The translations under genes and the position numbers were made by a program. Positions 1-64,000 of a stretch of DNA of 64,000 nt are shown here, one piece after another. Under the pieces are notes generated by a model. The model was not told the origin of the DNA. It was given only the letters and a program-made list of their open reading frames with translations, and did no database searches. This stretch comes from Clostridia bacterium (GTDB lineage Bacteria > Bacillota > Clostridia > Oscillospirales > Acutalibacteraceae), in the NCBI GenBank assembly GCA_017398485.1, contig JAFQFY010000033.1:54838-118837 (forward strand). The letters run 5' to 3'. Positions within the stretch are counted from its first letter, which is position 1. The number at the start of each line of letters is the position of its first letter.

Positions 1-3000
1 TCTGCCGGCATGATCGCGCCGCTCGCCTCTTACTCGAAGCTCTCTCTGTCGGTATCCGGCAGCGGCGTGGTGACGGCGCGTGACAACGGTACTACCGTCG
101 GCAGCAACGATAACCACGGCTCCGGCACTTATACCCAGTCGGGTGTCGATTACGGCTTCGAGGTACTGGAAAACGCTACCGAAAAGAGTGGTCGCGCGCC
201 GATCCTCATCGTGCTGTCCGACGGTCTTGCCAACTATGCGACGAGCGGCAACTGGTACGATCCCGGCGAGAACAAGAACTCCTCGAACGTGCGCGGATTC
301 GGCACGAACGGCATCATTTTGTCGACGCTGCTCAACGGCGCGTTTAAGAAATCCTCCGTTGAGCGTGCTTACGGCCGTTCGGCGTACGTTTACGGCATCA
401 GCGTTGAGGTGTCGGATGCCAGCAGTGACGTCATCATGGACCCCGTCAACAACTTTAATGCCAATTCCGTTTCCTCTAACGGTCGCACGGCGTATTCCTG
501 GTTCCAAAACTGGTCAAATTCCGATGCAACCTACACGAACGGAAGCTGGTCCTTCCAACAGGTGCCCACAAGCACTGCGTATAACCCGAACGGTGTTACC
601 AAACAGGACGTCATTGATAATATTGCGTACATCGATACGCATTACAGTGCAAACGATACCACTGCTTTGCAGAATACTTTCCAACAGATCCTTACGGAAC
701 TGAAAACACCTGCCTTTATTCCTACGGTGGATAAGGTACAGACCGGCACGGGCATGGTGGACGTACCGCTGACCTACGTGGATTTTATCGGCGAGTATAT
801 GGAGGTCAAGGATTTTAAGGCAGTCACGTTGTTCGGTAAGACTTACGTCGTAGGTGACGGTACCGCCGCCGCTCCGACCTACGCGGTCGGCGAAACGGTC
901 ACGCGCAGCGTCGTGACGACCTATCCCGTCGGCGTCGGTGCCGCTTCGGTCACTCACCCGACCCTCGGTACCGTGTTTGACGTTGACGACAACGTCTGGT
1001 TGACTATCACCGAGGAGGTCACCGGCGCGTACAACGCCGTCGGTGAGTTCGTTCCTAACGGTGTGCCGCTACAGACCGTGCGCGTGTATATCAATTCCGT
1101 CGCCTTGCCGGTCATTCTCGACGAGGTCGAGGTGGATAAGGACGGCAACGTTACCTTCTCGGAGACAACGCCGCACCCGATCCGCGTGTATTATACCGTC
1201 GGTATGGCGGATGCGGTGTGCAAGGCAGACGGCAACGTCGACTGGACCAAGCTGGACGACGCTTACGTGGCGGCGAATACCGATGCACAAGGGTATGTCA
1301 ATTTCTATGCTAACCGTTACGGTGAGATGAACGCACCCGTCGGCGGTGTGGTGACCAACGGCGATGCGCACGTGTCCTTCACTCCCTCGGCGGAAAACCG
1401 CTATTACTACCACCAGAACTCCAACGCCGTCTTCTTCGACGTCAAGGACGCGCAGGGCAATCCCTTGGTCGCTGAGCCGGACGAATACGGTGTGGAATAC
1501 AACCAGGCGATGGACGGTTATCAGTACGATTATCTGGACGCCGCAGACATCTTTGAGTGGCAGGGCGGCACCCTCGTGCAGAAGATAGTGGACGACGCCC
1601 ATCCGCTTTATGCGTATATCGAGTATTATCATAAGGATCAAACTACCGGCAAGGGCGAGCTGGTCTATATGCTGGCGTTTGCCACGTGGGGCGAACTCAA
1701 AAACGACCTGACTGCCGTTCGTTTGACCGGTGAGACTCAAAACGGACAGGCGTTGCACGAGTATATCGCGACGAACGACACGGTATTTACCGTAGACGAT
1801 CTGCGCGCGTATATTGAGAACAACAATATCACCGATCTGACCGCCATCCGTGCGCGTCTGGCGGTCGGCACCCAGCGTATCTATCGCCTGCATCACATGA
1901 TTAAGGCGAAAAGTGACAACGTCACGGGCACGGCGGTCAACGCCTACGCGCCCGACTATAACAAGGACGCGGCACACGTCGGCTCGATCGTCATGTGGTT
2001 GGGCAACAACGGCGTGCTTCGCGCTCAGCCGGAGGAACTGGGCATCGTCATCACCAAGACGGTAGTCGGCAACGACGCCTCCACCGACGAGTTCACCTTT
2101 ACCGTCACTTCGGCGTCTGCTGCGGATAACGGGCTGGAGGTCGCACTGTCCTACTATGACGCCGACGGCAACGAGGCCGCGGGCGACACCGCTGAGTTTA
2201 TCGGCGGTAAGATCACCGTGCAGCTCGGCGCAGGCGAAAAGGTGGTCATCCGCGGTCTGACCAAGGACGTGGATTACACCGTTGCGGAAACGGACAACGC
2301 ATTGTACAATCTGACCTCGGTCAACGGCACGGCCGGTGCGACCTCGGTCGTTCTCAAACCGGCGTTCGGTGAGCTCGCTACGGCGTCCTTCACCAACACG
2401 GCCAAGCGCTTCGGCAACCTCGTTATCAACAAAGAGGTCCTGCATGACTTCGGTACCGAATACGTTGTTCCCGGCATGGAATTCGTCATTCGCACCCATC
2501 TCGCACTGAACGGCGAGAACGTGGCGAACGCGACCTTCAACGCGACTTACAGCGACGAGCGCGGCGACGCGACCGTGACGACCGATGCCGACGGCAACTT
2601 CCTCGTCACCCTCGCGCACGGCGAGAGCGTTGAGATCTTCGGCCTGGAAGCCGGCACGGTCGCCAACGGCACCGAGCTGTACTTCGACGGTACCGCCTAC
2701 TATACCTACGGTCAGGCGGCGGATAAGTGGTACGACGGCTTTGTTGCGCCGACCTATTACGATGACGACGGCAGTGAGAACGGTCAGGTGGACATCATCG
2801 CCGACACCACGGTCGCCGGCATCGTGTACAACACTTATGCGCCCACCTACGATGCGGTCGAGGCAGACATTCGTCTGTCGGGTCAAAAGACCGTCGTTAA
2901 TGCGCCTGCGTCGCTGGGCGACACTTTCACCTTTGAGTTACAGCAGTGGAATGCTGCCACGCAGGCATGGGATATCGTCGTTGATACCGCTACGGCGAAG

Positions 3001-5460
3001 AACGGCGAAGCCATCGTCTTTGACGGCGCGCAGTTTGCGTATACTGCGATCGGCACCTATTCCTACCAGATCGTTGAGATTCCCGGCAATAACGCCGGTA
3101 TCACCTACGACCCGACCAAGCACACCTTCACCGTGACCGTCACCGATACGGATATGGACGGCGCGCTGGAGATCGCGTCGGTGGTGTCGGATCATTCCAA
3201 TGCGCCGTTTGACAAGAGCGGCAACGCATTTGTCAACGATCATATCCATTACACCAACTATTACGGCTCGACCGATGCGCTCGCGCAGCTCGATATTCAG
3301 AAAGAGCTCGTCAACGCTTCCGGCAGCCCGCTCGTCGACCTTGAGGGCTATAAGTTCGAACTCTACGAGGGGAATGCCAAGGTCGCGGAGAATTACACCG
3401 ACGCCGTCGGTGAGGCACAACTGACCTGGTGGATCACGCAGGAGGGTACCCACACTTATACTCTCAAAGAGGTCAACGGCGGCGTCAACGGCATGGATTA
3501 TGCCGACGATATCGTCATTGAGGTCGTCGTTACGGACGACGGCAACGGCAACAAGATCGTCACCGCGATCAACAACGTCAGCGCCGCAGCGGCGGTGACC
3601 GACGAGCTGGTCGTTACCAACGTGTACACGGCACAGGCGGCGGTCGTTGAGCCCAACATTTCCAAGACCCTGATCGGTCGTGACATGGTAGACGGCGAGT
3701 TTACCTTCGAGCTCAAGCAGGTCCTGCGCGGTTCGGAAGGCTACGTCAAGGCGATCGTCGGCGGCGTGGATACGCTGCTTACGGCGGATGGTCTGACCGT
3801 CAAGAACACCGCGGCGGCAAACGGCGTAAAGAACGATATCCTGTTCCCGAGCTTGAAATTTGAAAAAGTAGGCACGTATTTCTTCACCATCGACGAATTG
3901 GGCGATGATGCGAACGGGCTGACCTATGACAAGAATATCTACCACGTGCGCGTCACCGTCACCGACAATAACGGCATCCTTGCGGTCGTCACCGAGATCT
4001 ACGATCAGCTCGGCGACGAAAATGCAGTGCACTTTACCAACACCTATGCGGCTAAGCCTGTTACCTACACGGTGCAGGCGCACAAGGATCTGGAGGGTCG
4101 CGTGCTTGCCGAGGGCGAATTCACCTTCAATCTCGTAGGCAATAACGTTACCCATACCGTGGCGAACGGCGCCGACGGCTCCGTCGTGTTCCCCGCTTTC
4201 ACCTTTGACGCGGTCGGGACATACGAGTTTGTTCTCACCGAGGTCAACGGCGGTACCTTTGTCAATTACGGTGAGCAGGGGTATAACGGCATCAGCTACG
4301 ATGGCGACAAGTTTACCTATATCATCACCGTCAAAGACGACGGCCGCGGTCAGTTGTACGTTGAGCCGGTGGAGATCTTCGATGCCGGCGGTTACGCCGT
4401 CAACAGCACGCCGACCTTCGTCAACAGTTACGAGGCATTTGTGTATCATACGATCAAAGGCGTGAAGTATCTCAACGGCGGTGAGTTGCAGTATAACAAA
4501 TATGGCTTTGCACTGTACGACGCGGACGCCGACGGTAACAAACTGGCTCAGACGCCGATCGAAACGACCTACAATGAGGCGGATGGCACGTTTGAATTCT
4601 GTGTAGAATACAAAGTCGACGGTTCTCGTGGCGTCAACGACGTCGGCGTACACCATTACGTCGTGGAAGAGGTCGGTGCCGGTGAGTTCGTCGAGGAAGA
4701 CAACGGCGAATACGGCGTACGCTACGACGACAGACAGTATCACGTCGTCGTCAACATTGAGGACAACGGTGACGGCACGCTGAAAGCCACGCAGAGCAAT
4801 ATTCTTAAAGACTCCGGTGTGTTGTACGAGACGTTGGAATTCGTTAACCGCCGCTATGACATCGCTAACAAAGAAGTGCATGGCAGTGCAGACGCGGATG
4901 TTAACATTGACGGCAACACCGTTGCGGTCGGCGAGGAACTCACCTATTCCATCTACTTCTACAACGGCAATAACGCCGAGACGACGGTGACGGTCGTTGA
5001 CACGATTCCGAGCGGCACCGCCTACGTTGCCCATTCGGCGGACCACGGCGGCGTGTATGCCGACGGCAAGATCACTTGGATGCTGACCGTGCCGGCACAC
5101 ACGGAACTTAACGTCAACTTTAAGGTCACGGTCGTGGCAGGCGGCGTGTCGATCGATAACACGGCGGCGGTACTCGTCGGCAACAACACCTACGAGACTA
5201 ACACCGTCACCAATGATGTGACCGCTCCCGAACCCGAGCCCGAGCCCGAGCCGAAGCCCGAGCCCGAGCCGAAGCCTGAGCCCGAGCCCGAGCCGAAACC
5301 CGAGCCCGAGCCGAAACCCGAACCCGAGCCCGACAAGCCGGAAACCGAGAGTCCCAAGACGGGTGACAGCGGCAATCTCGGCTTGTGGATCGCGCTGGCG
5401 TTCGTCAGCGGCGGCGTGATCTTCGGTGCAAAGAAGAAAAAGAAGACCGATAACGCCTAA
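1..5460 (+). CDS. Sortase-anchored pilin-like adhesin, 5' end outside window
   Basis: The reading frame is open from base 1, so the start and signal peptide lie upstream; about 1819 residues are visible. The first ~240 carry the later part of a von Willebrand A fold (ILIVLSDG strand). From about residue 675 come Ig-like modules, and from about 950 to 1610 five FctA/Spy0128-type isopeptide pilin modules, each ending in a G-T-Y...E...YD...V-TV-D pattern. A DUF11-like module follows (~1615-1730), then a Glu-Pro/Lys-Pro wall-spanning stretch, then SPKTGD, a hydrophobic helix and a lysine tail, which is a variant LPXTG sorting signal. This architecture is typical of wall-anchored major or tip pilins; self-formed Lys-Asn bonds are expected from the family. 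The ligand is unknown. No sortase gene is in view. Confidence 0.85.
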   Translation, partial: SAGMIAPLASYSKLSLSVSGSGVVTARDNGTTVGSNDNHGSGTYTQSGVDYGFEVLENATEKSGRAPILIVLSDGLANYATSGNWYDPGENKNSSNVRGFGTNGIILSTLLNGAFKKSSVERAYGRSAYVYGISVEVSDASSDVIMDPVNNFNANSVSSNGRTAYSWFQNWSNSDATYTNGSWSFQQVPTSTAYNPNGVTKQDVIDNIAYIDTHYSANDTTALQNTFQQILTELKTPAFIPTVDKVQTGTGMVDVPLTYVDFIGEYMEVKDFKAVTLFGKTYVVGDGTAAAPTYAVGETVTRSVVTTYPVGVGAASVTHPTLGTVFDVDDNVWLTITEEVTGAYNAVGEFVPNGVPLQTVRVYINSVALPVILDEVEVDKDGNVTFSETTPHPIRVYYTVGMADAVCKADGNVDWTKLDDAYVAANTDAQGYVNFYANRYGEMNAPVGGVVTNGDAHVSFTPSAENRYYYHQNSNAVFFDVKDAQGNPLVAEPDEYGVEYNQAMDGYQYDYLDAADIFEWQGGTLVQKIVDDAHPLYAYIEYYHKDQTTGKGELVYMLAFATWGELKNDLTAVRLTGETQNGQALHEYIATNDTVFTVDDLRAYIENNNITDLTAIRARLAVGTQRIYRLHHMIKAKSDNVTGTAVNAYAPDYNKDAAHVGSIVMWLGNNGVLRAQPEELGIVITKTVVGNDASTDEFTFTVTSASAADNGLEVALSYYDADGNEAAGDTAEFIGGKITVQLGAGEKVVIRGLTKDVDYTVAETDNALYNLTSVNGTAGATSVVLKPAFGELATASFTNTAKRFGNLVINKEVLHDFGTEYVVPGMEFVIRTHLALNGENVANATFNATYSDERGDATVTTDADGNFLVTLAHGESVEIFGLEAGTVANGTELYFDGTAYYTYGQAADKWYDGFVAPTYYDDDGSENGQVDIIADTTVAGIVYNTYAPTYDAVEADIRLSGQKTVVNAPASLGDTFTFELQQWNAATQAWDIVVDTATAKNGEAIVFDGAQFAYTAIGTYSYQIVEIPGNNAGITYDPTKHTFTVTVTDTDMDGALEIASVVSDHSNAPFDKSGNAFVNDHIHYTNYYGSTDALAQLDIQKELVNASGSPLVDLEGYKFELYEGNAKVAENYTDAVGEAQLTWWITQEGTHTYTLKEVNGGVNGMDYADDIVIEVVVTDDGNGNKIVTAINNVSAAAAVTDELVVTNVYTAQAAVVEPNISKTLIGRDMVDGEFTFELKQVLRGSEGYVKAIVGGVDTLLTADGLTVKNTAAANGVKNDILFPSLKFEKVGTYFFTIDELGDDANGLTYDKNIYHVRVTVTDNNGILAVVTEIYDQLGDENAVHFTNTYAAKPVTYTVQAHKDLEGRVLAEGEFTFNLVGNNVTHTVANGADGSVVFPAFTFDAVGTYEFVLTEVNGGTFVNYGEQGYNGISYDGDKFTYIITVKDDGRGQLYVEPVEIFDAGGYAVNSTPTFVNSYEAFVYHTIKGVKYLNGGELQYNKYGFALYDADADGNKLAQTPIETTYNEADGTFEFCVEYKVDGSRGVNDVGVHHYVVEEVGAGEFVEEDNGEYGVRYDDRQYHVVVNIEDNGDGTLKATQSNILKDSGVLYETLEFVNRRYDIANKEVHGSADADVNIDGNTVAVGEELTYSIYFYNGNNAETTVTVVDTIPSGTAYVAHSADHGGVYADGKITWMLTVPAHTELNVNFKVTVVAGGVSIDNTAAVLVGNNTYETNTVTNDVTAPEPEPEPEPKPEPEPKPEPEPEPKPEPEPKPEPEPDKPETESPKTGDSGNLGLWIALAFVSGGVIFGAKKKKKTDNA
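5227..5340 (+). repeat. Glu-Pro / Lys-Pro dipeptide repeat
   Basis: Short GC-rich units (gagcccgagccgaag-like) encode alternating EP and KP dipeptides just before the SPKTGD anchor. Such proline-rich rods usually carry a surface protein through the peptidoglycan. The repeat is prone to length change by slippage. Confidence 0.85.
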
Positions 5461-5463
5461 TGT

Positions 5464-5500
5464 AAAAAAACGCCCTCGCCGACACGGTGAGGGCGTTTTT
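5464..5500 (+). terminator. Rho-independent terminator after the adhesin
   Basis: A-run, stem CGCCCTC/GAGGGCG and T5 tail directly after the stop codon at 5460. Confidence 0.85.
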
Positions 5501-5529
5501 GCATAGTCTTCCGCCGACTGGATATGCTA
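5500..5529 (+). promoter_or_regulatory. Candidate sigma-G/sigma-F promoter of spoVAD
   Basis: TGCATA at 5500-5505 and TATGCTA at 5523-5529 are separated by 17 bases. The GCATA core fits the forespore -35 element (GYATA/GYATR), and the second box is close to CATnCTA. No sigma-A promoter was seen in this gap. The -35 touches the end of the upstream terminator. Confidence 0.45.
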
Positions 5530-5555
5530 ATTTTATCAAAAAAGGGGGAGAGTCT

Positions 5556-6569
5556 ATGCCGGAGAGACGAGGAGCGTATACCGTCACGCTGTCCAACAAG
5601 CCGACCGTGCTCAGCCACGCTGCGGTCGGCGGTACGAAGGAGGGGCAGGGACCGCTCGGCAAGCAGTTTGACGCGATATTTGAGGACACGCATTTAGGGG
5701 AAAAGACCTGGGAGAAGGCGGAGAGCGCCTTGCAGAAGGAGGCGCTCACACGCGCGTTGGATAAGGCCGGATTGGCGCCCAGCCAACTGCAATATCTGTT
5801 TGCCGGCGATCTGCTCAATCAGAATATCGCCTCCACTTTCGGGCTGCGCGAGATGAACGTACCGCTGATCGGACAGTTCGGCGCCTGCTCGACGATGGGG
5901 CAGACCATGGCGATGGCGGCGATCTTCGTGGACAGCGGCGCGGCGGATCTGTGCGGCGCGGTGACCTCGTCGCATTTCTGCACCGCCGAGCGCCAGTTCC
6001 GCTATCCGCTGGAATACGGCGGCCAACGTCCTCCGACGAGCCAGTGGACCGCCACTGCGTCGGGCGCCGTGGTGGTAGGGCGTGCCGGCAAGGGCGTGCG
6101 CATCACCGAAGTGTGTATCGGGCGCGTGCAGGACATGGGCGTGACCGACATGAACAATATGGGCAGTGCCATGGCGCCGGCGGCGGCGGATACGCTGTCG
6201 CGCTTTTTTGCGGATACCGCCACGCGTCCCGAGGACTACGACCTGATCGCCACGGGCGATCTCGGCCTCGTCGGCGCACGGCTGTGCCGCGAACTCATCG
6301 CGCAAAAGGGGTATACTCTCGGTGACAACTACACCGACTGCGGCTTGTTGCTGTTTGATCGCGATGCGCAGGACGTGCACGCAGGCGGTTCGGGCTGCGG
6401 CTGTTCGGCGTCGGTGCTGTGCGCGCATTTGTTGCCGATGCTTGAACGCGGCGAACTGCGTCGCCTGCTGTTTTGCCCGACGGGTGCGCTGATGTCCCCA
6501 ACGTCCTCGCAACAGGGAGAGAGCATCCCCGGTATCTGCCACGCCCTGCTTTTGGAGGCATGTCTGTAA
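5556..6569 (+). CDS. spoVAD: Stage V sporulation protein AD (SpoVAD)
   Basis: This 337-residue protein has the thiolase-like SpoVAD fold that binds dipicolinic acid during its uptake into the forespore. Recognisable stretches are the N-terminal NKPTV...AVGGTKEGQGPLG block, GQFGACSTMGQ, and the C-terminal CGCSASVLCAHLLP and LMSPTSSQQGESIPGI blocks. Length is normal for the family. The ATG at 5556 follows AAGGGGGAG; longer in-frame versions have no ribosome site. In Bacillus this gene lies inside the spoVA operon, but here spoVAC and spoVAE do not flank it, so the gene stands alone between a surface protein and prfC. Transcription in the forespore is likely, given the candidate promoter upstream. 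Confidence 0.93.
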   Translation: MPERRGAYTVTLSNKPTVLSHAAVGGTKEGQGPLGKQFDAIFEDTHLGEKTWEKAESALQKEALTRALDKAGLAPSQLQYLFAGDLLNQNIASTFGLREMNVPLIGQFGACSTMGQTMAMAAIFVDSGAADLCGAVTSSHFCTAERQFRYPLEYGGQRPPTSQWTATASGAVVVGRAGKGVRITEVCIGRVQDMGVTDMNNMGSAMAPAAADTLSRFFADTATRPEDYDLIATGDLGLVGARLCRELIAQKGYTLGDNYTDCGLLLFDRDAQDVHAGGSGCGCSASVLCAHLLPMLERGELRRLLFCPTGALMSPTSSQQGESIPGICHALLLEACL

Positions 6570-6609
6570 AATGCCCGTTTGCCTTTTGTAATATTGTGCA
6601 AATAATCTG

Positions 6610-6638
6610 TTGATTATTTCGACCGAATGCGGTAAAAT
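6610..6638 (+). promoter_or_regulatory. Sigma-A-like promoter of prfC
   Basis: TTGATT (6610-6615), 17-base spacer, TAAAAT (6633-6638). Initiation would fall near 6645, just ahead of the strong hairpin at 6651-6676. Confidence 0.6.
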
Positions 6639-6650
6639 AAGGATAATCGT

Positions 6651-6684
6651 ACGGCGGCACCGGCACGTGCCGCCGTTATTTTCT
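6651..6684 (+). terminator. Strong hairpin between spoVAD and prfC
   Basis: A perfect 10-bp stem ACGGCGGCAC/GTGCCGCCGT with a 6-base loop is followed by TATTTTCT. It can end spoVAD transcription. Because it lies just downstream of the apparent prfC promoter, it may also sit in the prfC leader. Confidence 0.65.
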
Positions 6685-6701
6685 GCTGTGGAGGGTATAC
6701 C

Positions 6702-8345
6702 TTGGATACGACGGTTTTGAAAGATACGGTGGTCACCACCGGCGGCACGTTGCAGGAGGAGATCCTGCGGCGACGCACCTTTGCGATCATTTCTCACCCC
6801 GACGCCGGTAAAACCACGCTCACCGAAAAATTCTTGCTGTACGGCGGCGCGATCCAGCAGGCCGGTATGGTCAAGGGCAAAAAGAACAATAAACACGCGG
6901 TGTCCGACTGGATGGAGATCGAAAAACAACGCGGTATCTCGGTCACCTCGTCGGTCATGCAGTTTAACTACAAAAATTTCTGCATCAATATCCTCGACAC
7001 GCCCGGTCACCAGGATTTTTCGGAGGACACCTATCGCACGCTGATGGCGGCGGATTCGGCGGTGATGGTCATTGACGCGTCCAAGGGCGTGGAAAAGCAG
7101 ACCATCAAGCTGTTCAAGGTTTGTCTTTTGCGCCATATACCGATCTTCACCTTTGTCAACAAGATGGACCGTGAGGCGCGCAATCCGTTTGACTTGATGG
7201 AGGAGATCGAGTCGGTGCTCGGCATCCGCACCTATCCGATGAACTGGCCGATCGGCTCGGGCAAGGAGTTTAAGGGCGTTTATGACAGAGGCGGCAGCCG
7301 AATCATCACCTTCACCGCCAACGATGAGCAGTCCAACGCGCAGCACGAGGTGCAGGCAACGGCGGTGGACTTGCAGGACGAGAGCCTGCGTTCGATGCTC
7401 GGCGACAACCTTTACGAGACTCTGTCCGACGATGTCGAACTGCTCGACGGCGCCGGCTTTGACTTCGATATGGACGCTGTGCGCGCAGGCGAGCTGACGC
7501 CGGTGTTCTTTGGCTCGGCGTTGACCAATTTCGGTGTTGAGCCGTTCCTCGAGGAGTTTTTGCGTATGACCACCTCTCCGATGGCGCGCAAGGCAGACAG
7601 CGGCGAGATCGACCCGTTCGGCAAGAATTTCTCCGCCTTCGTGTTCAAGATCCAGGCGAACATGAATAAGGCACACCGCGACCGCGTCGCCTTTATGCGC
7701 ATCTGTTCGGGCAAGTTCGAAAAGGGCATGGAGGTCTATCACGTCCAGGGCGACAAAAAGATGCGTTTGAGTCAGCCGCAACAGCTCATGGCGGAGTCGC
7801 GCGAGATCGTGGACGAAGCGTACGCGGGCGATATCATCGGCGTGTTCGATCCGGGCATCTTTTCTATCGGTGACACCATCTGTTCGGGCAATGACAAGTT
7901 CCGCTTCGAGGGCATTCCCACCTTTGCGCCCGAGCATTTTGCGTTGGTCACGCAGGTGGACACCATGAAGCGAAAGCAGTTCGTCAAGGGCATCACCCAG
8001 ATCGCCCAAGAGGGTGCCATCCAGATCTTCCAGGAACTCGGCGGCGGTATGGAAGAGGTCATCGTCGGCGTCGTCGGCGTGTTGCAGTTCGAGGTACTGA
8101 CCTATCGTCTGAAAAACGAATACAACGTCGACATCCGCATGCAGAACCTCCCGTACCAGTATATCCGCTGGATCGAGAACGAGGATATTAATGTAAAGGC
8201 GCTCAACCTGACATCCGATACGCGCCGTATTCAAGACCTCCACGAGCGTAAGCTGCTGTTGTTCACGAACAGCTGGAACATCACCTGGGCGACCGAACAC
8301 AACCCCGATTTGGAGCTGTCGGAATTCGGCAAAAACGAGGCATAA
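6702..8345 (+). CDS. prfC: Peptide chain release factor 3 (RF3)
   Basis: This 547-residue translational GTPase removes RF1/RF2 from the ribosome after peptide release. G1 is SHPDAGKTT, G3 is DTPGHQDF and G4 is NKMDRE. The EF-G-like domains that follow contain the RF3-typical GVVGVLQFEVL segment near the C-terminus. Length is slightly above the E. coli protein because of about 20 extra N-terminal residues. The start is TTG at 6702, placed 7-8 bases after GGAGGG; no ATG near the conserved N-terminus competes. The CapA-family gene begins 15 bases after the stop, so the two are probably cotranscribed. Closest alternatives are EF-G or TetM-type proteins, but the DAGKTTLTEKFLLYGG motif is RF3-like. 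Confidence 0.95.
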   Translation: MDTTVLKDTVVTTGGTLQEEILRRRTFAIISHPDAGKTTLTEKFLLYGGAIQQAGMVKGKKNNKHAVSDWMEIEKQRGISVTSSVMQFNYKNFCINILDTPGHQDFSEDTYRTLMAADSAVMVIDASKGVEKQTIKLFKVCLLRHIPIFTFVNKMDREARNPFDLMEEIESVLGIRTYPMNWPIGSGKEFKGVYDRGGSRIITFTANDEQSNAQHEVQATAVDLQDESLRSMLGDNLYETLSDDVELLDGAGFDFDMDAVRAGELTPVFFGSALTNFGVEPFLEEFLRMTTSPMARKADSGEIDPFGKNFSAFVFKIQANMNKAHRDRVAFMRICSGKFEKGMEVYHVQGDKKMRLSQPQQLMAESREIVDEAYAGDIIGVFDPGIFSIGDTICSGNDKFRFEGIPTFAPEHFALVTQVDTMKRKQFVKGITQIAQEGAIQIFQELGGGMEEVIVGVVGVLQFEVLTYRLKNEYNVDIRMQNLPYQYIRWIENEDINVKALNLTSDTRRIQDLHERKLLLFTNSWNITWATEHNPDLELSEFGKNEA

Positions 8346-8360
8346 GGAGAGAAAAACGAC

Positions 8361-9521
8361 ATGAAGATTGCGTTTGCGGCAGATATGTCCTTTTCAAAAT
8401 TCGAAAACTTCCCCGGTAAGGATGCGGCGTATGCCGCAATGAAGGAACCGGCGGCGGTGTTAGCTGCGGCGGATTTCAGTGTGGTTAATTTGGAGAACAT
8501 CTTGGGCGATGAAAGCGCTTACACGCCCATTGTCAAGAGTGGTCCCAACCTTATCTCTGCCGATGATTTTATCGCCTTTGTCGATGCGCTCGCACCGAGC
8601 GCGGTGGGCATGGCAAACAATCACACCTTCGACTACGGCAAGGGTGCATTTGACAACACCCTGCGCCTGCTCACCGAGCGCGGCTATCCTTGCTTCGGTG
8701 CCGGTGAGACTCTCGCGGATGCCTACCGCCCCGTTGTGTTCGAAAAGGACGGCACACGCGTGGCGATCATCGCGGTATGTGAAAACGAGTTCGGCACAGC
8801 CGACGAGGACGCGCCCGGCACGGCAGGTTATAACCTGACCTATACCACCGAGGCGATCCGACAGGCTCGTGCCGACGGCTGCCTGCCGATCGTGTATTTC
8901 CACGGCGGCAACGAGCGCTATGCCGTTGCGTCGCCCGGCAAGGTGGCGCTGTATCGCCACTTTATTGATCTCGGCGCGGCGGCGGTCATCGCGATGCACA
9001 CCCACTGTCCGCAGGGCTATGAGTTCTATAACGGCTCGCCCATCGTATACAGCATGGGCAATTTCTTCTTCCCGGCCAAATGGGATATGCCAAAGGCGTG
9101 GAACTACGGCTACATAACCGAGCTGAATATTCGCGCCGACGGCATCGCTCTCTCAATCGTGCCGTACATCTTCGATTTTGACGGCGTGCGTCTGCTCGAT
9201 GGCGAGGATAAGGCGCATTTCCTGCGCTACATGGACTTCCTCAACGCCATTATCGCGGACAAGCGGCTGGTGCGCGACTATTTTGATGCGTGGAGCGTCA
9301 TGTCGGGCGTCGGGTGCTATATGGAGGGACTCGAACGCGTGGAGGATGCCGAAACGGTGACGCAGGAACAGCTTATCCGCACCAAAAATCTCTTCTCCTG
9401 CGAAGCGCATAATGAGCTGATGACCAACACCTTTAAGATCCTGTATGAGGGTCGTCTGCAAGCGGCCAAGCGGTATATTCCGCAGATCGAAGCGTTGCAG
9501 GATATGCGCATCCCCGAATAA
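8361..9521 (+). CDS. CapA-family (PGA_cap) metallophosphatase-like protein
   Basis: The 386 residues match the CapA/PgsA calcineurin-like fold: FAADMSF at the N-terminus, VNLENIL, MANNHTFDYG near residue 90, YFHGGNE, and the HTHCPQGYEFYNGSPIVYSMGNF block. In Bacillus the family takes part in poly-gamma-glutamate capsule export. Many clostridial members have unknown substrates and no capsule genes beside them, as here. No signal peptide or membrane segment is visible, so this copy seems cytoplasmic, unlike capsule-linked CapA. AAGGAG precedes the ATG. It follows prfC by 15 bases. Family assignment is secure; the reaction is not. Confidence 0.85.
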   Translation: MKIAFAADMSFSKFENFPGKDAAYAAMKEPAAVLAAADFSVVNLENILGDESAYTPIVKSGPNLISADDFIAFVDALAPSAVGMANNHTFDYGKGAFDNTLRLLTERGYPCFGAGETLADAYRPVVFEKDGTRVAIIAVCENEFGTADEDAPGTAGYNLTYTTEAIRQARADGCLPIVYFHGGNERYAVASPGKVALYRHFIDLGAAAVIAMHTHCPQGYEFYNGSPIVYSMGNFFFPAKWDMPKAWNYGYITELNIRADGIALSIVPYIFDFDGVRLLDGEDKAHFLRYMDFLNAIIADKRLVRDYFDAWSVMSGVGCYMEGLERVEDAETVTQEQLIRTKNLFSCEAHNELMTNTFKILYEGRLQAAKRYIPQIEALQDMRIPE

Positions 9522-9526
9522 CAGCG

Positions 9527-9566
9527 CAAAAAAGACCGACGGACAACAGTCCGTCGGTCTTTTGTT
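9527..9566 (+). terminator. Terminator after the CapA-family gene
   Basis: AAAAGACCGACGGAC / GTCCGTCGGTCTTTT stem with a 4-base loop. It is symmetrical enough to serve the convergent minus-strand gene that ends at 9610 as well. Confidence 0.85.
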
Positions 9567-9609
9567 TTGTGTCGGGACAAAAACGCCTTGCGTACACTGG
9601 ATAAGGGCA

Positions 9610-10845
9610 TCAAGACAGCGCCGCAAAATCGTATTGACCGTTCGGGTTATACAGAATGAAGCTGTCGGCACCGCCGGCGATACATCCGTCGATGGCGGCT
9701 TTGATCTGTGCCGCGGTGTAATCGTAAGCCTGCAACCACGGGGCGAGCTTTGGCTGTTTATCGGCGCTCATGACCTTGATGCGAAGGCTCATCTGGTTGA
9801 CCATCGCCTGCACGGTGGCGCCGAGTGTGTCCGGGGTGTTTTGCAGGGTCTCGTTGCCGACGGTGACGGTTGCCTTCATATCGCCCGTCAGCAGAAGCGG
9901 TGCGGCGATCGAGGGGGCAAAGGTCAAGGGGTTGTTGCCGTAGACGAGCGTGTTACTGCCCAGGGCACTGTCTGCCGTGCAGGACAGCAGTACGGGACAA
10001 TCCGCACCGAGCAAGGCCGTTGCCTTGTTCACGAAGGCGGTGAGGATCTCGTCGCGTTGCATTGACGTGTTGGCGGAATTGCCGAAGCTCGCGGAGGATG
10101 TCTGCGACGGGAATTGCACGCCGTCGAGCATGATCGCGGCGGCACCGGCATCGCGCAGTTCTTTGGCAAGCTCGATGATATAGGTGTGTGCCTCGTCGGC
10201 GTAGGGGTTGAGCCACGCCTTGCCTCCCTTGGCAGGGTTGGCGTCGTACCACACCCACGTGCCGTCGCTTTGATGGGAGATGCGTGCGTCGGGCAGGGCC
10301 TTGGCGGCGGCGTTGTCCATAAACGCGTACAGCCGCGGGATCGGTAACAGACCTGCCTCACGGATGGCGGAAAACAAAGTTTTTACCTCGTTCATCGTGA
10401 GGGCGTCACCCGTAAAGCTGCCCACCTGTACAGCGCGGGCGGTTTCCGAACGGAAGAGCAAATTGCCGCCACTGTCCTTTAATTCGAACACCACGCTGTT
10501 AAAGCCGGCATCCGCTGCCGCGGCGAGCGTCGTATTGAGCGTGCTTGCATTTTTGAGTACGGAGAACGGCAGGTAGAACGCGCGTACCGTGTCCAGCGAC
10601 GGCGTGACCTGCACGGGATCATTCGTCGTGGAGGTGGTGGGATCGCCGACGGGCGTCGACGTGTCGCTTTGCACCGAGTCGGTGCTTTCCGACGGCGCGC
10701 TTTGCATCGGGTGCTCGGAGAAATATTTGGCGCCGAAGAAGCCGAGCGCGACGATTGCCGCCGCGCCGAGCACGGATGCGATGATGCGCGGCACCAACCG
10801 CCGGGCGCGGAACACGCGGCGATTGCGGTGAAGTTTCATTCCCAT
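9610..10845 (-). CDS. Membrane-anchored DUF4015-like putative glycoside hydrolase
   Basis: The 411-residue protein has a basic N-terminus, one transmembrane helix (about residues 20-40), a Ser/Thr/Asp-rich linker (42-80) and a TIM-barrel-like domain from about 85 to the end. The stretch NSVVFELKDSGGNLLFRS and later PIPRLYAF resemble the DUF4015 putative glycosyl hydrolase family, where residues after the V-x-(D/E)-x-K strand lie in the barrel core. It should face outside the membrane and act on a glycan, possibly wall-linked; the substrate is unknown. The ATG at 10845 follows GGAGGT. It begins only 33 bases after the rnfA stop, where rnfB would normally lie, so it is probably part of that transcript. 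Confidence 0.7.
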   Translation of the reverse strand: MGMKLHRNRRVFRARRLVPRIIASVLGAAAIVALGFFGAKYFSEHPMQSAPSESTDSVQSDTSTPVGDPTTSTTNDPVQVTPSLDTVRAFYLPFSVLKNASTLNTTLAAAADAGFNSVVFELKDSGGNLLFRSETARAVQVGSFTGDALTMNEVKTLFSAIREAGLLPIPRLYAFMDNAAAKALPDARISHQSDGTWVWYDANPAKGGKAWLNPYADEAHTYIIELAKELRDAGAAAIMLDGVQFPSQTSSASFGNSANTSMQRDEILTAFVNKATALLGADCPVLLSCTADSALGSNTLVYGNNPLTFAPSIAAPLLLTGDMKATVTVGNETLQNTPDTLGATVQAMVNQMSLRIKVMSADKQPKLAPWLQAYDYTAAQIKAAIDGCIAGGADSFILYNPNGQYDFAALS

Positions 10846-10878
10846 ACGGAAATACCTCCGAAAGTTGTCAGAGTTGCG

Positions 10879-11496
10879 TTAAATGAGTGAATAGTCGGAC
10901 GAGAACGCCATGGTTGCGAGTGCAAGAATGCCCATGTAAATGAGCGTCGACGGCATACCGCGGAATGCGTCCGGCATATCGGGGTTGTCGAGGCGCTCGA
11001 TGCCCTCGTCCACGATGAAGGTCACCAACGCAAAGCCGAGACAGGCGCCGACGGCAAGACCGATGACACCGCTGAGCTTGGCGGAGAATTGCAGATTGGA
11101 TACCAGTGCGATGCCGAGCACGAGGCTGTTGAAGGCCGCGAGCGGCAGCGTGTGGCTGATGCGGCCGTAAAAGGTGGGGAAGAAATACCCCAGAATGATC
11201 ACCGCAAGGATATACAGCACTGCGGTGATGCCCAACAGCATCAGCGGTCGCCAATAGTTCGTGATGGCGGTGCCCAACCACTTATCCAGCGGATAGGCAA
11301 TGACCACCGTCAACACGGAGAACACCGTCAGCATGGCGCTGAATATCCATACGTGGCGCGGCTTGCGCACAACGCGCAGAACGCTTGAGGAGCCGAAGCC
11401 GGTGGTCAGCACGATGTTTTGCAGCAACGCGATGGTAGCGAAGAAGGAGAGCAGTTCCGTGAAACCGTCATAGAAAGCAACGAAGAAATCGGTCAT
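10879..11496 (-). CDS. rnfA: RnfA-like membrane subunit lacking the cluster cysteines
   Basis: This 205-residue protein with about six membrane helices aligns along its length with RnfA/RsxA (LPLAAFNSLVLGIAL and MPDAFRGMPSTLIYMGILALA near the end). Normal RnfA carries one cysteine in an LGxCP motif and one in an NCAVLG motif. Together with their RnfE counterparts they hold an intramembrane iron-sulfur cluster. Here these positions read GSSS (about residue 37) and FNSLVLG (Ser124), so both cysteines are serine. It overlaps the rnfE stop by four bases and is the last Rnf-like gene of the cluster. Fold and family are clear, but its electron-transfer role is doubtful. Confidence 0.85.
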   Translation of the reverse strand: MTDFFVAFYDGFTELLSFFATIALLQNIVLTTGFGSSSVLRVVRKPRHVWIFSAMLTVFSVLTVVIAYPLDKWLGTAITNYWRPLMLLGITAVLYILAVIILGYFFPTFYGRISHTLPLAAFNSLVLGIALVSNLQFSAKLSGVIGLAVGACLGFALVTFIVDEGIERLDNPDMPDAFRGMPSTLIYMGILALATMAFSSDYSLI

Positions 11497-12146
11497 TGAT
11501 GCTCAGCCTCCTTCCCACGGAAATAGGCAGAGACGCGCTGACGCACCCACTGCAACAGCGCGGCCATAAAGCCGAGCATAAGGAAAGCGGTGAAGGGGGA
11601 AGCAACTTCCGGTAAAACGTAGCCTATACCCACGGGATGACCCCAAAGGGTACTGTTCACGGCGATCTCGCGCAGGGCGGAAATGGAGCAGATGACCGCA
11701 CCGAAGCCGACGATGCTGCCGAGCGCCTCGAACAGCGTTTCCAGCGGATGCATGGTCTGTGCCATGGAGGCGTTGTGCGCGTGCAACATGTTTACCGCGA
11801 TGATGGGGATAAACACGTATAACCGCGCGTACAATTCGGGCGAAATGTAGGTTTCCAGCAGATAAGCGGCGCCAACGAGCAGCAGTGCGGCGAGCAGCAC
11901 GTACACCACCGGACGCAACCATTTGGGCAAGTAGTTGCCGATAAAGGGCATGATGAGGCTCAACGGCAATAGGATGGCGGCGGTGCAGGCGGTCAGAGCT
12001 ACACCGCTTTGCAGCGTGACGCCGGCGGCGATGATGGGGCAAAGACCGATCGCTTGTACGAGCACGATGTTCTGCGTGACGGCGGTTTCGATAAAGGAGT
12101 CAGCCGCCTGCCAGAAATGGCGACGGAAGGTCTTGCGTTTACTCAT
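11493..12146 (-). CDS. rnfE: RnfE-like membrane subunit with one retained cysteine
   Basis: The 217-residue, multi-helix protein matches RnfE/RsxE: TQNIVLVQAIGLCPIIAAG near the N-terminus, FIPIIAVN in the middle, and SALREIAVNSTLWG, the usual 'LREIxGxGTxxG' segment. The first cluster cysteine is present (Cys36 in GLCP). The second, normally in VNCIILG, is Met120 in AVNMLHAH. The gene overlaps rnfD (stop side) by eight bases and rnfA by four. In standard operons rnfG lies between rnfD and rnfE; here the two genes overlap and leave no room for it. Confidence 0.85.
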   Translation of the reverse strand: MSKRKTFRRHFWQAADSFIETAVTQNIVLVQAIGLCPIIAAGVTLQSGVALTACTAAILLPLSLIMPFIGNYLPKWLRPVVYVLLAALLLVGAAYLLETYISPELYARLYVFIPIIAVNMLHAHNASMAQTMHPLETLFEALGSIVGFGAVICSISALREIAVNSTLWGHPVGIGYVLPEVASPFTAFLMLGFMAALLQWVRQRVSAYFRGKEAEHQ

Positions 12147-13152
12147 GAGCCTTCACCTCCCGACGGATACGAAGCAGGCGCGTGATATTGCGCCAGCCGT
12201 AATAGCTCCAACGATCGATGATCGGGGAGAGAGCGTTGACGATCAAAATAGCAAAACAACTGCCGGCCTCCATGCGACCGACTTGTTGCAGCAGCATTGT
12301 CAGCGCACCGGCAAACACACCGTAGAGGATACGTCCGAGCCAAAAGCGCGGCGCGGTCACGGGATCGTTGAGCAGGAACACACCGGCGAACAGCACGTAG
12401 CCGGCGCACATCTGTGCGAGAATGCTGTGCAGGGTATCAAGACCGGTGCAAGGCGTACACCAAGCGCAGAGCACGCAGGTAATCAGATACGGCAGGATCG
12501 TCCATGCGCTTGCGGTGCGGCGAATAATGAAATACGCGGCACACGCCAGCAGGATGACGGTAGCGGTAGCACCGATCGGTCCGACGAAGTCGCCGAGCAA
12601 CAGATGCAAACGGTTGACCGTGGGCGTTGCGCCGTCGCGGATCTGCGCGGCGAGTGAGGTGCCGACGGAGGCGTCCTGTGCAGTGAGTTCCATGTCGAGC
12701 GGCAACTGCATGCCGGCGCCGATCGCCGGATAGGTGAACATGCGTTGCGGTGTGCAATAGGAGAGCAGTGCGATACCGGCCGCGGCGGGATTAAACACGT
12801 TGCGACCGTAACCGCCGAAAGGTGCTTTGACCACGAGCACGGCGAACGCCGAGCCGACCATCGGCACCCAGTAGGCAACCATGGGAGACATTACCAGACC
12901 GATGAGCGCACCGGTGACGGCGGCACTGCCGTCTAACAGTGTGCGCAGAGATCGGCGTCGGATCAGACAGCAGATCGCTTCACACGTCACGGAGGACAGA
13001 ATGCTCAGCAGACCGATATACACCGGACGCATGCCGTAATTAAACACCGAGAAAACGTACAGCACGCTTGCGGCGATGAGCACGTCCATGATCATGTGTC
13101 GACTCTTTTGTTCGGTGCGGATGTGGGGTGCCGGATTATTATTCATCTTCAT
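12139..13152 (-). CDS. rnfD: RnfD-like membrane subunit
   Basis: The 337 residues form a polytopic RnfD/NqrB-type protein. Signature parts are APFGGYGRNVFNPAAAG (about 110-126), the DGATPT stretch (Thr176, the position that carries covalent FMN in RnfD), GDFVGPIGATATVILL after it, and a LLNDPVTAPR-like segment near 275. The last is the usual 'F(M/L)xTDPVTSP' element with Thr replaced by Asn. The N-terminus, with HIRTEQKSRHMIMDVLIAAS, is typical. It overlaps rnfC by 14 bases and rnfE by eight. Of the Rnf-like proteins here it is the one with the best preserved cofactor site. Confidence 0.88.
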   Translation of the reverse strand: MKMNNNPAPHIRTEQKSRHMIMDVLIAASVLYVFSVFNYGMRPVYIGLLSILSSVTCEAICCLIRRRSLRTLLDGSAAVTGALIGLVMSPMVAYWVPMVGSAFAVLVVKAPFGGYGRNVFNPAAAGIALLSYCTPQRMFTYPAIGAGMQLPLDMELTAQDASVGTSLAAQIRDGATPTVNRLHLLLGDFVGPIGATATVILLACAAYFIIRRTASAWTILPYLITCVLCAWCTPCTGLDTLHSILAQMCAGYVLFAGVFLLNDPVTAPRFWLGRILYGVFAGALTMLLQQVGRMEAGSCFAILIVNALSPIIDRWSYYGWRNITRLLRIRREVKAHE

Positions 13153-14407
13153 TACCCCCCCAATTCAAGAATACGGGGCCGGAGGTCTCGCCGGCGCGCA
13201 ACACGGCGGCGGCAACGTCCCGATCGGCCGGGCAAATATACGAGCAGGCACCACAGCCGTCGCACAGTTGGGCGGTCAAGCGGCGCAGGCGCTCGAAGTG
13301 CATGTTTTCGGCGCGTCGGACGATCTCGTAGGGCAGTAACTGTGCGTGGCACACCGTTGCACAACGACCGCAGCCGATGCAGGGTTGCGGTACGCGTGCG
13401 GCTTTCGGCTTCATTACCAACAGCGTGGTGGTGCCGGGCAACAGCGGCGTGTGCGTATCGGGGCAGGCGATGCCGGTCATGGCGTCGCCCAGCACGACGT
13501 CCACCTCAATGGTGACGTTGCAGGCGGCGAGAATATCCGCGACGTTCGCGCCGTACGGCACGCGCAGGTTACGCGAGTAGATGACACCGTCGCCGGCGAC
13601 CGTGACCACCGCGGTCAGCGACTTGCGGCCCTCTTGCACTGCCTTGGCGAGCGCGAGACACGCCTGGATGCCGATGCGGAACACCTCGTCGCGCGGATCA
13701 GCGTACTGGGTGACGGGATATTCATCTGCAACGGTATAGACGTTAATGCGGTTAATGGCGCGTTTGAGTGCACGCCGTTTATCCTTGGGTAGCATGGTGG
13801 CGATGTGGTAGCGTGTGAAACGCATCGCTTTGGCGGCCAGTTGCAGACCGAGCAGCGCGGCTTCGGGTTCTTCGTCCAGGATCGCCCAGGCGGAACTGCC
13901 GAACACGTCGTTTTCGGTCGCATCCGCCACCAACACATAATTGGGCGAAGCGACGTCATTCTCCGGCAACTGCCAGCAGGCAAGCTTTTCCGCCAGCGGC
14001 ACGCCGTCGAGTTCGTCGTAGATCGCCGCTTCGGTCGCAATACGAATAATATCGTCGGGTGTCAGTTTTTCTGTCGGGATAACGGGCAGTGTTTCTTCGT
14101 CGCCGTCACCCGGAATAAGCTCGGCACACAGCAATTTGCCGTATTGCGGATGCTGTAATACCACCGTGCCGCCGAAGGTGCCGGCGACGGGCGCCAGTAC
14201 CGGCAGTTCGTTGTCCTCTTTGTACAGGACGCTGCCGGCGGCAACGGACGCATTCTCTTCAAAGGGCAGACTCGGCACGGGCGTGTCCATATCCAAACGG
14301 ACGAGCGGCACGCGCACAGAGCTTTGCGCCCGAAAATCTTCAATTTTGTTCAGAGGGGCGTTTCCTTTTTGAAACGGCAGAACGACGCCGTTGAGAAACA
14401 TACCCAT
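13139..14407 (-). CDS. rnfC: RnfC-like peripheral subunit with degenerate NADH/FMN site
   Basis: From ATG 14407 (after AAGAAAGGTG; a GTG 24 bases upstream has no good site) the protein has 422 residues. A barrel-sandwich region comes first, then the Nqo1-like middle part, an SLBB-like segment and two 4Fe-4S motifs: Cys343/346/349/353 in CIGCGRCATVC and Cys382/385/388/392 in CDGCGACSYIC. Normal RnfC has GGxxFPT and (N)GxECEP motifs for NADH and FMN, plus a YPxGxEK loop. At the corresponding places this protein reads IYDELDGVPLAEKL, VADATENDVFG and YPVTQYADPRDE. The fold and the ferredoxin-like end are kept, but the nucleotide site appears lost. First gene of the cluster, probably driven from the 14.41-14.53 kb gap. 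Confidence 0.82.
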   Translation of the reverse strand: MGMFLNGVVLPFQKGNAPLNKIEDFRAQSSVRVPLVRLDMDTPVPSLPFEENASVAAGSVLYKEDNELPVLAPVAGTFGGTVVLQHPQYGKLLCAELIPGDGDEETLPVIPTEKLTPDDIIRIATEAAIYDELDGVPLAEKLACWQLPENDVASPNYVLVADATENDVFGSSAWAILDEEPEAALLGLQLAAKAMRFTRYHIATMLPKDKRRALKRAINRINVYTVADEYPVTQYADPRDEVFRIGIQACLALAKAVQEGRKSLTAVVTVAGDGVIYSRNLRVPYGANVADILAACNVTIEVDVVLGDAMTGIACPDTHTPLLPGTTTLLVMKPKAARVPQPCIGCGRCATVCHAQLLPYEIVRRAENMHFERLRRLTAQLCDGCGACSYICPADRDVAAAVLRAGETSGPVFLNWGGNEDE

Positions 14408-14428
14408 GAGATCACACCTTTCTTCGGT

Positions 14429-14454
14429 CACGGCGGCAGGGAAACCCTTCCGCC
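14429..14454 (-). other. Hairpin in the rnfC leader
   Basis: GGCGG-AAGGG-TTT-CCCT-GCCGCC folds as a GC-rich stem about 25 bases before the rnfC start. It has no U-tail on either strand, so it is not a simple terminator. A role in message stability or attenuation is possible but unproven. Confidence 0.35.
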
Positions 14455-14466
14455 AGAAATATCCTC

Positions 14467-14496
14467 TTGTTATACAGGGGGTACGGACCTTATGAT
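14467..14496 (+). promoter_or_regulatory. Possible promoter of the MecA-like gene
   Basis: TTGTTA (14467-14472), 18-base spacer, TATGAT (14491-14496), with initiation expected about 30 bases before the GTG start. Both boxes deviate from consensus. Confidence 0.4.
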
Positions 14497-14534
14497 GGAC
14501 ACACAGAACATTTTAGGTTTAGGGGGAAGGACAG

Positions 14535-15086
14535 GTGAAGGTTGAACCGATCTCCAACGGAAATATCCGCATCTGGTTATCGCAACAGGAAATGGACGCC
14601 GCCGACGCAGCCGATTTGCGGCGAGCGTTGCGGCAGGTCTTGACGATCGCTCAAGGGCGTCTTGCACGCATGGGCGGCCGCATCGTGGCAGATCTGATTC
14701 CGGTTGAGGACGGTTGCGTTTTGCTGTTGTCTGCGCGACGCCGAAAAGCGAACGCAGGACCGCTTGTGTGTTACATAGATACCCTGCGCGACGTGTTTCA
14801 GTTGGCAGAGCGGCTGACGGTGCATGTGCAGAGTGAATCTTATCCGCAGGCTTGTTTGTACGCCGTGGACGGTGGGTACGCGTTGGTTATTTATCCGTCG
14901 CCGCACCTGACGCGACAGCAGGCACGTGCGGTGCGAGAGCTTGGTTGTCCTCTCGATAAAGGAGAAACCGCTGCTACCGTCGTTGCCGAGCACGGCCGCG
15001 CGTTGGCGATCGGTGATGCGCTCAAACGGCTGAGTTTTACAGCGCGTGAACTTGATCGACCAGCGCCTTCGGATCGGGAGAGTTGA
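14535..15086 (+). CDS. MecA-like adaptor protein, short form
   Basis: The 183 residues resemble the MecA/YpbH adaptor that delivers substrates to ClpC. An N-terminal KVEPISNGNIRIWLSQQEM block matches the start of MecA. The C-terminal half parallels MecA in order: IDTLRDVFQLA for the FGDFEDVISLS strand-helix, LYAVDGGYALVIYP for LYSFENRYYLYV, then AEHGRALAIGDALKRLSF for the EYGKLIISEHALETI helix. The acidic linker of Bacillus MecA is almost absent. The GTG start at 14535 lies four bases after AGGGGGAAGG. Its last 50 bases overlap the 3' end of the convergent rpe gene. The assignment rests on pattern alignment by eye; a search against the MecA family would settle it. Confidence 0.65.
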   Translation: MKVEPISNGNIRIWLSQQEMDAADAADLRRALRQVLTIAQGRLARMGGRIVADLIPVEDGCVLLLSARRRKANAGPLVCYIDTLRDVFQLAERLTVHVQSESYPQACLYAVDGGYALVIYPSPHLTRQQARAVRELGCPLDKGETAATVVAEHGRALAIGDALKRLSFTARELDRPAPSDRES

Positions 15087-15681
15087 AGAGTGCACTGCCG
15101 ATAACGGCGACGTCTGCGCCGGCCTCGGCAACGAGCTTGGCGGTATCGGCGTTGATGCCGCCGTCCACCTGGATCTCCACTGCCAGGCCGCGACGGTCGA
15201 TCTCGGCGCGCAGCTGAGCGATCTTAGGCAACATATCCTGCATGAAAGACTGGCCGCCGAAGCCGGGTTCCACCGTCATCACCAGCACCATATCCACCAT
15301 TTCGAGGTAGGGGAAGACCTCCTCGGCGGTGGTCTTTGGCTTGATGGTGATGGCAGGCTTTTTGCCCAACGCACGAATGCGAGCGAGCGTGTCTGCGATC
15401 GGCGCATCGCTTTCAAGATGGATATTAATGATATCGGCGCCGGCCTTGGCGAAATCGTCGAGCAGGCGGTCGGGGTATTTCATCATCAGATGCACGTCAA
15501 AGCACATATCCGAGTGGGGACGCATGCAGGCGAGCACGGGAGGGCCGAAGCTCATGTTCGGCACGAACACGCTGTCCATGACGTCGAGGTGCACCATGTC
15601 GGCACCGGTGTTCTTCACCATGTGCAGTTCATCGGCGGCGTGCGCAAAATCGCACGAGAGAATAGACGGGGAAACTTTCAT
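15037..15681 (-). CDS. rpe: Ribulose-phosphate 3-epimerase
   Basis: The 214-residue TIM-barrel enzyme interconverts ribulose 5-phosphate and xylulose 5-phosphate in the pentose phosphate pathway. It starts with the typical SPSILSCDF strand. HLDVMDSVFVPNMSFGP, FDVHLMMKYPD, VMTVEPGFGGQSF and VDGGIN supply the metal and phosphate ligands (two His, two Asp). Length is normal. It is the last gene of the rimP-to-rpe operon, 21 bases after the ribF/HAD stop, with AAGGAGG before its ATG. Its 3' end overlaps the MecA-like gene on the other strand by 50 bases, with no terminator between. Confidence 0.96.
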   Translation of the reverse strand: MKVSPSILSCDFAHAADELHMVKNTGADMVHLDVMDSVFVPNMSFGPPVLACMRPHSDMCFDVHLMMKYPDRLLDDFAKAGADIINIHLESDAPIADTLARIRALGKKPAITIKPKTTAEEVFPYLEMVDMVLVMTVEPGFGGQSFMQDMLPKIAQLRAEIDRRGLAVEIQVDGGINADTAKLVAEAGADVAVIGSALFNSPDPKALVDQVHAL

Positions 15682-15702
15682 AGTGTTTGTCCTCCTTGGT
15701 AA

Positions 15703-17325
15703 TTAATCCGTGATGGTGTCAAGCCATCGGGTTATGTCGCTGATACGGTCGATGACCGGGATATCGGTCGGCATCGTCATTTGATGCAGGGGATGGTCTG
15801 CGCTCAGGTCGGCCCGCTTGCGCAGAGGGATGAAATTTGCGGCGCGTGCACCCGCGAGATCGGTGATGGGATGATCACCCACAAACACGCAGCATTCGCA
15901 CGGCACACCCAAGCGCGCCGCCGCCAGGCGGAACACGCGCGCATCGGGCTTTTGACACCCCTCTTCACCGGCGAGCACGATCAGATCAACGAACGGTCGC
16001 AGACCGCTGTGATCCATCTTGCGTGCTTGGATATGCGCTTCGCCGTTGGTGATGATGCCGATGGCGTATCCCATCTCGCGCAATGCGGCGAGCGTGGGCT
16101 TAACGTCGTTGTGCGGAATGCCGGTGGCGGAAAAGGAGATCTCCAGCCGCCGAAGAGCGCGGTCAACGTCCACCGAGCGTTCGGGCGGATAGAGCGACAG
16201 GAAATGCTCCACCAGATCGCGATAGTATATCACGCGACCGTATCCGCTGCGCTGAAAGTAGAACATCTCGTCAAGACGGACGAGAAATTCTTCCTCGGTC
16301 AGCGAGGGATAGTAGTATCGAATAAAAGAGGACAAGCCGTCGCGAAACGCGTCGTCGCGGTTATCCAGCGTATCGTCATAGTCAAAGAATACGGCGCGTA
16401 CGTCCCGTTTGTCGGGTGGCGCGAACATCGTCTGCACGGCGTCGGCGTCCCGACGGATCTGCGCTTTTAGTTCGTCGAGAGAATCAAACGTCCGTTCTTC
16501 ACGCAGGAATTGCAGAGGATAGACGGTGGGCGCGGTGCCGTAGAGGTCGCCGTCAAAGCCGAGAATATAGGTCTCCGCCAAAGGCGCGGCGGCGCCGACA
16601 GTGGGTCGTACGCCGATATTGGTGACGGCAGGATAGGTGTTGCCGTCCCATTGGATGCAGGAAGCGTACACGCCAAAGCGCGGCAGCACCATGTCGTTGG
16701 GTAACGCTTGATTAACGGTGGGTAACCCCAAACGGCGTCCGAGGTGCTGTCCGTGGGTCACGGGCAGTTTAAGACAGTAGGGCCGCCCGAGCAACCGCCG
16801 CGCAAGCGGCATATCGCCGTCGGCGATCGCAATGCGGATGGCGGTGGAATTGATGGCGGTATCGCCGCAGTTGACTTCAGGCACCACCGTCACGGTAATG
16901 CCGCAGTCGGCGCAAAGGGAGGTCAACAGCGCGGCGTCACCGACGCCGCCGGCACCGAAGCGGTAGTTGAAGCCACAGCTGACGCGCTTGGCGTGGAGCT
17001 GTTCGTGCAGGATGTCACGCACGAATTCTTCGGGAGATAGGTGTCGGATAGCGGAAAAATCCGCCTTAATGAGCTCGTCCACTCCCATGGAGGTCAGTAG
17101 CGCCTGTTCTTCACCGTCACTGCATAAGCGTTTGAATCCGGCCTTTTTGACCGTTTGCGGCAAAAATGTGAACACGGCGTGTGTCAATTCATCGCCGCCG
17201 CCCTCGACTGCCGCCGCGATCACCGCGCGGTGGCCGATGTGCAGGCCGTCGAACAGACCGAGCGCTACCGAACGGGGCGCGTTCGGTATATTCAGTTGTC
17301 CGTCGAGCTGACGATGAATGATCAT
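15703..17325 (-). CDS. ribF: RibF riboflavin kinase/FAD synthetase fused to a HAD phosphatase
   Basis: One open frame of 540 residues holds a complete bifunctional RibF followed by a HAD hydrolase. In RibF the FMN adenylyltransferase part has GLFDGLHIGH (about 22-32) and NSTAIR (159-164). The kinase part has GRRLGLPTVN (196-205). After residue ~312 comes a HAD domain with motif I DYDDT (315-319), motif II ITNG, a KPD motif III and motif IV VGDHPITD. It is most like the YjjG/YigB class, whose members dephosphorylate FMN, nucleotides or the riboflavin precursor ARPP. ATG 17325 follows GGAAGTG; an upstream in-frame start lacks a site. It follows truB by 11 bases. The truB-ribF pairing is common in Firmicutes, but the HAD tail is not part of standard RibF. 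Confidence 0.93.
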   Translation of the reverse strand: MIIHRQLDGQLNIPNAPRSVALGLFDGLHIGHRAVIAAAVEGGGDELTHAVFTFLPQTVKKAGFKRLCSDGEEQALLTSMGVDELIKADFSAIRHLSPEEFVRDILHEQLHAKRVSCGFNYRFGAGGVGDAALLTSLCADCGITVTVVPEVNCGDTAINSTAIRIAIADGDMPLARRLLGRPYCLKLPVTHGQHLGRRLGLPTVNQALPNDMVLPRFGVYASCIQWDGNTYPAVTNIGVRPTVGAAAPLAETYILGFDGDLYGTAPTVYPLQFLREERTFDSLDELKAQIRRDADAVQTMFAPPDKRDVRAVFFDYDDTLDNRDDAFRDGLSSFIRYYYPSLTEEEFLVRLDEMFYFQRSGYGRVIYYRDLVEHFLSLYPPERSVDVDRALRRLEISFSATGIPHNDVKPTLAALREMGYAIGIITNGEAHIQARKMDHSGLRPFVDLIVLAGEEGCQKPDARVFRLAAARLGVPCECCVFVGDHPITDLAGARAANFIPLRKRADLSADHPLHQMTMPTDIPVIDRISDITRWLDTITD

Positions 17326-17336
17326 GTGTTCACTTC

Positions 17337-18224
17337 CTAAAATAAGCACTCCATTTTTAATTCGTTATCGGCAGGGATACCCAGCGCGATGCTTACACCG
17401 TCGGGATCACACACGCGAACGGGTCCGTTTACGGCGTCCTTGAGCCGCTCAAGCGCCAGCGCGCCGCCGTTGCGAAAGCGTACCGCCTGCGCAGCGGTCA
17501 CGGTCAGCGTCGGGTAGGTTATGAAAGCGCTTTCAATCGGCAAAAGCCGCGCGGCAAGCGTACCGTTTTGTGCGAGGGATTTCGCTTCTTCGATGGTAAT
17601 GCAGTCGGCAAGGTGATAGCCTGCCGCCATGGTGCGGCATAGCGCGGTCATCACCGCGCCGCAGCCGAGGATGCGCCCGAGATCGTCGCAGATCGAGCGG
17701 ATATAGGTGCCCTTCGAGCAGTGGCAGTCCAATGTCAGCACGCCGCTTGCCTCGTCGTAGGCGAGGATATCCAGTGAATGCACCGTGATCGGACGCGCTT
17801 CGCGCTTGATCTCGATGCCTTGCCGCGCCAAGTCGTACAGCCGCACGCCGTCCTTCTTGAGTGCCGAGGTCATCGGCGGTATCTGCATGATGTCGCCGCG
17901 AAATTGCGGCAGTACAGCCTCGATTTCAGCGCGTGACGGAGCAGGCAAGTGAGTCTCCTTTACAGCACCCCAAACGTCCAGTGTATCGCTCACCGCGCCG
18001 AAACGCAGGGTGGCGGTATAGCGTTTGTCGTGGCGCGGCAGAAGATCGAGTGCTTTGGTGGCGCGTCCGACGAGCAGAGGGAGCACGCCGGTGGCGTTGG
18101 GGTCGAGTGTGCCGGCATGGCCGACCTTTTTGACCCCGAGTAAGCGGCGCGCGATCGCACAGCAAAGGAACGAGGTCATTTCGGTGTCTTTGTGGATGAG
18201 CAAAATACCGTCTTGCAGTGTCAT
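17337..18224 (-). CDS. truB: tRNA pseudouridine(55) synthase TruB
   Basis: The 295-residue enzyme makes pseudouridine 55 in the T-loop of tRNAs. It has GVLLIHK-like GILLIHKDTEMTSF at the start and the catalytic GHAGTLDPNATGVLP motif with Asp41. KRYTATLRFG, CSKGTYIRSICDDLG and a C-terminal PUA-like tail follow. Length is standard. It lies 30 bases after nrnA and 11 before ribF/HAD, the usual Firmicutes order rbfA-nrnA-truB-ribF. Confidence 0.96.
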   Translation of the reverse strand: MTLQDGILLIHKDTEMTSFLCCAIARRLLGVKKVGHAGTLDPNATGVLPLLVGRATKALDLLPRHDKRYTATLRFGAVSDTLDVWGAVKETHLPAPSRAEIEAVLPQFRGDIMQIPPMTSALKKDGVRLYDLARQGIEIKREARPITVHSLDILAYDEASGVLTLDCHCSKGTYIRSICDDLGRILGCGAVMTALCRTMAAGYHLADCITIEEAKSLAQNGTLAARLLPIESAFITYPTLTVTAAQAVRFRNGGALALERLKDAVNGPVRVCDPDGVSIALGIPADNELKMECLF

Positions 18225-18254
18225 CGAACGCCTCCTTCGTCGTGTGGGTTTCGA

Positions 18255-19226
18255 TCAGCCCGTGACGATGCGCGGCACGACCTGCTCCACCGCCGAGAGA
18301 ATGGTGGCGGTGGCGTCCTCAAGCGCGCCCTGCGTGGTACAGCCGGCGGCACGCTCGTGTCCGCCGCCGCCCAGCACGGCGCAAATCTTCGCGGCATCGG
18401 CGTGGGTGCCGGTGCGCACGCTGATCTTATAGTTGCCGTCGGCTTTTTGACGCAGAGTGATGCCGACCCACACCCCTTCGATCTGACGGGGGATGGGAGG
18501 TAAGCCTTCCAGGTCGTTTTCGCCTGCCTGACTTTCCTCCACCATGGCGTTGGTGATCGCCATGACCGCCACACGCCCCTGGTGGTAGAAACGCATCCGA
18601 TCCAGAGCCATGCGTTCGAGCTCGATGCGCGCACGCGACTTGGTGTCGAAGTTGACGCGGTTGATCATCTCGTAGGGGATGCCGACCTCGATGCAGTCTG
18701 CGGCAATCCGATGCGCGAGCGCGCCGGCGTTGGAATACTTAAAACAGCCCGTGTCGGTCGCGATGCCGGTATAAATGCATTGCGCGATCGCAGGGGACAG
18801 TTCGACACCGAGCAGACCGATGATGCGATACACCACCATCGCCGCTGCACCGCAGGTGCTGTCCACGCAGGTGTACGCGGCGTAGCCGGTGTTGGTGCCG
18901 TGGTGGTCGATGCACAGATCAATCTTATCGCCGTATTGCTTGGCGAGTGCGTCGCCGAGCAGTTTTACGTCTGCCACGTCGACGGCGCACACGAAATCGG
19001 GCGAGAAATCCGGCTGCGGCACGTCTTGGTACAGATAATTGTATTTATCCGGGATCGGATCGCCGCAACACACGCGCACGGTCTTGCCCAGCGCTTGCAG
19101 GGCGCGGCACAGAGCGAAGTTGGAGCCGAGCGTGTCACCGTCGGGATATTGGTGCGCGAGCAGAAGAATGTTGTCGGCGGCCTGCAACATGGCGGCGGCG
19201 GTCGACTCGTTAATTGTCTTCGTCAT
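18255..19226 (-). CDS. nrnA: DHH-family oligoribonuclease / pAp phosphatase NrnA
   Basis: The 323 residues show a DHH-DHHA1 phosphoesterase of the NrnA type, which degrades very short RNAs and dephosphorylates 3'-phosphoadenosine 5'-phosphate. Metal-binding motifs are HQYPDGDTLGS (about 25-35), CAVDVADVKLLG, the IDHHGTN DHH triad, and ATDTGCFKYSN. The C-terminal GGGGHERAAGC is the DHHA1 substrate motif. The start overlaps the rbfA end by 17 bases, so the two are translationally linked. Confidence 0.94.
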   Translation of the reverse strand: MTKTINESTAAAMLQAADNILLLAHQYPDGDTLGSNFALCRALQALGKTVRVCCGDPIPDKYNYLYQDVPQPDFSPDFVCAVDVADVKLLGDALAKQYGDKIDLCIDHHGTNTGYAAYTCVDSTCGAAAMVVYRIIGLLGVELSPAIAQCIYTGIATDTGCFKYSNAGALAHRIAADCIEVGIPYEMINRVNFDTKSRARIELERMALDRMRFYHQGRVAVMAITNAMVEESQAGENDLEGLPPIPRQIEGVWVGITLRQKADGNYKISVRTGTHADAAKICAVLGGGGHERAAGCTTQGALEDATATILSAVEQVVPRIVTG

Positions 19227-19578
19227 GCGACACCTCCTTGCTGATGCGGTTGATGGTCGCGGCGATATTTGCGCTGTATTCGATGGAGTTATCCGCGACG
19301 AAGCGCAGCTCGGGTGTATGGCGCAGCTTGAGTGCCAGACCCAGCTCGCGGCGCATATAGCCGGCGGCGGATTTGAGTCCTTTGACCGCTTCCTTGGCGG
19401 CTTCGATGCCGCTCATGGAGCTGATATAGACGGTGGCGTAGGACAGGTCGCGCGTGACGTCCACGCGCACGATGCTCACCATCGTGCCGGTGACGCGCGG
19501 ATCCTTAACGGTGCGCAGGATCGCGGTCAGCTCGCGCATGATATCCTCGCCGGTGCGGTCCATTCGATAGTTGGGCAT
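19210..19578 (-). CDS. rbfA: Ribosome-binding factor A
   Basis: The 122-residue KH-like protein matures the 30S subunit at the 5' end of 16S rRNA. Recognisable elements are DIMRELTAILRTVKDPRV, VRVDVTRDLSYATVYIS, and the GYMRRELGLALKLRHTPELRFVADNS block with its K-x-x-P-E-L element. GGAGGG precedes the ATG. A cre-like palindrome sits directly before that site in the gap after infB. Confidence 0.96.
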   Translation of the reverse strand: MPNYRMDRTGEDIMRELTAILRTVKDPRVTGTMVSIVRVDVTRDLSYATVYISSMSGIEAAKEAVKGLKSAAGYMRRELGLALKLRHTPELRFVADNSIEYSANIAATINRISKEVSHDEDN

Positions 19579-19594
19579 GATTTACCCTCCTTTT

Positions 19595-19610
19595 TTGTAA
19601 ACGCTTACAA
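19595..19610. promoter_or_regulatory. cre-like palindrome between infB and rbfA
   Basis: TGTAAACGCTTACA (19596-19609) fits the CcpA cre consensus TGWAANCGNTNWCA at every fixed position and is nearly a perfect inverted repeat. It lies about 17 bases before the rbfA start inside the long translation-factor operon. Binding by a LacI-family regulator is inferred only. Confidence 0.4.
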
Positions 19611-19623
19611 GTGCCTTGCTTAC

Positions 19624-19641
19624 GGCAGTCAATTGACTGCC
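19624..19641. repeat. Perfect 18-base palindrome between infB and rbfA
   Basis: GGCAGTCAATTGACTGCC reads the same on both strands. It has no unpaired loop and no T-run, so it is a poor terminator and more like a protein site or a processing element. Confidence 0.6.
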
Positions 19642-19680
19642 TTCAGGCGCTCGCCGTGATTTAAACGAGTCTCGCTCGCA

Positions 19681-22023
19681 TCAATCACGGTATTCCTCGA
19701 TGATATAGGTCTCGTAGATGTCGCCTTCTTGGATATCGGTGAATTTCTCCAGACCGATACCGCATTCATAGCCTTGAGCGACTTCCTTTTGGTCGTCCTT
19801 GAAACGCTTGAGGGAGATCATCTTGTCGTCACCGATGATGATGCCGTCACGCACGATGCGCAGCAGGTCGTTGCGGCACACCTTACCGTCAAGCACGTAG
19901 CAGCCGGCGACGATGCCGACGCCGGTGATGCGATAGACCTGACGCACTTCGGCGCGGCCGTGCAGCACTTCGCGTGTCTTGGGCGCGAGCATACCCTTCA
20001 TGGCAGTCTCGACTTCCTCGATGGCGTCGTAGATGACGCGGTACATACGCATATCCACGCCGGCGTTCTCTGCGGCGACCTGTGCGAGCGGATCGGGACG
20101 GACGTTGAAGCCGACGATGATGGCGTTGGAGGCGTCTGCGAGCATGACGTCGCTCTCGGACACGGCGCCGACGGCGCCGTGAATGACGCGTACGCGCACT
20201 TCCTCGTTGGTGAGCTTCTGCAAGGACTGGGTGACGGCCTCGACGGAACCTTGCACGTCGGCTTTGACGATGATTTTGAGTTCTTTCATCTCGCCCTCGT
20301 GCATCTGGTCGAACAGGTTATCCAGCGTGACCTTCTGGTACTGGCTGAACAGCTCCTCCTTCGCAGCGGTCTTGCGCTGCTCGACCAGCTCGCGCGCCAA
20401 GCGCTCGTCGCTGACGGCGTTGAAGATGTCGCCGGAGGCAGGCACTTCCGCCAGACCCATGATCTCCACGGGCACGGAAGGGCCGGCTTCGTTGAGTTTT
20501 TTACCGTTTTCGTCGGTCATGGCGCGTACGCGGCCGACCGCGGTACCGGCAACGATAACGTCGCCGGCGTGCAGGGTGCCGTTTTGCACCAGCACGGTGG
20601 CGATGGGACCGCGTCCCTTGTCCAGTCGCGCTTCGATGACCGTACCCTTGGCGGCGCGATCGGGGTTGGCTTTGAGTTCTTTGACTTCCGCGACCAGCAG
20701 AACGTTTTCCAGCAGGTCGTCGATGCCCATGCCCGTGTGCGCGGAGACCGGCACACAAATGACGTCGCCGCCCCATTCCTCCGGCACGAGCTCGTGCTCG
20801 GTGAGCTGTTGCATGACGCGCTCGGGGTTGGCGGTGGGCTTATCCATTTTGTTGATCGCCACGATGACCGAAACGCCGGCATCCTTGGCGTGGTTGATCG
20901 CTTCAATGGTCTGCGGCATGATACCGTCGTCCGCCGCCACGACCAGAATGGCGATATCCGTCACCTGCGCGCCGCGCGCACGCATGGAGGTGAACGCCGC
21001 GTGACCGGGGGTATCGAGGAAGGTGATGGACTGACCGTTGACCTGTGTGCGGTAAGCACCGATATGCTGGGTGATGCCGCCTGCCTCACCGGCAGTGACG
21101 CTGGTCTTACGGATGGCGTCGAGGATGGAGGTCTTACCGTGGTCGACGTGACCCATGACCACCACGACGGGATCGCGCGGCAGGAGGTTGTCGTCGGTGT
21201 CCTCACTATCGTCAATGATGCGTTCCTCGATGGTGACGACGACTTCCTTTTCAACCTTGGTGTGGAACTCCTCCGCCACCAGATAGGCGGTGTCGAAGTC
21301 GATCTCCTGGTTGACCGACGCCATGACGCCGAGCATCATCAGCTTCTTGATGACTTCGGCAGAGGGCGCTTTCAGGCGGATGGCCAGCTCGCCGACGGTG
21401 ATGGTGTCGCCGACCTGAATGGTCGCCTGTTTTTTCTTGCGTTCCATTTCAATACGGTTCAGGCGCTCCGCTTCAGTCTCCTTGCGGCGTTGCTTATGGT
21501 ATTGTTGCTTGGAGCGCTGGTTGATCTTTTGTTTTTTGAGTCCGCCGCCGTCACCGCGCACGCGGCTGGAGGTCTGCGCCATGACGTCGAATTTCTCGTC
21601 GTACTTGTTGGTTGCGACCATCTGCGGTTTACGGGTATCAACGGTGCGGCGCTCCTGCGGCGCTTTCGGTTGAGGAGCGGCTTTCGGCTTATCCGCCTTA
21701 GACGCGGCGGAGGGCGCTTTTGCGACAGGCTTGCCGGCGGCAGGTGCCGCGTCGCTCTTGACGGCAGGCGCATCCGCTTTGGGTTCTTCCGCCTTGGGCG
21801 CTTCCTTTGGCTTGCGCTCGTTGGCGGTGGCGAAATACGCATCGAGGTTATCGGTGCTGTATTTCTGCGTGAAATATTCGAAGATCACATCCAGCTCGTG
21901 CTCCTCGAGCGCAGTGGCGCTCTTTTTGGCAGGCTGGAAATATTTTGCCAGCAGATCGACGATCTCCTTGCCGGAGACACCGAAATCCTTGGCAACGTCG
22001 GCTACGCGGTATTTAATCATCAT
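19681..22023 (-). CDS. infB: Translation initiation factor IF-2
   Basis: The 780-residue GTPase places initiator tRNA on the ribosome. It has a short IF2N module (about 1-60), an Ala/Pro/Lys-rich linker to about 150, a second IF2N module, then the GTPase domain with [19 protein letters not shown] and NKMD. The EF-Tu-like domains II to IV end in the initiator-tRNA binding region ([23 protein letters not shown] split by short gaps). Two adjacent ATGs are possible; the first (22023) overlaps the ylxQ stop as ATGA and is ten bases from GGAGG. Confidence 0.97.
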
Positions 22024-22352
22024 AAGGCAACATCCTCCTTTGTATCGGTGCGGCAAGCTTTGTGCATTGCCGCGGCAAAGCCGCGGTCATCGGTGGCCGC
22101 GACGGCAACGGGCTTTTGCATCCCAAGGGCGTGAGCGATCTGCGCTTTGTCTGCGTCGATCACCACGATGGGGCAGGGGCTGTTCTGAGCGGCGTATCGC
22201 AATTCCTTTTCGGTCTTGGCGGAACGGTCGGCGGCGAGCAGCACGAGCCGGGCGCGAGAGGCGGTCAGCGCGGCTTTGACGGCATCAAAGCCGATAATGA
22301 CGTGACCGGCGCGTCGTGCGATGCCCAGCAGATTGAGCAGCTTACTCTCCAT
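22020..22352 (-). CDS. ylxQ: L7Ae/L30e-family RNA-binding protein YlxQ
   Basis: The 110-residue protein has the L7Ae/L30e fold: [21 protein letters not shown] at the N-terminus and a kink-turn binding surface. It is always found between ylxR and infB in Firmicutes and probably binds structured RNA. ATG 22352 is preferred over an in-frame TTG six bases upstream because of spacing from GGAG. It overlaps ylxR by 11 bases and shares ATGA with infB. Confidence 0.9.
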
Positions 22353-22617
22353 CAGCAATCAGCTCCTGTTCCAGACGGTCGTATATTTCCTCCGGAATGG
22401 CACAGGCGAACGAGCGCTCCAGCCGATGCGCCTTGCGCGCGATGCGCAGGCAGTCGATCGACGGGCAGAGATACGCGCCGCGACCGGCGGCGCGCCCGTT
22501 CAGGTCGAGAGAAATGTTCCCCTCCGGACTGCGCACGACGCGGATGAGTTCTTTTTTCGGTTTCATCTCGCCGCAACCGCTGCATTTGCGCAGGGGGATT
22601 TTTTTGACGTGTGCCAT
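22342..22617 (-). CDS. ylxR: YlxR / RnpM (DUF448) RNA-binding protein
   Basis: The 91 residues contain the family signature: RKCSGCGEMKPKKELIRVVR with a CxxC pair, then NGRAAGRGAYLCPS and a conserved Cys near residue 56. The family binds RNA, and in B. subtilis it has been described as a modulator of RNase P. Here it occupies its usual place between nusA (25-base gap) and ylxQ. Confidence 0.94.
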   Translation of the reverse strand: MAHVKKIPLRKCSGCGEMKPKKELIRVVRSPEGNISLDLNGRAAGRGAYLCPSIDCLRIARKAHRLERSFACAIPEEIYDRLEQELIADGE

Positions 22618-22642
22618 AGTTTATTCACCTCGTTGGGATGGA

Positions 22643-23734
22643 TTAGTTTTCGCTTGATTCTTCTTCGTCCTCGTCTTCGCCGTAGAAGCCGCTTTCGGGG
22701 CGGATGTCGATCTTCCAGCCGGTCAGTTTGACGGCCAGTCGGGCGTTCTGGCCCTTATTGCCGATGGCAAGGGAGAGCTGGGCGTCCGGCACGGTGACGT
22801 GGCAGGCCTTCGCGCCGTCGGGATCCATGTCGACGCCGAGCACCTTCGCCGGCGCGAGCGCCGCGGCGATGAAGGTAGCCGGATCTTCGCTGTATTCAAC
22901 GATGTCGATCTTTTCACCGCCGAGCTCGTCGACGATGTTGGCCACGCGGGTGCCGCGCTGACCGATGCAGGCGCCGACCGCATCGACATTTTCGTCGTGG
23001 GAGAGCACCGCCATCTTGGTGCGCGAGCCGGCCTCGCGAGAGACGGCCTTGATCTCGACGATGCCGTTGAATATCTCCGGCACCTCGTTCTCGAACAGGC
23101 GGGTCACCAGACCGGGATGGGTACGGGAAACGAGCGCGCGCAGACCCTTTTCGGTCTCCTTGATCTCGACGACGTACACCTTGATATGGTCGCCGACGTT
23201 GATAACGTCGCTTTCCATCTGCTCACTCTTGGGCAGGACGGTCTCGCCCTTGCCGACCTGAATGGTCGCGGCACCCGTGCGCGGATCCACGCGGGTGACC
23301 AGCGCGGTGACCAGCTCCTGCGTGCGGCGCTGGAATTCCATCACCTGTTGGTTTTTCTCCGCCTCGCGGATACCCTGGCGGATAATATGCTTGGCAGACT
23401 GGGCGGCGATGCGGCCGAAATCCTTGGTTTTGAGCTTAATGTCGATGACCTTGCCGAGCTTGGCACGCTTGTCGTACTGCTTGGCCTGGTCAAGCGTCAA
23501 TTCAAGATCGGGATCCTCGACCTCTTCGACGACCGTCTTGCGAATGGAGACGGAAAATTCGCTGGTTTCGGGGTTCATGGTGACGAAGATGTTCTCTTTG
23601 CCGCCGAAATCCTTTTTTACCGCGACTACGATCGCTGCCTCGATACGCTCGATGAGGTATTCGGGCTCGATGCCTTTTTCCTTGGCCAGAAGTTTGAGCG
23701 CTTCAAAAAATTCTACGATTTCCTTGTTTGTCAT
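22643..23734 (-). CDS. nusA: Transcription termination/antitermination factor NusA
   Basis: The 363-residue protein has the NusA N-terminal RNA-polymerase-binding domain, an S1 domain (about 135-200, IQVGKGETVLPKSEQ) and two KH domains with IGQRGTRV and AIGNKGQNARLA. An acidic tail ends it; the acidic repeats of proteobacterial NusA are missing, as usual in Firmicutes. The ATG at 23734 follows GGAGGGA; an ATG 15 bases upstream has no ribosome site. It begins 43 bases after rimP. Confidence 0.97.
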   Translation of the reverse strand: MTNKEIVEFFEALKLLAKEKGIEPEYLIERIEAAIVVAVKKDFGGKENIFVTMNPETSEFSVSIRKTVVEEVEDPDLELTLDQAKQYDKRAKLGKVIDIKLKTKDFGRIAAQSAKHIIRQGIREAEKNQQVMEFQRRTQELVTALVTRVDPRTGAATIQVGKGETVLPKSEQMESDVINVGDHIKVYVVEIKETEKGLRALVSRTHPGLVTRLFENEVPEIFNGIVEIKAVSREAGSRTKMAVLSHDENVDAVGACIGQRGTRVANIVDELGGEKIDIVEYSEDPATFIAAALAPAKVLGVDMDPDGAKACHVTVPDAQLSLAIGNKGQNARLAVKLTGWKIDIRPESGFYGEDEDEEESSEN

Positions 23735-23777
23735 GATTATTCCCTCCACAGACCGTGTTCGGTCATTCTTTACGGTG

Positions 23778-24278
23778 TTATTCTTCCTCGTCCCATTCGT
23801 CGATGGCGTGCACGGTCGCGTAGTCTTTTTTACCGAATACGCGCTCGGTGCCGTCCTCGAGAGTGAGCGTCAGTTCGCCGTCGGCATAAGCCGTGAGGAT
23901 ACCGGCGATCTCTTTTTGTCCGTTTTCGTCAGGGCTGTACAGCTTGACGTTGACGGGGTAGCCGTCGTAATAAGCGAAGTGCTCGTCGCGCACGAGCTCG
24001 CGATCGGCACCCGGTGAGGTGACCTCCAAGCAATAGGACTGCTCGATGGGATCGGCCTCGTCGAGCAGGGGACTGAGTCGTCTCGACACATCCACGCAGT
24101 CATTAATGGATACCGGTGCGTCTTCGCGGTCGATGATGACGCGCAATATCCACGTGGCACCTTCTTTGATGAAGCGGATGTCCCACAGCAGAAGCCCGAA
24201 TTCCTCGGTCAGCGGCTCGACGAGCGGCGCGACTTTGGCCGGGATACCGCCTGGGGATTGCCCCTGTTTTTTGGCCAT
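23778..24278 (-). CDS. rimP: Ribosome maturation factor RimP
   Basis: The 166-residue protein assists 30S assembly. It carries VSINDCVDVSRRLSPLLDE and the EVTSPGADREL motif, the RimP hallmark, then an SH3-like C-terminal domain with acidic end. It is the first gene of the rimP-nusA-infB operon and is preceded by AAGGTGG. Confidence 0.95.
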   Translation of the reverse strand: MAKKQGQSPGGIPAKVAPLVEPLTEEFGLLLWDIRFIKEGATWILRVIIDREDAPVSINDCVDVSRRLSPLLDEADPIEQSYCLEVTSPGADRELVRDEHFAYYDGYPVNVKLYSPDENGQKEIAGILTAYADGELTLTLEDGTERVFGKKDYATVHAIDEWDEEE

Positions 24279-24305
24279 ACGTTATCCACCTTTCTTGACA
24301 ACGAC

Positions 24306-24332
24306 AAAGGAGCGGGTCGCCCCACTCCTTTG
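24306..24332 (-). other. Hairpin in the rimP leader
   Basis: AAAGGAG and CTCCTTT pair, with a GGG/CCC inner stem, about 30 bases upstream of rimP and inside the transcribed leader. On the minus strand it is followed by GTCGTTG, not a U-run, so it looks like a leader structure more than a terminator. Confidence 0.4.
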
Positions 24333-24356
24333 CCTACTTTACTATTCACTGTTGTC

Positions 24357-24385
24357 AGTATACCACGCTTCGTGCAAAAATGCAA
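24357..24385 (-). promoter_or_regulatory. Promoter of the rimP-nusA-infB operon
   Basis: On the minus strand TTGCAT (24380-24385), 17-base spacer, TATACT (24357-24362), with TG one base before the -10 (extended -10). It lies about 80 bases before rimP. Confidence 0.8.
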
Positions 24386-24423
24386 GCATTTTTTGTTTAA
24401 TATTAAAGAAATAAAGAAATTCT

Positions 24424-26250
24424 TTAAATCTGCAACGCGCGGAAGTGGTAAAACGCGCCTTTTTTTGCGACCAATTCGTCGTATGTACCGTATTCTACGC
24501 AGCGTCCGTCCTCAATGACGGCGATCTTGTCGGCGTTTTTGACGGTGGACAAGCGGTGGGCGACGATGAAGGTGGTTTTGCCGGCGGAAAGGTTTTCTAC
24601 CGCCTGCTGGATATGCTTTTCCGATACGGTATCCAGTGCGCTGGTCGCCTCGTCGAAAAGGATGACCTGCGGATTACGAATGAGTGCGCGCGCGATGGCG
24701 ATGCGTTGCCGCTGGCCGCCGGAGAGGCGGTTTCCGTGCTCACCGATGAGAGTATCCAGCCCGTTGGGCATCATATCGATGACGTCGCGCAGACACGCCA
24801 GATCAATGATCTTGTTGAGGTGCTCGTCAGTGACGTCGGTCAGTCCGTAGGTGATATTATCACGAATGGAGCCGGAGAACAGAATGTTGTTTTGCAGCAC
24901 CACGGCGATATGTTTTCGGTAGTCGCGCAGGGATATGTTTTTGATGTCCTCGCCGTCGATGAGCACCTGCCCGCCGTCGCACAGATCAAAGCCGGTGACG
25001 AGGTTGAGAATGGTGGATTTTCCGGCGCCGGACTCGCCGACGAGTGCGATGGTCTCGCCGGCACGTACGTGCAGATCAAGGCCTTTGAGAATCGGTACGT
25101 CCGGCTCGTCACGATAGGCGAAGGAAACGTTCTCGAAACGATATTCACCGCGCAATTCGGGCATCGGTTTTTTGCCATCATCCTCCTCTATATCGTCGGA
25201 GTCGAGGATCTCCCCGATGGAGTGGACGGCCTCCAGACCGGCTGTGATGGTGGGGATGAGGTTGGTGACGGTGGAGATGTTGGTGACCAGCTTGCCGAAG
25301 TACGATTGGTACAGGGACATGGCACCGACGGTCATGCGGCCGAGGAATGTGAGCACGGCAGACAGCGCCAGACACAGCACCGAGAAGATCTGCATGACCA
25401 GCCAGTTGGATATAATAAAGCGGTTGACGGCCTGGTCGGTCTCAAAGCCGATCTTGGCGTTCTTCTCAAGCTGATGGTTCATTTTTTCGATCTGGATCTC
25501 TTCCAGCGCGTGTGCCTTGGTGACGGGAATAAGATCGATCATATCCACCACGCGTGCGGTGGTCTCCTCTGAACAGATGCGGAATTCGCGGTGCTTTTCG
25601 CGCATACTCTTTTTGGCGATCTTTGCCGCAAACGCCGCGGCAGGACCGCACAGGACGAAGAAGACTATCATGTACGGATCGTGTTTGTCTACCAATACCC
25701 AGACGATCGCGACGAGATTGATGACGATGTGTACACCGTGGGTTATGACTTGTGAGATGAGCGCACGTACCGCCTCCACGTCGCGCATGATCTTGGATTG
25801 GATGCGTCCGGATTCCGTTTCCTTGTTGTACTGGATGGTGAGCTGTTGGAGTTTGCTGACGATCGCGCCGCGCAGAGCGGCCTCGATGGATCGTGACGCT
25901 TTGTTGCGACTGGTCATGTACAGCCGTTGCAGGGGATAGTTGATCGCGAGCAGGACAGCGGATACGATGAGGTTAAAAATGATGACTTTGGCGCTGTCCG
26001 GTTGTTGTTGGGTGAGCGCATCGATAATCTCGGCGGTGGCAATGGGAACGTACAGCGTGGCGCTCAGCTGCAACGCGCAGAAGATGACGGTGGCGAGCAG
26101 GCGTTTGTACTGTCCCTTGCATATGCGCAGGAGGATGTGCAACGCGCCTTTTTCCTTGTCGGTGTCCTTGTAATGCTGCAGCAGATCCTTTTGCAAACGG
26201 CGAACATCGCCCTCGGCAAAGGGCGCGGCGCTCTTTTTCTCGGCTTTCAC
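24424..26250 (-). CDS. ABC exporter, fused membrane and ATPase domains
   Basis: The protein of about 608 residues has a six-helix ABC exporter domain followed by an ATPase with GESGAGKST (Walker A), a Q-loop VLQNN, LSGGQRQ signature, VILFDEATSALD (Walker B) and VAHR switch. It works as a dimer or heterodimer; no partner half-transporter is adjacent. The substrate cannot be read from sequence. Start choice: two in-frame ATGs at ~26300 fall inside the promoter spacer and cannot be translated. The first usable start after the expected transcript end is GTG 26250, which has only a modest site, so the N-terminus is uncertain by some residues. Confidence 0.9.
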   Translation of the reverse strand: MKAEKKSAAPFAEGDVRRLQKDLLQHYKDTDKEKGALHILLRICKGQYKRLLATVIFCALQLSATLYVPIATAEIIDALTQQQPDSAKVIIFNLIVSAVLLAINYPLQRLYMTSRNKASRSIEAALRGAIVSKLQQLTIQYNKETESGRIQSKIMRDVEAVRALISQVITHGVHIVINLVAIVWVLVDKHDPYMIVFFVLCGPAAAFAAKIAKKSMREKHREFRICSEETTARVVDMIDLIPVTKAHALEEIQIEKMNHQLEKNAKIGFETDQAVNRFIISNWLVMQIFSVLCLALSAVLTFLGRMTVGAMSLYQSYFGKLVTNISTVTNLIPTITAGLEAVHSIGEILDSDDIEEDDGKKPMPELRGEYRFENVSFAYRDEPDVPILKGLDLHVRAGETIALVGESGAGKSTILNLVTGFDLCDGGQVLIDGEDIKNISLRDYRKHIAVVLQNNILFSGSIRDNITYGLTDVTDEHLNKIIDLACLRDVIDMMPNGLDTLIGEHGNRLSGGQRQRIAIARALIRNPQVILFDEATSALDTVSEKHIQQAVENLSAGKTTFIVAHRLSTVKNADKIAVIEDGRCVEYGTYDELVAKKGAFYHFRALQI

Positions 26251-26286
26251 AGTAGCATCACCGCAGCTTTCCTTAATTTCGCCTGG

Positions 26287-26315
26287 AATATAGCACATCA
26301 CCGTTTTGTTGTCAA
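26287..26315 (-). promoter_or_regulatory. Consensus promoter of the ABC exporter
   Basis: Minus strand TTGACA (26310-26315), 17-base spacer, TATATT (26287-26292). It fixes the transcript start near 26280 and so rules out the upstream ATG codons. Confidence 0.8.
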
Positions 26316-26326
26316 TATTAACGCGC

Positions 26327-26357
26327 GAAAAAAGGCACCCAAAGGGTGCCTTTTTTC
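26327..26357 (-). terminator. Terminator of tspO
   Basis: AAAAAAGGCACCC / GGGTGCCTTTTTT stem with a 3-base loop, ten bases past the tspO stop. The -35 box of the ABC exporter starts directly beyond it. Confidence 0.85.
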
Positions 26358-26366
26358 GACGGTGAT

Positions 26367-26837
26367 TCAGTTGAGCACGTAAATGCCGAGATTAAGATAG
26401 CCGGCGAATGTTACCCACAGCAGATAGGGGATGAGCAGTTTGCCGGCGAGCGGTCGGATGGCGGCGAAGCGTCGCATGGTGACGAAGATGAGCGCCCATA
26501 AAAACACCAGCCAGATGAAGGCAAGCAGATAGGCGCCCAAATTAAAGAATAAGACCGACCAAAAGAAGTTGACCGCCAGTTGTACGCCGTAAACGGTCAG
26601 TGCACTGCGTATTTCGGTGCGGTGTGCTCCTGAGGTGAGTACGAGATAACTTGCCAGTCCCATGAGCAAAAACAGGATCGTCCACACGACGGGGAATAAC
26701 CATCCGGGCGGCGACAGCGGCGGCTGGTTGAGCGCTGCGAAATCCTCCATTGCTCCCATGGTGACCCAGGCGGAGAGACCGCCGACCGCCAAGGGGATCG
26801 CTAAGCATATAAGAAGTTTTTTCCATTGGATCTTCAT
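26367..26837 (-). CDS. tspO: TspO/MBR-family membrane protein
   Basis: The 156-residue protein has five predicted membrane helices and the TspO/benzodiazepine-receptor pattern: LNQPPLSPPGWLFPVVWTIL split near residue 40-55, ALTVYGVQLAVNFFWSVLFF and LLIPYLLWVTFAGYLN near the end. Family members bind tetrapyrroles or lipids and are linked to stress adaptation. ATG 26837 follows GGGGGTG; it stands alone between two promoters and a terminator. Confidence 0.92.
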   Translation of the reverse strand: MKIQWKKLLICLAIPLAVGGLSAWVTMGAMEDFAALNQPPLSPPGWLFPVVWTILFLLMGLASYLVLTSGAHRTEIRSALTVYGVQLAVNFFWSVLFFNLGAYLLAFIWLVFLWALIFVTMRRFAAIRPLAGKLLIPYLLWVTFAGYLNLGIYVLN

Positions 26838-27330
26838 TGATAACACCCCCGTGGTATCTTATGAAAAAATCGGCGTTTTTATGCTTGCGAAAGCTCCGCC
26901 CGAGAGGAGAGCGTTTGTTCGGCATTTTGACGGAAACGGCATTTGACACGCCGCTTTTTCCAATGGGCAAAATGCGTCGAAAGTGCGGCCGTTTTTTGTG
27001 AAAAATGACTTGACAATACCCACTTTTTCATGTATTATATAGACAACATAAACATCAATATTTTGGAATGGCATCGAAAAAATTTAGTCAATTTGACGGT
27101 GCTAAACCCTTGTGTTTGGTGAAAATACACGAAAAATGTGAAATTTTGCATTTTCGCACGATAAAAATGTTCGTCAATTTGATAAAAAAGACGGGCGTTT
27201 TTGTCGTGTTTCCATGTGCTTATTTTGCACAGTTTTGATGTTATGTTGTCAATGAGGATAAAACCGCGCGCGCGTTTTTATAAAACAGCCGTGTGTTTTA
27301 TAATGTCCAGTGGAAAAGGAGAATAGCACC
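26838..27330. other. 493-base AT-rich intergenic region
   Basis: It holds the start region of tspO (minus strand), one strong plus-strand promoter at 27010-27038, and then a leader of nearly 290 bases before the SBP gene. In the leader GTCAATTTGA occurs twice (27087-27096 and 27173-27182), and an inverted repeat TATAAAAC...GTTTTATA spans 27279-27302. No open frame with a ribosome site was found. Confidence 0.6.
27010..27038 (+). promoter_or_regulatory. Promoter of the double ABC transporter locus
   Basis: TTGACA (27010-27015), 17-base spacer, TATTAT (27033-27038). The first gene starts at 27331, so the leader would be about 285 bases. Confidence 0.75.
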
Positions 27331-30069
27331 ATGAAGAAACTATCATTGTTCTTGTGCTTGACGCTGATGCTCAGTTTCGTGTTCGGTACGACCGGGGCAT
27401 TTGTCAGTGCAGAAAAGACAGTCGACGATGTCATCAGTTATGATGTGAACGTCGATGTCACAACCGAGCCTGTGGAGATCAAATTCACGGTCGAGCAGGA
27501 CGGCGAATATGCGCTCGGTCTCGAGTACAAGCCGCTTGACGAGAAGACGGCCGCCTACGGCGTTGCCATTCGGATCGACGGCGAATATCCGAGCGAGGCG
27601 TTGGAGAGCTATTCTCTGCCGCGTTACTGGACGACAACGGAGCCTTATCGTGAGGACAGCCAGGGCAACCAGGCTCCCGCGGCACAGGTGCTGTACGACG
27701 ATTATGTTACATACTATTTGCTCAGCACCGAGAACTACAACGTCAAGGAGTATAAGTTCTCGCTGGCGGCCGGTGAGCATACGCTGACCATCACTCCGAC
27801 GCTTGGTCAGTTCAACATTAAGAGCTTGAAGCTCGACGGCAGTACGGACGTTGCATCCTACACGCAGCCGACCGGTGAAAATTATACCGGCGGCGAGTTG
27901 TACTTCGAGGGTGAGTCTGCCGATCTGAAGAGCAGCTACTGGCTGAACACTGCCTCGGATCTCGGCAGTTTCAAGGTGCATCCGGCCGACGCGGTCAAGG
28001 CGAAGATCAACTACATCGGCGGTGCGAACTGGAAGCAGCTCGGTGAGACGATCTATTGGACCGTGAACGTGCCGCAGTCCGGTTACTACAACCTCGGCTT
28101 CTCGTATCGTCAGAGCTACGTTCTCAACGGTAACGTGTATCGTTGGCTGCGCGTCAACGGTGAGACGCCGTTTGCCGAGGCGACCTCGGTGGCGTTCCCT
28201 TACGTGACCGATTGGGATGTGCGCCTGCTCGGTAAATACGACGGCGAGACTGTCGCACCTTACTCCATCTATTTGGAGAAGGGCGACAACCAGATCAGCC
28301 TGATGACCTCGATGGGTGAGTACTCCGTGGTCTGTAACGATCTGGAAGGCGTCGTCGCGCTGTTGCAGGATCTTTACCTCGACATCACGATGGTCACCGG
28401 CGAAACGGTGGATATCTACCGCGACTATCGCTTGTTCGACCAGATTCCGCAATTGCAGGAGCGTTTGGAAAAGGCAGAGGTCGCCCTCGCGGCCGCCGAG
28501 GAGAAGCTCATCGCGCTTGCCGGCGGTGAGGCGAGCGACTACTCCTCCACGGTCAACAACATGCGCACGGTCGTCAAGGATATGCTCGACAACCGTTTCG
28601 ACGCGCACCGTTACAAATCCAACTTCTACAACAACTATTCCAGCGTCAGCGCCATGCTCAACGACATTCAGAACATGCCGTTGGATATTGACCGTCTGAT
28701 TCTTACCTCCGGCAGCGCGACGACCGTTGCCTCCGAGGACGACAACTTCTTCTCCCGCATCGGTAAAAGTCTGGTGTTCGGCGTGCAGCGCTTCATCGCC
28801 TCCTTCACCGAGGACTACAACAACATTTCCGGCGACACGAGCGACAAATCCGAGAGCGTGACCGTCTGGGTCAACTGGGGCCGTGATCAGGCACAGGTGC
28901 TTAACCGAATGGTTCGCGAGGACTTCGTCGCCAAGAATCCCAGCGTGGGCGTCAGCATCAAGATCACCAACGCTACTATTATCCAGGGCGTCCTCTCCGG
29001 CAACGGACCGGATGTCATTCTGGAGCAGCCGCGTACCGAGCCGGTCAACCTGGCGATGCGCGGTGTGCTTTACGATCTGAATAATTTCAGCGACGTCGAA
29101 GAGGTCAAGAGCCGTTTCCACGATGGCGCGACTGACACGTACATTTACAAGGACGGCTTGTACGCCCTACCGGATACACAGAACTTCCAGATGATGTTCT
29201 ACCGTACCGACGTGTTCGAGGAACTCGAACTGGATGTCCCGAAGACCTGGGATGAGTTCAAGACCGTTTCCCGTCTGCTTTCCCGTAACAACCTGTCCTC
29301 TTGGATGCCTTACACCCAGTTGGCGTCCCTCGGCGTTGTCAACATCGGTATCGGTAACCTGAACATGTTCCCGACCCTATTGATTCAGAATGATCTGTCG
29401 CTGTACAGCGAAGATCTGCGAGCTACCTCTTTCACTGAGCCTGAGGTCATTGAAGTGTTCAGCGATTGGACTGACTACTACACGAAGTTGAAGATGCCCT
29501 ATCAGCTCGACTTCCTGACGCGTTTCCGTCTCGGCACGACGCCGATCGGTATCGCACCGTACACCATGTACAACACCCTGACTGCTTCCGCGAAGGAAAT
29601 CGACGGTAAGTGGGAGATGGTGGCGATCCCCGGCATCATGCGCGAGGACGGCACCATCAACAACGCCTCCGCGGGCTCCGGCTCCGGCTGCGGTATTCTG
29701 AAGAATGCCAAGAGCTATGAGGCCGCGTGGACCTTCCTCAAATGGTGGACTCACGAAGATACCCAGTTGAGCTATTCGAACAATGTGGAAGCGATCCTCG
29801 GCCCTGTCAGCCGTATGGCGGTTGCCAACAAGAACGCGCTCGAGAAGATGTCTTGGGATTCCGAGACCTACGCTAAGCTCGATGAGGCTTGGAACAAGGT
29901 CGTGGAGATCCGTGAGGTCCCCGGCAGCTACTATGTGTCTCGTTCTTTGGACTTCGCGTTCTGGAACGTTGCCAGCATGAATAAGAACCCCAAGGATATG
30001 TTACAGACCTGGGGCGAAGAGGCTGATGCTGAGATTAAGAGAAAGTGGGAGCAGTATGAAAACAGATAA
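27331..30069 (+). CDS. Extracellular solute-binding protein with two N-terminal beta domains
   Basis: The 912-residue protein has a signal peptide ending VSA (about residue 27) and no lipobox cysteine. Two beta-sandwich-like regions of carbohydrate-binding-module character follow (about 30-175 and 185-365). A charged coiled stretch comes next (about 370-400), and a family-1 type sugar-binding lipoprotein domain from about 505 on (SVTVWVNWGRDQAQVLNRMV, GPDVILEQ, YALPDTQNFQMMFYRTDVF, TWDEF). Standard sugar SBPs have about 430 residues, so half of this protein is extra. It is cotranscribed with two permeases whose start overlaps its stop. The ligand is probably an oligosaccharide; the exact sugar is unknown. 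The ATG follows AAAGGAG. Confidence 0.85.
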   Translation: MKKLSLFLCLTLMLSFVFGTTGAFVSAEKTVDDVISYDVNVDVTTEPVEIKFTVEQDGEYALGLEYKPLDEKTAAYGVAIRIDGEYPSEALESYSLPRYWTTTEPYREDSQGNQAPAAQVLYDDYVTYYLLSTENYNVKEYKFSLAAGEHTLTITPTLGQFNIKSLKLDGSTDVASYTQPTGENYTGGELYFEGESADLKSSYWLNTASDLGSFKVHPADAVKAKINYIGGANWKQLGETIYWTVNVPQSGYYNLGFSYRQSYVLNGNVYRWLRVNGETPFAEATSVAFPYVTDWDVRLLGKYDGETVAPYSIYLEKGDNQISLMTSMGEYSVVCNDLEGVVALLQDLYLDITMVTGETVDIYRDYRLFDQIPQLQERLEKAEVALAAAEEKLIALAGGEASDYSSTVNNMRTVVKDMLDNRFDAHRYKSNFYNNYSSVSAMLNDIQNMPLDIDRLILTSGSATTVASEDDNFFSRIGKSLVFGVQRFIASFTEDYNNISGDTSDKSESVTVWVNWGRDQAQVLNRMVREDFVAKNPSVGVSIKITNATIIQGVLSGNGPDVILEQPRTEPVNLAMRGVLYDLNNFSDVEEVKSRFHDGATDTYIYKDGLYALPDTQNFQMMFYRTDVFEELELDVPKTWDEFKTVSRLLSRNNLSSWMPYTQLASLGVVNIGIGNLNMFPTLLIQNDLSLYSEDLRATSFTEPEVIEVFSDWTDYYTKLKMPYQLDFLTRFRLGTTPIGIAPYTMYNTLTASAKEIDGKWEMVAIPGIMREDGTINNASAGSGSGCGILKNAKSYEAAWTFLKWWTHEDTQLSYSNNVEAILGPVSRMAVANKNALEKMSWDSETYAKLDEAWNKVVEIREVPGSYYVSRSLDFAFWNVASMNKNPKDMLQTWGEEADAEIKRKWEQYENR

Positions 30070-30985
30070 AAAAGTCGCACGGGCGCTTGATCGTCCGTCC
30101 GGAATCAATAGCCTGAGCGAAAAAGCCGCTTATACCGGGCTGCTGCTTCCCTTCATGGTTTTGTTCACGATCTTCACGATCATTCCGGTGTTTTCCTCGA
30201 TCGTGTTGAGTTTCTTCGATTATGACCAGGTGTCGACGCCGATCTGGGTCGGCCTGGAAAACTACCTGCGCATGGTCATCGGCGACCGCCTTTTCCCAAT
30301 TGTGTTTAAGAACACGCTGGTCATGGCGGTCATCCTCGGCCCTCTGAGCTACATTTTGGCGTTCGTTCTCGCTTGGTGTATCAGCGAGTTCCGTCCGGTG
30401 GTGCGTACCTTCCTGGCGTTCCTGTTCTACGCGCCCGGCCTGGTCGGTAACGCCTACTTCGTTTGGTCGATCATCTTCTCGGGTGACGCCAAGGGCTACG
30501 CCAACAGTATCTTGTTGAGCTTGGGTCTTATCAACGACCCGATCGTGTGGTTCAAGAATTTGGATTATAATATGGGAATTATTATTATAATCCAGTTGTG
30601 GATGAGTCTTGGTGTCTCCTTCCTATCCAATATCGCCGGTATCCAGAATGTGCCGCACGATATGTACGAAGCCGGCGCCATCGACGGTATCCGCAACCGT
30701 TGGCAGGAGCTGTGGTACATCACGCTGCCGTCCATGAAGAGCATCCTGCTTTTCGGCGCGGTCATGCAGATCCAGTCCTCCTTCTCCATCGGCGCGGTTA
30801 TTACGGCGCTGGTCGGTTATCCGACGCTGAACAACTCGTTGGATACGATCGTTACTTATTTGCAAGACGTTGGTACTCAACGATATGAATTCGGTTACGC
30901 GGCGGCGATCTCGGTCGTTCTGTTCCTGATGATGCTTCTCTTCCGAGTGCTTGTCGGTAACCTGTTGAATCTGCTTGGAAAGTGA
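30056..30985 (+). CDS. Sugar ABC transporter permease, MalF/UgpA type
   Basis: The 309 residues carry about six membrane helices and the EAA loop EAGAIDGIRNRWQELWYITLP that contacts the ATPase. The N-terminal ~30 residues are cytoplasmic and basic. ATG 30056 overlaps the upstream SBP stop by 14 bases and follows GGGAG. Together with the next gene it should form the heterodimeric channel for the 912-residue binding protein. Confidence 0.92.
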   Translation: MKTDKKVARALDRPSGINSLSEKAAYTGLLLPFMVLFTIFTIIPVFSSIVLSFFDYDQVSTPIWVGLENYLRMVIGDRLFPIVFKNTLVMAVILGPLSYILAFVLAWCISEFRPVVRTFLAFLFYAPGLVGNAYFVWSIIFSGDAKGYANSILLSLGLINDPIVWFKNLDYNMGIIIIIQLWMSLGVSFLSNIAGIQNVPHDMYEAGAIDGIRNRWQELWYITLPSMKSILLFGAVMQIQSSFSIGAVITALVGYPTLNNSLDTIVTYLQDVGTQRYEFGYAAAISVVLFLMMLLFRVLVGNLLNLLGK

Positions 30986-30995
30986 GGGGTGTAGC

Positions 30996-31886
30996 ATGGG
31001 AAAAACAGTAAAATTACGCCGTGTTCATAAAACGGCACAGTATCGGCGCTACACCCGTTCCAAGGCCGGCAACTTCTTCTTCTTCTTCTTTCTGACACTG
31101 TTCGGCCTGTTCTCGGTCGTACCGCTGTTCTATTCGGTCATCACCTCTCTCAAACCTTTGGACGAGTTGCTGATCACACCGCCTCGTATGTGGGTGTCGC
31201 GTCCGACCCTCGCCAACTACACGGTGTTGCCGAGCTTGATGGCTTCTTTGAGTGTTCCGCTGTCGCGTTACATATTTAACAGCGTTTTCGTGGCGGCCGT
31301 AACCACCTTCTTCCACATCATCGTTTCGGCGATGGCGGCGTTCGTGTTCTCGAAGTCGAGCCTCAAATGCCGCGGTTGGCTGTTCGCCCTCGTTCAGCTC
31401 GCGCTGTTGTACAACGCGTACACGCTGGCGATTCCGCGTTACTTGATCTTTAGTTTCACGAATATCATTGATACCTATTTAGTATATATACTGCCTTCGA
31501 TCCCGTCGGCGATGGGCTGCTTCCTGATCAAACAGTATATGGACGGCAGCGTGCCGAACGCGATTCTTGAAGCGGCGCGCATCGACGGCGCCGGCACCAC
31601 TCGCATCTTCTGGCAGCTGGTCATGCCGCTGATCAAGCCGGCGTGGCTGACGCTGTTCCTGTTCGAGTTCCAGGCGATGTGGACGGTTATCCCCGGCGGT
31701 ACGATCTTCAGCGAAGAGCTCAAGACTCTGCCGCAGGTCATGTCCTCCATTACCGCCGGCGGTATTGCCCGTTCCGGCGCGGCGATGGCGGCGACGGTTA
31801 TCATGATGATTCCGCCGATCATCGTTTTCTGGATCACGCAGAGTAACGTTATGGAAACGATGAGCAGTTCCGGTATTAAAGAGTAA
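30996..31886 (+). CDS. Sugar ABC transporter permease, MalG/UgpE type
   Basis: A 296-residue, six-helix permease with EAA motif EAARIDGAGTTRIFWQLVMP. A long phenylalanine run (FFFFFF) lies in the first helix. ATG 30996 follows GAGGGGTG, ten bases after the previous stop. No ATP-binding subunit lies in the locus, so a shared MsiK/UgpC-type ATPase elsewhere in the genome is expected. Confidence 0.92.
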   Translation: MGKTVKLRRVHKTAQYRRYTRSKAGNFFFFFFLTLFGLFSVVPLFYSVITSLKPLDELLITPPRMWVSRPTLANYTVLPSLMASLSVPLSRYIFNSVFVAAVTTFFHIIVSAMAAFVFSKSSLKCRGWLFALVQLALLYNAYTLAIPRYLIFSFTNIIDTYLVYILPSIPSAMGCFLIKQYMDGSVPNAILEAARIDGAGTTRIFWQLVMPLIKPAWLTLFLFEFQAMWTVIPGGTIFSEELKTLPQVMSSITAGGIARSGAAMAATVIMMIPPIIVFWITQSNVMETMSSSGIKE

Positions 31887-31912
31887 ACGGTCAGAAAGAT
31901 GGGTGAAACAAT

Positions 31913-34018
31913 ATGAAAAAATATTTACTCCGTGTTGTATCCCTCTGTGTTGTTGCCGTTATGCTCTTTGGCTTCACGGCCCAGGCGGCGAGTGCGCCGA
32001 CCTTTACACACTGGGACACCGCCGGCAAGAATGTGCTGACTGTGCCGGCACGTGACATGTACCGACCGGTGAAATCCTTCACCGCATCGGATATTGGCTT
32101 GTCTTTACCGTTCTCCGGTATTACGGACGTCTTCTGCACTGCCGAGGGTAAGACGCTTGTCCTGTGCGGCGAGCAGAACAGCAAGCTGTTCCTTCTTAAT
32201 AAGGATTATACCTTAGATAAAGAGATCGTCGTCATGAAGGACGGCAAGAAGGTCGACTATACCGGCGCGCGCGGCGTGTACGTGAAAGATGATGTTATCT
32301 ATCTTTGCAGCACTGCCAACGGTGAGATCCTGCTGATGGATTTCGACGGCAACGTTACCGATGAGATCGGTCTTCCGGAAAGTGACGTTATCCCCGAGGA
32401 CTTCCTGTTCCAGCCGATGGAGCTCGCGCACGATACCGATAACAATATGTATGTGCTGAGTCTCGGCTCTTACTACGGTGCCCTGATTTTCGATAACCAG
32501 ATGCAGTTCACCGGCTTCTACGGTGCGAACACGGTCGAGCACACGGTGCTGGACTTCCTCGGCTATCTGTGGGAGATGCTCACCACTACGGATACCAAGC
32601 GTGAGAAATCCGTCCGTACGTTGCCTTACGCCTTCGTGTCGATGGCGACGGATAAGGAGGGCTTCATTTACACGACGACCCGTTCGGGCACCGGCCAGAT
32701 CAAGATGCTCAGCCCGGGCGGCTCCAACATTCTGATGAGCCGCGATCTCAACGGCGATTCGGCGGATTCCGGCGGTCTCAACTTCCTCGAAACAGAAGTT
32801 ATCGTGACGCACAAGAAGCGTTTGACGCAGGAGTTCTCCGTGGTCGACGTCAACGATCAGGGCTACATTTACGCGTTGGACACGACCTACGGTTTTATCT
32901 ATATCTACGATAAAGATTGCAACCTGCTGAGTGCATTCGGCGGCGGTGTCGAACAGGGCACCGAGCTTGGTATGTTCACCAAGGCAGAGGCTATGTGCCT
33001 CAACGGCGATCAGATCGTCGTGGCCGACAGCGGCACAAGCCGTATCACCGTGTTCGAGATGAACGAATACGGCGCGCTCGTCCAGCAGGCGCAGAACATG
33101 TACTTCAAGGGCAATTATGAAGAAGCCAAGCCGCTGTGGGAAGAGGTTTTGCGACTCGACTCCAACAGCCGTCTGGCGTATCGCGGTCTTGCCAAGGCGT
33201 ATTACGTCATCGGCGACTATGAGAAGGCGATGGAATATTCCGAAATTGCCTACGACTATGTGACGTATGATCAGGCGTATCGTCAGGTGCGTAACAAAGC
33301 CCTCGAGGATAACTTCGTGTGGGTCTTCGTGGCGGTTATTGCGCTGGCGGCAGTGGTTGTCGTCTTTATGCTCTACGTCAAGAAGCGCCAGACCTCCATG
33401 TTCAGCAACGTTAAGGTCCGTACCCTGATGAACGTGCCTCTGCATCCGTTCCAGGTATTCACGGACGTCAAGTATAAGGGTCACGGCTCCTTGCTGGCGG
33501 CGATCATCATCATTGCCCTGTTCGCTTTCACCGCCACTCTGCGCATTACCGCGAGCAGTTTCCTGTTCCGCGCGGTGGATGTGTACAACTACAACTCGCT
33601 CTTCACTTTGGCAACGACCGCCGGTCTGGTGGTTCTGTGGATCGTGGCGAACTGGTTGGCTTGTACGCTGATGGAAGGTAAGGGCCGCATGGACGAGATC
33701 GCGATCGTCACGGCGTATTCGCTGTTGCCGATGATCCTGTACAACGTCTTGTACACGGTGCTGTCCTACGCGCTCTCCTACGAGGACGCGGCGATCCTTA
33801 ACGGCATCATGACGGTCATGACGATCTACACGGCGTTCTTGCTGATCGTCGCGATCATGACGGTACATGAGTATACCTTCGGCAAGCTGATCCTGTCCTC
33901 GCTGATCACGGTTTTCTTCATGATCCTGATCGTATTCGTTATCTTTATGATGGTTATTCTGATCCAACAGCTTTGGAACTTCATTAATTCCTTGTACACG
34001 GAGGTGGCATATCGATGA
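31913..34018 (+). CDS. Membrane protein with beta-propeller, TPR and YIP1 domains
   Basis: The 701-residue chain starts with a signal peptide (cleavage near AQAASA, residue ~28). An NHL/beta-propeller-like region follows (about 35-390; repeated patterns such as YVKDDVIYLCSTANGEILLMD and GYIYALDTTYGFIYIYD). Next are two TPR-like helix pairs (about 393-460: NYEEAKPLWEEVLRLD, GDYEKAMEYSEIA), one membrane helix (468-488) and a five-helix YIP1 domain (about 510-695). The propeller and TPR part should lie outside and YIP1 in the membrane. It sits between the permease pair and the DUF5696 gene, sharing ATGA with the latter. A sensor or scaffold for the transporter is plausible; no function is proven. 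Confidence 0.75.
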   Translation: MKKYLLRVVSLCVVAVMLFGFTAQAASAPTFTHWDTAGKNVLTVPARDMYRPVKSFTASDIGLSLPFSGITDVFCTAEGKTLVLCGEQNSKLFLLNKDYTLDKEIVVMKDGKKVDYTGARGVYVKDDVIYLCSTANGEILLMDFDGNVTDEIGLPESDVIPEDFLFQPMELAHDTDNNMYVLSLGSYYGALIFDNQMQFTGFYGANTVEHTVLDFLGYLWEMLTTTDTKREKSVRTLPYAFVSMATDKEGFIYTTTRSGTGQIKMLSPGGSNILMSRDLNGDSADSGGLNFLETEVIVTHKKRLTQEFSVVDVNDQGYIYALDTTYGFIYIYDKDCNLLSAFGGGVEQGTELGMFTKAEAMCLNGDQIVVADSGTSRITVFEMNEYGALVQQAQNMYFKGNYEEAKPLWEEVLRLDSNSRLAYRGLAKAYYVIGDYEKAMEYSEIAYDYVTYDQAYRQVRNKALEDNFVWVFVAVIALAAVVVVFMLYVKKRQTSMFSNVKVRTLMNVPLHPFQVFTDVKYKGHGSLLAAIIIIALFAFTATLRITASSFLFRAVDVYNYNSLFTLATTAGLVVLWIVANWLACTLMEGKGRMDEIAIVTAYSLLPMILYNVLYTVLSYALSYEDAAILNGIMTVMTIYTAFLLIVAIMTVHEYTFGKLILSSLITVFFMILIVFVIFMMVILIQQLWNFINSLYTEVAYR

Positions 34019-36426
34019 TTACAAAAGCGAAAAAGATCGTAGCCTTTGCCGTCATCCTGTGCATGCTTCTGGGACTGCTGTCGGGTTGTGGAGAAGAATC
34101 TACGCAAAAGGCGTACGTCCTGCCGGAGGAGTTTGAAACGATCTCTACGCAGGTGCTCGCTGAAAACGACGATTTTAAATTGGAGTGGGATGACGAACTG
34201 AAATCCGTCATGATGATCTCCAAAAAAGACGGTAAGACGTGGGGCACGATGCCCGCCGATGCCTACGAAGAGAGAAAGATGAACAACTTCGTCAGTTCTC
34301 CGATCGTCATTGAGGCGGTCGAGCCGTCCTCGCTGATGCTCAGTGAGGTGCGCGCGTACGCCGGCTGTATTCAAAACGGTAACACGTCTGCCAAAAAGAT
34401 CGAAAACGGTGTCGAGGTGACCTACTACTTCGACGAGTATCAGATCGCCGTTCCCGTGCAGTACACGCTGCGCGACGGTTCCATGGCGGTCAACGTGAAC
34501 ACGAAGGATATCGCCGAGGGCGATGGCTTCCTGCTCAAGAGCGTCAGCCTCGCACCCTTCATGTGCTCGCTCGCAAACATCGGCAGCACGCCGGAGGAAG
34601 AGGATGACATGGATATCGATATCGATATCGATATTGACCTTGGCATCGATATCGACATCGACGTTGAAGATGAAATAGACGTTGATGTCGAAGATGAGCC
34701 TGCTTTGGCGACGGTGGAACCCGAAGAGACGGAAGAGCCTGCGGAAAAGATCCCCACCACCGAGCTTTTGAAAAACGGCTATCTGTTCGTGCCTGCCGGC
34801 AACGGTGCGCTCATGACCTCCGAGGTCAAGGAGGGCGGCGATCCTCGTAAGTTCTCCGGCGAAGTCTACGGTGAAGACGCTGCGCGTTACCAGCCGTATG
34901 ACTATTATCCCGAAGAAAGCGTTAAGATGCCTGTCTTCGGCGTCAAGGACGGCGAGAACGCGCTGCTGGGCATTATCGAGCAAGGCACCGAGCAGGGCGT
35001 GATCCAGGCTTCTGCCGGCTACGAGCGCGTCGGATATTCCAACGTGGCGGCTACCTTCTACGTGCGCGGCTTCGACGTGTACGCGGAGAAGATGAGTAAC
35101 GTTTCGACGGTTAACACCCGTCTTTCCAAGACGATGGTTGATACCACCTTTACGGTCGGCTTCTATCCGCTGACCGGCGAGGACGCGGACTATGTCGGCA
35201 TGGCGAATCGCTATCGCGAGTATCTCATCGGCAAGGGCATGACCAAATCCGTGAACGCGCAGAACGTGTATTCGCTCAGCGTGCTGGGCAATATTGTCAC
35301 CGCCTCCATGGCGTTTGGCGTTCCCTACAATTCCACCAAGAGCATGACCACCTTTGACGAAGCAAACACCATCATCAAAGAGATGACGGACGAAACCGAG
35401 CTTACGCCGTCGGTGCAGTTGCTCGGCTACGGTCAGAGCGGTCTGGACATCGGTAAGGTGGCGGGCGGCTTCGGCTTTGCCGGCGTCAGCGGCTCAAAGG
35501 ACGACTACAAGGAACTGACCGAATACGCGGCAGATAACAATATTCCGTTGTTTACCGATTTTGACCTGATCTACTTCAAGTCTAACGGTGCCGGCTACAA
35601 CACTCTTATGAGTGCGGCGAAAACGGCTACCCTGCACCGTTCCGAGGTCTACTATAAGATGCTCGCCCAGCGTGCAAACGACGAGGACGAGGGCTACTAC
35701 CACCTGCTGAATCGCTCGAAGCTCAAAGATGCACTGGATAAGCTGCTCGGCAAAGGCGACAAGCTCGGCGTCAGCGGTTACAGCTTCTCTACCTTGGGCG
35801 CGACGGCGTATTCGGATTATGCGGATGCGCAGTACGAAATGAAGAACGGTATGGCGAACGACGTGCAGGAGATGCTCGACTCGGTTAAGGAGAACGGTCA
35901 GCCGGTCTCCACCGACTACGCCAACGACTACGCGGCTGTGAAGTCCGACGCCGTCTTCGGCGTGGAGGTTGAGCCTCGTTACAGCAACGCTTTTGAGAGA
36001 TACGTGCCGTTCTACCAGATCGTGTTCCGCGGCTATGTGCCGATGTACAGCGAGGCGATCAACCTTGCGACCGATTACGATACGGTCGTTCTGCACGCGT
36101 TGGCGAGCGGCGTCGGTCTCGGCTACAACGTGACTATGAACTATGATTCCGGTTTTGCCGCAACGTCGCACGACTACATTTACAGCTCGCTCTATTCCTC
36201 GAATAAAGCGACCATGATCGAAACGGTGGCGAAGTACAAGGATTACTACGCGGCCATCGACGGCGCGACGATCGCTGACTACGAGGTTTTGGACAACGGC
36301 GTGACCGTGACCACCTTTGATAACGGTGTGATCGCGTATACCAACAACAGTGACGCGGCGCAGACCTATCCCGGCGGCGAACTGGCCGCCAAAGGCTTCA
36401 TCTATGTGCAAGGAGGGACGAACTAA
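34015..36426 (+). CDS. DUF5696-type lipoprotein with an Asp-Ile repeat insert
   Basis: The 803-residue protein has a lipoprotein signal (LLSGC, Cys near residue 25) and the long DUF5696-like region seen next to sugar ABC permeases in Clostridia and Paenibacillus. Characteristic pieces are DDFKLEWDDELKSVMMISKKDGKTW, GYLFVPAGNGALM and VSTVNTRLSKTMVDTTFTVGFYPLTG split over residues 240-385, then a barrel-like C-terminal half. Between about residues 195 and 240 an acidic tract of alternating Asp and Ile/Val interrupts the domain. It is likely to sit on the outer face of the membrane; a glycan-active role is inferred from context only. Stop and start overlap neighbours by four bases or less. Confidence 0.75.
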   Translation: MITKAKKIVAFAVILCMLLGLLSGCGEESTQKAYVLPEEFETISTQVLAENDDFKLEWDDELKSVMMISKKDGKTWGTMPADAYEERKMNNFVSSPIVIEAVEPSSLMLSEVRAYAGCIQNGNTSAKKIENGVEVTYYFDEYQIAVPVQYTLRDGSMAVNVNTKDIAEGDGFLLKSVSLAPFMCSLANIGSTPEEEDDMDIDIDIDIDLGIDIDIDVEDEIDVDVEDEPALATVEPEETEEPAEKIPTTELLKNGYLFVPAGNGALMTSEVKEGGDPRKFSGEVYGEDAARYQPYDYYPEESVKMPVFGVKDGENALLGIIEQGTEQGVIQASAGYERVGYSNVAATFYVRGFDVYAEKMSNVSTVNTRLSKTMVDTTFTVGFYPLTGEDADYVGMANRYREYLIGKGMTKSVNAQNVYSLSVLGNIVTASMAFGVPYNSTKSMTTFDEANTIIKEMTDETELTPSVQLLGYGQSGLDIGKVAGGFGFAGVSGSKDDYKELTEYAADNNIPLFTDFDLIYFKSNGAGYNTLMSAAKTATLHRSEVYYKMLAQRANDEDEGYYHLLNRSKLKDALDKLLGKGDKLGVSGYSFSTLGATAYSDYADAQYEMKNGMANDVQEMLDSVKENGQPVSTDYANDYAAVKSDAVFGVEVEPRYSNAFERYVPFYQIVFRGYVPMYSEAINLATDYDTVVLHALASGVGLGYNVTMNYDSGFAATSHDYIYSSLYSSNKATMIETVAKYKDYYAAIDGATIADYEVLDNGVTVTTFDNGVIAYTNNSDAAQTYPGGELAAKGFIYVQGGTN
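34602..34737 (+). repeat. GATATC-type hexamer repeat encoding alternating Asp and Ile
   Basis: Tandem gatatc/gacatc hexamers encode (Asp-Ile)n, passing into Asp-Val and Glu-rich residues. The repeat lies inside the DUF5696 gene. A much shorter, similar stretch is found at 50530-50556 in the large surface protein. Confidence 0.8.
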
Positions 36427-37346
36427 TGGCAAAAATGCAGTTTAAGATCAACAAGTCCTCCTTGATGCAGCGTCGTAACAACTACGGTTACTTGTTCGTA
36501 TCCCATTGGCTGCTCGGTTTGGTTTTGTTCTTCGTTTTCCCGCTGTTCAGCTCTATCGCGTATGCGTTCAGTAATTTGCAGTTGACCAACGACGGTCTTC
36601 AGCTCGAATGGGTGGGCCTCGAGCACTTTCTGTACATTTTCAACGACGACGTTAAGTACATGGATAACCTGCGCGACTCGGTCACCAGCTTGCTGACGGC
36701 GTTGCCGATCATCATTTCGCTGAGTATGATCCTCGCGGTCATCCTCAACTCTGAGTTCAAGGGCAGAACGATCTTCCGTTCGATCTTCTTCCTGCCCGTT
36801 ATTCTGGCAAACTCCGTGGCGATGCAGGTGTTGTCCAGACCCGATATGGACGTTCCGCTGTTCAGCATGTCCAGCGGCGAGACCATGGAGGGCGGCGGCA
36901 GTATGATCGACTTCACGGCGATCCTCGCGGACCTGCAGCTGCCGCAGGCGATCTCCGATCTGTTCGAAGGCTACCTGGCCAACCTTTTCAACCTCATTTG
37001 GAGCTGCGGCGTGCAGACGATCCTGTTCCTCGCCGGTTTGCAGAGCATTCCGAAGCAGCTTTACGAAGTGGGTCGTATTGAAGGCTGCAGCCGTTGGGAG
37101 ACCTTCTGGTTCTTGGAGATCCCGAGCTTGCGCAACATCATTCAGCTGGTTTTGATCTACACCATGATCGACCAGTTTACGTCGTTGAGCAGCCCGGTCA
37201 TGAGCCAGGCGACCGAATTGATGTTCAGCCAGCAGATGTACGACCGCAGCTCGGCTATGCTGTGGGTGTACTTCCTGATCGTGGGCGTGGTTATGGGTGT
37301 TGTTTTGCTTGCCTTTAACCGCCTGTGTGTGAAGCGATGGGAGTGA
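36426..37346 (+). CDS. Sugar ABC transporter permease, MalF type (second pair)
   Basis: The 306 residues show six helices and the EAA-type loop EVGRIEGCSRWETFWFLEIP, where the usual Ala-Ala and Asp are replaced (E-V-G, E-G). An extra hydrophilic segment of about 40 residues rich in Gly, Met and Asp (around 135-175) lies in an external loop. Its start overlaps the DUF5696 stop as TAATG. Confidence 0.88.
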   Translation: MAKMQFKINKSSLMQRRNNYGYLFVSHWLLGLVLFFVFPLFSSIAYAFSNLQLTNDGLQLEWVGLEHFLYIFNDDVKYMDNLRDSVTSLLTALPIIISLSMILAVILNSEFKGRTIFRSIFFLPVILANSVAMQVLSRPDMDVPLFSMSSGETMEGGGSMIDFTAILADLQLPQAISDLFEGYLANLFNLIWSCGVQTILFLAGLQSIPKQLYEVGRIEGCSRWETFWFLEIPSLRNIIQLVLIYTMIDQFTSLSSPVMSQATELMFSQQMYDRSSAMLWVYFLIVGVVMGVVLLAFNRLCVKRWE

Positions 37347-37353
37347 TGATACG

Positions 37354-38331
37354 ATGACAAAAACGAAACAGGTCAACAGTCCCTTAAAGACGTATAGCTC
37401 CTCACGCATTCGCGGCATCGTCGTATCGATCTTTGCCAGCCTGCTGCGCTACGTGTTCCTCATCGCATTCAGCTACATTCTGCTGTATCCGCTCATCTAC
37501 ATTTTGACCCACGCGTTCCGTGCCGGCGTCGACACGACCGACCCGACGGTCGTGTGGATCCCGAAGAATCTGTCGTGGGAGCCGATGCAGAAGGCCATCG
37601 AGCTGATGGATCTGCCGAACTCTTTGTTCAGCACCCTCAAATTCGAGGTGGTAAGTGCCATCATCTCCACCGCGACCTGTGGTGTGGCGGCCTACGGTAT
37701 GGCGCGCTTTCAGTTTAAGGGCCGCGCGATCCTCAACGTGATCCTGATCCTGACGATCTTGATCCCGGCGTCTATCGTGCTTATCCCGAACTACATGAAC
37801 TTCTATGACTTTAATCCGTTCGGTATCGTTCACTTGATCGAAGACATTTTCAAAACGGACCTCAACACCAGCTTGCTCAACACGGTGTGGACCTTCTGGT
37901 TACCTGCGTTGACGGGCGTCGGCATTCGCGCCGGCTTCTATATCTATATCTACATGCAGTTCTACAAGGGCCTCCCCAAGGAACTGGAAGAAGCGGCGTG
38001 GGTAGACGGCTGCGGCCCGTGGATGACCTATCTGCGTATCGTGGTTCCGTCCTCCGGTGTGTCGGTGCTGACCGTGTTCATGCTTTCGGTCATCTGGCAC
38101 TGGAATGACTACTACAACGCCCTGATGTACATTTCGGACGGCACCACCATGGCGGTCAATCTGAGCAACTTCGTCAGCGCGTTGAAGCTCTTTGATGGTA
38201 CTGCCGGCACGTTGACGACCGATGCGCCGATGTCGGCGTGTCTGATCTTCCTGCTGCCCGTTCTTATCATGTATATCTGCTTGCAGAAGAGATTCATCAC
38301 CAGTATTGCATCCACCGGTATTGTTGGTTAA
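37354..38331 (+). CDS. Sugar ABC transporter permease, MalG type (second pair)
   Basis: A 325-residue permease with six helices and EAA loop EEAAWVDGCGPWMTYLRIVVP. It begins seven bases after the partner permease and precedes the second binding protein. It probably forms the channel for that protein together with the 36426 permease, again without a local ATPase. Confidence 0.92.
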   Translation: MTKTKQVNSPLKTYSSSRIRGIVVSIFASLLRYVFLIAFSYILLYPLIYILTHAFRAGVDTTDPTVVWIPKNLSWEPMQKAIELMDLPNSLFSTLKFEVVSAIISTATCGVAAYGMARFQFKGRAILNVILILTILIPASIVLIPNYMNFYDFNPFGIVHLIEDIFKTDLNTSLLNTVWTFWLPALTGVGIRAGFYIYIYMQFYKGLPKELEEAAWVDGCGPWMTYLRIVVPSSGVSVLTVFMLSVIWHWNDYYNALMYISDGTTMAVNLSNFVSALKLFDGTAGTLTTDAPMSACLIFLLPVLIMYICLQKRFITSIASTGIVG

Positions 38332-38350
38332 GCGATGAAGAATCGCTGAT
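38332..38350 (+). other. Small hairpin between permease and second SBP gene
   Basis: AGCGAT-GAAGA-ATCGCT folds just after the permease stop. It has no T-run. Hairpins here in transport operons often protect the message for the abundant binding protein; this is only a possibility. Confidence 0.3.
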
Positions 38351-38380
38351 CATAAATTTATTCAAGAAAGGAAAGTAGCA

Positions 38381-39913
38381 ATGAAAAAACTGTCATTACG
38401 CCTGCTCGCTTGCCTGATGGCGTTGCTGTTGATCATGGGCCTGGCGGCCTGTGGCGGCAATACCGACAACGGCGAATCGAGCGCTGCCCCCGATACGTCG
38501 GAGAGCAGTACCCCGGTGTCTGACGAGCCCGACGCTTCCGTGGAGCCCGATGCTTCCGAGGAGCCCGATGCCTCCGAAGAGCCGGACGCTTCCAAGGAGC
38601 CTGATGCTTCCGAAGAGCCCACCACGCCGCCCGATTCCGGCGACACTACGACTACCCCCTCCAAGTCTACGACTGCTACCAAGGCTCCCAAGACCAACCT
38701 GTCCTGGGCGCAGGTGAAGAAGATGATCCCTGCCAGCGCGAAGGGCACTCAGCTGGAGGTCTACGACTGGAACCCGGTTTCCGAGGTCAAGGGCCTGTCT
38801 GACGTGAACAAGAAGTTCACCAACGAGACCGGCATCAAGATCAAGTACACCATCGTCAACTACGATGACTACTTCACCAAGATCACCTCGATGGTCGCGG
38901 CGAAGAACGCTCCCGATGCGGTTCGTCTGCAGAACCCGACCCGTAACAACCTGATCAACCTGCAGCCGTTCAACACCGCCACCGACTACAACTTCAACGA
39001 CAAGGCTTGGGACACCGAGATTCTCAACGCCTACACCTTCAACGGCAACCTGTACGGTGTGAACATGGCCAACTCCGTGTTCTACTGCCCGGAGGCTATC
39101 TACTACAACAAGGACATCATCGCCAACCTCAACCTCGATGATCCCTATCAGCTGTGGAAGAGTGGCAACTGGACCTGGGATAAGCTGTGGGATATGGGTA
39201 AGGCCTTCATGAAGACCGCGACCGGCGACCAGAACTACGGCGCGATGTTCACCATGGCTTACTGTGAGTACAACCTTGCCTACGGCAAGCTGCCCGTCGC
39301 CTTCAACAAGACTACCAAGAAGTTCGTCAACAACTTCAAGGATGCTACCTTCGTGAAGTCGATGCAGAACCATGTTAAGTACTTCGAGGCCGGCTATGTT
39401 CGCGGCATCGACCTCGACGCCATGAACGCCGGTGAGTTGCTGTTCGCTGCGACTCACACCATCGCTGCTCGTACCGGTTCTTCCTACTTTGCGAAGATCC
39501 GTGCGCAGGGCAAGATCGGTTGCGTGCCGCTGCCGGCGCTCACGAAGGGCGCGAAGGACTACCAGCTCGAGTGTGAGCTTCAGGCTTTCGGTATCCCGAA
39601 GACCGCGAAGAACGCGAACCTGGTGCCCTACTACCTGCGCTACTACTTCGACGCGAAGAACTACAACATGGATGGCTTCTACAACGTTGAGCACGCGGAA
39701 GAGACTCTGGACTACATCCGTAAGCACAAGAACCGCGAGTACAACATGTGGGCTGCTGTTGTGAATGTCACCTACACCGATATGCACAACTCCACCGTCC
39801 TTACCGACCTGTGGCACGGCGGCGAGGCTAACGTTAAGTCTTATCTTGACGCTATGGCTCCGACTGTCGACGCGGCTATCGTTGAGGCGAACAAGTTCTA
39901 CGCTTCTCTGTAA
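38381..39913 (+). CDS. Lipoprotein solute-binding protein with PDASEE linker
   Basis: The 510-residue protein has a lipobox LAAC (Cys near 24) and then an acidic Ser/Glu/Pro linker with repeated EPDASE units (about 45-85). A family-1 sugar-binding domain follows from about 125 (LEVYDWNPVSEVKGLSDVNKKF, APDAVRLQNP, YYNKDIIANLNL, WTWDKLWD). The linker is nearly the same as in the three beta-helix lipoproteins downstream. Lys codons are almost all AAG and Asn almost all AAC, and Gly is mostly GGC, which suggests strong expression. The ATG follows AAGAAAGGAAAG. It ends the double transporter locus. Confidence 0.92.
   Translation: MKKLSLRLLACLMALLLIMGLAACGGNTDNGESSAAPDTSESSTPVSDEPDASVEPDASEEPDASEEPDASKEPDASEEPTTPPDSGDTTTTPSKSTTATKAPKTNLSWAQVKKMIPASAKGTQLEVYDWNPVSEVKGLSDVNKKFTNETGIKIKYTIVNYDDYFTKITSMVAAKNAPDAVRLQNPTRNNLINLQPFNTATDYNFNDKAWDTEILNAYTFNGNLYGVNMANSVFYCPEAIYYNKDIIANLNLDDPYQLWKSGNWTWDKLWDMGKAFMKTATGDQNYGAMFTMAYCEYNLAYGKLPVAFNKTTKKFVNNFKDATFVKSMQNHVKYFEAGYVRGIDLDAMNAGELLFAATHTIAARTGSSYFAKIRAQGKIGCVPLPALTKGAKDYQLECELQAFGIPKTAKNANLVPYYLRYYFDAKNYNMDGFYNVEHAEETLDYIRKHKNREYNMWAAVVNVTYTDMHNSTVLTDLWHGGEANVKSYLDAMAPTVDAAIVEANKFYASL
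38524..38618 (+). repeat. PDASEE linker repeat, copy in SBP
   Basis: 18-base units encoding E-P-D-A-S-E/V/K, five times in tandem. Codon choice (gcttcc) differs from the downstream copies (gcgtcc), so this copy is older or separately evolved. Confidence 0.85.
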
Positions 39914-39933
39914 TCGTAGCATTGCCTGATTTC

Positions 39934-39970
39934 GTCCCCTCCCCGAGTGATCGGGGAGGGGACATTTTTT
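39934..39970 (+). terminator. Terminator of the double ABC locus
   Basis: Stem GTCCCCTCCCCGA / TCGGGGAGGGGAC with loop GTGA, followed by ATTTTTTTG. One of the strongest terminators in the window. Confidence 0.92.
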
Positions 39971-40053
39971 TGTGATGCACGCAACCTGTCGCTTTTTGCC
40001 GCCGGGACTGCAGGATTTTAGTAGATTTTCATACAAAAAACAGTAAAAAGCTC

Positions 40054-40082
40054 TTGACATTTTCTCGTTCTCAGGGTATTAT
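40054..40082 (+). promoter_or_regulatory. Promoter of the 40-residue peptide gene
   Basis: TTGACA (40054-40059), 17-base spacer, TATTAT (40077-40082). Initiation near 40090 gives a leader of about 45 bases. Confidence 0.8.
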
Positions 40083-40135
40083 AATAATGCTTACGGCTTT
40101 GCGCCGTACAGACTATTCACATAGGAGAGATCATC

Positions 40136-40258
40136 ATGAACAAGAAGACCTATGAAGCACCCGAAATGATCAAGCGTATGATCGCGACCGCCAGCATCGC
40201 GGCCGATGCGACTGCCAGCGACGACAACGAGTTCAGCTCTGACGACTTCTGGAACTAA
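40136..40258 (+). CDS. Short peptide gene, 40 residues, YxxPEM-type N-terminus
   Basis: The ATG follows AGGAGAGATC. The peptide begins MNKKTYEAPEMIKRM, then an Ala/Thr/Ser-rich middle and an acidic, aromatic end (SSDDFWN). It has no cysteine, no signal peptide and no membrane helix. It has its own consensus promoter and its own terminator, so it is a single-gene unit and not a random frame. A basic N-terminus with Tyr-x-x-Pro-x-(Leu/Met) resembles leader regions of some ribosomally made, modified peptides that bind a recognition domain. No modifying enzyme or exporter gene is beside it. Function unknown; it could also be a small regulatory protein. Confidence 0.7.
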   Translation: MNKKTYEAPEMIKRMIATASIAADATASDDNEFSSDDFWN

Positions 40259-40289
40259 TTTTATTCGGCAGTTCAAATGACGACTTTAC

Positions 40290-40323
40290 GGGCTATAGAG
40301 AGGCGTTATCTCTATGGCCTTTT
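40290..40323 (+). terminator. Terminator of the peptide gene
   Basis: GGCTATAGAGA / TCTCTATGGCC stem (one G-T pair) followed by TTTT. The next gene starts at 40373. Confidence 0.7.
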
Positions 40324-40372
40324 GGTTGTGAACGGACAAAATCGGGTTTTCCCGACGAAAGGAGTACATACT

Positions 40373-42100
40373 ATGCGTAAATTATTAGCTGTTTTACTCG
40401 CCGCGCTGATGCTGTTGGCACTGGTTGCCTGCGGCGGCAACGGCGGCGAGGAGAGCTCGGCACCCATCTCGTCCGAGAGCGAGGAGCCGACCTCGTCGGT
40501 GGAACCCGACGCGTCGGAGGAGCCGGATGCGTCGGAGGAGCCGGATGCGTCCGAGGAGCCGGATGCGTCCGAGGAGCCGGATACGTCCGGCAGCACGACC
40601 ACCAAGACGGACAAACCGACCTCGTCTTCCAAGACGAGTAAGACCAAGACCAGCAAAACCTCGACCACCACTCAGCCGACCCTCATCGACTATGAGAAGC
40701 CGGTCACGATCAACGGCGCCGGTCTGTGGATGGGTCAGAAGAGCAGCATTGACTCCAAAGCGGAGACCATGCGCCAAAAGGTGCTCAATGCGGCCGACAC
40801 CGTCAAGCCGTCGACCTCCGGCACGACCTACTATGTGTCCTACAAGGGTAACGACAATAACGACGGTTTGAGCCCGGAGACCGCGTGGAGAACCACCGCG
40901 CGTGTCGGCTTGGCTCCCAGTGTTATCAGAGAAAATTCCGTGCTGTTGTTCGAGCGCGGCGGCGTGTATCGTGGCCAGATGGAGTTCCGTGACGGTATGT
41001 CCATCGGCGCCTACGGCACCGGCCCGAAGCCGCAGCTTTACGGCGCGACCAAGAGCTATTCCGACGAGAGCGACTGGGAGAAGACCTCGACCGCGAATGT
41101 GTGGAAGGCGAAGCTCGATAAGAAATACGACCATATCGGCAACATCATCTTTGACTACGGCAAAGAGTATAGTGCCCCCGGTCTGACTTTCAGCCTCGAC
41201 AAGCTCGCAAAGGACTTCGACTACTATCACGACATCAAGAACTCCACCATTTATCTGTACTATTCCAAGGGCAACCCCGGTGCCAAGTTTGAGAGCATCG
41301 AGATGTCTCCGAAGGGCGCGATTCTGCGTCGCTATACGCGCAACAATAATCCGCGCAAGAATGTGACGATCGAGAACCTGTGCCTGCGCTATTCCGCGTT
41401 CGGCATCAGCTTTGGCGACGCCGAGAACATCAAGATCACCGGTTGTGAGATCGGTCATATCGGCGGCAGCATGCAGACCGAGTTTGACGAGTCCAAGAAC
41501 AAGTTCCTCGGCACCTCGATGGTGCGCTACGGCAACGGCATCGAGTTCTATGGCGATGTTAAGAACATCACCGTCGAGAACAACTGGATCTACCAGTGCT
41601 ACGACGCCGGCTACACCGATCAGGGCGGTTACACCCACCAGAACGTGCAGGTGCGCAACAATCTCATCGAGTATTGCCACTACAACATCGAGGTGTTCGT
41701 GTCCGGCAACAGCGGTCAGGGCGTCAAAGATACCGTGTACGAGAAGAATATTCTGCGCTATGCAGGCTTCTGCTTCGGTGCGTATAACCGCATCGGCAGC
41801 GGCACCGGTCAGGGTGGTAATATCCGCACCGGCTCCAATGGCGTTAAGAGCGACAACTTCATCATCCGCAACAACATTATCGCCGGCGGTCAGTTCGGCT
41901 TGGTGTTCAGCCCCCACTACGATGGTGTGAAGGGCCCGAAGTTTGAGGGCAACACCTGGTTGCAGTACGGCGACTATCCCGCTTTGACGATTATTACTCC
42001 CGGCAAAAAAGCTGCGGATGCTCTTCCCGGCGGCAGCAAGGCGAATTTGCAGACGGCTGTCGGTTATCTCGATAAGACTGCAACGGTCATCTACGAATAA
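40373..42100 (+). CDS. Beta-helix lipoprotein, paralog 1
   Basis: The 575-residue protein has a lipobox LVAC (Cys about 21), an acidic PDASEE linker (about 40-75), a Thr/Ser/Lys-rich stretch to about 105, then a right-handed parallel beta-helix (pectin-lyase-like) domain. Typical parts are YYVSYKGNDNNDGLSPETAW at about 145, FERGGVYRG, and stacked rungs such as NITVENNWIYQCYDAGY and NVQVRNNLIEYCHYNIEVF. Such folds include polysaccharide lyases and glycosidases (e.g. GH141-like), but no catalytic set can be fixed by eye. It should be tethered to the outer membrane face. The longer in-frame start is rejected because GAAAGGAG precedes ATG 40373. No separate promoter was identified after the terminator at 40290. 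Confidence 0.85.
   Translation: MRKLLAVLLAALMLLALVACGGNGGEESSAPISSESEEPTSSVEPDASEEPDASEEPDASEEPDASEEPDTSGSTTTKTDKPTSSSKTSKTKTSKTSTTTQPTLIDYEKPVTINGAGLWMGQKSSIDSKAETMRQKVLNAADTVKPSTSGTTYYVSYKGNDNNDGLSPETAWRTTARVGLAPSVIRENSVLLFERGGVYRGQMEFRDGMSIGAYGTGPKPQLYGATKSYSDESDWEKTSTANVWKAKLDKKYDHIGNIIFDYGKEYSAPGLTFSLDKLAKDFDYYHDIKNSTIYLYYSKGNPGAKFESIEMSPKGAILRRYTRNNNPRKNVTIENLCLRYSAFGISFGDAENIKITGCEIGHIGGSMQTEFDESKNKFLGTSMVRYGNGIEFYGDVKNITVENNWIYQCYDAGYTDQGGYTHQNVQVRNNLIEYCHYNIEVFVSGNSGQGVKDTVYEKNILRYAGFCFGAYNRIGSGTGQGGNIRTGSNGVKSDNFIIRNNIIAGGQFGLVFSPHYDGVKGPKFEGNTWLQYGDYPALTIITPGKKAADALPGGSKANLQTAVGYLDKTATVIYE
40501..40589 (+). repeat. PDASEE linker repeat, paralog 1
   Basis: 18-base unit (gagccggatgcgtccgag-like) in about five copies encoding E-P-D-A-S-E. 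Confidence 0.85.
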
Positions 42101-42105
42101 GACTA

Positions 42106-42138
42106 CAAAAACCGCGAGGGATCACCCTCGCGGTTTTA
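42106..42138 (+). terminator. Terminator of paralog 1
   Basis: AAAACCGCGAGGG / CCCTCGCGGTTTT stem. The CCGCGAGGG core is repeated after paralogs 2 and 3. Confidence 0.88.
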
Positions 42139-42194
42139 GCATGTGCGCATCTTTCTCATCGTGCTTTTTCTTGTGTGCTTTCAATAAATTTCAG

Positions 42195-42223
42195 TTGACT
42201 TTCTTTATGCTGTAAGGTAAAAT
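42195..42223 (+). promoter_or_regulatory. Promoter of paralog 2
   Basis: TTGACT (42195-42200), 17-base spacer, TAAAAT (42218-42223), about 60 bases before the ATG. Confidence 0.65.
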
Positions 42224-42285
42224 ATATACGATGACAGGAAGAAACAACCGTTGTTGTTTCGACGAACTGAAAGGAGAACACACTT

Positions 42286-44013
42286 ATGCGTAAATTGTTA
42301 GCTGTTTTGCTTGCGATGCTCATGCTCACGTCGCTGGTCGCCTGCGGCGGCAACGGCGGCGAGGAGAGCTCGGCACCCATCTCGTCCGAGAGCGAGGAGC
42401 CGACCTCGTCGGTTGAGCCCGACGCGTCCGTTGAACCCGACGCGTCCGATGAGCCGGATGCGTCCGAGGAACCCGATGCGTCCGAGGAGCCGGATGCGTC
42501 CGGCAGCACGACCACCAAGACGGACAAACCGACCTCGTCTTCCAAAACGAGCAAGACCTCGACCAGCAAGACTTCGACTACCACCCAGCCGATCGTGACC
42601 GACTACGAGAAGCCGCACACCGGCAACGGTGCCGGTCTGTGGGATCCGCAGAAGAGCAGCATCGACTCCAAGGCAGAGGCGATGCGTCAGAAGGTGCTCA
42701 ATGCGGCCGACACCATCAAACCGTCGACCTCCGGCACAACCTACTACGTCTCCTACAAGGGCAACGACGAGAATGACGGTCTGAGCCCGGAGACCGCGTG
42801 GAGATCGACCGAGCGCGTCGGTCGTTTGCCTGCGCTCATCAAGACGGATTCCACCCTGCTCTTTGAGCGCGGCGGTGTCTATCGCGGCATGATGCAGGTG
42901 CGCGACGGCATGTCCATCGGCGCCTACGGTACCGGTCCGAAGCCGCAGCTTTACGGTGCGACCAAGAGCTTTGCTGATGAGGCTGACTGGCAGAAGACCT
43001 CCAAGGCCAACGTCTGGAAGGCGACCCTTGACAAGAAATACGACCATATCGGTAACATCATCTTTGATCATGGTAAGGAATACGCTTCTCCCGGTATGCG
43101 CTTTAACATGGACGCCCTTAAAGAGGATTTCGATTACTATCACGATATCAAGAACTCCGCCATTTACCTGTACTATTCCAAGGGCAACCCCGGTGCGAAG
43201 TTTGACAGCATCGAGATCGCTCCGAAGGGTGCGGTGTTGCGCCGCTACGAGAGAAAGGTGCTGCTCGAGAACGTGACCATCGAGAACCTGTGCGTGCGGT
43301 ATACCTGCTATGGTGTCAGCTTCGCGCAGGGCAAGAACATCAAGATCACCGGCTGTGAGTTCGGCTTTATCGGCGGCAGCATGGCGACCAACTTCGACGA
43401 ATCCAAGAACAAGTTTGTCGGCGAGATGGTGCGTCTCGGCAACGGTATTGAGTTCTTCGGCAACGTCGACGGTATCCATATCGAGAACAACTGGATCTAC
43501 CAGTGCTACGACGCCGGCTTCACCATTCAGGGCGGCAACTCGCACAAGAATGCTGTGGTCAAGAACAACCTGCTCGAATACAGCCACTACAACGTCGAGC
43601 TGTGGCTCGGCGAGCGCACCGGTAAGGTTGTCAATGCGATCTACGAGGGCAACATTTCCCGTTACGCCGGCTTCGGCTTTGGCTCTTACAACCGTATCGG
43701 CAGCGGCCAGAGCGCCGGCAGTAACTTCCTGACGGCGTATACGGCGGATAAGGTGAACCCCTGCGAAAACTACGTGATTCGCAACAATATCATCGCCGGC
43801 GGCCAGTTCGGTCTGGTGCACAGCCCGATCTACGACGGTGTCAACGGCCCGAAGTATGAGGGCAACACCTGGATCCAGTACGGCGACTATCCGGCGCTGT
43901 CCTGCGTTGCGCCCGGCAAACTGGCCAGCTCGGCACTGCCCGGCGGCAGCTTGGCAAATCTCAAGACGGCGGTCGGTTATCTCGACAAGACCGCGACCGT
44001 GAAATACGAGTAA
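42286..44013 (+). CDS. Beta-helix lipoprotein, paralog 2
   Basis: The 575-residue protein has the same plan as paralog 1: signal with LVAC, PDASEE linker, Thr/Ser/Lys linker, beta-helix. Long runs are identical (SSIDSKAE, KPSTSGTTYYVSYKGND, SIGAYGTGPKPQLYGATKS), while the rungs at about 390-520 differ (GNSHKNAVVKNNLLEYSHYNVELWLG). The change is concentrated where a substrate cleft of a beta-helix would lie. It has its own promoter and terminator. The ATG follows GAAAGGAG. Confidence 0.85.
   Translation: MRKLLAVLLAMLMLTSLVACGGNGGEESSAPISSESEEPTSSVEPDASVEPDASDEPDASEEPDASEEPDASGSTTTKTDKPTSSSKTSKTSTSKTSTTTQPIVTDYEKPHTGNGAGLWDPQKSSIDSKAEAMRQKVLNAADTIKPSTSGTTYYVSYKGNDENDGLSPETAWRSTERVGRLPALIKTDSTLLFERGGVYRGMMQVRDGMSIGAYGTGPKPQLYGATKSFADEADWQKTSKANVWKATLDKKYDHIGNIIFDHGKEYASPGMRFNMDALKEDFDYYHDIKNSAIYLYYSKGNPGAKFDSIEIAPKGAVLRRYERKVLLENVTIENLCVRYTCYGVSFAQGKNIKITGCEFGFIGGSMATNFDESKNKFVGEMVRLGNGIEFFGNVDGIHIENNWIYQCYDAGFTIQGGNSHKNAVVKNNLLEYSHYNVELWLGERTGKVVNAIYEGNISRYAGFGFGSYNRIGSGQSAGSNFLTAYTADKVNPCENYVIRNNIIAGGQFGLVHSPIYDGVNGPKYEGNTWIQYGDYPALSCVAPGKLASSALPGGSLANLKTAVGYLDKTATVKYE
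42415..42505 (+). repeat. PDASEE linker repeat, paralog 2
   Basis: About five 18-base units encoding E-P-D-A-S with E, V or D as sixth residue. Confidence 0.85.
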
Positions 44014-44020
44014 ATACAAA

Positions 44021-44055
44021 AGACCGCGAGGGGAAACCCTCGCGGTCTCTTGTTG
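44021..44055 (+). terminator. Terminator of paralog 2
   Basis: AGACCGCGAGGG / CCCTCGCGGTCT stem with a short, interrupted T-tail. Confidence 0.75.
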
Positions 44056-44082
44056 TGCATGGTAAAATTCTGGCGAATTCTA

Positions 44083-44112
44083 TTGACAAATAATGCCGTT
44101 TTATAGTAATAT
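44083..44112 (+). promoter_or_regulatory. Promoter of paralog 3
   Basis: TTGACA (44083-44088), 18-base spacer, TAATAT (44107-44112), about 35 bases before the ATG. Confidence 0.65.
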
Positions 44113-44147
44113 ATGAGCACTTAATGCTTTAAAAGGAGAATGCCCCC

Positions 44148-45908
44148 ATGCGTAGATTGTTAGCTGCTTTGCTCGCGTTGTTCATGCTCGCGACGTTGGT
44201 CGCCTGCGGCGGTAACAGCGCTCAGGATAGCTCGGCACCCATCTCGTCCGAGAGCGAGGAGCCGACCTCGTCGGTTGAGCCCAACGCGTCGGTTGAACCC
44301 GATGCGTCCGACGAGCCGGATGCCTCTGATGAACCGGATGCGTCCGAAGAACCGGATGCGTCCGACGAGCCGGATGCCTCTGATGAACCGGATGCGTCCG
44401 ACGCGCCGACGACCGGTTCCGGTACCGGCGACCGTCAGACGACGACGGGCGGCGGCCGCACGACCTCGGGCAATGGCCGCACTACCACGACGACGACCAC
44501 TACCACAGTCAGCGGGCCCAAACCGGACGCACCGATCACGCAAAATCTGGCCGTCTTATTTGACGGACAAAAGAGCAGTTACGATACCAAGGCCGAGAAC
44601 CTGCGAAAGCAGATCCTCAATGCGTCCGATCGCATCAAGCCGAACGGGAACGGCAAGACCTACTACGTGTCCTATAAGGGCAGCGACCTCAACGATGGTC
44701 TCAGCCCCGAGACCGCATGGCGAAGCACCGACCACGTGCGCAAAGTCGCGGCAACGTTGGAAAAGGGCTCGACGATTCTGTTTGAACGCGGCGGCGTATA
44801 TCGCGGCATGATGTATGTGCGCACGGGCATGTCCGTCGGCGCCTACGGCACCGGCCCGAAGCCGCAGCTCTACGGCAGCATGAAAAACTATGCAGACGCG
44901 ACGCTTTGGAAGAAGATCGCCGGCGTCGAGAACGTATGGCGTCTGGAATTCGGCACCGCGCAGGGCGATGTCGGCAACCTCGTGTTTAACTACGGACAGT
45001 ATTGTTCTTCGCCCGGTCGTCGATTCAGCGTTGCCAAGCTGACGGATGAATTTGACTACTATTACGACGAAAATAAGGGTTACATATATTTGCGTTGCTC
45101 CAAGGGCAATCCCGGCAAGGCGTTTGAGAGCATTGAGATCGTGTCCATCGGCTTTGCCGGCATCGGTGCGGTGATCCGCCGCTATGTGCCGGATAAGACC
45201 ACCACCGGTGTCACCGTCGATAACCTGTGCATTCGCTATGCCAACTTTGGTCTGAGCTTTGGATCGAGCAAGAACATGTCCGTCACCAATTGCGAGATCG
45301 GCTGGATCGGCGGCTGCTTGCAAACCGATGCGGTGCGTTACGGCAACGGCATCGAGTATTACGGCAATCAGGACACCATTCTCATCGAGAATAACTGGAT
45401 CTATCAGTGCTACGACGCCGGTTATACCAACCAAGGCGGCAAATCCCACGTGAACGTGCAGGTGCGCAACAACCTTATTGAGTATTGCCACTACAATATC
45501 GAGGTGTTTATAGACGCCGGCGGCACGGGCGTCAAGAACTCGGTATACGAAAACAATATTCTTCGTTTCCCCGGCTACGGCTTCGGCTCGTATCAGCGTT
45601 TGGGCAGCGGCACGGGGCAGGGCGGCAACATACGTTGCGGCTCCGGCAAGACGTACAGCAACAACTTCGTCATCAAGAATAACGTCATGGACGGCGGTAA
45701 GTTCGGTCTGGTGTTCAGCCCTTATTACGACGGCAAAAACGGCCCGAAATATACCGGCAACACCTGGGTGCAGACGAAGGACTATCCGGCGATGACCTTC
45801 ATCGCTCCCGGCAACCAAGCTGCTTCGTTGCAGGCGGGCGGCAGTGCGGCGGCACTCAAAGCGGCCGTCGCCGTCATTGACCCGACAGGCAAAGCGATCT
45901 ATGAATAA
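44148..45908 (+). CDS. Beta-helix lipoprotein, paralog 3
   Basis: The 586-residue third copy is the most diverged. The signal (LVAC) and acidic linker are kept, with a longer PDAS repeat. The second linker is Gly/Arg/Thr-rich (GGGRTTSGNGRTTTT) instead of Lys-rich. The beta-helix domain keeps FERGGVYRG, SVGAYGTGPKPQLYG and ENNWIYQCYDAGYTNQGG. Rungs near the middle share more with paralog 1 than with paralog 2 (NVQVRNNLIEYCHYNIEVF). The ATG follows AAAAGGAG. Confidence 0.85.
   Translation: MRRLLAALLALFMLATLVACGGNSAQDSSAPISSESEEPTSSVEPNASVEPDASDEPDASDEPDASEEPDASDEPDASDEPDASDAPTTGSGTGDRQTTTGGGRTTSGNGRTTTTTTTTTVSGPKPDAPITQNLAVLFDGQKSSYDTKAENLRKQILNASDRIKPNGNGKTYYVSYKGSDLNDGLSPETAWRSTDHVRKVAATLEKGSTILFERGGVYRGMMYVRTGMSVGAYGTGPKPQLYGSMKNYADATLWKKIAGVENVWRLEFGTAQGDVGNLVFNYGQYCSSPGRRFSVAKLTDEFDYYYDENKGYIYLRCSKGNPGKAFESIEIVSIGFAGIGAVIRRYVPDKTTTGVTVDNLCIRYANFGLSFGSSKNMSVTNCEIGWIGGCLQTDAVRYGNGIEYYGNQDTILIENNWIYQCYDAGYTNQGGKSHVNVQVRNNLIEYCHYNIEVFIDAGGTGVKNSVYENNILRFPGYGFGSYQRLGSGTGQGGNIRCGSGKTYSNNFVIKNNVMDGGKFGLVFSPYYDGKNGPKYTGNTWVQTKDYPAMTFIAPGNQAASLQAGGSAAALKAAVAVIDPTGKAIYE
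44277..44405 (+). repeat. PDASEE/PDASDE linker repeat, paralog 3
   Basis: Seven or so 18-base units encoding E-P-D-A-S-D/E; the longest of the four copies, with an internal duplication of a four-unit block. Confidence 0.85.
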
Positions 45909-45927
45909 AAACGGATAAAAATTGCGC

Positions 45928-45966
45928 GAAAACCGCGAGGGGGAGACCCTCGCGGTTTTCGTTTTT
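45928..45966 (+). terminator. Terminator of paralog 3
   Basis: GAAAACCGCGAGGG / CCCTCGCGGTTTTC stem with loop GGAGA, followed by GTTTTT. Confidence 0.88.
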
Positions 45967-46072
45967 GCTTGTTATCAGCCTTGACGGAAAGCAGAGGCCT
46001 TGTCGTGCAAAAGCTGCCGTTTTTCGCCGAATTATTCTACCAAAAAAAAGCTACATTTTTATTAAAAAACAG

Positions 46073-46100
46073 TTGCAAAAGTCCATATTTATGGTATAAT
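46073..46100 (+). promoter_or_regulatory. Promoter of the large surface protein
   Basis: TTGCAA (46073-46078), 16-base spacer, TATAAT (46095-46100) with an extended -10 TG. Confidence 0.7.
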
Positions 46101-46251
46101 TACATTGATAATGAAAAACCATCGAATTTTATATTCAATTTGCACAAAATGTGTTCCATATTTTGTGCATTACATAAGACTCGTCGAGTCGACGGCGAGG
46201 AAAACGTGGTTTTTATTATTTTGGCGACGCCTTTTTCGAGACGCTCGTCAC

Positions 46252-46273
46252 GCGCGGCATCGTCATGCCGCGC
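46252..46273 (+). other. Perfect hairpin in the leader of the surface protein gene
   Basis: GCGCGGCAT-CGTC-ATGCCGCGC, a 9-bp stem with a 4-base loop and no U-tail, about 120 bases before the start codon. Confidence 0.5.
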
Positions 46274-46391
46274 AAGAGCATCGTGATGGACGTTTGTCCT
46301 TTGGGTGCTCACGGATCCCTTTCTTCCGGAGGAGGTCCTCCGTTCGCAATTTCGGCAATTCCCAAATTTTCATCTTAAGGAGGAAAACAGT

Positions 46392-49300
46392 ATGAAAATT
46401 GTTTCCAAAAAGCTGCTCAGCATCGTGCTGGCCGTCTGCTTGCTGGCGACGATCGCCCTGCCTGCCGGCATTCTGTCGGCTGTGGCTGATGTCGATCCGT
46501 CGACGGTTACGGTCAACAAGATTAACCTGAGCCAATTTGCTTCGTCGAAGTGGAACGGCAGCTCTACGCTGACCTTCGGCACGTACGGCGTGTTCTGCTA
46601 CACCGATTCGTACAGCATTCTGCGTCCCACCGCGCAGAATCCGATCGCGAAGTTGTCCTTTGATTATTATCTGCCCGGTGAGATCGGCGTTGTCGTCCGT
46701 TCTCCCCACGGCTCGTCCGGCGCTACCAACCTGGTGAACGCCAAGACCGGCAGTGAGGTCCTCGAGCCCGGTGTCGGCTCCTTTGAGGTCACCAGAGATT
46801 ACGGTGGTGTCTGGCGCTGGGCTCTGGCGTTCGTGAAGAATAAAACTGCTCCGGCTCCGACGGCTGTTCCGGATATGTATATTTGGAACCTGAAGATGGA
46901 GTATAACGGCACGACCGTGACCACTCCGACCACCGCCAGCTCTCGCGCCGACAACCTGCTTGCCGCTTCGATCATCGCGGCGAAGGGCGAAGGCTATACC
47001 TTTGCGGCTTCCGACGCGGTTGAGATCATGACTCTTGCGGATATCGACGATATGTTCGCCGAGGAGAAGACTTTCGTCACCGAGATCGATTTTTCCGCTT
47101 CTACGGCGACCGACGATGACGGCAAGGTGGACTACATGGCCGATCTGTACACCGGCTATGTGCCCGGTCAAAACCTCGGTGACGTCGTACTGACCTTCGA
47201 TTACTATTTGGAGGACGAGGGTACCAACACCTACGTCAAGTACGGCAGCACTTCGATTGCGAACGCCTATCCCGGCGCCGAGCCCGAAGTGGCAGGTACC
47301 TCTTGGCTGCGCGCCGGCCGCAACAAGTTCCGTGCGGAGCTTGACTGTGATGATGTTTTGAACTATGGCGGCTACGGCGATAACCGTGACTGCCTGCACA
47401 TCGTGCAACGCAGCAACAAGACCCTGGGCAAGTTCTATATCTGGAACGTCAAGCTCGTCAAGGCGGATGGCTCCAACGCGACCAACTACCTTGAGGGTGG
47501 CTATTGGTTTAAGGGTGCGCAGACCGGCAACAACGCCGTGATCACCAAGTCGGCGAAGCTCGAGTCCGAACTGCCGACCAACCCCACCACGACCACGTCT
47601 TCGACGACCTCGTCGACCACGTCTTCCACGACGTCTTCGACGACCTCGTCGACCACGTCTTCCACGACGTCTTCGACGACCCAGTCGACTCTGCCGGCGG
47701 ATCCGAACGCGGCGATCGTGGTCAACAAGATCAACCTCAGCGATTTTGCCGCTTCCAAGTGGAACGGTAGCTCCACGCTGACTTTTGGCGGCTACGGCGT
47801 GTTCTGCTATGATGATTCGTACAGCATTCTGCGTCCCACCGAGCAAAACCCGATCGCGAAGTTGTCCTTTGATTACTATCTGCCCGGTGAGGTCGGCGTT
47901 GTCGTCCGTACTCCTCACGGCGGCGCGACCAACCTGGTGAACGCTAAGACCGGCAGTGAGGTCCTCGAACCCGGTGTCGGCTCCTTTGAGGTCACCAGAG
48001 ATTACGGTGGTGTCTGGCGCTGGACTCTGGCGTTCGTGAAGAACAAAACCGCTCCGGCTCCGGGTGCGATTCCGGATATGTATATCTGGAACCTGAAGAT
48101 GGAGTATAACGGCACGACCGTGACCACTCCCACCACCCCCAGCCAGCGCAACGATAGCCTGCTTGCCGCTTCGATCATCGCGGCGAAGGGCGAAGGCTAT
48201 ACCTTCAACGCGGCGGATGCGGTTGAGATCATGACTCTCGCGGATATTAAGGCCGTCGTTGACGATGCGGCGGACGACAACTTCGTCACCGAGATCGACT
48301 TCTCGGCCTCCACCGCGACCGACGATTCCGCAAAGAACGACTACATGGCCGACCTGTACACCGGCTACGTGCCCGGTCAAAACCTCGGCGACGTCGTGCT
48401 GACCTTCGATTATTACCTCGCGGATGCGGATACCAACACCTACGTCAAGTACGGCAACACTTCGATCGCGAACGCCTATCCCGGCGCCGAGCCCGAAGTG
48501 GCAGGCACCTCTTGGCTGCGTGCCGGCCGCAACAAGTTCCGTGCGGAGCTTGACTGTGATGATGTTTTGAACTACGGCGGCTACGGCGATAACCGTGACT
48601 GCCTGCACATCGTGCAACGCAGCAACAAGACCCTGGGCAAGTTCTATATCTGGAACGTCAAGCTCGTCAAGGCAGACGGCTCCAAAGCGACCAACTACCT
48701 TGAGGGTGGCTATTGGTTCAAGGGCACGCAGAGCGGCAACAACGCCGTCATCGCCAAGCACGTTATGGAAGATAGCGAGCTGCCGAGCGCGACCGTGACG
48801 CCGCCTGCCGGCTCCACGACCTCGTCTTCTTTGACCTCGTCTTCTTCGACTTCTGCGACCCAGTCGAGCGCGACCTCTGCGACCACCTCTGCCACCATGC
48901 CCACCTTCACCGGTGACACCAACGTGGTCAACAAGATCAACTTCAGCAAGTTTGACAAGACCAAATTTAACCCCGACAGCGTCTGGACCGGCGATCACTA
49001 CGGTGTGTTCGGCTACGCTGATTCGTACAGCGTCATTCCGGCGAACGTCGAAGCGACCGTTTCCTTCGACTACTACCTGCCGGCCGGCGTGGATGTTGCC
49101 TTGCGCTATAAGGGCGGCAACAACTTCGGCGTGTGGACCAACCAGATGACCAACACCACCACTCTCGAGACCGGTGTCGGCTCCTTCCTGGCGACCAAGT
49201 CTATGGACAGATCTTGGAGATGGTATTTCGGCTTCCTTAAGCATAAGAATGCTCCGGCTCCGGAGTCTATTCCGGACATGTACATCTGGAACCTCACCAT

Positions 49301-51104
49301 TTCCTACGGCAACACGGTCCTGACCACCACCACGGATGCGAGCAATTACCACGCGGAGTGCTTCCTCGCTTCTGCACAGCAGCCGCTCGAGATCGTCACC
49401 AAGGATTCCATCGCGGCTCTGCTCGCCAACGAGGATCCCTATGTCCTCGAGATCGACTTCTCCAACTGCACTCCCACCACCGATAAGGTCGACTACTACG
49501 TTGAGCTTTTCAACGGTATGAACGGCCCTGCCGGCGGCGGCAGCTATACGCTGACCTTCGATTACTATCTGCCGGATGAGGGCACCAACACCTACGTGCG
49601 TATCGACAACAGTGGCAGACCCAACCAGCATCCGAGATCGGCTTCTGAGGGTGGTACTTCGTGGCTGTTGGCCGGCCGTCATAAGTACTATGCGACCGGT
49701 GTGGATATAGGTTCCTATGGGTCTAAGACGATCTGGATTGTCCAGCGCGGCGACCAGAAACTTGGCAAGATCTACATTTGGAACGTTCGCTTGGTCAACA
49801 CTAACACTTCTATGGAGCAGACCAACATGGTCACCGGTAGCTACTGGAAGGTTGCGGATAAGGCAGGAAACGACGCTACCGTTAAGGCTTCGTATCGTCC
49901 CGAGTCCGACTTCCCGGCTCTGCCCGACGGCTACGACGAGCCCGTCGTGATCGTCCCGATGGAGGATCGCGTCTTCCTGCTCGACTTCTTCAAGTACGAC
50001 TGGGAAGAGAACGATTACAGCATTGCGGTCAACGTGTGGGCGAACTGGAAGTTTGGCAAGAGCTACGGTCATGAGTTGGTGGCCGGCGACAAGATCACCC
50101 TGTCCTTTAACTATAAGGTTCTCAAGAACGCCGACGACATGGGTACCCTGTTGTTCTACAACGGTGGCGACCGTTGGGGCTATAACGCCGAACAGCCCGG
50201 CACCTCCTTCTCGCACGATCCTGAAAAGGATACGACCACTTACCTCGAGGGCGAGGGCGTGTTCAGCCTGACCTGGGAAGTGAGCGAGAACGACATCAAG
50301 AAGCAGTCCTTTGCTCCCTGCTGGCACCAGAACATGAACTACGGCACCAGTAAGGTCTACTTCTGGAACTTCATGGTGACGATTAACGATTCCACCGAGA
50401 ACTATCTGAATGATAGCAACTTTGTCTGGAATGCTGGTTCTCACGGCATGAAGTTCATGCAGATCCTCGACATCGATCCCTCCGAGATTCCGGATACGGA
50501 TCCCGATATCGTCATCGAAGAGCCGGATTACGACGTTGATATCGACATCGACGTGCCCGCCGGCGACGAAGACGAAGACTTCACCGGCCTGGTGGACGAT
50601 TCCACCGGTGTGAAGGTTGAATATGAGGATGGCTCCGAGTTCGATGCGGATATGTTCCTGAGCGTCTACCCCTACGAGGAGGGCGAGCTGGATCAGTCCG
50701 TTCTGGATCAGATCGGTGACAACCGCTATGCGGCGTTTGACCTGGCGGTGCTCAACGGCGACGGCTCTTATGCGGAGCTGGGCGGCGAGCTGACGGTCAG
50801 ACTGCCGATCCCCGAGGACTTTGACCTTGAACTGGTGAACCTCTACTCGACCGATGCCTACGGCGATATGTTCCTCGTTATCGCGGAAGTGGTTGACGGC
50901 GAACTCGTCTTCACCACCGACGTGCTCGGCGTGTTCATCATCGTCGAGGGCGACCTCGGCATCGCGCCGCTGCCGGATGACGGCGGCGAGGGCGAGAGCG
51001 ACAGCCCGGCGACCGGCGACAGCGTTGTCGGCGTGGCGGTCGCGGCGCTGGCTCTGGCGGCTGCCGTGGCGAGCGTCATCGTTTCCAAGAAGCGCACCGC
51101 GTAA
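46392..51104 (+). CDS. Large repeat-built surface protein with SPATGD anchor
   Basis: The 1570-residue protein has a signal peptide (cleavage near residue 30) and tandem units of about 350 residues: A (41-393), B (442-797), a diverged C (845-1174) and a partial D (1182-1360). Each unit begins NKINLS/FSKF... and holds a second related half starting (E)IDFSASTATD. They look like beta-sandwich modules, possibly glycan-binding. Ser/Thr-rich linkers separate A from B and B from C. An acidic Asp-Val/Asp-Ile stretch (near 1380) leads to a C-terminal domain of the type common in Ruminococcus surface proteins (ELTVRLPIPEDFDLE). SPATGD, a hydrophobic helix and KKRTA end the chain as a sorting signal. 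The ATG follows AAGGAGG. Confidence 0.85.
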   Translation: MKIVSKKLLSIVLAVCLLATIALPAGILSAVADVDPSTVTVNKINLSQFASSKWNGSSTLTFGTYGVFCYTDSYSILRPTAQNPIAKLSFDYYLPGEIGVVVRSPHGSSGATNLVNAKTGSEVLEPGVGSFEVTRDYGGVWRWALAFVKNKTAPAPTAVPDMYIWNLKMEYNGTTVTTPTTASSRADNLLAASIIAAKGEGYTFAASDAVEIMTLADIDDMFAEEKTFVTEIDFSASTATDDDGKVDYMADLYTGYVPGQNLGDVVLTFDYYLEDEGTNTYVKYGSTSIANAYPGAEPEVAGTSWLRAGRNKFRAELDCDDVLNYGGYGDNRDCLHIVQRSNKTLGKFYIWNVKLVKADGSNATNYLEGGYWFKGAQTGNNAVITKSAKLESELPTNPTTTTSSTTSSTTSSTTSSTTSSTTSSTTSSTTQSTLPADPNAAIVVNKINLSDFAASKWNGSSTLTFGGYGVFCYDDSYSILRPTEQNPIAKLSFDYYLPGEVGVVVRTPHGGATNLVNAKTGSEVLEPGVGSFEVTRDYGGVWRWTLAFVKNKTAPAPGAIPDMYIWNLKMEYNGTTVTTPTTPSQRNDSLLAASIIAAKGEGYTFNAADAVEIMTLADIKAVVDDAADDNFVTEIDFSASTATDDSAKNDYMADLYTGYVPGQNLGDVVLTFDYYLADADTNTYVKYGNTSIANAYPGAEPEVAGTSWLRAGRNKFRAELDCDDVLNYGGYGDNRDCLHIVQRSNKTLGKFYIWNVKLVKADGSKATNYLEGGYWFKGTQSGNNAVIAKHVMEDSELPSATVTPPAGSTTSSSLTSSSSTSATQSSATSATTSATMPTFTGDTNVVNKINFSKFDKTKFNPDSVWTGDHYGVFGYADSYSVIPANVEATVSFDYYLPAGVDVALRYKGGNNFGVWTNQMTNTTTLETGVGSFLATKSMDRSWRWYFGFLKHKNAPAPESIPDMYIWNLTISYGNTVLTTTTDASNYHAECFLASAQQPLEIVTKDSIAALLANEDPYVLEIDFSNCTPTTDKVDYYVELFNGMNGPAGGGSYTLTFDYYLPDEGTNTYVRIDNSGRPNQHPRSASEGGTSWLLAGRHKYYATGVDIGSYGSKTIWIVQRGDQKLGKIYIWNVRLVNTNTSMEQTNMVTGSYWKVADKAGNDATVKASYRPESDFPALPDGYDEPVVIVPMEDRVFLLDFFKYDWEENDYSIAVNVWANWKFGKSYGHELVAGDKITLSFNYKVLKNADDMGTLLFYNGGDRWGYNAEQPGTSFSHDPEKDTTTYLEGEGVFSLTWEVSENDIKKQSFAPCWHQNMNYGTSKVYFWNFMVTINDSTENYLNDSNFVWNAGSHGMKFMQILDIDPSEIPDTDPDIVIEEPDYDVDIDIDVPAGDEDEDFTGLVDDSTGVKVEYEDGSEFDADMFLSVYPYEEGELDQSVLDQIGDNRYAAFDLAVLNGDGSYAELGGELTVRLPIPEDFDLELVNLYSTDAYGDMFLVIAEVVDGELVFTTDVLGVFIIVEGDLGIAPLPDDGGEGESDSPATGDSVVGVAVAALALAAAVASVIVSKKRTA
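46512..48783 (+). repeat. Two near-identical ~1.06 kb units inside the surface protein gene
   Basis: Units 46512-47570 and 47719-48783 share long exact runs of DNA, such as the stretch around gcgcgccggccgcaacaag, and differ mainly at scattered third positions. A third unit (48926-49915) is clearly related but diverged. This fits recent duplication or gene conversion between A and B. Confidence 0.85.
47580..47695 (+). repeat. Thr-Thr-Ser-Ser linker repeat
   Basis: Units of acgacctcgtcgaccacgtc-type encode (TTSS)n between surface modules A and B. Such linkers are often O-glycosylated in Clostridia. Confidence 0.85.
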
Positions 51105-51136
51105 TTGGACGACACAACGCTGAAATAACCTAAAAG

Positions 51137-51177
51137 CACCACCGTGTGACCTCGGTCACACGGTGGTTGTTTTTTTG
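51137..51177 (+). terminator. Terminator of the surface protein gene
   Basis: CCACCGTGTGACC / GGTCACACGGTGG stem with loop TC, followed by TTGTTTTTTT. Confidence 0.92.
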
Positions 51178-51213
51178 CTCATCTATTATATTGGATAATT
51201 TTATATAAAACAC

Positions 51214-51243
51214 TTGCAATTTGCATATATGGTATATTATAAT
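51214..51243 (+). promoter_or_regulatory. Promoter of the glycyl radical enzyme operon
   Basis: TTGCAA (51214-51219), 18-base spacer, TATAAT (51238-51243), about 55 bases before the ATG. Confidence 0.65.
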
Positions 51244-51299
51244 GTAATTAGGGATAGTTCCCTTACTATCCATGGTATTTTTGCACAGGAGGTCTTTTT

Positions 51300-53354
51300 A
51301 TGTATAACAAAGCCTTATATGATCATTATATCGCGCGCGGTCATCACGTGCATCGTCAGCCGTTTCCCGCGGCATTGATCGCATCTGTGCGCGACGAAAA
51401 GCTCTCTCCCACCGAGCGTATGATGACTCGTCTGCGTCTGGTGTTTGATAACGAAAAGCCGGTCATTTTGGACGGTCAGCGTATCGTATTTTTGCGCACC
51501 GTGACCGATGTGCCGGATATCTTCACCGAGGACGAGTGGGCGGCCATTCGCGACAAGCACTATATTCATGAGCTTGGCTACGTATCCAACATCTGCGCGA
51601 ACTACGGTCGCATTATCACCTCGGGTCTGGAAGCCGAGCGCGAGAAGCTGGCGGCGAAGCTTGGCGGCGATCTGACCGACAAGCAGCGTCAGTTCGTCAC
51701 GGCGGCGTTGTCGGGCATCGATGCGCTGTACGGTTTGGTCGATCGTTACCGCGCGGAGGCTCTGCGCATTGGTCGTGAGGACGTGGCGGCGGTGTTCGAT
51801 CGCATTCCGCGTCAGGGTGCGACCTCGTTCCGCGAGGCGTTGCAGTTCGTGCGCATCCTCAACTATACGCTGTGGGCGGAGGGGGAATACCATAATACCC
51901 TCGGTCGCTTCGACCAGTACATGATGCCGTTCCTGAAGGCGGATCTCGACGCCGGCAAGCTCACCGCGGAAGAGGCACAATCGCTTCTGGAAGAGTTCTT
52001 CCTCAGCGTCAACTGGGACAGCGACATGTACCCGGGCGTGCAGCTTGGCGACAACGGTCAGAGCATGATGCTCGGCGGCGTTACCCCGAGTGGCGAGGAC
52101 GCATATAACGAGTTAACTCGTATGTGCTTGCAGGCGAGTTGCAGCTTGTTGCTCATCGACCCGAAGATCAACCTGCGCGTGGGCAAGGATACACCCATGG
52201 AACGCTATATTGAAGGCACCCATCTGACCAAGGCCGGTCTCGGCTTCCCGCAGTATTCTAACGACGATGTGGTCATTCCGAACCTTATCAGACTCGGCTA
52301 CGCGCCGGAAGATGCGCGCAATTATTCGGTTGCTGCGTGCTGGGAGTTCATTGTTGCCGGTTGCGCGATGGACGTTAACAACATCGGCGCGCTTTCCTTC
52401 CCGATGGTGGTGGAAAAGGCGGTGGAGGCGGTTCTGCCGACTGCGCCCGATTTCGATACCCTGATGGCTGAGATCAAGAAGAATATCGAGGAGGGCGTGG
52501 AGAAGATCTGTGCCGATTTCCACGATCTGTATTTCATCCCGGCGCCGTTCTATTCGGTGCTGATGGATGATTGCGTCGAGCAGGCGAAGGATATTTCCGA
52601 GGGTGCGCGCTATAACAATTTCGGCATCCACGGCACGGGTGTGGCGACCGCGGCGGACTCGCTCGCGGCCATCAAGATGCACGTCTTTGACGAAAAGACC
52701 GTCACCGGTGCCGATCTGCTTAAAGCGTTGCACAACAACTTCGACGGTAACGAGGCGCTGCTGTATAAACTGCGCAACGAGACGCCCAAGATGGGCAACA
52801 ATGACGATCGCGCCGACAGCATGGCGGTGACGCTGCTCAACTGGTTCGCAGACTCGGTGGAGGGACGCCGCAACGAGCGTGGCGGCATTTACCGCGTCGG
52901 CCCCGGATCGGCGATGTTCTATCTGCAACACGCCGATGAGCTGACCGCATCTGCAGACGGACGCCGTAAAAAAGAGGCGTTCGGCACCAACTTCTCACCC
53001 AGTCTGTACGTGCGCAACAACGGCCCGTTCTCGGTCATTCAGTCCTTCACCAAGTGTCCCGTCGGCCGCACGATCAACGGCGGCCCGTTGACGATGGAGT
53101 TCCACTCGACCGTGTTTGACACCGAGGAGGGCATCGAGGGCGTCGCTGCGCTGGTCAAGGCGTATATTGATAAGGGCGGTCATCAGTTGCAGCTCAACTC
53201 CATCAATCGCGAGCGCTTGCTTGACGCGCAGGCTCATCCCGAAAACTACGGCAGTCTGATTGTGCGTATTTGGGGTTGGAGCGCCTATTTCGTGGAGCTG
53301 GAGAAAAAATACCAGGATCACCTGATCGCGCGTCAGGAGTTCACGAACTACTGA
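51300..53354 (+). CDS. Glycyl radical enzyme of unassigned substrate (PFL-like)
   Basis: The 684-residue protein has the pyruvate formate-lyase/glycerol dehydratase fold. The likely radical site is Gly659 in VRIWGWSAYF near the C-terminus, where most family members read RV-x-G-Y. The thiyl cysteine is most likely Cys347 in NYSVAACWEF, with Glu349 as the base; dehydratase-type enzymes have GCVEP here. A second cysteine (355) follows in IVAGCAMD. It is shorter than PFL (about 760) and dehydratases (about 790-850). These motif changes fit none of the well-known classes I can name, so the reaction is open. The dedicated activase gene starts two bases after its stop. The ATG follows AGGAGG. Confidence 0.88.
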   Translation: MYNKALYDHYIARGHHVHRQPFPAALIASVRDEKLSPTERMMTRLRLVFDNEKPVILDGQRIVFLRTVTDVPDIFTEDEWAAIRDKHYIHELGYVSNICANYGRIITSGLEAEREKLAAKLGGDLTDKQRQFVTAALSGIDALYGLVDRYRAEALRIGREDVAAVFDRIPRQGATSFREALQFVRILNYTLWAEGEYHNTLGRFDQYMMPFLKADLDAGKLTAEEAQSLLEEFFLSVNWDSDMYPGVQLGDNGQSMMLGGVTPSGEDAYNELTRMCLQASCSLLLIDPKINLRVGKDTPMERYIEGTHLTKAGLGFPQYSNDDVVIPNLIRLGYAPEDARNYSVAACWEFIVAGCAMDVNNIGALSFPMVVEKAVEAVLPTAPDFDTLMAEIKKNIEEGVEKICADFHDLYFIPAPFYSVLMDDCVEQAKDISEGARYNNFGIHGTGVATAADSLAAIKMHVFDEKTVTGADLLKALHNNFDGNEALLYKLRNETPKMGNNDDRADSMAVTLLNWFADSVEGRRNERGGIYRVGPGSAMFYLQHADELTASADGRRKKEAFGTNFSPSLYVRNNGPFSVIQSFTKCPVGRTINGGPLTMEFHSTVFDTEEGIEGVAALVKAYIDKGGHQLQLNSINRERLLDAQAHPENYGSLIVRIWGWSAYFVELEKKYQDHLIARQEFTNY

Positions 53355-53355
53355 T

Positions 53356-54195
53356 ATGAACGGAATCGTATTTGATATTAAAGAATTTGGCCTGCATGAC
53401 GGACCGGGTTTGCGACTGACGGTGTTTCTCAAAGGCTGTCCGTTGCGTTGCGTGTGGTGTCACAATCCCGAGGGTTTGACTTTCGGCAAACAACTCGTGC
53501 GTAATGTCGACGCGTGCCGTCGGTGCGGTCTATGTCAGCGTCCGTGTGACCATGCGGAGTGTGCCGCGCTCGGTGCGTGTGTGCATATTTGCCCCGATCG
53601 GCTGGTGCGCGTGGTGGGGGAGGAATACACTCCCGAACGGCTCGCCGAGCGCGCTCTGTCCTATCGTGAGTTCTTCGGCGATCGTGGTGGTGTGACTTTC
53701 TCGGGCGGTGAACCGCTTATGCAGGCTGACTTTATCGACAGTGTGATACCGCTGCTCGGGGATGTTCGTTTGGGCGTTGAGACCTGTGCGTTCGTGCCGG
53801 CTGAGGTGTTTGATCGCATGATACCGAAGTTCCACGATCGCTTTGTGGATATGAAGGTCATGGACGCGAACGAACATCGCCGCCTGACAGGGCAGGATAA
53901 CGCTCTGATCCTTCGCAATATTGCATCACTCAAAGCAATGCGCCTGCCGTTCACCGTGCGTGTTCCGCTGATTCCGGGTTGCACCGATACCCCCGATAAC
54001 TTCGAGCGTATCGCCGCATTCCTTGCGGATGCCGCCGATCGCGTGACGGTCGAGCTGTTGCCGTATAATCGCATGACGGGCGCGAAGTATCGAGCGATTG
54101 GAAGCGCTTACAATCCGCCGTTTGACGAGAGTAAGCCGCTCAACAAGGACGCTTCGGCGTTTGAGAAACACGGCGTTCCCTGCCACGTTTATTAA
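53356..54195 (+). CDS. Glycyl radical enzyme activating protein (radical SAM)
   Basis: The 279-residue enzyme makes the glycyl radical on its partner. The radical SAM cysteines are in CPLRCVWC (CxxxCxxC, about 28-35). A cysteine-rich insert (CRRCGLCQRPC and CAALGACVHICP, about 54-80) can hold extra 4Fe-4S clusters, as in non-PFL activases. VTFSGGEPLMQ is the SAM-binding GGE motif. It begins one base after the stop of the glycyl radical enzyme, which confirms the pair. Confidence 0.95.
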   Translation: MNGIVFDIKEFGLHDGPGLRLTVFLKGCPLRCVWCHNPEGLTFGKQLVRNVDACRRCGLCQRPCDHAECAALGACVHICPDRLVRVVGEEYTPERLAERALSYREFFGDRGGVTFSGGEPLMQADFIDSVIPLLGDVRLGVETCAFVPAEVFDRMIPKFHDRFVDMKVMDANEHRRLTGQDNALILRNIASLKAMRLPFTVRVPLIPGCTDTPDNFERIAAFLADAADRVTVELLPYNRMTGAKYRAIGSAYNPPFDESKPLNKDASAFEKHGVPCHVY

Positions 54196-54200
54196 TTAGC

Positions 54201-54240
54201 AAAAACTCCCCACGGCCGAACGGCTGTGGGGAGTTTTTTA
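54201..54240. terminator. Bidirectional terminator
   Basis: AAAACTCCCCAC / GTGGGGAGTTTT stem with T-runs on both strands. It serves the activase gene and the convergent FAD/Rieske gene, whose stop codon at 54238 lies in the T-run. Confidence 0.88.
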
Positions 54241-55539
54241 TTTGTGTGACAGCGGCTTTTTAGCAGGTCCGTCGAGTACGGTGCCGTCTTTGCCGAAGCG
54301 CGAGCCGTGGCAGGGACAGTCCCAGCTATGCTCACGGCGGTTATAGTGCAGTGCGCAACCGAGATGTGTACAGCGATGTAAGGTCGGGGTGAGCATGCCG
54401 ACGACGGAGGATGCCGCGTTGGCTGCTGTTTGCGGCAGGCAGATCGAACGGTGCGGCGAGAACACCTCGGCATACGGGTTGGGCTTGCCGAGGATGCGGT
54501 CTGTGAGAAGCTGCGCCGCCACCATGGCGGAGGTCATACCCCATTTATTAAAGCCGGTTGCTACGTAGATGTGCGGTGTGAAACGAGAATATTGACCGAT
54601 ATACGGTATGTCATCGGGTGACATACAGTCTTGCGCTGCCCACCGATGACTGATGGTGGCATCGGGGTACCAAGCGGCGACAGCGCGATCCAAGGGATCA
54701 AAGCCGCCGCACGGTTTGCCGGTGCGTTTGCCGCCGCCGCCGAGTAAGAGATAGTCGCCGTGGGAGTGTAAAGAAAAACCGCTTGCCTGTTCGTCCATAT
54801 ACATGCCGTCGAGCGACGGTGCATCTTTGAGCGCCAGCACGTAGGAACGGCTTTGATACAACCGAAGCCAGTACATGCCGTAGCGGTTGAGCAACGGAAA
54901 ATGGGTAGCGATGATGATCTCGTCGGCGTGCACACAGCCGTTCGGCGTATAGGCGGTCATATCCTCGACCGACAGTACGGGCGTATTCTCGCAAATGGAC
55001 AGTTTCGCCGCTAAACCGGCCATGAATTTCCTTGGGTGGAACATACCTTGCTCGCGGAATTTTACCGCGCCCTTGGTGGCAAAGGGAAGGGGCAGATCCT
55101 CTGCGAGATCCGCTGGTCGACCGATCTTGTCGAGTGCTTGCAATTCTCGGTCGATGATGCCGCCGCGCTTGGATGAATAGATATAGTTGTCGGTGGTAGT
55201 GTGATCGCATTCGATGCTCTGTGCCAAGCGCCGATATTCTTCCACGGCGGCGGTGTTGGCGTCGTAATAGCCGCGTGCGATCTCTTTGCCGTGCCGTGCG
55301 AGAAGCCTGTGGTAGATCAGCCCGTGTTGTGCGGTGATCTTAGCGGTGGTGTTGGCGGTCGTGCCGCCGCCGATGCGGTCGGCTTCGAGCACCAGACAGT
55401 CTTCGCCTTGCTGTTGCAGATAGTGAGCGCATAACAGGCCCGTGATACCGCCGCCGATGACAAGCGTGTCGACGAAAGTATCTCCTTCCAACGGTGGAAA
55501 GGCAGAGAGCTTTACAGAGTCTTGCCAGATGGATTTCAT
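54238..55539 (-). CDS. FAD-dependent oxidoreductase with C-terminal Rieske domain
   Basis: The 433-residue protein starts with a DAO-type FAD domain: [17 protein letters not shown] dinucleotide motif (about 25-41), E[15 protein letters not shown], and [13 protein letters not shown] late in the domain. The last ~75 residues form a Rieske 2Fe-2S domain with CTHLGC and CPCHGS ligands (Cys/His, Cys/His). It resembles the B. subtilis YhfW group; substrate unknown. The first residues are soluble, with no signal. It starts 21 bases after the sigF stop on the same strand with AAGGAG, so it is probably cotranscribed with the spoIIA operon. That is unusual for this operon. Confidence 0.88.
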
Positions 55540-55560
55540 ACGAATCTCCTTGTAAAATCG

Positions 55561-56229
55561 TTATCCGATGAGTTTTTCGCGCAAAGAGAGCAGAATGGCT
55601 CGCTCGCGACGGGATACCTGCACCTGCGTCATGCCGAGTTGCGCGGCGGTGGCCTGCTGTGTTCGGCGTGCGCCGTAGCGCAGTTCGATGAGCCGTCGGT
55701 CGCGCTCCTCCAATTCGTCGAGCAACTGCCTGAGCGCGAGGCGGTCGGTGATGGCTGCTTCCGGCGAATCGATCGGCAGGTCGATCTGCTCGGTATCCTC
55801 TTCTTCACCGCGCCTTGTGAGCGACAAGGGCGGCAGGGACGCCGTGACCGCCTGCGCGGCGAGCGCCGCGTCGACCTGTAAGGCTTCAGCGAGTTCCTCG
55901 ATGCTTGGCTCGCGCCCGAGCGCTTTTGCCAGACGTTCGCGCTCGCGCGTGGCGCGCAGGGACAGCTCTTTGAGCGAGCGGCTGATCTTGACCGTGCCGC
56001 CTTCGCGGAACAGCCGCTTGATCTCGCCGAGGATGACGGGCACCGCGTAGGTGGAGAATTTCAGTCCTCTTTGAGCCTCAAAGCCGTCGACCGCCTTGAT
56101 GAGCCCGACGCACCCTGCCTGGTACAGATCGTCGTATTCGATGCCGCGCCCGTGGAATCGCTTGGCGCAGGCGTGCACAAGCCCTATGTTCTCGCAGACG
56201 ACTATGTTGCGCTGCTCACAGGCGATCAT
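55561..56229 (-). CDS. sigF: RNA polymerase sigma factor SigF (SpoIIAC)
   Basis: The 222-residue sigma-70-family factor for forespore-specific transcription has region 2 (IEYDDLYQAGCVGLIKAVDGFEAQ split, FSTYAVPVILGEIKRLFRE), region 3 with SRSLKEL, and region 4 (RLIELRYGARRTQQATAAQLGMTQVQVSRRE). The YDDLYQAGCVGL and VSRREK-like ends are typical of sigma-F/G. Position directly after spoIIAB, overlapping its stop by four bases, identifies it as sigma-F and not sigma-G. It is some 30 residues shorter than the Bacillus protein at the N-terminus. Confidence 0.94.
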   Translation of the reverse strand: MIACEQRNIVVCENIGLVHACAKRFHGRGIEYDDLYQAGCVGLIKAVDGFEAQRGLKFSTYAVPVILGEIKRLFREGGTVKISRSLKELSLRATRERERLAKALGREPSIEELAEALQVDAALAAQAVTASLPPLSLTRRGEEEDTEQIDLPIDSPEAAITDRLALRQLLDELEERDRRLIELRYGARRTQQATAAQLGMTQVQVSRRERAILLSLREKLIG

Positions 56230-56669
56230 GCGCGTGCGCGCACGCGCGGCGCGATGGTTTTTTCCATGGTGACGGTGGTGCCTTTTCCGATCTTCGAGCG
56301 CACGCGCAAGCGATCTGTGAAGCTTTCCATGACCGAAAAGCCGAGGCCCGAGCGATCCTCACCGCCGGTGGTGAACAGCGGTTCCATCGCCTTATCCACG
56401 TCGGGGATGCCGCAACCGCGGTCGCGCACCTGCACGCGGATACAGCCGTTTTCAAACAACTGTACGGTTAGGGTGATGACGCCGAGTTTATCGGGATAGG
56501 CGTGCACGATCGCGTTGGTGACCGCTTCGGACACGGCGGTACGCAGGTCGACCAGTTCATCGACCGCGGGATCGAGTTGAGCGGCAAACGCCGCGACGGC
56601 TGCACGGGCAAAGCCCTCGTTAGCCGATCGGCTGACGAACGAGATCTTGGTTTCATTGACAGGTTTCAT
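56226..56669 (-). CDS. spoIIAB: Anti-sigma F factor SpoIIAB
   Basis: The 147-residue GHKL-type kinase binds sigma-F and phosphorylates SpoIIAA. ATP-binding boxes are EAVTNAIVHAY (N box), DRGCGIPD (G1) and DRSGLGFSVME (G2). Its start overlaps the spoIIAA end by 17 bases, and its stop overlaps the sigF start, the standard translational coupling of the operon. Confidence 0.96.
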   Translation of the reverse strand: MKPVNETKISFVSRSANEGFARAAVAAFAAQLDPAVDELVDLRTAVSEAVTNAIVHAYPDKLGVITLTVQLFENGCIRVQVRDRGCGIPDVDKAMEPLFTTGGEDRSGLGFSVMESFTDRLRVRSKIGKGTTVTMEKTIAPRVRARA

Positions 56670-56994
56670 GGGTTTTCTTCCTTTCTGTTTCGTCCCAGAT
56701 GGGGAGTTTTTCGAGTCCTGCCAGACGGATGACGGTTTCTAACCGCTGGCTGGCGTTTTCGATCTGCAAGGTGCCGCCGCAGGAGTGCATCAGCCGATAC
56801 CTTCCCATGATCAGTCCGATGCCGGAGCTGTCCATAAAGGTCAGCCCCGAAAAATCCAGTGTCAGCCGCCGACAGCGTTGTTGAAGCACGGCGTTGTCGA
56901 TGCGCTCGCGCACTTCGGCGGCGGCGTGGTGGTCCAGTTCGCCGATGAGCCGTGCGACCAGACGGTCGTCGTGCTTTGTCAGTTCCAATTGCAT
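56653..56994 (-). CDS. spoIIAA: Anti-anti-sigma factor SpoIIAA
   Basis: The 113-residue STAS protein frees sigma-F when dephosphorylated. TFMDSSGIGLIMGRY carries the serine phosphorylated by SpoIIAB. GELDHHAAAEVRERID and QIENASQRLETVIRLAGLEK complete the fold. First gene of the spoIIA operon. No clear sigma-H promoter could be picked in the 23 bases between its start and the ispDF terminator or in the region above. Confidence 0.95.
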   Translation of the reverse strand: MQLELTKHDDRLVARLIGELDHHAAAEVRERIDNAVLQQRCRRLTLDFSGLTFMDSSGIGLIMGRYRLMHSCGGTLQIENASQRLETVIRLAGLEKLPIWDETERKKTHETCQ

Positions 56995-57015
56995 AGATTC
57001 ATATCCTTTCCGGGC

Positions 57016-57051
57016 ATAAGAAAAAGCCTCTACCCATAAGGATAGAGGCTT
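57016..57051 (-). terminator. Terminator of ispDF, directly before spoIIAA
   Basis: On the minus strand AAGCCTCTA / TAGAGGCTT stem followed by TTTCTT. It leaves only about 22 bases before the spoIIAA start, so the spoIIA promoter probably lies upstream of the hairpin or overlaps it. Confidence 0.75.
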
Positions 57052-57154
57052 GTCTGTTATTTTTATCGGGAAAGGCGGTGTCGAAATCCCACCACTTTTT
57101 ACCGATTTTGCAGAAAGAACGCGAAAAGAGGAGAAACGCGAGGAAAAAGGCGAC

Positions 57155-58324
57155 TTACGCCTTTTCCAACAGGCACACCGCGTGGGCGGCGATGCCCTCC
57201 AACGCGCCGGTGAAGCCGAGACCTTCCTCGGTGGTGGCTTTGAGATTTATCAGCTCGATTGCCGTGCCGCACGCCGCCGCGATATGCTCGCGCATCGCCG
57301 GGATATGCGGTTTTAACTTCGGCTTTTGCGCGAGAACGGTAGCGTCGATGTTGGCGATGCGATAGCCGCAGGCGCACACGCGTGCGACGACCTCTTTGAG
57401 CAGGCACAGGCTGTCCGCGCCGGCGTAGGCAGGGTCGGTGTCGGGGAACAGACCGCCGATATCGCCGAGTGCCGCCGCGCCGAGCAGGGCATCCATGATC
57501 GCGTGGGTGAGCACGTCGGCGTCCGAGTGACCGAGCAGGCCGCGCTCGAACGGAATGTTCACGCCGCCGAGGATGAGTTCCCGTCCCTCGACGAGTCGAT
57601 GCACGTCGTAGCCGTGACCGATGCGCATGGTGTACCCCTCCTTTTGATCGTTGTGCAGGATCGCGTTTGCCAGTTGGACGTCTTCGGGTGTGGTGAGTTT
57701 CAGGTTGGTGTCCAGACCGCTGACCAGCCGCACGGGATGTCCCGCTTTTTCCATGAGCTGACAATCGTCGGTAAAATCCCATCCTTGCGCGAGTGCTGTT
57801 GCCATTGCGTTACAGTAGGGTGCGCGCGCAAACACCTGCGGGGTTTGTACGCGCCACAGACGGCTTCGGTCGGGCGTGTCGGTGACGTAGCCGTCGGTGT
57901 CGGTCTGTTTTAAGGTGTCCTTGATGGGCACGGCGAGCGCCGCACCTCCGGATTTCTCCGCTTCGGCGATGACCGCTTTGACCGCGTCGACGGTAATCAG
58001 CGGTCGCGCGCCGTCGTGTATGCCCACGAGGGTCGTTTCGGCAGGGAGCACCGCCAATCCGTTGGCGACCGACCGCTGACGCGTGTCGCCGCCGACCACG
58101 ACGCGGTGAAGCTTGGTCACGCCGTGCTGTGCGGCGAGTGCAGTGAAGTACTCGGCATCCTCCTGACGCGTGATGAGCAGGATCTCGTCGATGGTATCGA
58201 CCTGCTGCAACGTGCTCAGTGTGCGCAGCAGTACCGGCTGCCCGTCGAGCAGGATGTGTTGCTTGGCGCAGCCCATACGGGTGGAACTGCCCGCGGCGGC
58301 GACCATCATTACGGTATACGCCAT
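57155..58324 (-). CDS. ispDF: Bifunctional IspD-IspF isoprenoid enzyme
   Basis: The 389-residue fusion covers two steps of the methylerythritol phosphate pathway. The IspD part (about 1-230) has [21 protein letters not shown] and VPIKDTLK, which form the cytidylyltransferase site. The IspF part (about 232-389) begins [12 protein letters not shown] and has [20 protein letters not shown], the metal ligands Asp/His, and [12 protein letters not shown]. IspD and IspF catalyse non-consecutive steps, so the fusion may reflect complex formation with IspE. ATG 58324 follows AAAGGAGGG; 50 more in-frame residues upstream are untranslated, since the promoter lies there. Confidence 0.96.
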
Positions 58325-58357
58325 GCCGATCCCTCCTTTTCGTTTCATACTGACCCT

Positions 58358-58386
58358 ATTATATACAAATATCCGCCGCTCGTCAA
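58358..58386 (-). promoter_or_regulatory. Promoter of ispDF
   Basis: Minus strand TTGACG (58381-58386), 17-base spacer, TATAAT (58358-58363), about 30 bases before the start codon. Confidence 0.75.
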
Positions 58387-58467
58387 TTTCAAACTTGCTT
58401 TTTTCATGCACCTCTTGTATAGTAATACTATTAATGTAAAAAACCGCCGAAAAACGCGAAATAAGGC

Positions 58468-58496
58468 TTGACATTCCTTATGCAGGGTAGTATAAT
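58468..58496 (+). promoter_or_regulatory. Consensus promoter of the histidine operon
   Basis: TTGACA (58468-58473), 17-base spacer, TATAAT (58491-58496): full match in both boxes. No T-box or other leader motif follows. Confidence 0.9.
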
Positions 58497-58513
58497 TTCT
58501 CGTGTTAGCACTC

Positions 58514-58523
58514 TACTGCAGTA
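58514..58523. promoter_or_regulatory. Palindrome TACTGCAGTA, possible operator of the his operon
   Basis: A perfect 10-base inverted repeat begins about 17 bases downstream of the -10 box, close after the expected transcript start. This is a place where a repressor such as the TrpR-like first gene product could block initiation. Role inferred from position only. Confidence 0.4.
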
Positions 58524-58539
58524 AAGCGGAGGGAATTTT

Positions 58540-58839
58540 ATGAGTAATTGGCATACGAAACAGACCGACGAATTATTTGAGGCGATTCTGACACTGAACA
58601 CGGTGGAGGAGTGTTACGCCTTTTTCGAGGACGCTTGCACCATCAAGGAGATCATCGAGATCGCCCAACGTTTGAAGGTCGCAAAGATGCTGTCTGCCGG
58701 CACGAGCTACATGACTGTCAGCAAGGAGGTTGGCGTGAGCACCGCCACCATCAGCCGCGTCAACAAGTGTCTGGAATACGGTAACGGCGGCTATCAGATG
58801 GTGATGGATCGCGTGAGAGAGGAGAAAAACCGTGATTGA
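58540..58839 (+). CDS. yerC: YerC/YecD TrpR-related regulator
   Basis: The 99-residue protein is all-helical and belongs to the YerC/YecD branch of the TrpR superfamily. The helix-turn-helix is SYMTVSKEVGVSTATISRVNKCL (residues 55-78, written with its flanks). It is the first gene of the histidine operon and overlaps hisZ by eight bases. This placement recurs in Firmicutes and suggests a histidine-responsive repressor of the operon, but ligand and operator are inference. The ATG follows GGAGGGA. Confidence 0.9.
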   Translation: MSNWHTKQTDELFEAILTLNTVEECYAFFEDACTIKEIIEIAQRLKVAKMLSAGTSYMTVSKEVGVSTATISRVNKCLEYGNGGYQMVMDRVREEKNRD

Positions 58840-59932
58840 CGAAACACTGCTGAAAAACGATGAGCGTGCGATCTATGCGTTGCGCACGCTGTATAAGCAA
58901 TACGGCTATATGCCGTTTAAGATGAGCAAGTTCGAGGAATACGATCTGTACGTGCGCAACAAGGACTTTCTTATCAGCGACCGCATCATCACCTTTAACG
59001 ATACCAACGGCAAGCTCATGGCACTCAAGCCCGACGTGACGCTGTCCATCATCAAAAACGGTGAGGATACCCCCGGGTATAAGCAAAAGGTGTATTATAA
59101 CGAGAACGTCTATCGTGTGTCGGGCAGTACTCACCAGTATAAAGAGATCATGCAGACGGGTCTGGAATGCATCGGTGCAATCGACCTGTACGACATTTTC
59201 GAGGCGGTATCGCTCGCGGCGAGCAGTTTGGCGCTCATTTCCGACGAGTTTATCCTTGACGTGTCCCACCTCGGCGTTTTGTCTGCGTTGCTTACGGAGA
59301 GCTGTGAGGACGAGGGCTTTTGTCGGGCGGCGGCGTCCTGTATCGCGGAGAAGAACGCGCACGACCTGGCGCGCATTTGCGCCGAATACGGCGTTGACGC
59401 GGATAAGACCGCCCGCCTGTGCGCGTTTATCGGCATCTACGGCGATATGACGACGGTTATCGCGCGCTTGGAGACGCTGTGCGTCAGCGCGGCGGCACGT
59501 GCGTCGCTCTACGAACTGCGCGGTTTGTGCGATCTGCTCGCTGCCACGCCGTACGCCGATCGCATCCACCTCGATTTTTCCATTGTCAACGATATGAACT
59601 ACTATAACGGCATCGTGTTCAAGGGCTTCCTCAGCGGCATCTGCGAGGGCGTGCTCGCCGGCGGTCAGTACGACAAACTCATGCGCAAGATGGGCCGCAC
59701 CTCCGGCGCGGTCGGTTTCGCACTGTATCTCGATCTGCTGGAAGATCTGCAAGGCACGCCGCGTGCCTACGACGTTGATACGCTGGTGCTGTACGACGGC
59801 GCGACGCCGCCGACGGCGCTTGCCGCGCACGTGCGCGAACTGACGGCCGCGGGCAAGAGCGTGTCGGCACAACGTGCCGTGCCGCAAAGTCTGCGTTATC
59901 GCGAGATACTCGATCTGCGGGAGGGGAAATAA
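58832..59932 (+). CDS. hisZ: ATP phosphoribosyltransferase regulatory subunit HisZ
   Basis: The 366 residues resemble the catalytic core of histidyl-tRNA synthetase (LMALKPDVTLSIIKN, NVYRVSG, ETLE-like MQTGLECIGA, GVLAGGQYDKLM). The C-terminal anticodon domain is reduced, as in HisZ. It forms a complex with the short HisG next to it and confers histidine feedback inhibition. The start is GTG 58832, inside the yerC end, after GAGAGGAG. It ends one base before hisG. Confidence 0.94.
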   Translation: MIDETLLKNDERAIYALRTLYKQYGYMPFKMSKFEEYDLYVRNKDFLISDRIITFNDTNGKLMALKPDVTLSIIKNGEDTPGYKQKVYYNENVYRVSGSTHQYKEIMQTGLECIGAIDLYDIFEAVSLAASSLALISDEFILDVSHLGVLSALLTESCEDEGFCRAAASCIAEKNAHDLARICAEYGVDADKTARLCAFIGIYGDMTTVIARLETLCVSAAARASLYELRGLCDLLAATPYADRIHLDFSIVNDMNYYNGIVFKGFLSGICEGVLAGGQYDKLMRKMGRTSGAVGFALYLDLLEDLQGTPRAYDVDTLVLYDGATPPTALAAHVRELTAAGKSVSAQRAVPQSLRYREILDLREGK

Positions 59933-59933
59933 C

Positions 59934-60563
59934 ATGATCAACATTGCACTTCCCAAAGGTCGTTTGGGTGAAAAGGTGTACGCGATGTTCGAGGCGGCCG
60001 GCTACGACTGCCCGTCGATCAAGGAGAATAACCGCAAGCTCATTTTCGAAAACGCCGAAAAGGGTCTGCGCTATTTCTGGGTCAAGCCCTCGGACGTGTC
60101 CATCTACGTTGAGCGCGGCGCGGCGGATATCGGCGTCGCCGGCAAGGACATCTTACTGGAATACGAGCCGGAGATCTACGAGTTGTTGGATCTCGGTATC
60201 GGTAAATGCCGTATGGCAGTGGCGGCGAAGAAGGACTTCCGCGACAACGGCGAGCGCACTTTGAAGGTGGCGACAAAATTCGCCAATATCGCGCGGCAAT
60301 ACTACGCGCGTCTCGGTCGGGACATGGATATCATCAAGCTCAACGGCTCGATCGAGCTTGCGCCGATCTTGGGATTGTCCGACGTGATCGTGGATATCGT
60401 GGAGACCGGTACGACGCTCAAAGAGAACGACTTGGAGGTCAAGGAGACGGTGGTACCCATCAGCGCGCGCCTGATCGTCAACAAGACCGCGTTTAAGTTC
60501 AAGACGGCGCAGATCGAGCGGATCGTGCGCGATATGAAAGAGCAGGTAAAGACCGATGATTAA
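59934..60563 (+). CDS. hisG: ATP phosphoribosyltransferase, short form HisG
   Basis: The 209-residue catalytic subunit performs the first step of histidine synthesis. INIALPKGRLGEKVY at the start, VERGAADIGVAGKDIL, and the phosphate loop DIVETGTTLKEN are hallmarks. It lacks the C-terminal regulatory domain of long HisG, consistent with HisZ upstream. ATG 59934 follows GGGAGGGG. It overlaps hisD by eight bases. Confidence 0.96.
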   Translation: MINIALPKGRLGEKVYAMFEAAGYDCPSIKENNRKLIFENAEKGLRYFWVKPSDVSIYVERGAADIGVAGKDILLEYEPEIYELLDLGIGKCRMAVAAKKDFRDNGERTLKVATKFANIARQYYARLGRDMDIIKLNGSIELAPILGLSDVIVDIVETGTTLKENDLEVKETVVPISARLIVNKTAFKFKTAQIERIVRDMKEQVKTDD

Positions 60564-61836
60564 GATCTATAACTATGGCGAGGTCTCCAATGACGAGGTC
60601 TTCGCACGGGACAATATCGACACAAACGTCGAGGGCGTGGTGTCCGGCATCATCGCGGACGTTATCGCACGCGGTGATGAGGCGCTGTTGGATTATGCGC
60701 GTAAATTTGACAAAGCGGAGCTGTCTGCCCTTGAAGTGACCGCGCAGGAGATCGACGAGGCGTTTGCGTCCGTCGAGCCGCAGTTTCTTGACATTCTGCG
60801 TGAGGCGGCGGCGAATATCCGCGCCTTCCACGAGCGTCAGGTGCGCACCAGCTTTATCATCAACGACAAAGACGGCGTCGTGGTCGGGCAAAAGATCACC
60901 CCGATCGAAAAGGTCGGCCTGTACGTGCCGGGCGGCACGGCGGCGTATCCGTCCACCGTGCTCATGGACAGCATTCCGGCGAAGATCGCCGGCTGTGCCG
61001 AGATCGTGATGGTGACGCCGCCGAGCGCACAGGGAAAGATCAACCCCGTCATTCTGGCGGCGGCGAAGATCGCCGGCGTCGACCGTATATTTAAGGTCGG
61101 CGGTGCGCAGGCGGTCGCGGCGCTTGCTTACGGCACCGCGAGCGTGCCGAAGGTGGATAAGATCGTCGGTCCGGGCAACGCGTACGTTGCCGAGGCGAAG
61201 AAGCAGGTGTTCGGTAAGGTGTCCATCGACATGATCGCCGGACCGAGCGAGATTCTGGTGGTGGCGGATGCGACCGCCGAGCCGAAGTTCGTTGCGGCAG
61301 ACCTGCTCAGCCAGGCGGAGCACGATAAGATGGCGAGCGCGGTGCTTGTCACCGACAGTCGCGCTTTTGCCGAGGCGGTGAGCGCCGAGCTCGAGCGGCA
61401 GATCCCTCTGCTGGCGCGCGCCGATATCGCGCGTCACTCCATCGACAACAACGGTAAGATCATCGTCGCGCAGGATAACCTGATGCTCGCCATCGACATT
61501 GCCAACGAGATCGCGCCCGAGCATCTCGAACTGTGCGTGGATAACCCGTTTGACTATCTCGACAAGGTCAAGCACGCCGGCTCCATCTTTATGGGAAAGT
61601 ATTGCCCCGAGGCGCTGGGCGACTATTTTGCCGGTCCCAACCACACTCTGCCCACCAGCGGCACGGCGCGTTTCTCGTCGCCCCTGTCGGTGGACGATTT
61701 TGTGAAAAAATCCCAGTTTACGTATTATACCGCTGACGCGCTCGCGGCCGTGGCCGATAAGGTGGCGTATTTTGCACGCCAAGAGGGCCTGGACGCCCAT
61801 GCGAAGAGCGCCGTGGTGCGATTTGAGGAAAAGTGA
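60556..61836 (+). CDS. hisD: Histidinol dehydrogenase
   Basis: The 426-residue zinc enzyme oxidises histidinol to histidine in two NAD-dependent steps. Recognisable parts are VGLYVPGGTAAYPSTVLM, GPGNAYVAEAKK, IDMIAGPSEILVVAD and the C-terminal region with GPNHTLPTSGTARF carrying the catalytic His and zinc ligands. Length normal. It overlaps hisG by eight bases. Confidence 0.97.
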   Translation: MIKIYNYGEVSNDEVFARDNIDTNVEGVVSGIIADVIARGDEALLDYARKFDKAELSALEVTAQEIDEAFASVEPQFLDILREAAANIRAFHERQVRTSFIINDKDGVVVGQKITPIEKVGLYVPGGTAAYPSTVLMDSIPAKIAGCAEIVMVTPPSAQGKINPVILAAAKIAGVDRIFKVGGAQAVAALAYGTASVPKVDKIVGPGNAYVAEAKKQVFGKVSIDMIAGPSEILVVADATAEPKFVAADLLSQAEHDKMASAVLVTDSRAFAEAVSAELERQIPLLARADIARHSIDNNGKIIVAQDNLMLAIDIANEIAPEHLELCVDNPFDYLDKVKHAGSIFMGKYCPEALGDYFAGPNHTLPTSGTARFSSPLSVDDFVKKSQFTYYTADALAAVADKVAYFARQEGLDAHAKSAVVRFEEK

Positions 61837-61838
61837 TT

Positions 61839-62897
61839 ATGAGTCGATTTTTCAGTGAAAAATACGCGTCTCTCGTGCCGTACACACCGGGTGAACAGCC
61901 GCGCGATATGCAGTATGTCAAGCTCAACACCAACGAGTCACCGTTTTTGCCTTCGCCGGGGGTAAAGGCGGCAGTGGCGGCGGAAGCGGATCGCGTACAG
62001 CTGTATTCCGATCCCGAATGCACCGCCCTGCGTGCGAAGCTCGCCGAGGTATACGGCGTGCGCGACGAGCAGGTCATCATGACCAACGGCTCGGACGAGG
62101 TGCTTAACTTCGCCTTTATGGCGTTTGCGGATGAGAAAAGTCCTTTGGCGTTTGCGGATATTACCTACGGTTTTTATCCCGTGTTTGCCAAGCTCAATAA
62201 TATTCCTTACGAGGAGATACCGCTGAAAGAGGATTTTTCCATCGACCCGTGCGATTACTGCGGCATCGGCAAGACCATCGTCATCGCCAACCCCAACGCG
62301 CCGACCGGCCTTTGTCTGCCGCTGTCAGCGATCGAGGAGATTTTGCAAACCAACCCCGATAACGTCGTCATCATTGACGAGGCGTACGTGGATTTCGGTG
62401 CTGACAGCGCGGTGACGCTGGTGGATAAGTACGACAACCTGTTGGTTACCCAGACGTTTTCAAAATCCCGTTCGATGGCGGGCGCGCGGCTGGGCTTCGG
62501 CATCGGCAATGAAAAACTCATCACCGATCTCAACACGGTCAAGTATTCCACCAACCCTTATAACGTTAACCGCTTGACCGCCGCGGCAGGCATCGCCGCC
62601 CTGCGCGAGAACGATTATTATATGAACAACTGCCGTACCATTGCGGAAAACCGCGCGTGGACGACCGAGCAGCTGACGCGTCTCGGCTTTACGGTGCTCG
62701 ACTCGAAGGCGAACTTTGTCTTTGCCAAATCGGCGGCGATCGACGGCGAGACGCTGTACCAACGGCTCAAAGCGCGTGGTGTGCTCGTGCGCCACTTTAA
62801 AAAGCCGCGCATCGCGCCGTTTGTGCGCATTACCATCGGCACGATGGAGCAGATGCAGATCTTGATTCATACCATACAAACCATTTTGGAGGGATGA
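61839..62897 (+). CDS. hisC: Histidinol-phosphate aminotransferase
   Basis: The 352-residue PLP enzyme converts imidazole-acetol phosphate to histidinol phosphate. LNTNESPF near residue 28, NGSDEVLNF, NPNAPTG, DEAYVDFG, and the PLP lysine in TFSKSRSMAGARLGFGIG are present. ATG 61839, nine bases after GAGG, is preferred to a GTG at 61833 that overlaps the hisD stop. Confidence 0.96.
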   Translation: MSRFFSEKYASLVPYTPGEQPRDMQYVKLNTNESPFLPSPGVKAAVAAEADRVQLYSDPECTALRAKLAEVYGVRDEQVIMTNGSDEVLNFAFMAFADEKSPLAFADITYGFYPVFAKLNNIPYEEIPLKEDFSIDPCDYCGIGKTIVIANPNAPTGLCLPLSAIEEILQTNPDNVVIIDEAYVDFGADSAVTLVDKYDNLLVTQTFSKSRSMAGARLGFGIGNEKLITDLNTVKYSTNPYNVNRLTAAAGIAALRENDYYMNNCRTIAENRAWTTEQLTRLGFTVLDSKANFVFAKSAAIDGETLYQRLKARGVLVRHFKKPRIAPFVRITIGTMEQMQILIHTIQTILEG

Positions 62898-62900
62898 GCT

Positions 62901-63491
62901 ATGAGAAAAGCACAAATTACCCGAAAGACCGCGGAAACGGATATTTCGCTGACGCTGGAACTGGACGGCGCCGGTATGGCGGCGTGCGTGACCGGTTGCG
63001 GTTTTCTCGACCATATGCTGACGTTGTTCGCCAAGCACGGCGGCTTTGACCTGTCGGTCACCTGCACGGGCGATACCTACGTCGACGATCATCACACGGT
63101 GGAGGACATCGGCATCTGCCTGGGCAAAGCGTTTGCGCAGGCGCTGGGGGATAAGCGCGGCATCGTGCGGTACGGCGATATCGCTCTGCCGATGGATGAG
63201 GCACTGATCTTGTCGGCGGTGGATATCTCCGGGCGCGGTGCGTGCTATTACGGTCTGGATATCCCGACCGAAAAGGTGGGTACGTTTGACACCCAACTCG
63301 GCAAGGAGTTTTTCGACGCCTTTGCGCGTGACGCCGGCATCACTTTGCACATCCGACAGCTTGCAGGGGAGAATTCTCACCACATTTTAGAGGGTGCGTT
63401 TAAGTCGGTGGCGCGCAGTCTGCGGCAGGCGGTCGCGATCGACGCGCGCTTTGCCGAAGCCGTCCCGTCGACCAAGGGTGTGATCGCATGA
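62901..63491 (+). CDS. hisB: Imidazoleglycerol-phosphate dehydratase
   Basis: The 196-residue enzyme is the single-function HisB dehydratase type. It has the two metal-binding clusters [18 protein letters not shown] and [14 protein letters not shown], repeated as [15 protein letters not shown] near the end. No phosphatase domain is fused. Three bases separate it from hisC; GGAGGGATG precedes the ATG. It shares four bases with hisH. Confidence 0.97.
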
Positions 63492-64000
63492 TAGCTATTT
63501 TGGATTACGGCGTGGGCAACCTGTTTTCCCTGCGCTCGTCGCTCGAATATATCGGGCAGCAGGTGATCGTCACCGCCGACCGCAAGGTCATCGAGCAGGC
63601 GGATAAGCTGATTTTGCCGGGTGTCGGCGCGTTTGCCGACGCGGCGCGCAAACTGCGCGACAGCGGTCTGGACGAGGTGCTTCGCACCGAGGTGGCGCGC
63701 GGCAAGGATATGATGGGCATCTGTCTTGGCATGCAGCTGTTGTTTGAGAAAAGCTACGAGTTCGGTGAGCACAAAGGGTTAGGCTTGCTCGGCGGCTCGG
63801 TGGTGCCGATGCAGGGCACCATTCCTCCGACGCTCAAAATTCCGCATATCGGCTGGAATGAATTGCATTTTGATAAAAACTGCCGTCTGTTCCGCTATCT
63901 CAACGAGGGTGACTGCGTGTATTTCGTCCATTCCTATTACGCGGTCGACTGCGCAGACAGCGTTGCCGCCACGGTGGAGTACGGCAAGGAATTGACCGCC
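63488..64000 (+). CDS. hisH: Imidazole glycerol phosphate synthase subunit HisH, 3' end outside window
   Basis: The first 171 residues of the glutaminase subunit are visible. [14 protein letters not shown] starts the protein, [10 protein letters not shown] follows, and [11 protein letters not shown] contains the nucleophile Cys79. HIGWNEL and YFVHSYYA lead to the catalytic His region. The frame is open to the last base; the His-Glu pair of the triad and later genes (hisA, hisF expected) lie beyond. Confidence 0.95.

Follow-up and report, generated by a model that had tools for sequence, protein, structure and literature searches.

Can the membrane core of an Rnf-like complex serve a purpose once the cysteines of its iron-sulfur site are gone, and if so, which one? 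The question is raised by four genes in a 64,000-nucleotide stretch of DNA (here called the window) from a Clostridia bacterium (assembly GCA_017398485.1, contig JAFQFY010000033.1). The initial annotation had read Ser37 and Ser124 in RnfA and Cys36 and Met120 in RnfE where four cysteines would be expected, and alignment confirmed that these residues fall at the four positions that supply the ligands of the RnfA/RnfE metal site in known Rnf structures. The genes, the ligand-position codons (placed from the reading frames), and the neighboring genes are as follows:

13139..14407, minus strand: RnfC paralog, 422 aa; both [4Fe-4S] motifs present, FMN/NADH loop GLGGAGFPT replaced by a DELDG-type motif
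12139..13152, minus strand: RnfD paralog, 337 aa; riboflavin-site Asn and Asp present, Ser at the flavinylated Thr position
11493..12146, minus strand: RnfE paralog, 217 aa; Cys36 present, Met120 in place of Cys
12039..12041, minus strand: RnfE Cys36 codon (first ligand position, kept)
11787..11789, minus strand: RnfE Met120 codon (second ligand position, lost)
10879..11496, minus strand: RnfA paralog, 205 aa; Ser37 and Ser124 in place of both Cys
11386..11388, minus strand: RnfA Ser37 codon
11125..11127, minus strand: RnfA Ser124 codon
9610..10845, minus strand: DUF4015 glycosidase-like protein, 411 aa; next same-strand gene, 33 bases past rnfA
14535..15086, plus strand: MecA-like protein, divergent neighbor, also in relatives; weak Pfam match (21.6 bits versus a cut-off of 22.5)
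15037..15681, minus strand: ribulose-phosphate 3-epimerase (rpe), neighbor, also in relatives

The four genes lie in the order C-D-E-A on the minus strand, with every gene overlapping its successor and a Shine-Dalgarno-like stretch visible by eye ahead of each. Neither rnfB nor rnfG was found in the set or among the other window genes. NCBIfam models name the four genes RnfA, RnfC, RnfD, and RnfE, yet all score under the curated cut-offs (65.2, 117.1, 174.4, and 64.6 bits, respectively, versus 229.3, 245.95, 207.05, and 213.4), RnfD coming nearest (174 versus 207 bits). Structure models of the window RnfC and RnfE gave predicted folds that agree with solved Rnf. Elsewhere in the window, a plus-strand open reading frame of 1816 aa (positions 10-5460) resembles a surface protein by eye; it contains repeats and has a sorting-type C terminus, PKTGDSG...KKKK.

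Both cysteines are kept in none of 99 paralog RnfE and none of 96 paralog RnfA sequences, versus 69 of 70 canonical RnfE and 66 of 68 canonical RnfA, in sets of deduplicated relatives that were gathered by searches with the paralog as query (hence not random samples) and sorted by whole-protein profiles that draw in part on the cysteine columns themselves. Where both subunits could be read, the paralog complex carries no cysteine at these positions in 37 cases, one in 58, and two in a single case (n = 96). All four are present in 65 of 67 canonical complexes, one of the two exceptions being a truncated RnfA. As for the replacements, the second RnfE site is Ser or Thr in 74 of 99 paralogs, the first RnfA site is Ser in 73 of 96, and the second RnfA site is Asn, Thr, or Ser in 68 of 96; the first RnfE site still has Cys in 44 of 99 paralogs, and in another 36 it is Tyr, Pro, or Phe. 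The alignment gives no support to shifted cysteines, though 59 of 99 paralogs have RnfE Cys153; a conserved Cys36/Cys152 pair in RnfE was ruled out, position 152 of the window protein being Ile and the cysteine sitting at 153. In A. woodii, mutation of the ligand cysteines is reported to abolish activity and autotrophic growth (PMC11889175). Given that report, and with at most two of the four cysteines in all 96 paralog complexes, the expectation that a normal RnfA/E cluster should not form is supported. The interpretation in the initial annotation, a complex that no longer moves electrons in the normal way, is only partly supported: it does not extend to a loss of all electron movement, the RnfC [4Fe-4S] motifs and the RnfD riboflavin residues being kept. 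One canonical-type operon in an order-level genome (L085, with G and B) has Gly at the second RnfE ligand site and an RnfA whose first Cys is displaced by one residue (GCGSF versus GICPF), which may represent an independent alteration at the cluster.

Some anaerobic Clostridia, with many inhabitants of animal guts among them, carry a second Rnf-like membrane complex without the RnfA/E iron-sulfur site, the presumed driver of ion pumping. All 10 genomes sampled for the genus (the window's own and nine others) carry the paralog set. Within the genus, the median dN/dS was 0.24 for RnfE, 0.22 for RnfA, and 0.27 for RnfD (45 pairs each, with some input reading frames bearing unlikely N-terminal extensions); these values point to purifying selection, for which a test had been proposed at the outset. 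Decay in a single strain or an assembly artifact was rejected because 10 of 10 genus genomes and named isolates carry the set, dN/dS lies well below 1, and Shine-Dalgarno-like stretches precede the genes. The isolate genomes include those of Caproiciproducens galactitolivorans BS-1, Negativibacillus massiliensis, and Massiliimalia timonensis; in the genome collection, the best 80 loci have several named carriers, among them C. galactitolivorans, Anaerotruncus, Anaeromassilibacillus, Negativibacillus, and Massiliimalia. C. galactitolivorans is assigned to the Acutalibacteraceae by NCBI, and we infer that the window's family is close to these carriers. Counted by profile score and not by inspecting cysteines one by one, strong matches to the paralog RnfE profile (E of 1e-42 or better) occur in 95 of 300 family genomes and 42 of 135 genera. 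Among 40 regions around the same-family RnfE matches at the top of the list, 38 were of C-D-E-A or D-E-A type and 2 were canonical. In a FastTree phylogeny of D, E, and A from the collected homologs (155 taxa), 88 paralogs were split from 67 canonical complexes along a long branch with a local support of 0.992, placing the paralogs with lost cysteines in one clade (support 0.99). When 147 order and 245 class genomes were searched, the matches were mainly canonical RnfE, and among the best 30 of each search (56 loci, L076-L131) the only paralogs outside the family were L080 and L086, although lower-scoring or more divergent paralogs could escape such searches. The set would be an old Rnf duplicate, limited in the sampled genomes to one order of Clostridia, and judged from its sequences the cysteine-poor complex probably has a different job from Rnf.

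The assembly (1.46 Mb, 79 contigs, 84.6% complete) also holds, on another contig (C11), the second, normal rnf operon that the initial annotation had suggested looking for: a complete rnfCDGEAB with all four cluster cysteines, and a gene taken for a candidate apbE a few genes beyond it. We counted Rnf-Nqr (PF02508) matches in the 64 of the 95 strong-match genomes that are at least 95% complete. There were four matches in 58 genomes and three in 1, where a contig end truncates the paralog RnfA; in 5 genomes from two genera the paralog pair, with two weak paralog-type matches in each genome, was the sole source of Rnf-Nqr matches. Because these 5 near-complete genomes have the paralog pair alone, the paralog complex can exist without canonical RnfA/E.

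The gene neighborhood gave further, looser associations. An rpe gene occurs within five genes on either side in at least 65 of 100 loci; the corresponding counts are 48 for a MecA-like gene and 45 for a DUF4015 gene. Of the 88 loci that extend far enough to judge, 45 have DUF4015 within the next two same-strand genes, the median gap being 27 bases where RnfC is present, and the window copy is the sole DUF4015 match in its assembly. Relatives of the window DUF4015 protein occur in 21 of 100 family genomes (13 adjoining paralog rnfA, 1 at a contig end, and 7 elsewhere). In that sample of 100, with a single protein as query, no relative was found in 17 of the 30 strong-paralog genomes, and DUF4015 was for this reason rejected as a fixed partner. 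The adjacent gene hints at a cell-envelope role: DUF4015 has been seen fused to YkyA domains, linked there to polysaccharide deacetylases (PMC12700454). Regarding rpe, often a neighbor of the paralog set, the gene of Caproicibacterium lactatifermentans is reported to have a predicted Rex site and to rise on lactate (PMC9600882, Table 1).

All eight [4Fe-4S] cysteines of RnfC are present in the window protein, and each is found in 81 to 82 of 82 paralogs. Three motifs with roles known from the NuoF/RnfC family, the FMN/NADH loop (GxGGAGFPT), ECEP, and YPxGGE, are gone, and a DExDG-type motif and its variants are found instead. RnfC of the Anaerotruncus type (L174:4948-7995, L177:5776-7995, L202:5743-7983) has, by eye, a shortened-looking N terminus and a long Ala/Glu/Lys-rich, coiled-coil-like C-terminal extension. 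In RnfD, the window protein has the Asn and Asp that correspond to the A. woodii riboflavin residues N123 and D249, and each is retained by 62 of the 68 members that have RnfC. The flavin Thr position is Ser in 84 of 102 paralogs versus Thr in 72 of 72 canonical sequences; the window RnfD reads ASVGTSLA and departs from the [S/T]GA[S/T]-like ApbE motif with threonine. Membrane cysteines gained by RnfD paralogs are frequent (window 12139-13152); Cys204, for example, stands where 70 of 72 canonical sequences have Gly. Electrons in Rnf are described as passing from ferredoxin through RnfB, the RnfA/E site, RnfG, the RnfD flavins, the RnfC clusters, and FMN to NAD+ (PMC11889175, PMC9588780). Set against this route, the paralog complex has lost the entry side, with neither rnfB nor rnfG in the set and no four-cysteine site, and retains part of the exit side.

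Not every member has RnfC. Of the 94 assignable loci among 100, RnfC is present in 76 and missing in 18 with a known upstream neighbor, absence being judged from the gene neighborhood. D, E, and A are all present in 94 of 100 loci; the others are L200, L203, and L204 (a lone RnfD-like gene), L172 (no RnfA seen), and L068 and L165 (which end before RnfA). In L200, L203, and L204, the RnfD-like gene, for which no RnfE/RnfA partner was detected, adjoins a conserved gene of no assigned function, with a glmS-like gene (by eye) nearby. The RnfC-less loci fall into two supported clades and a single locus, L194, with L068 (lacking RnfA) outside the tree. In the larger group, made up of 13 loci in the tree clade (including L075, whose RnfC status is unassignable) and L068 placed by resemblance, Asn123 is kept in 0 of 14 loci and the RnfE tail is mostly long. 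The second clade and L194, which are 5 of the 18 RnfC-less loci, keep Asn123 and have RnfE tails of 21 to 52 residues, so a clean coupling of RnfC loss to riboflavin-site loss is only partly true. Overall, the median RnfE tail is 143 residues in the 18 RnfC-less loci versus 21 in 68 loci with RnfC; some canonical RnfE tails are also long (up to 332). In RnfC-less loci L048-L050, L055, L057-L061, L064, L065, L068, and L070, the tail (71 to 502 residues) is acidic and disordered looking, and a motif like ELEELMxxSxDDI near the tail end occurs in some RnfC-less RnfE sequences only. As read from these genes, D-E-A is the common part of the complex and persists in one clade without a recognizable electron path.

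Because all that members have in common is D-E-A, and the riboflavin Asn, nearly always together with RnfC, is gone from one clade, the function shared by all members would be something other than electron transfer. We tentatively favor, at somewhat less than an even chance, a reading in which RnfA/E is an iron-free alternating-access translocator of an ion or small solute, joined to RnfD and usually RnfC as a redox input that some lineages have dropped; it is favored since RnfA/E persists even in members that lack both RnfC and the riboflavin residue. The RnfA/E dimer has been described as alternating-access and symporter-like (PMC11889175, PMC12174285), and the metal site as the narrowest point of its hourglass (PMC9588780). 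In the paralogs, the former cluster site may have become a mostly small, polar constriction that passes an ion or solute, and RnfC and RnfD, where present, could act as a redox sensor or gate. Consistent with this reading, the loss of cysteines is clade-wide and under purifying selection, and three of the four sites are mostly Ser, Thr, or Asn. In A. woodii simulations RnfA Asn112 takes part in Na+ binding, and this residue is found in 60 of 66 paralog members that have RnfC and in 17 of 17 that lack it; of the RnfE Arg67-Glu115 pair, next to which a Na+ ion has been resolved in the A. woodii complex, the Arg is present in 18 of 18 and the Glu in 15 of 18 RnfC-less loci; and the RnfE gate residue Leu103 is kept in 90 of 99 paralogs. 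Against it, the paralogs no longer have RnfA Thr111, and most members with RnfC have lost Glu115 (Glu in 5 of 68, Asp in 5); hence, the A. woodii Na+ route is not intact in those members. Tyr, Pro, or Phe at the first RnfE site could plug rather than open the path. Movement of ions or transport by the paralog complex nevertheless appears plausible. That RnfA/E works as a non-redox alternating-access carrier without its cluster, one lineage having also shed RnfC and the riboflavin Asn so that D-E-A is left with no clear redox cofactor site save the Ser at the old FMN position, is possible but doubtful.

The main rival to the iron-free translocator is a one-way electron conduit, in which the return half of Rnf, from the [4Fe-4S] clusters of RnfC to the flavins of RnfD, would pass electrons between a cytoplasmic donor and an acceptor outside or in the membrane, RnfA/E being mere scaffold. 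The near-invariant eight cysteines of RnfC do argue for real electron flow in members with RnfC; the retained Asn123 and Asp249 and the Ser that stands in for the flavin Thr, and that ApbE might target, point the same way. The riboflavin of Rnf is reported to lie 11.7 Å from an RnfC cluster (PMC9588780), and partial, one-path NQR/RNF-like systems are on record (PMC8238504). We nonetheless consider such a conduit unlikely: no RnfG-like acceptor accompanies it, the sole FMN_bind protein found in the 84.6% complete assembly being the canonical RnfG, with none near the RnfD paralog; the residues ahead of the RnfD Ser misfit the ApbE motif; RnfC has lost its FMN/NADH loop; and members without RnfC beside D-E-A are left unexplained. 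A relocated metal or Fe-S site, built from new RnfD cysteines (Cys133, Cys204, Cys226, and Cys299) and replacing the A/E cluster, is very improbable. Those columns are indeed Cys in 79, 70, 54, and 54 of 102 paralogs versus 2, 0, 0, and 9 of 72 canonical sequences, but all four occur jointly in only 18 of 102.

Alternatively, the complex could be regulatory, with membrane-anchored RnfC, or the long RnfE tail in some RnfC-less lineages, recruiting cytoplasmic partners and nothing being transported. The longer RnfE tails without RnfC, the extension of Anaerotruncus-type RnfC, and the MecA-like gene near 48 of 100 loci would fit such a scaffold. We judge it improbable given the short tails in the second RnfC-less clade and L194, the long tails of some canonical RnfE, and the polar former cluster sites, which it leaves unexplained; MecA nearness may be plain synteny. 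Finally, the paralogs could be spare C-D-E-A subunits that join canonical Rnf as alternative parts, as canonical-type Rnf-Nqr matches in 59 of 64 paralog genomes would allow. This seems scarcely credible with five near-complete genomes holding the paralog pair only; moreover, just 21 of 75 members with RnfC retain RnfA Arg154, a residue that in A. woodii lies close to the cluster of RnfB.

We found no description of a cysteine-less Rnf paralog in the open-access literature, as represented by titles and the beginnings of abstracts in a nonexhaustive search with most subscription papers outside its scope. The ion path of Rnf and Nqr is disputed, having been placed in RnfA/E or in RnfD (PMC11889175, PMC9588780). 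The paralogs amount to a natural experiment: evolution took away the RnfA/E cluster, RnfB, and RnfG, joined in one clade by the riboflavin Asn and mostly RnfC, and left the membrane core in place; what they still move would reveal the purpose of the RnfA/E cluster. If the non-redox transporter reading is true, the RnfA/E gate can move its cargo without electron transfer. There is also a practical consequence: since the Rnf names come from family models, with scores below the cut-off, metabolic models may credit a nonexistent Rnf pump (5 of 64 near-complete genomes). For strain BL-6, a lactate chain elongator, only four Rnf subunit genes were reported in 2020, described there as an annotation gap (PMC7764203). 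C. galactitolivorans carries the C-D-E-A set (L180, L189), and the four BL-6 genes are probably the same set.

Compared with the Rnf complex (ferredoxin:NAD+ oxidoreductase, rnfCDGEAB), the paralog set has homologous C, D, E, and A genes in the same order, the [4Fe-4S] motifs of RnfC, and, in most members with RnfC, the riboflavin residues of RnfD. Unlike Rnf, it lacks B, G, and the four-cysteine site, has lost the FMN/NADH loop of C and the flavinylation motif of D, and forms a separate clade. Na+-NQR (NqrABCDEF) is another proposed rnf duplicate that lost rnfB (PMC4014512) and has the D/E-type membrane fold in common with it. However, Nqr is described as keeping the RnfA/E-type and RnfG-type cofactors and as having NqrF (PMC12174285), whereas the paralog set has lost the cysteines and shows nothing that replaces RnfB; neither NqrF, looked for in the set only, nor NqrC is among its four genes. 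The NQR/RNF-like partial systems of Meheust et al. 2021 (PMC8238504) likewise keep part of the Rnf electron path. In those systems, described primarily from Actinobacteria and CPR, an RnfD-type domain is fused to an NqrF-type NAD domain and accompanied by an FMN-binding protein; C-D-E-A has neither, and in the window RnfD (337 aa) PF03116 is the sole domain, with no NqrF NAD fusion. As described in these two reports, neither Nqr (PMC4014512) nor the partial systems (PMC8238504) lack the RnfA/E cysteines as the paralogs do.
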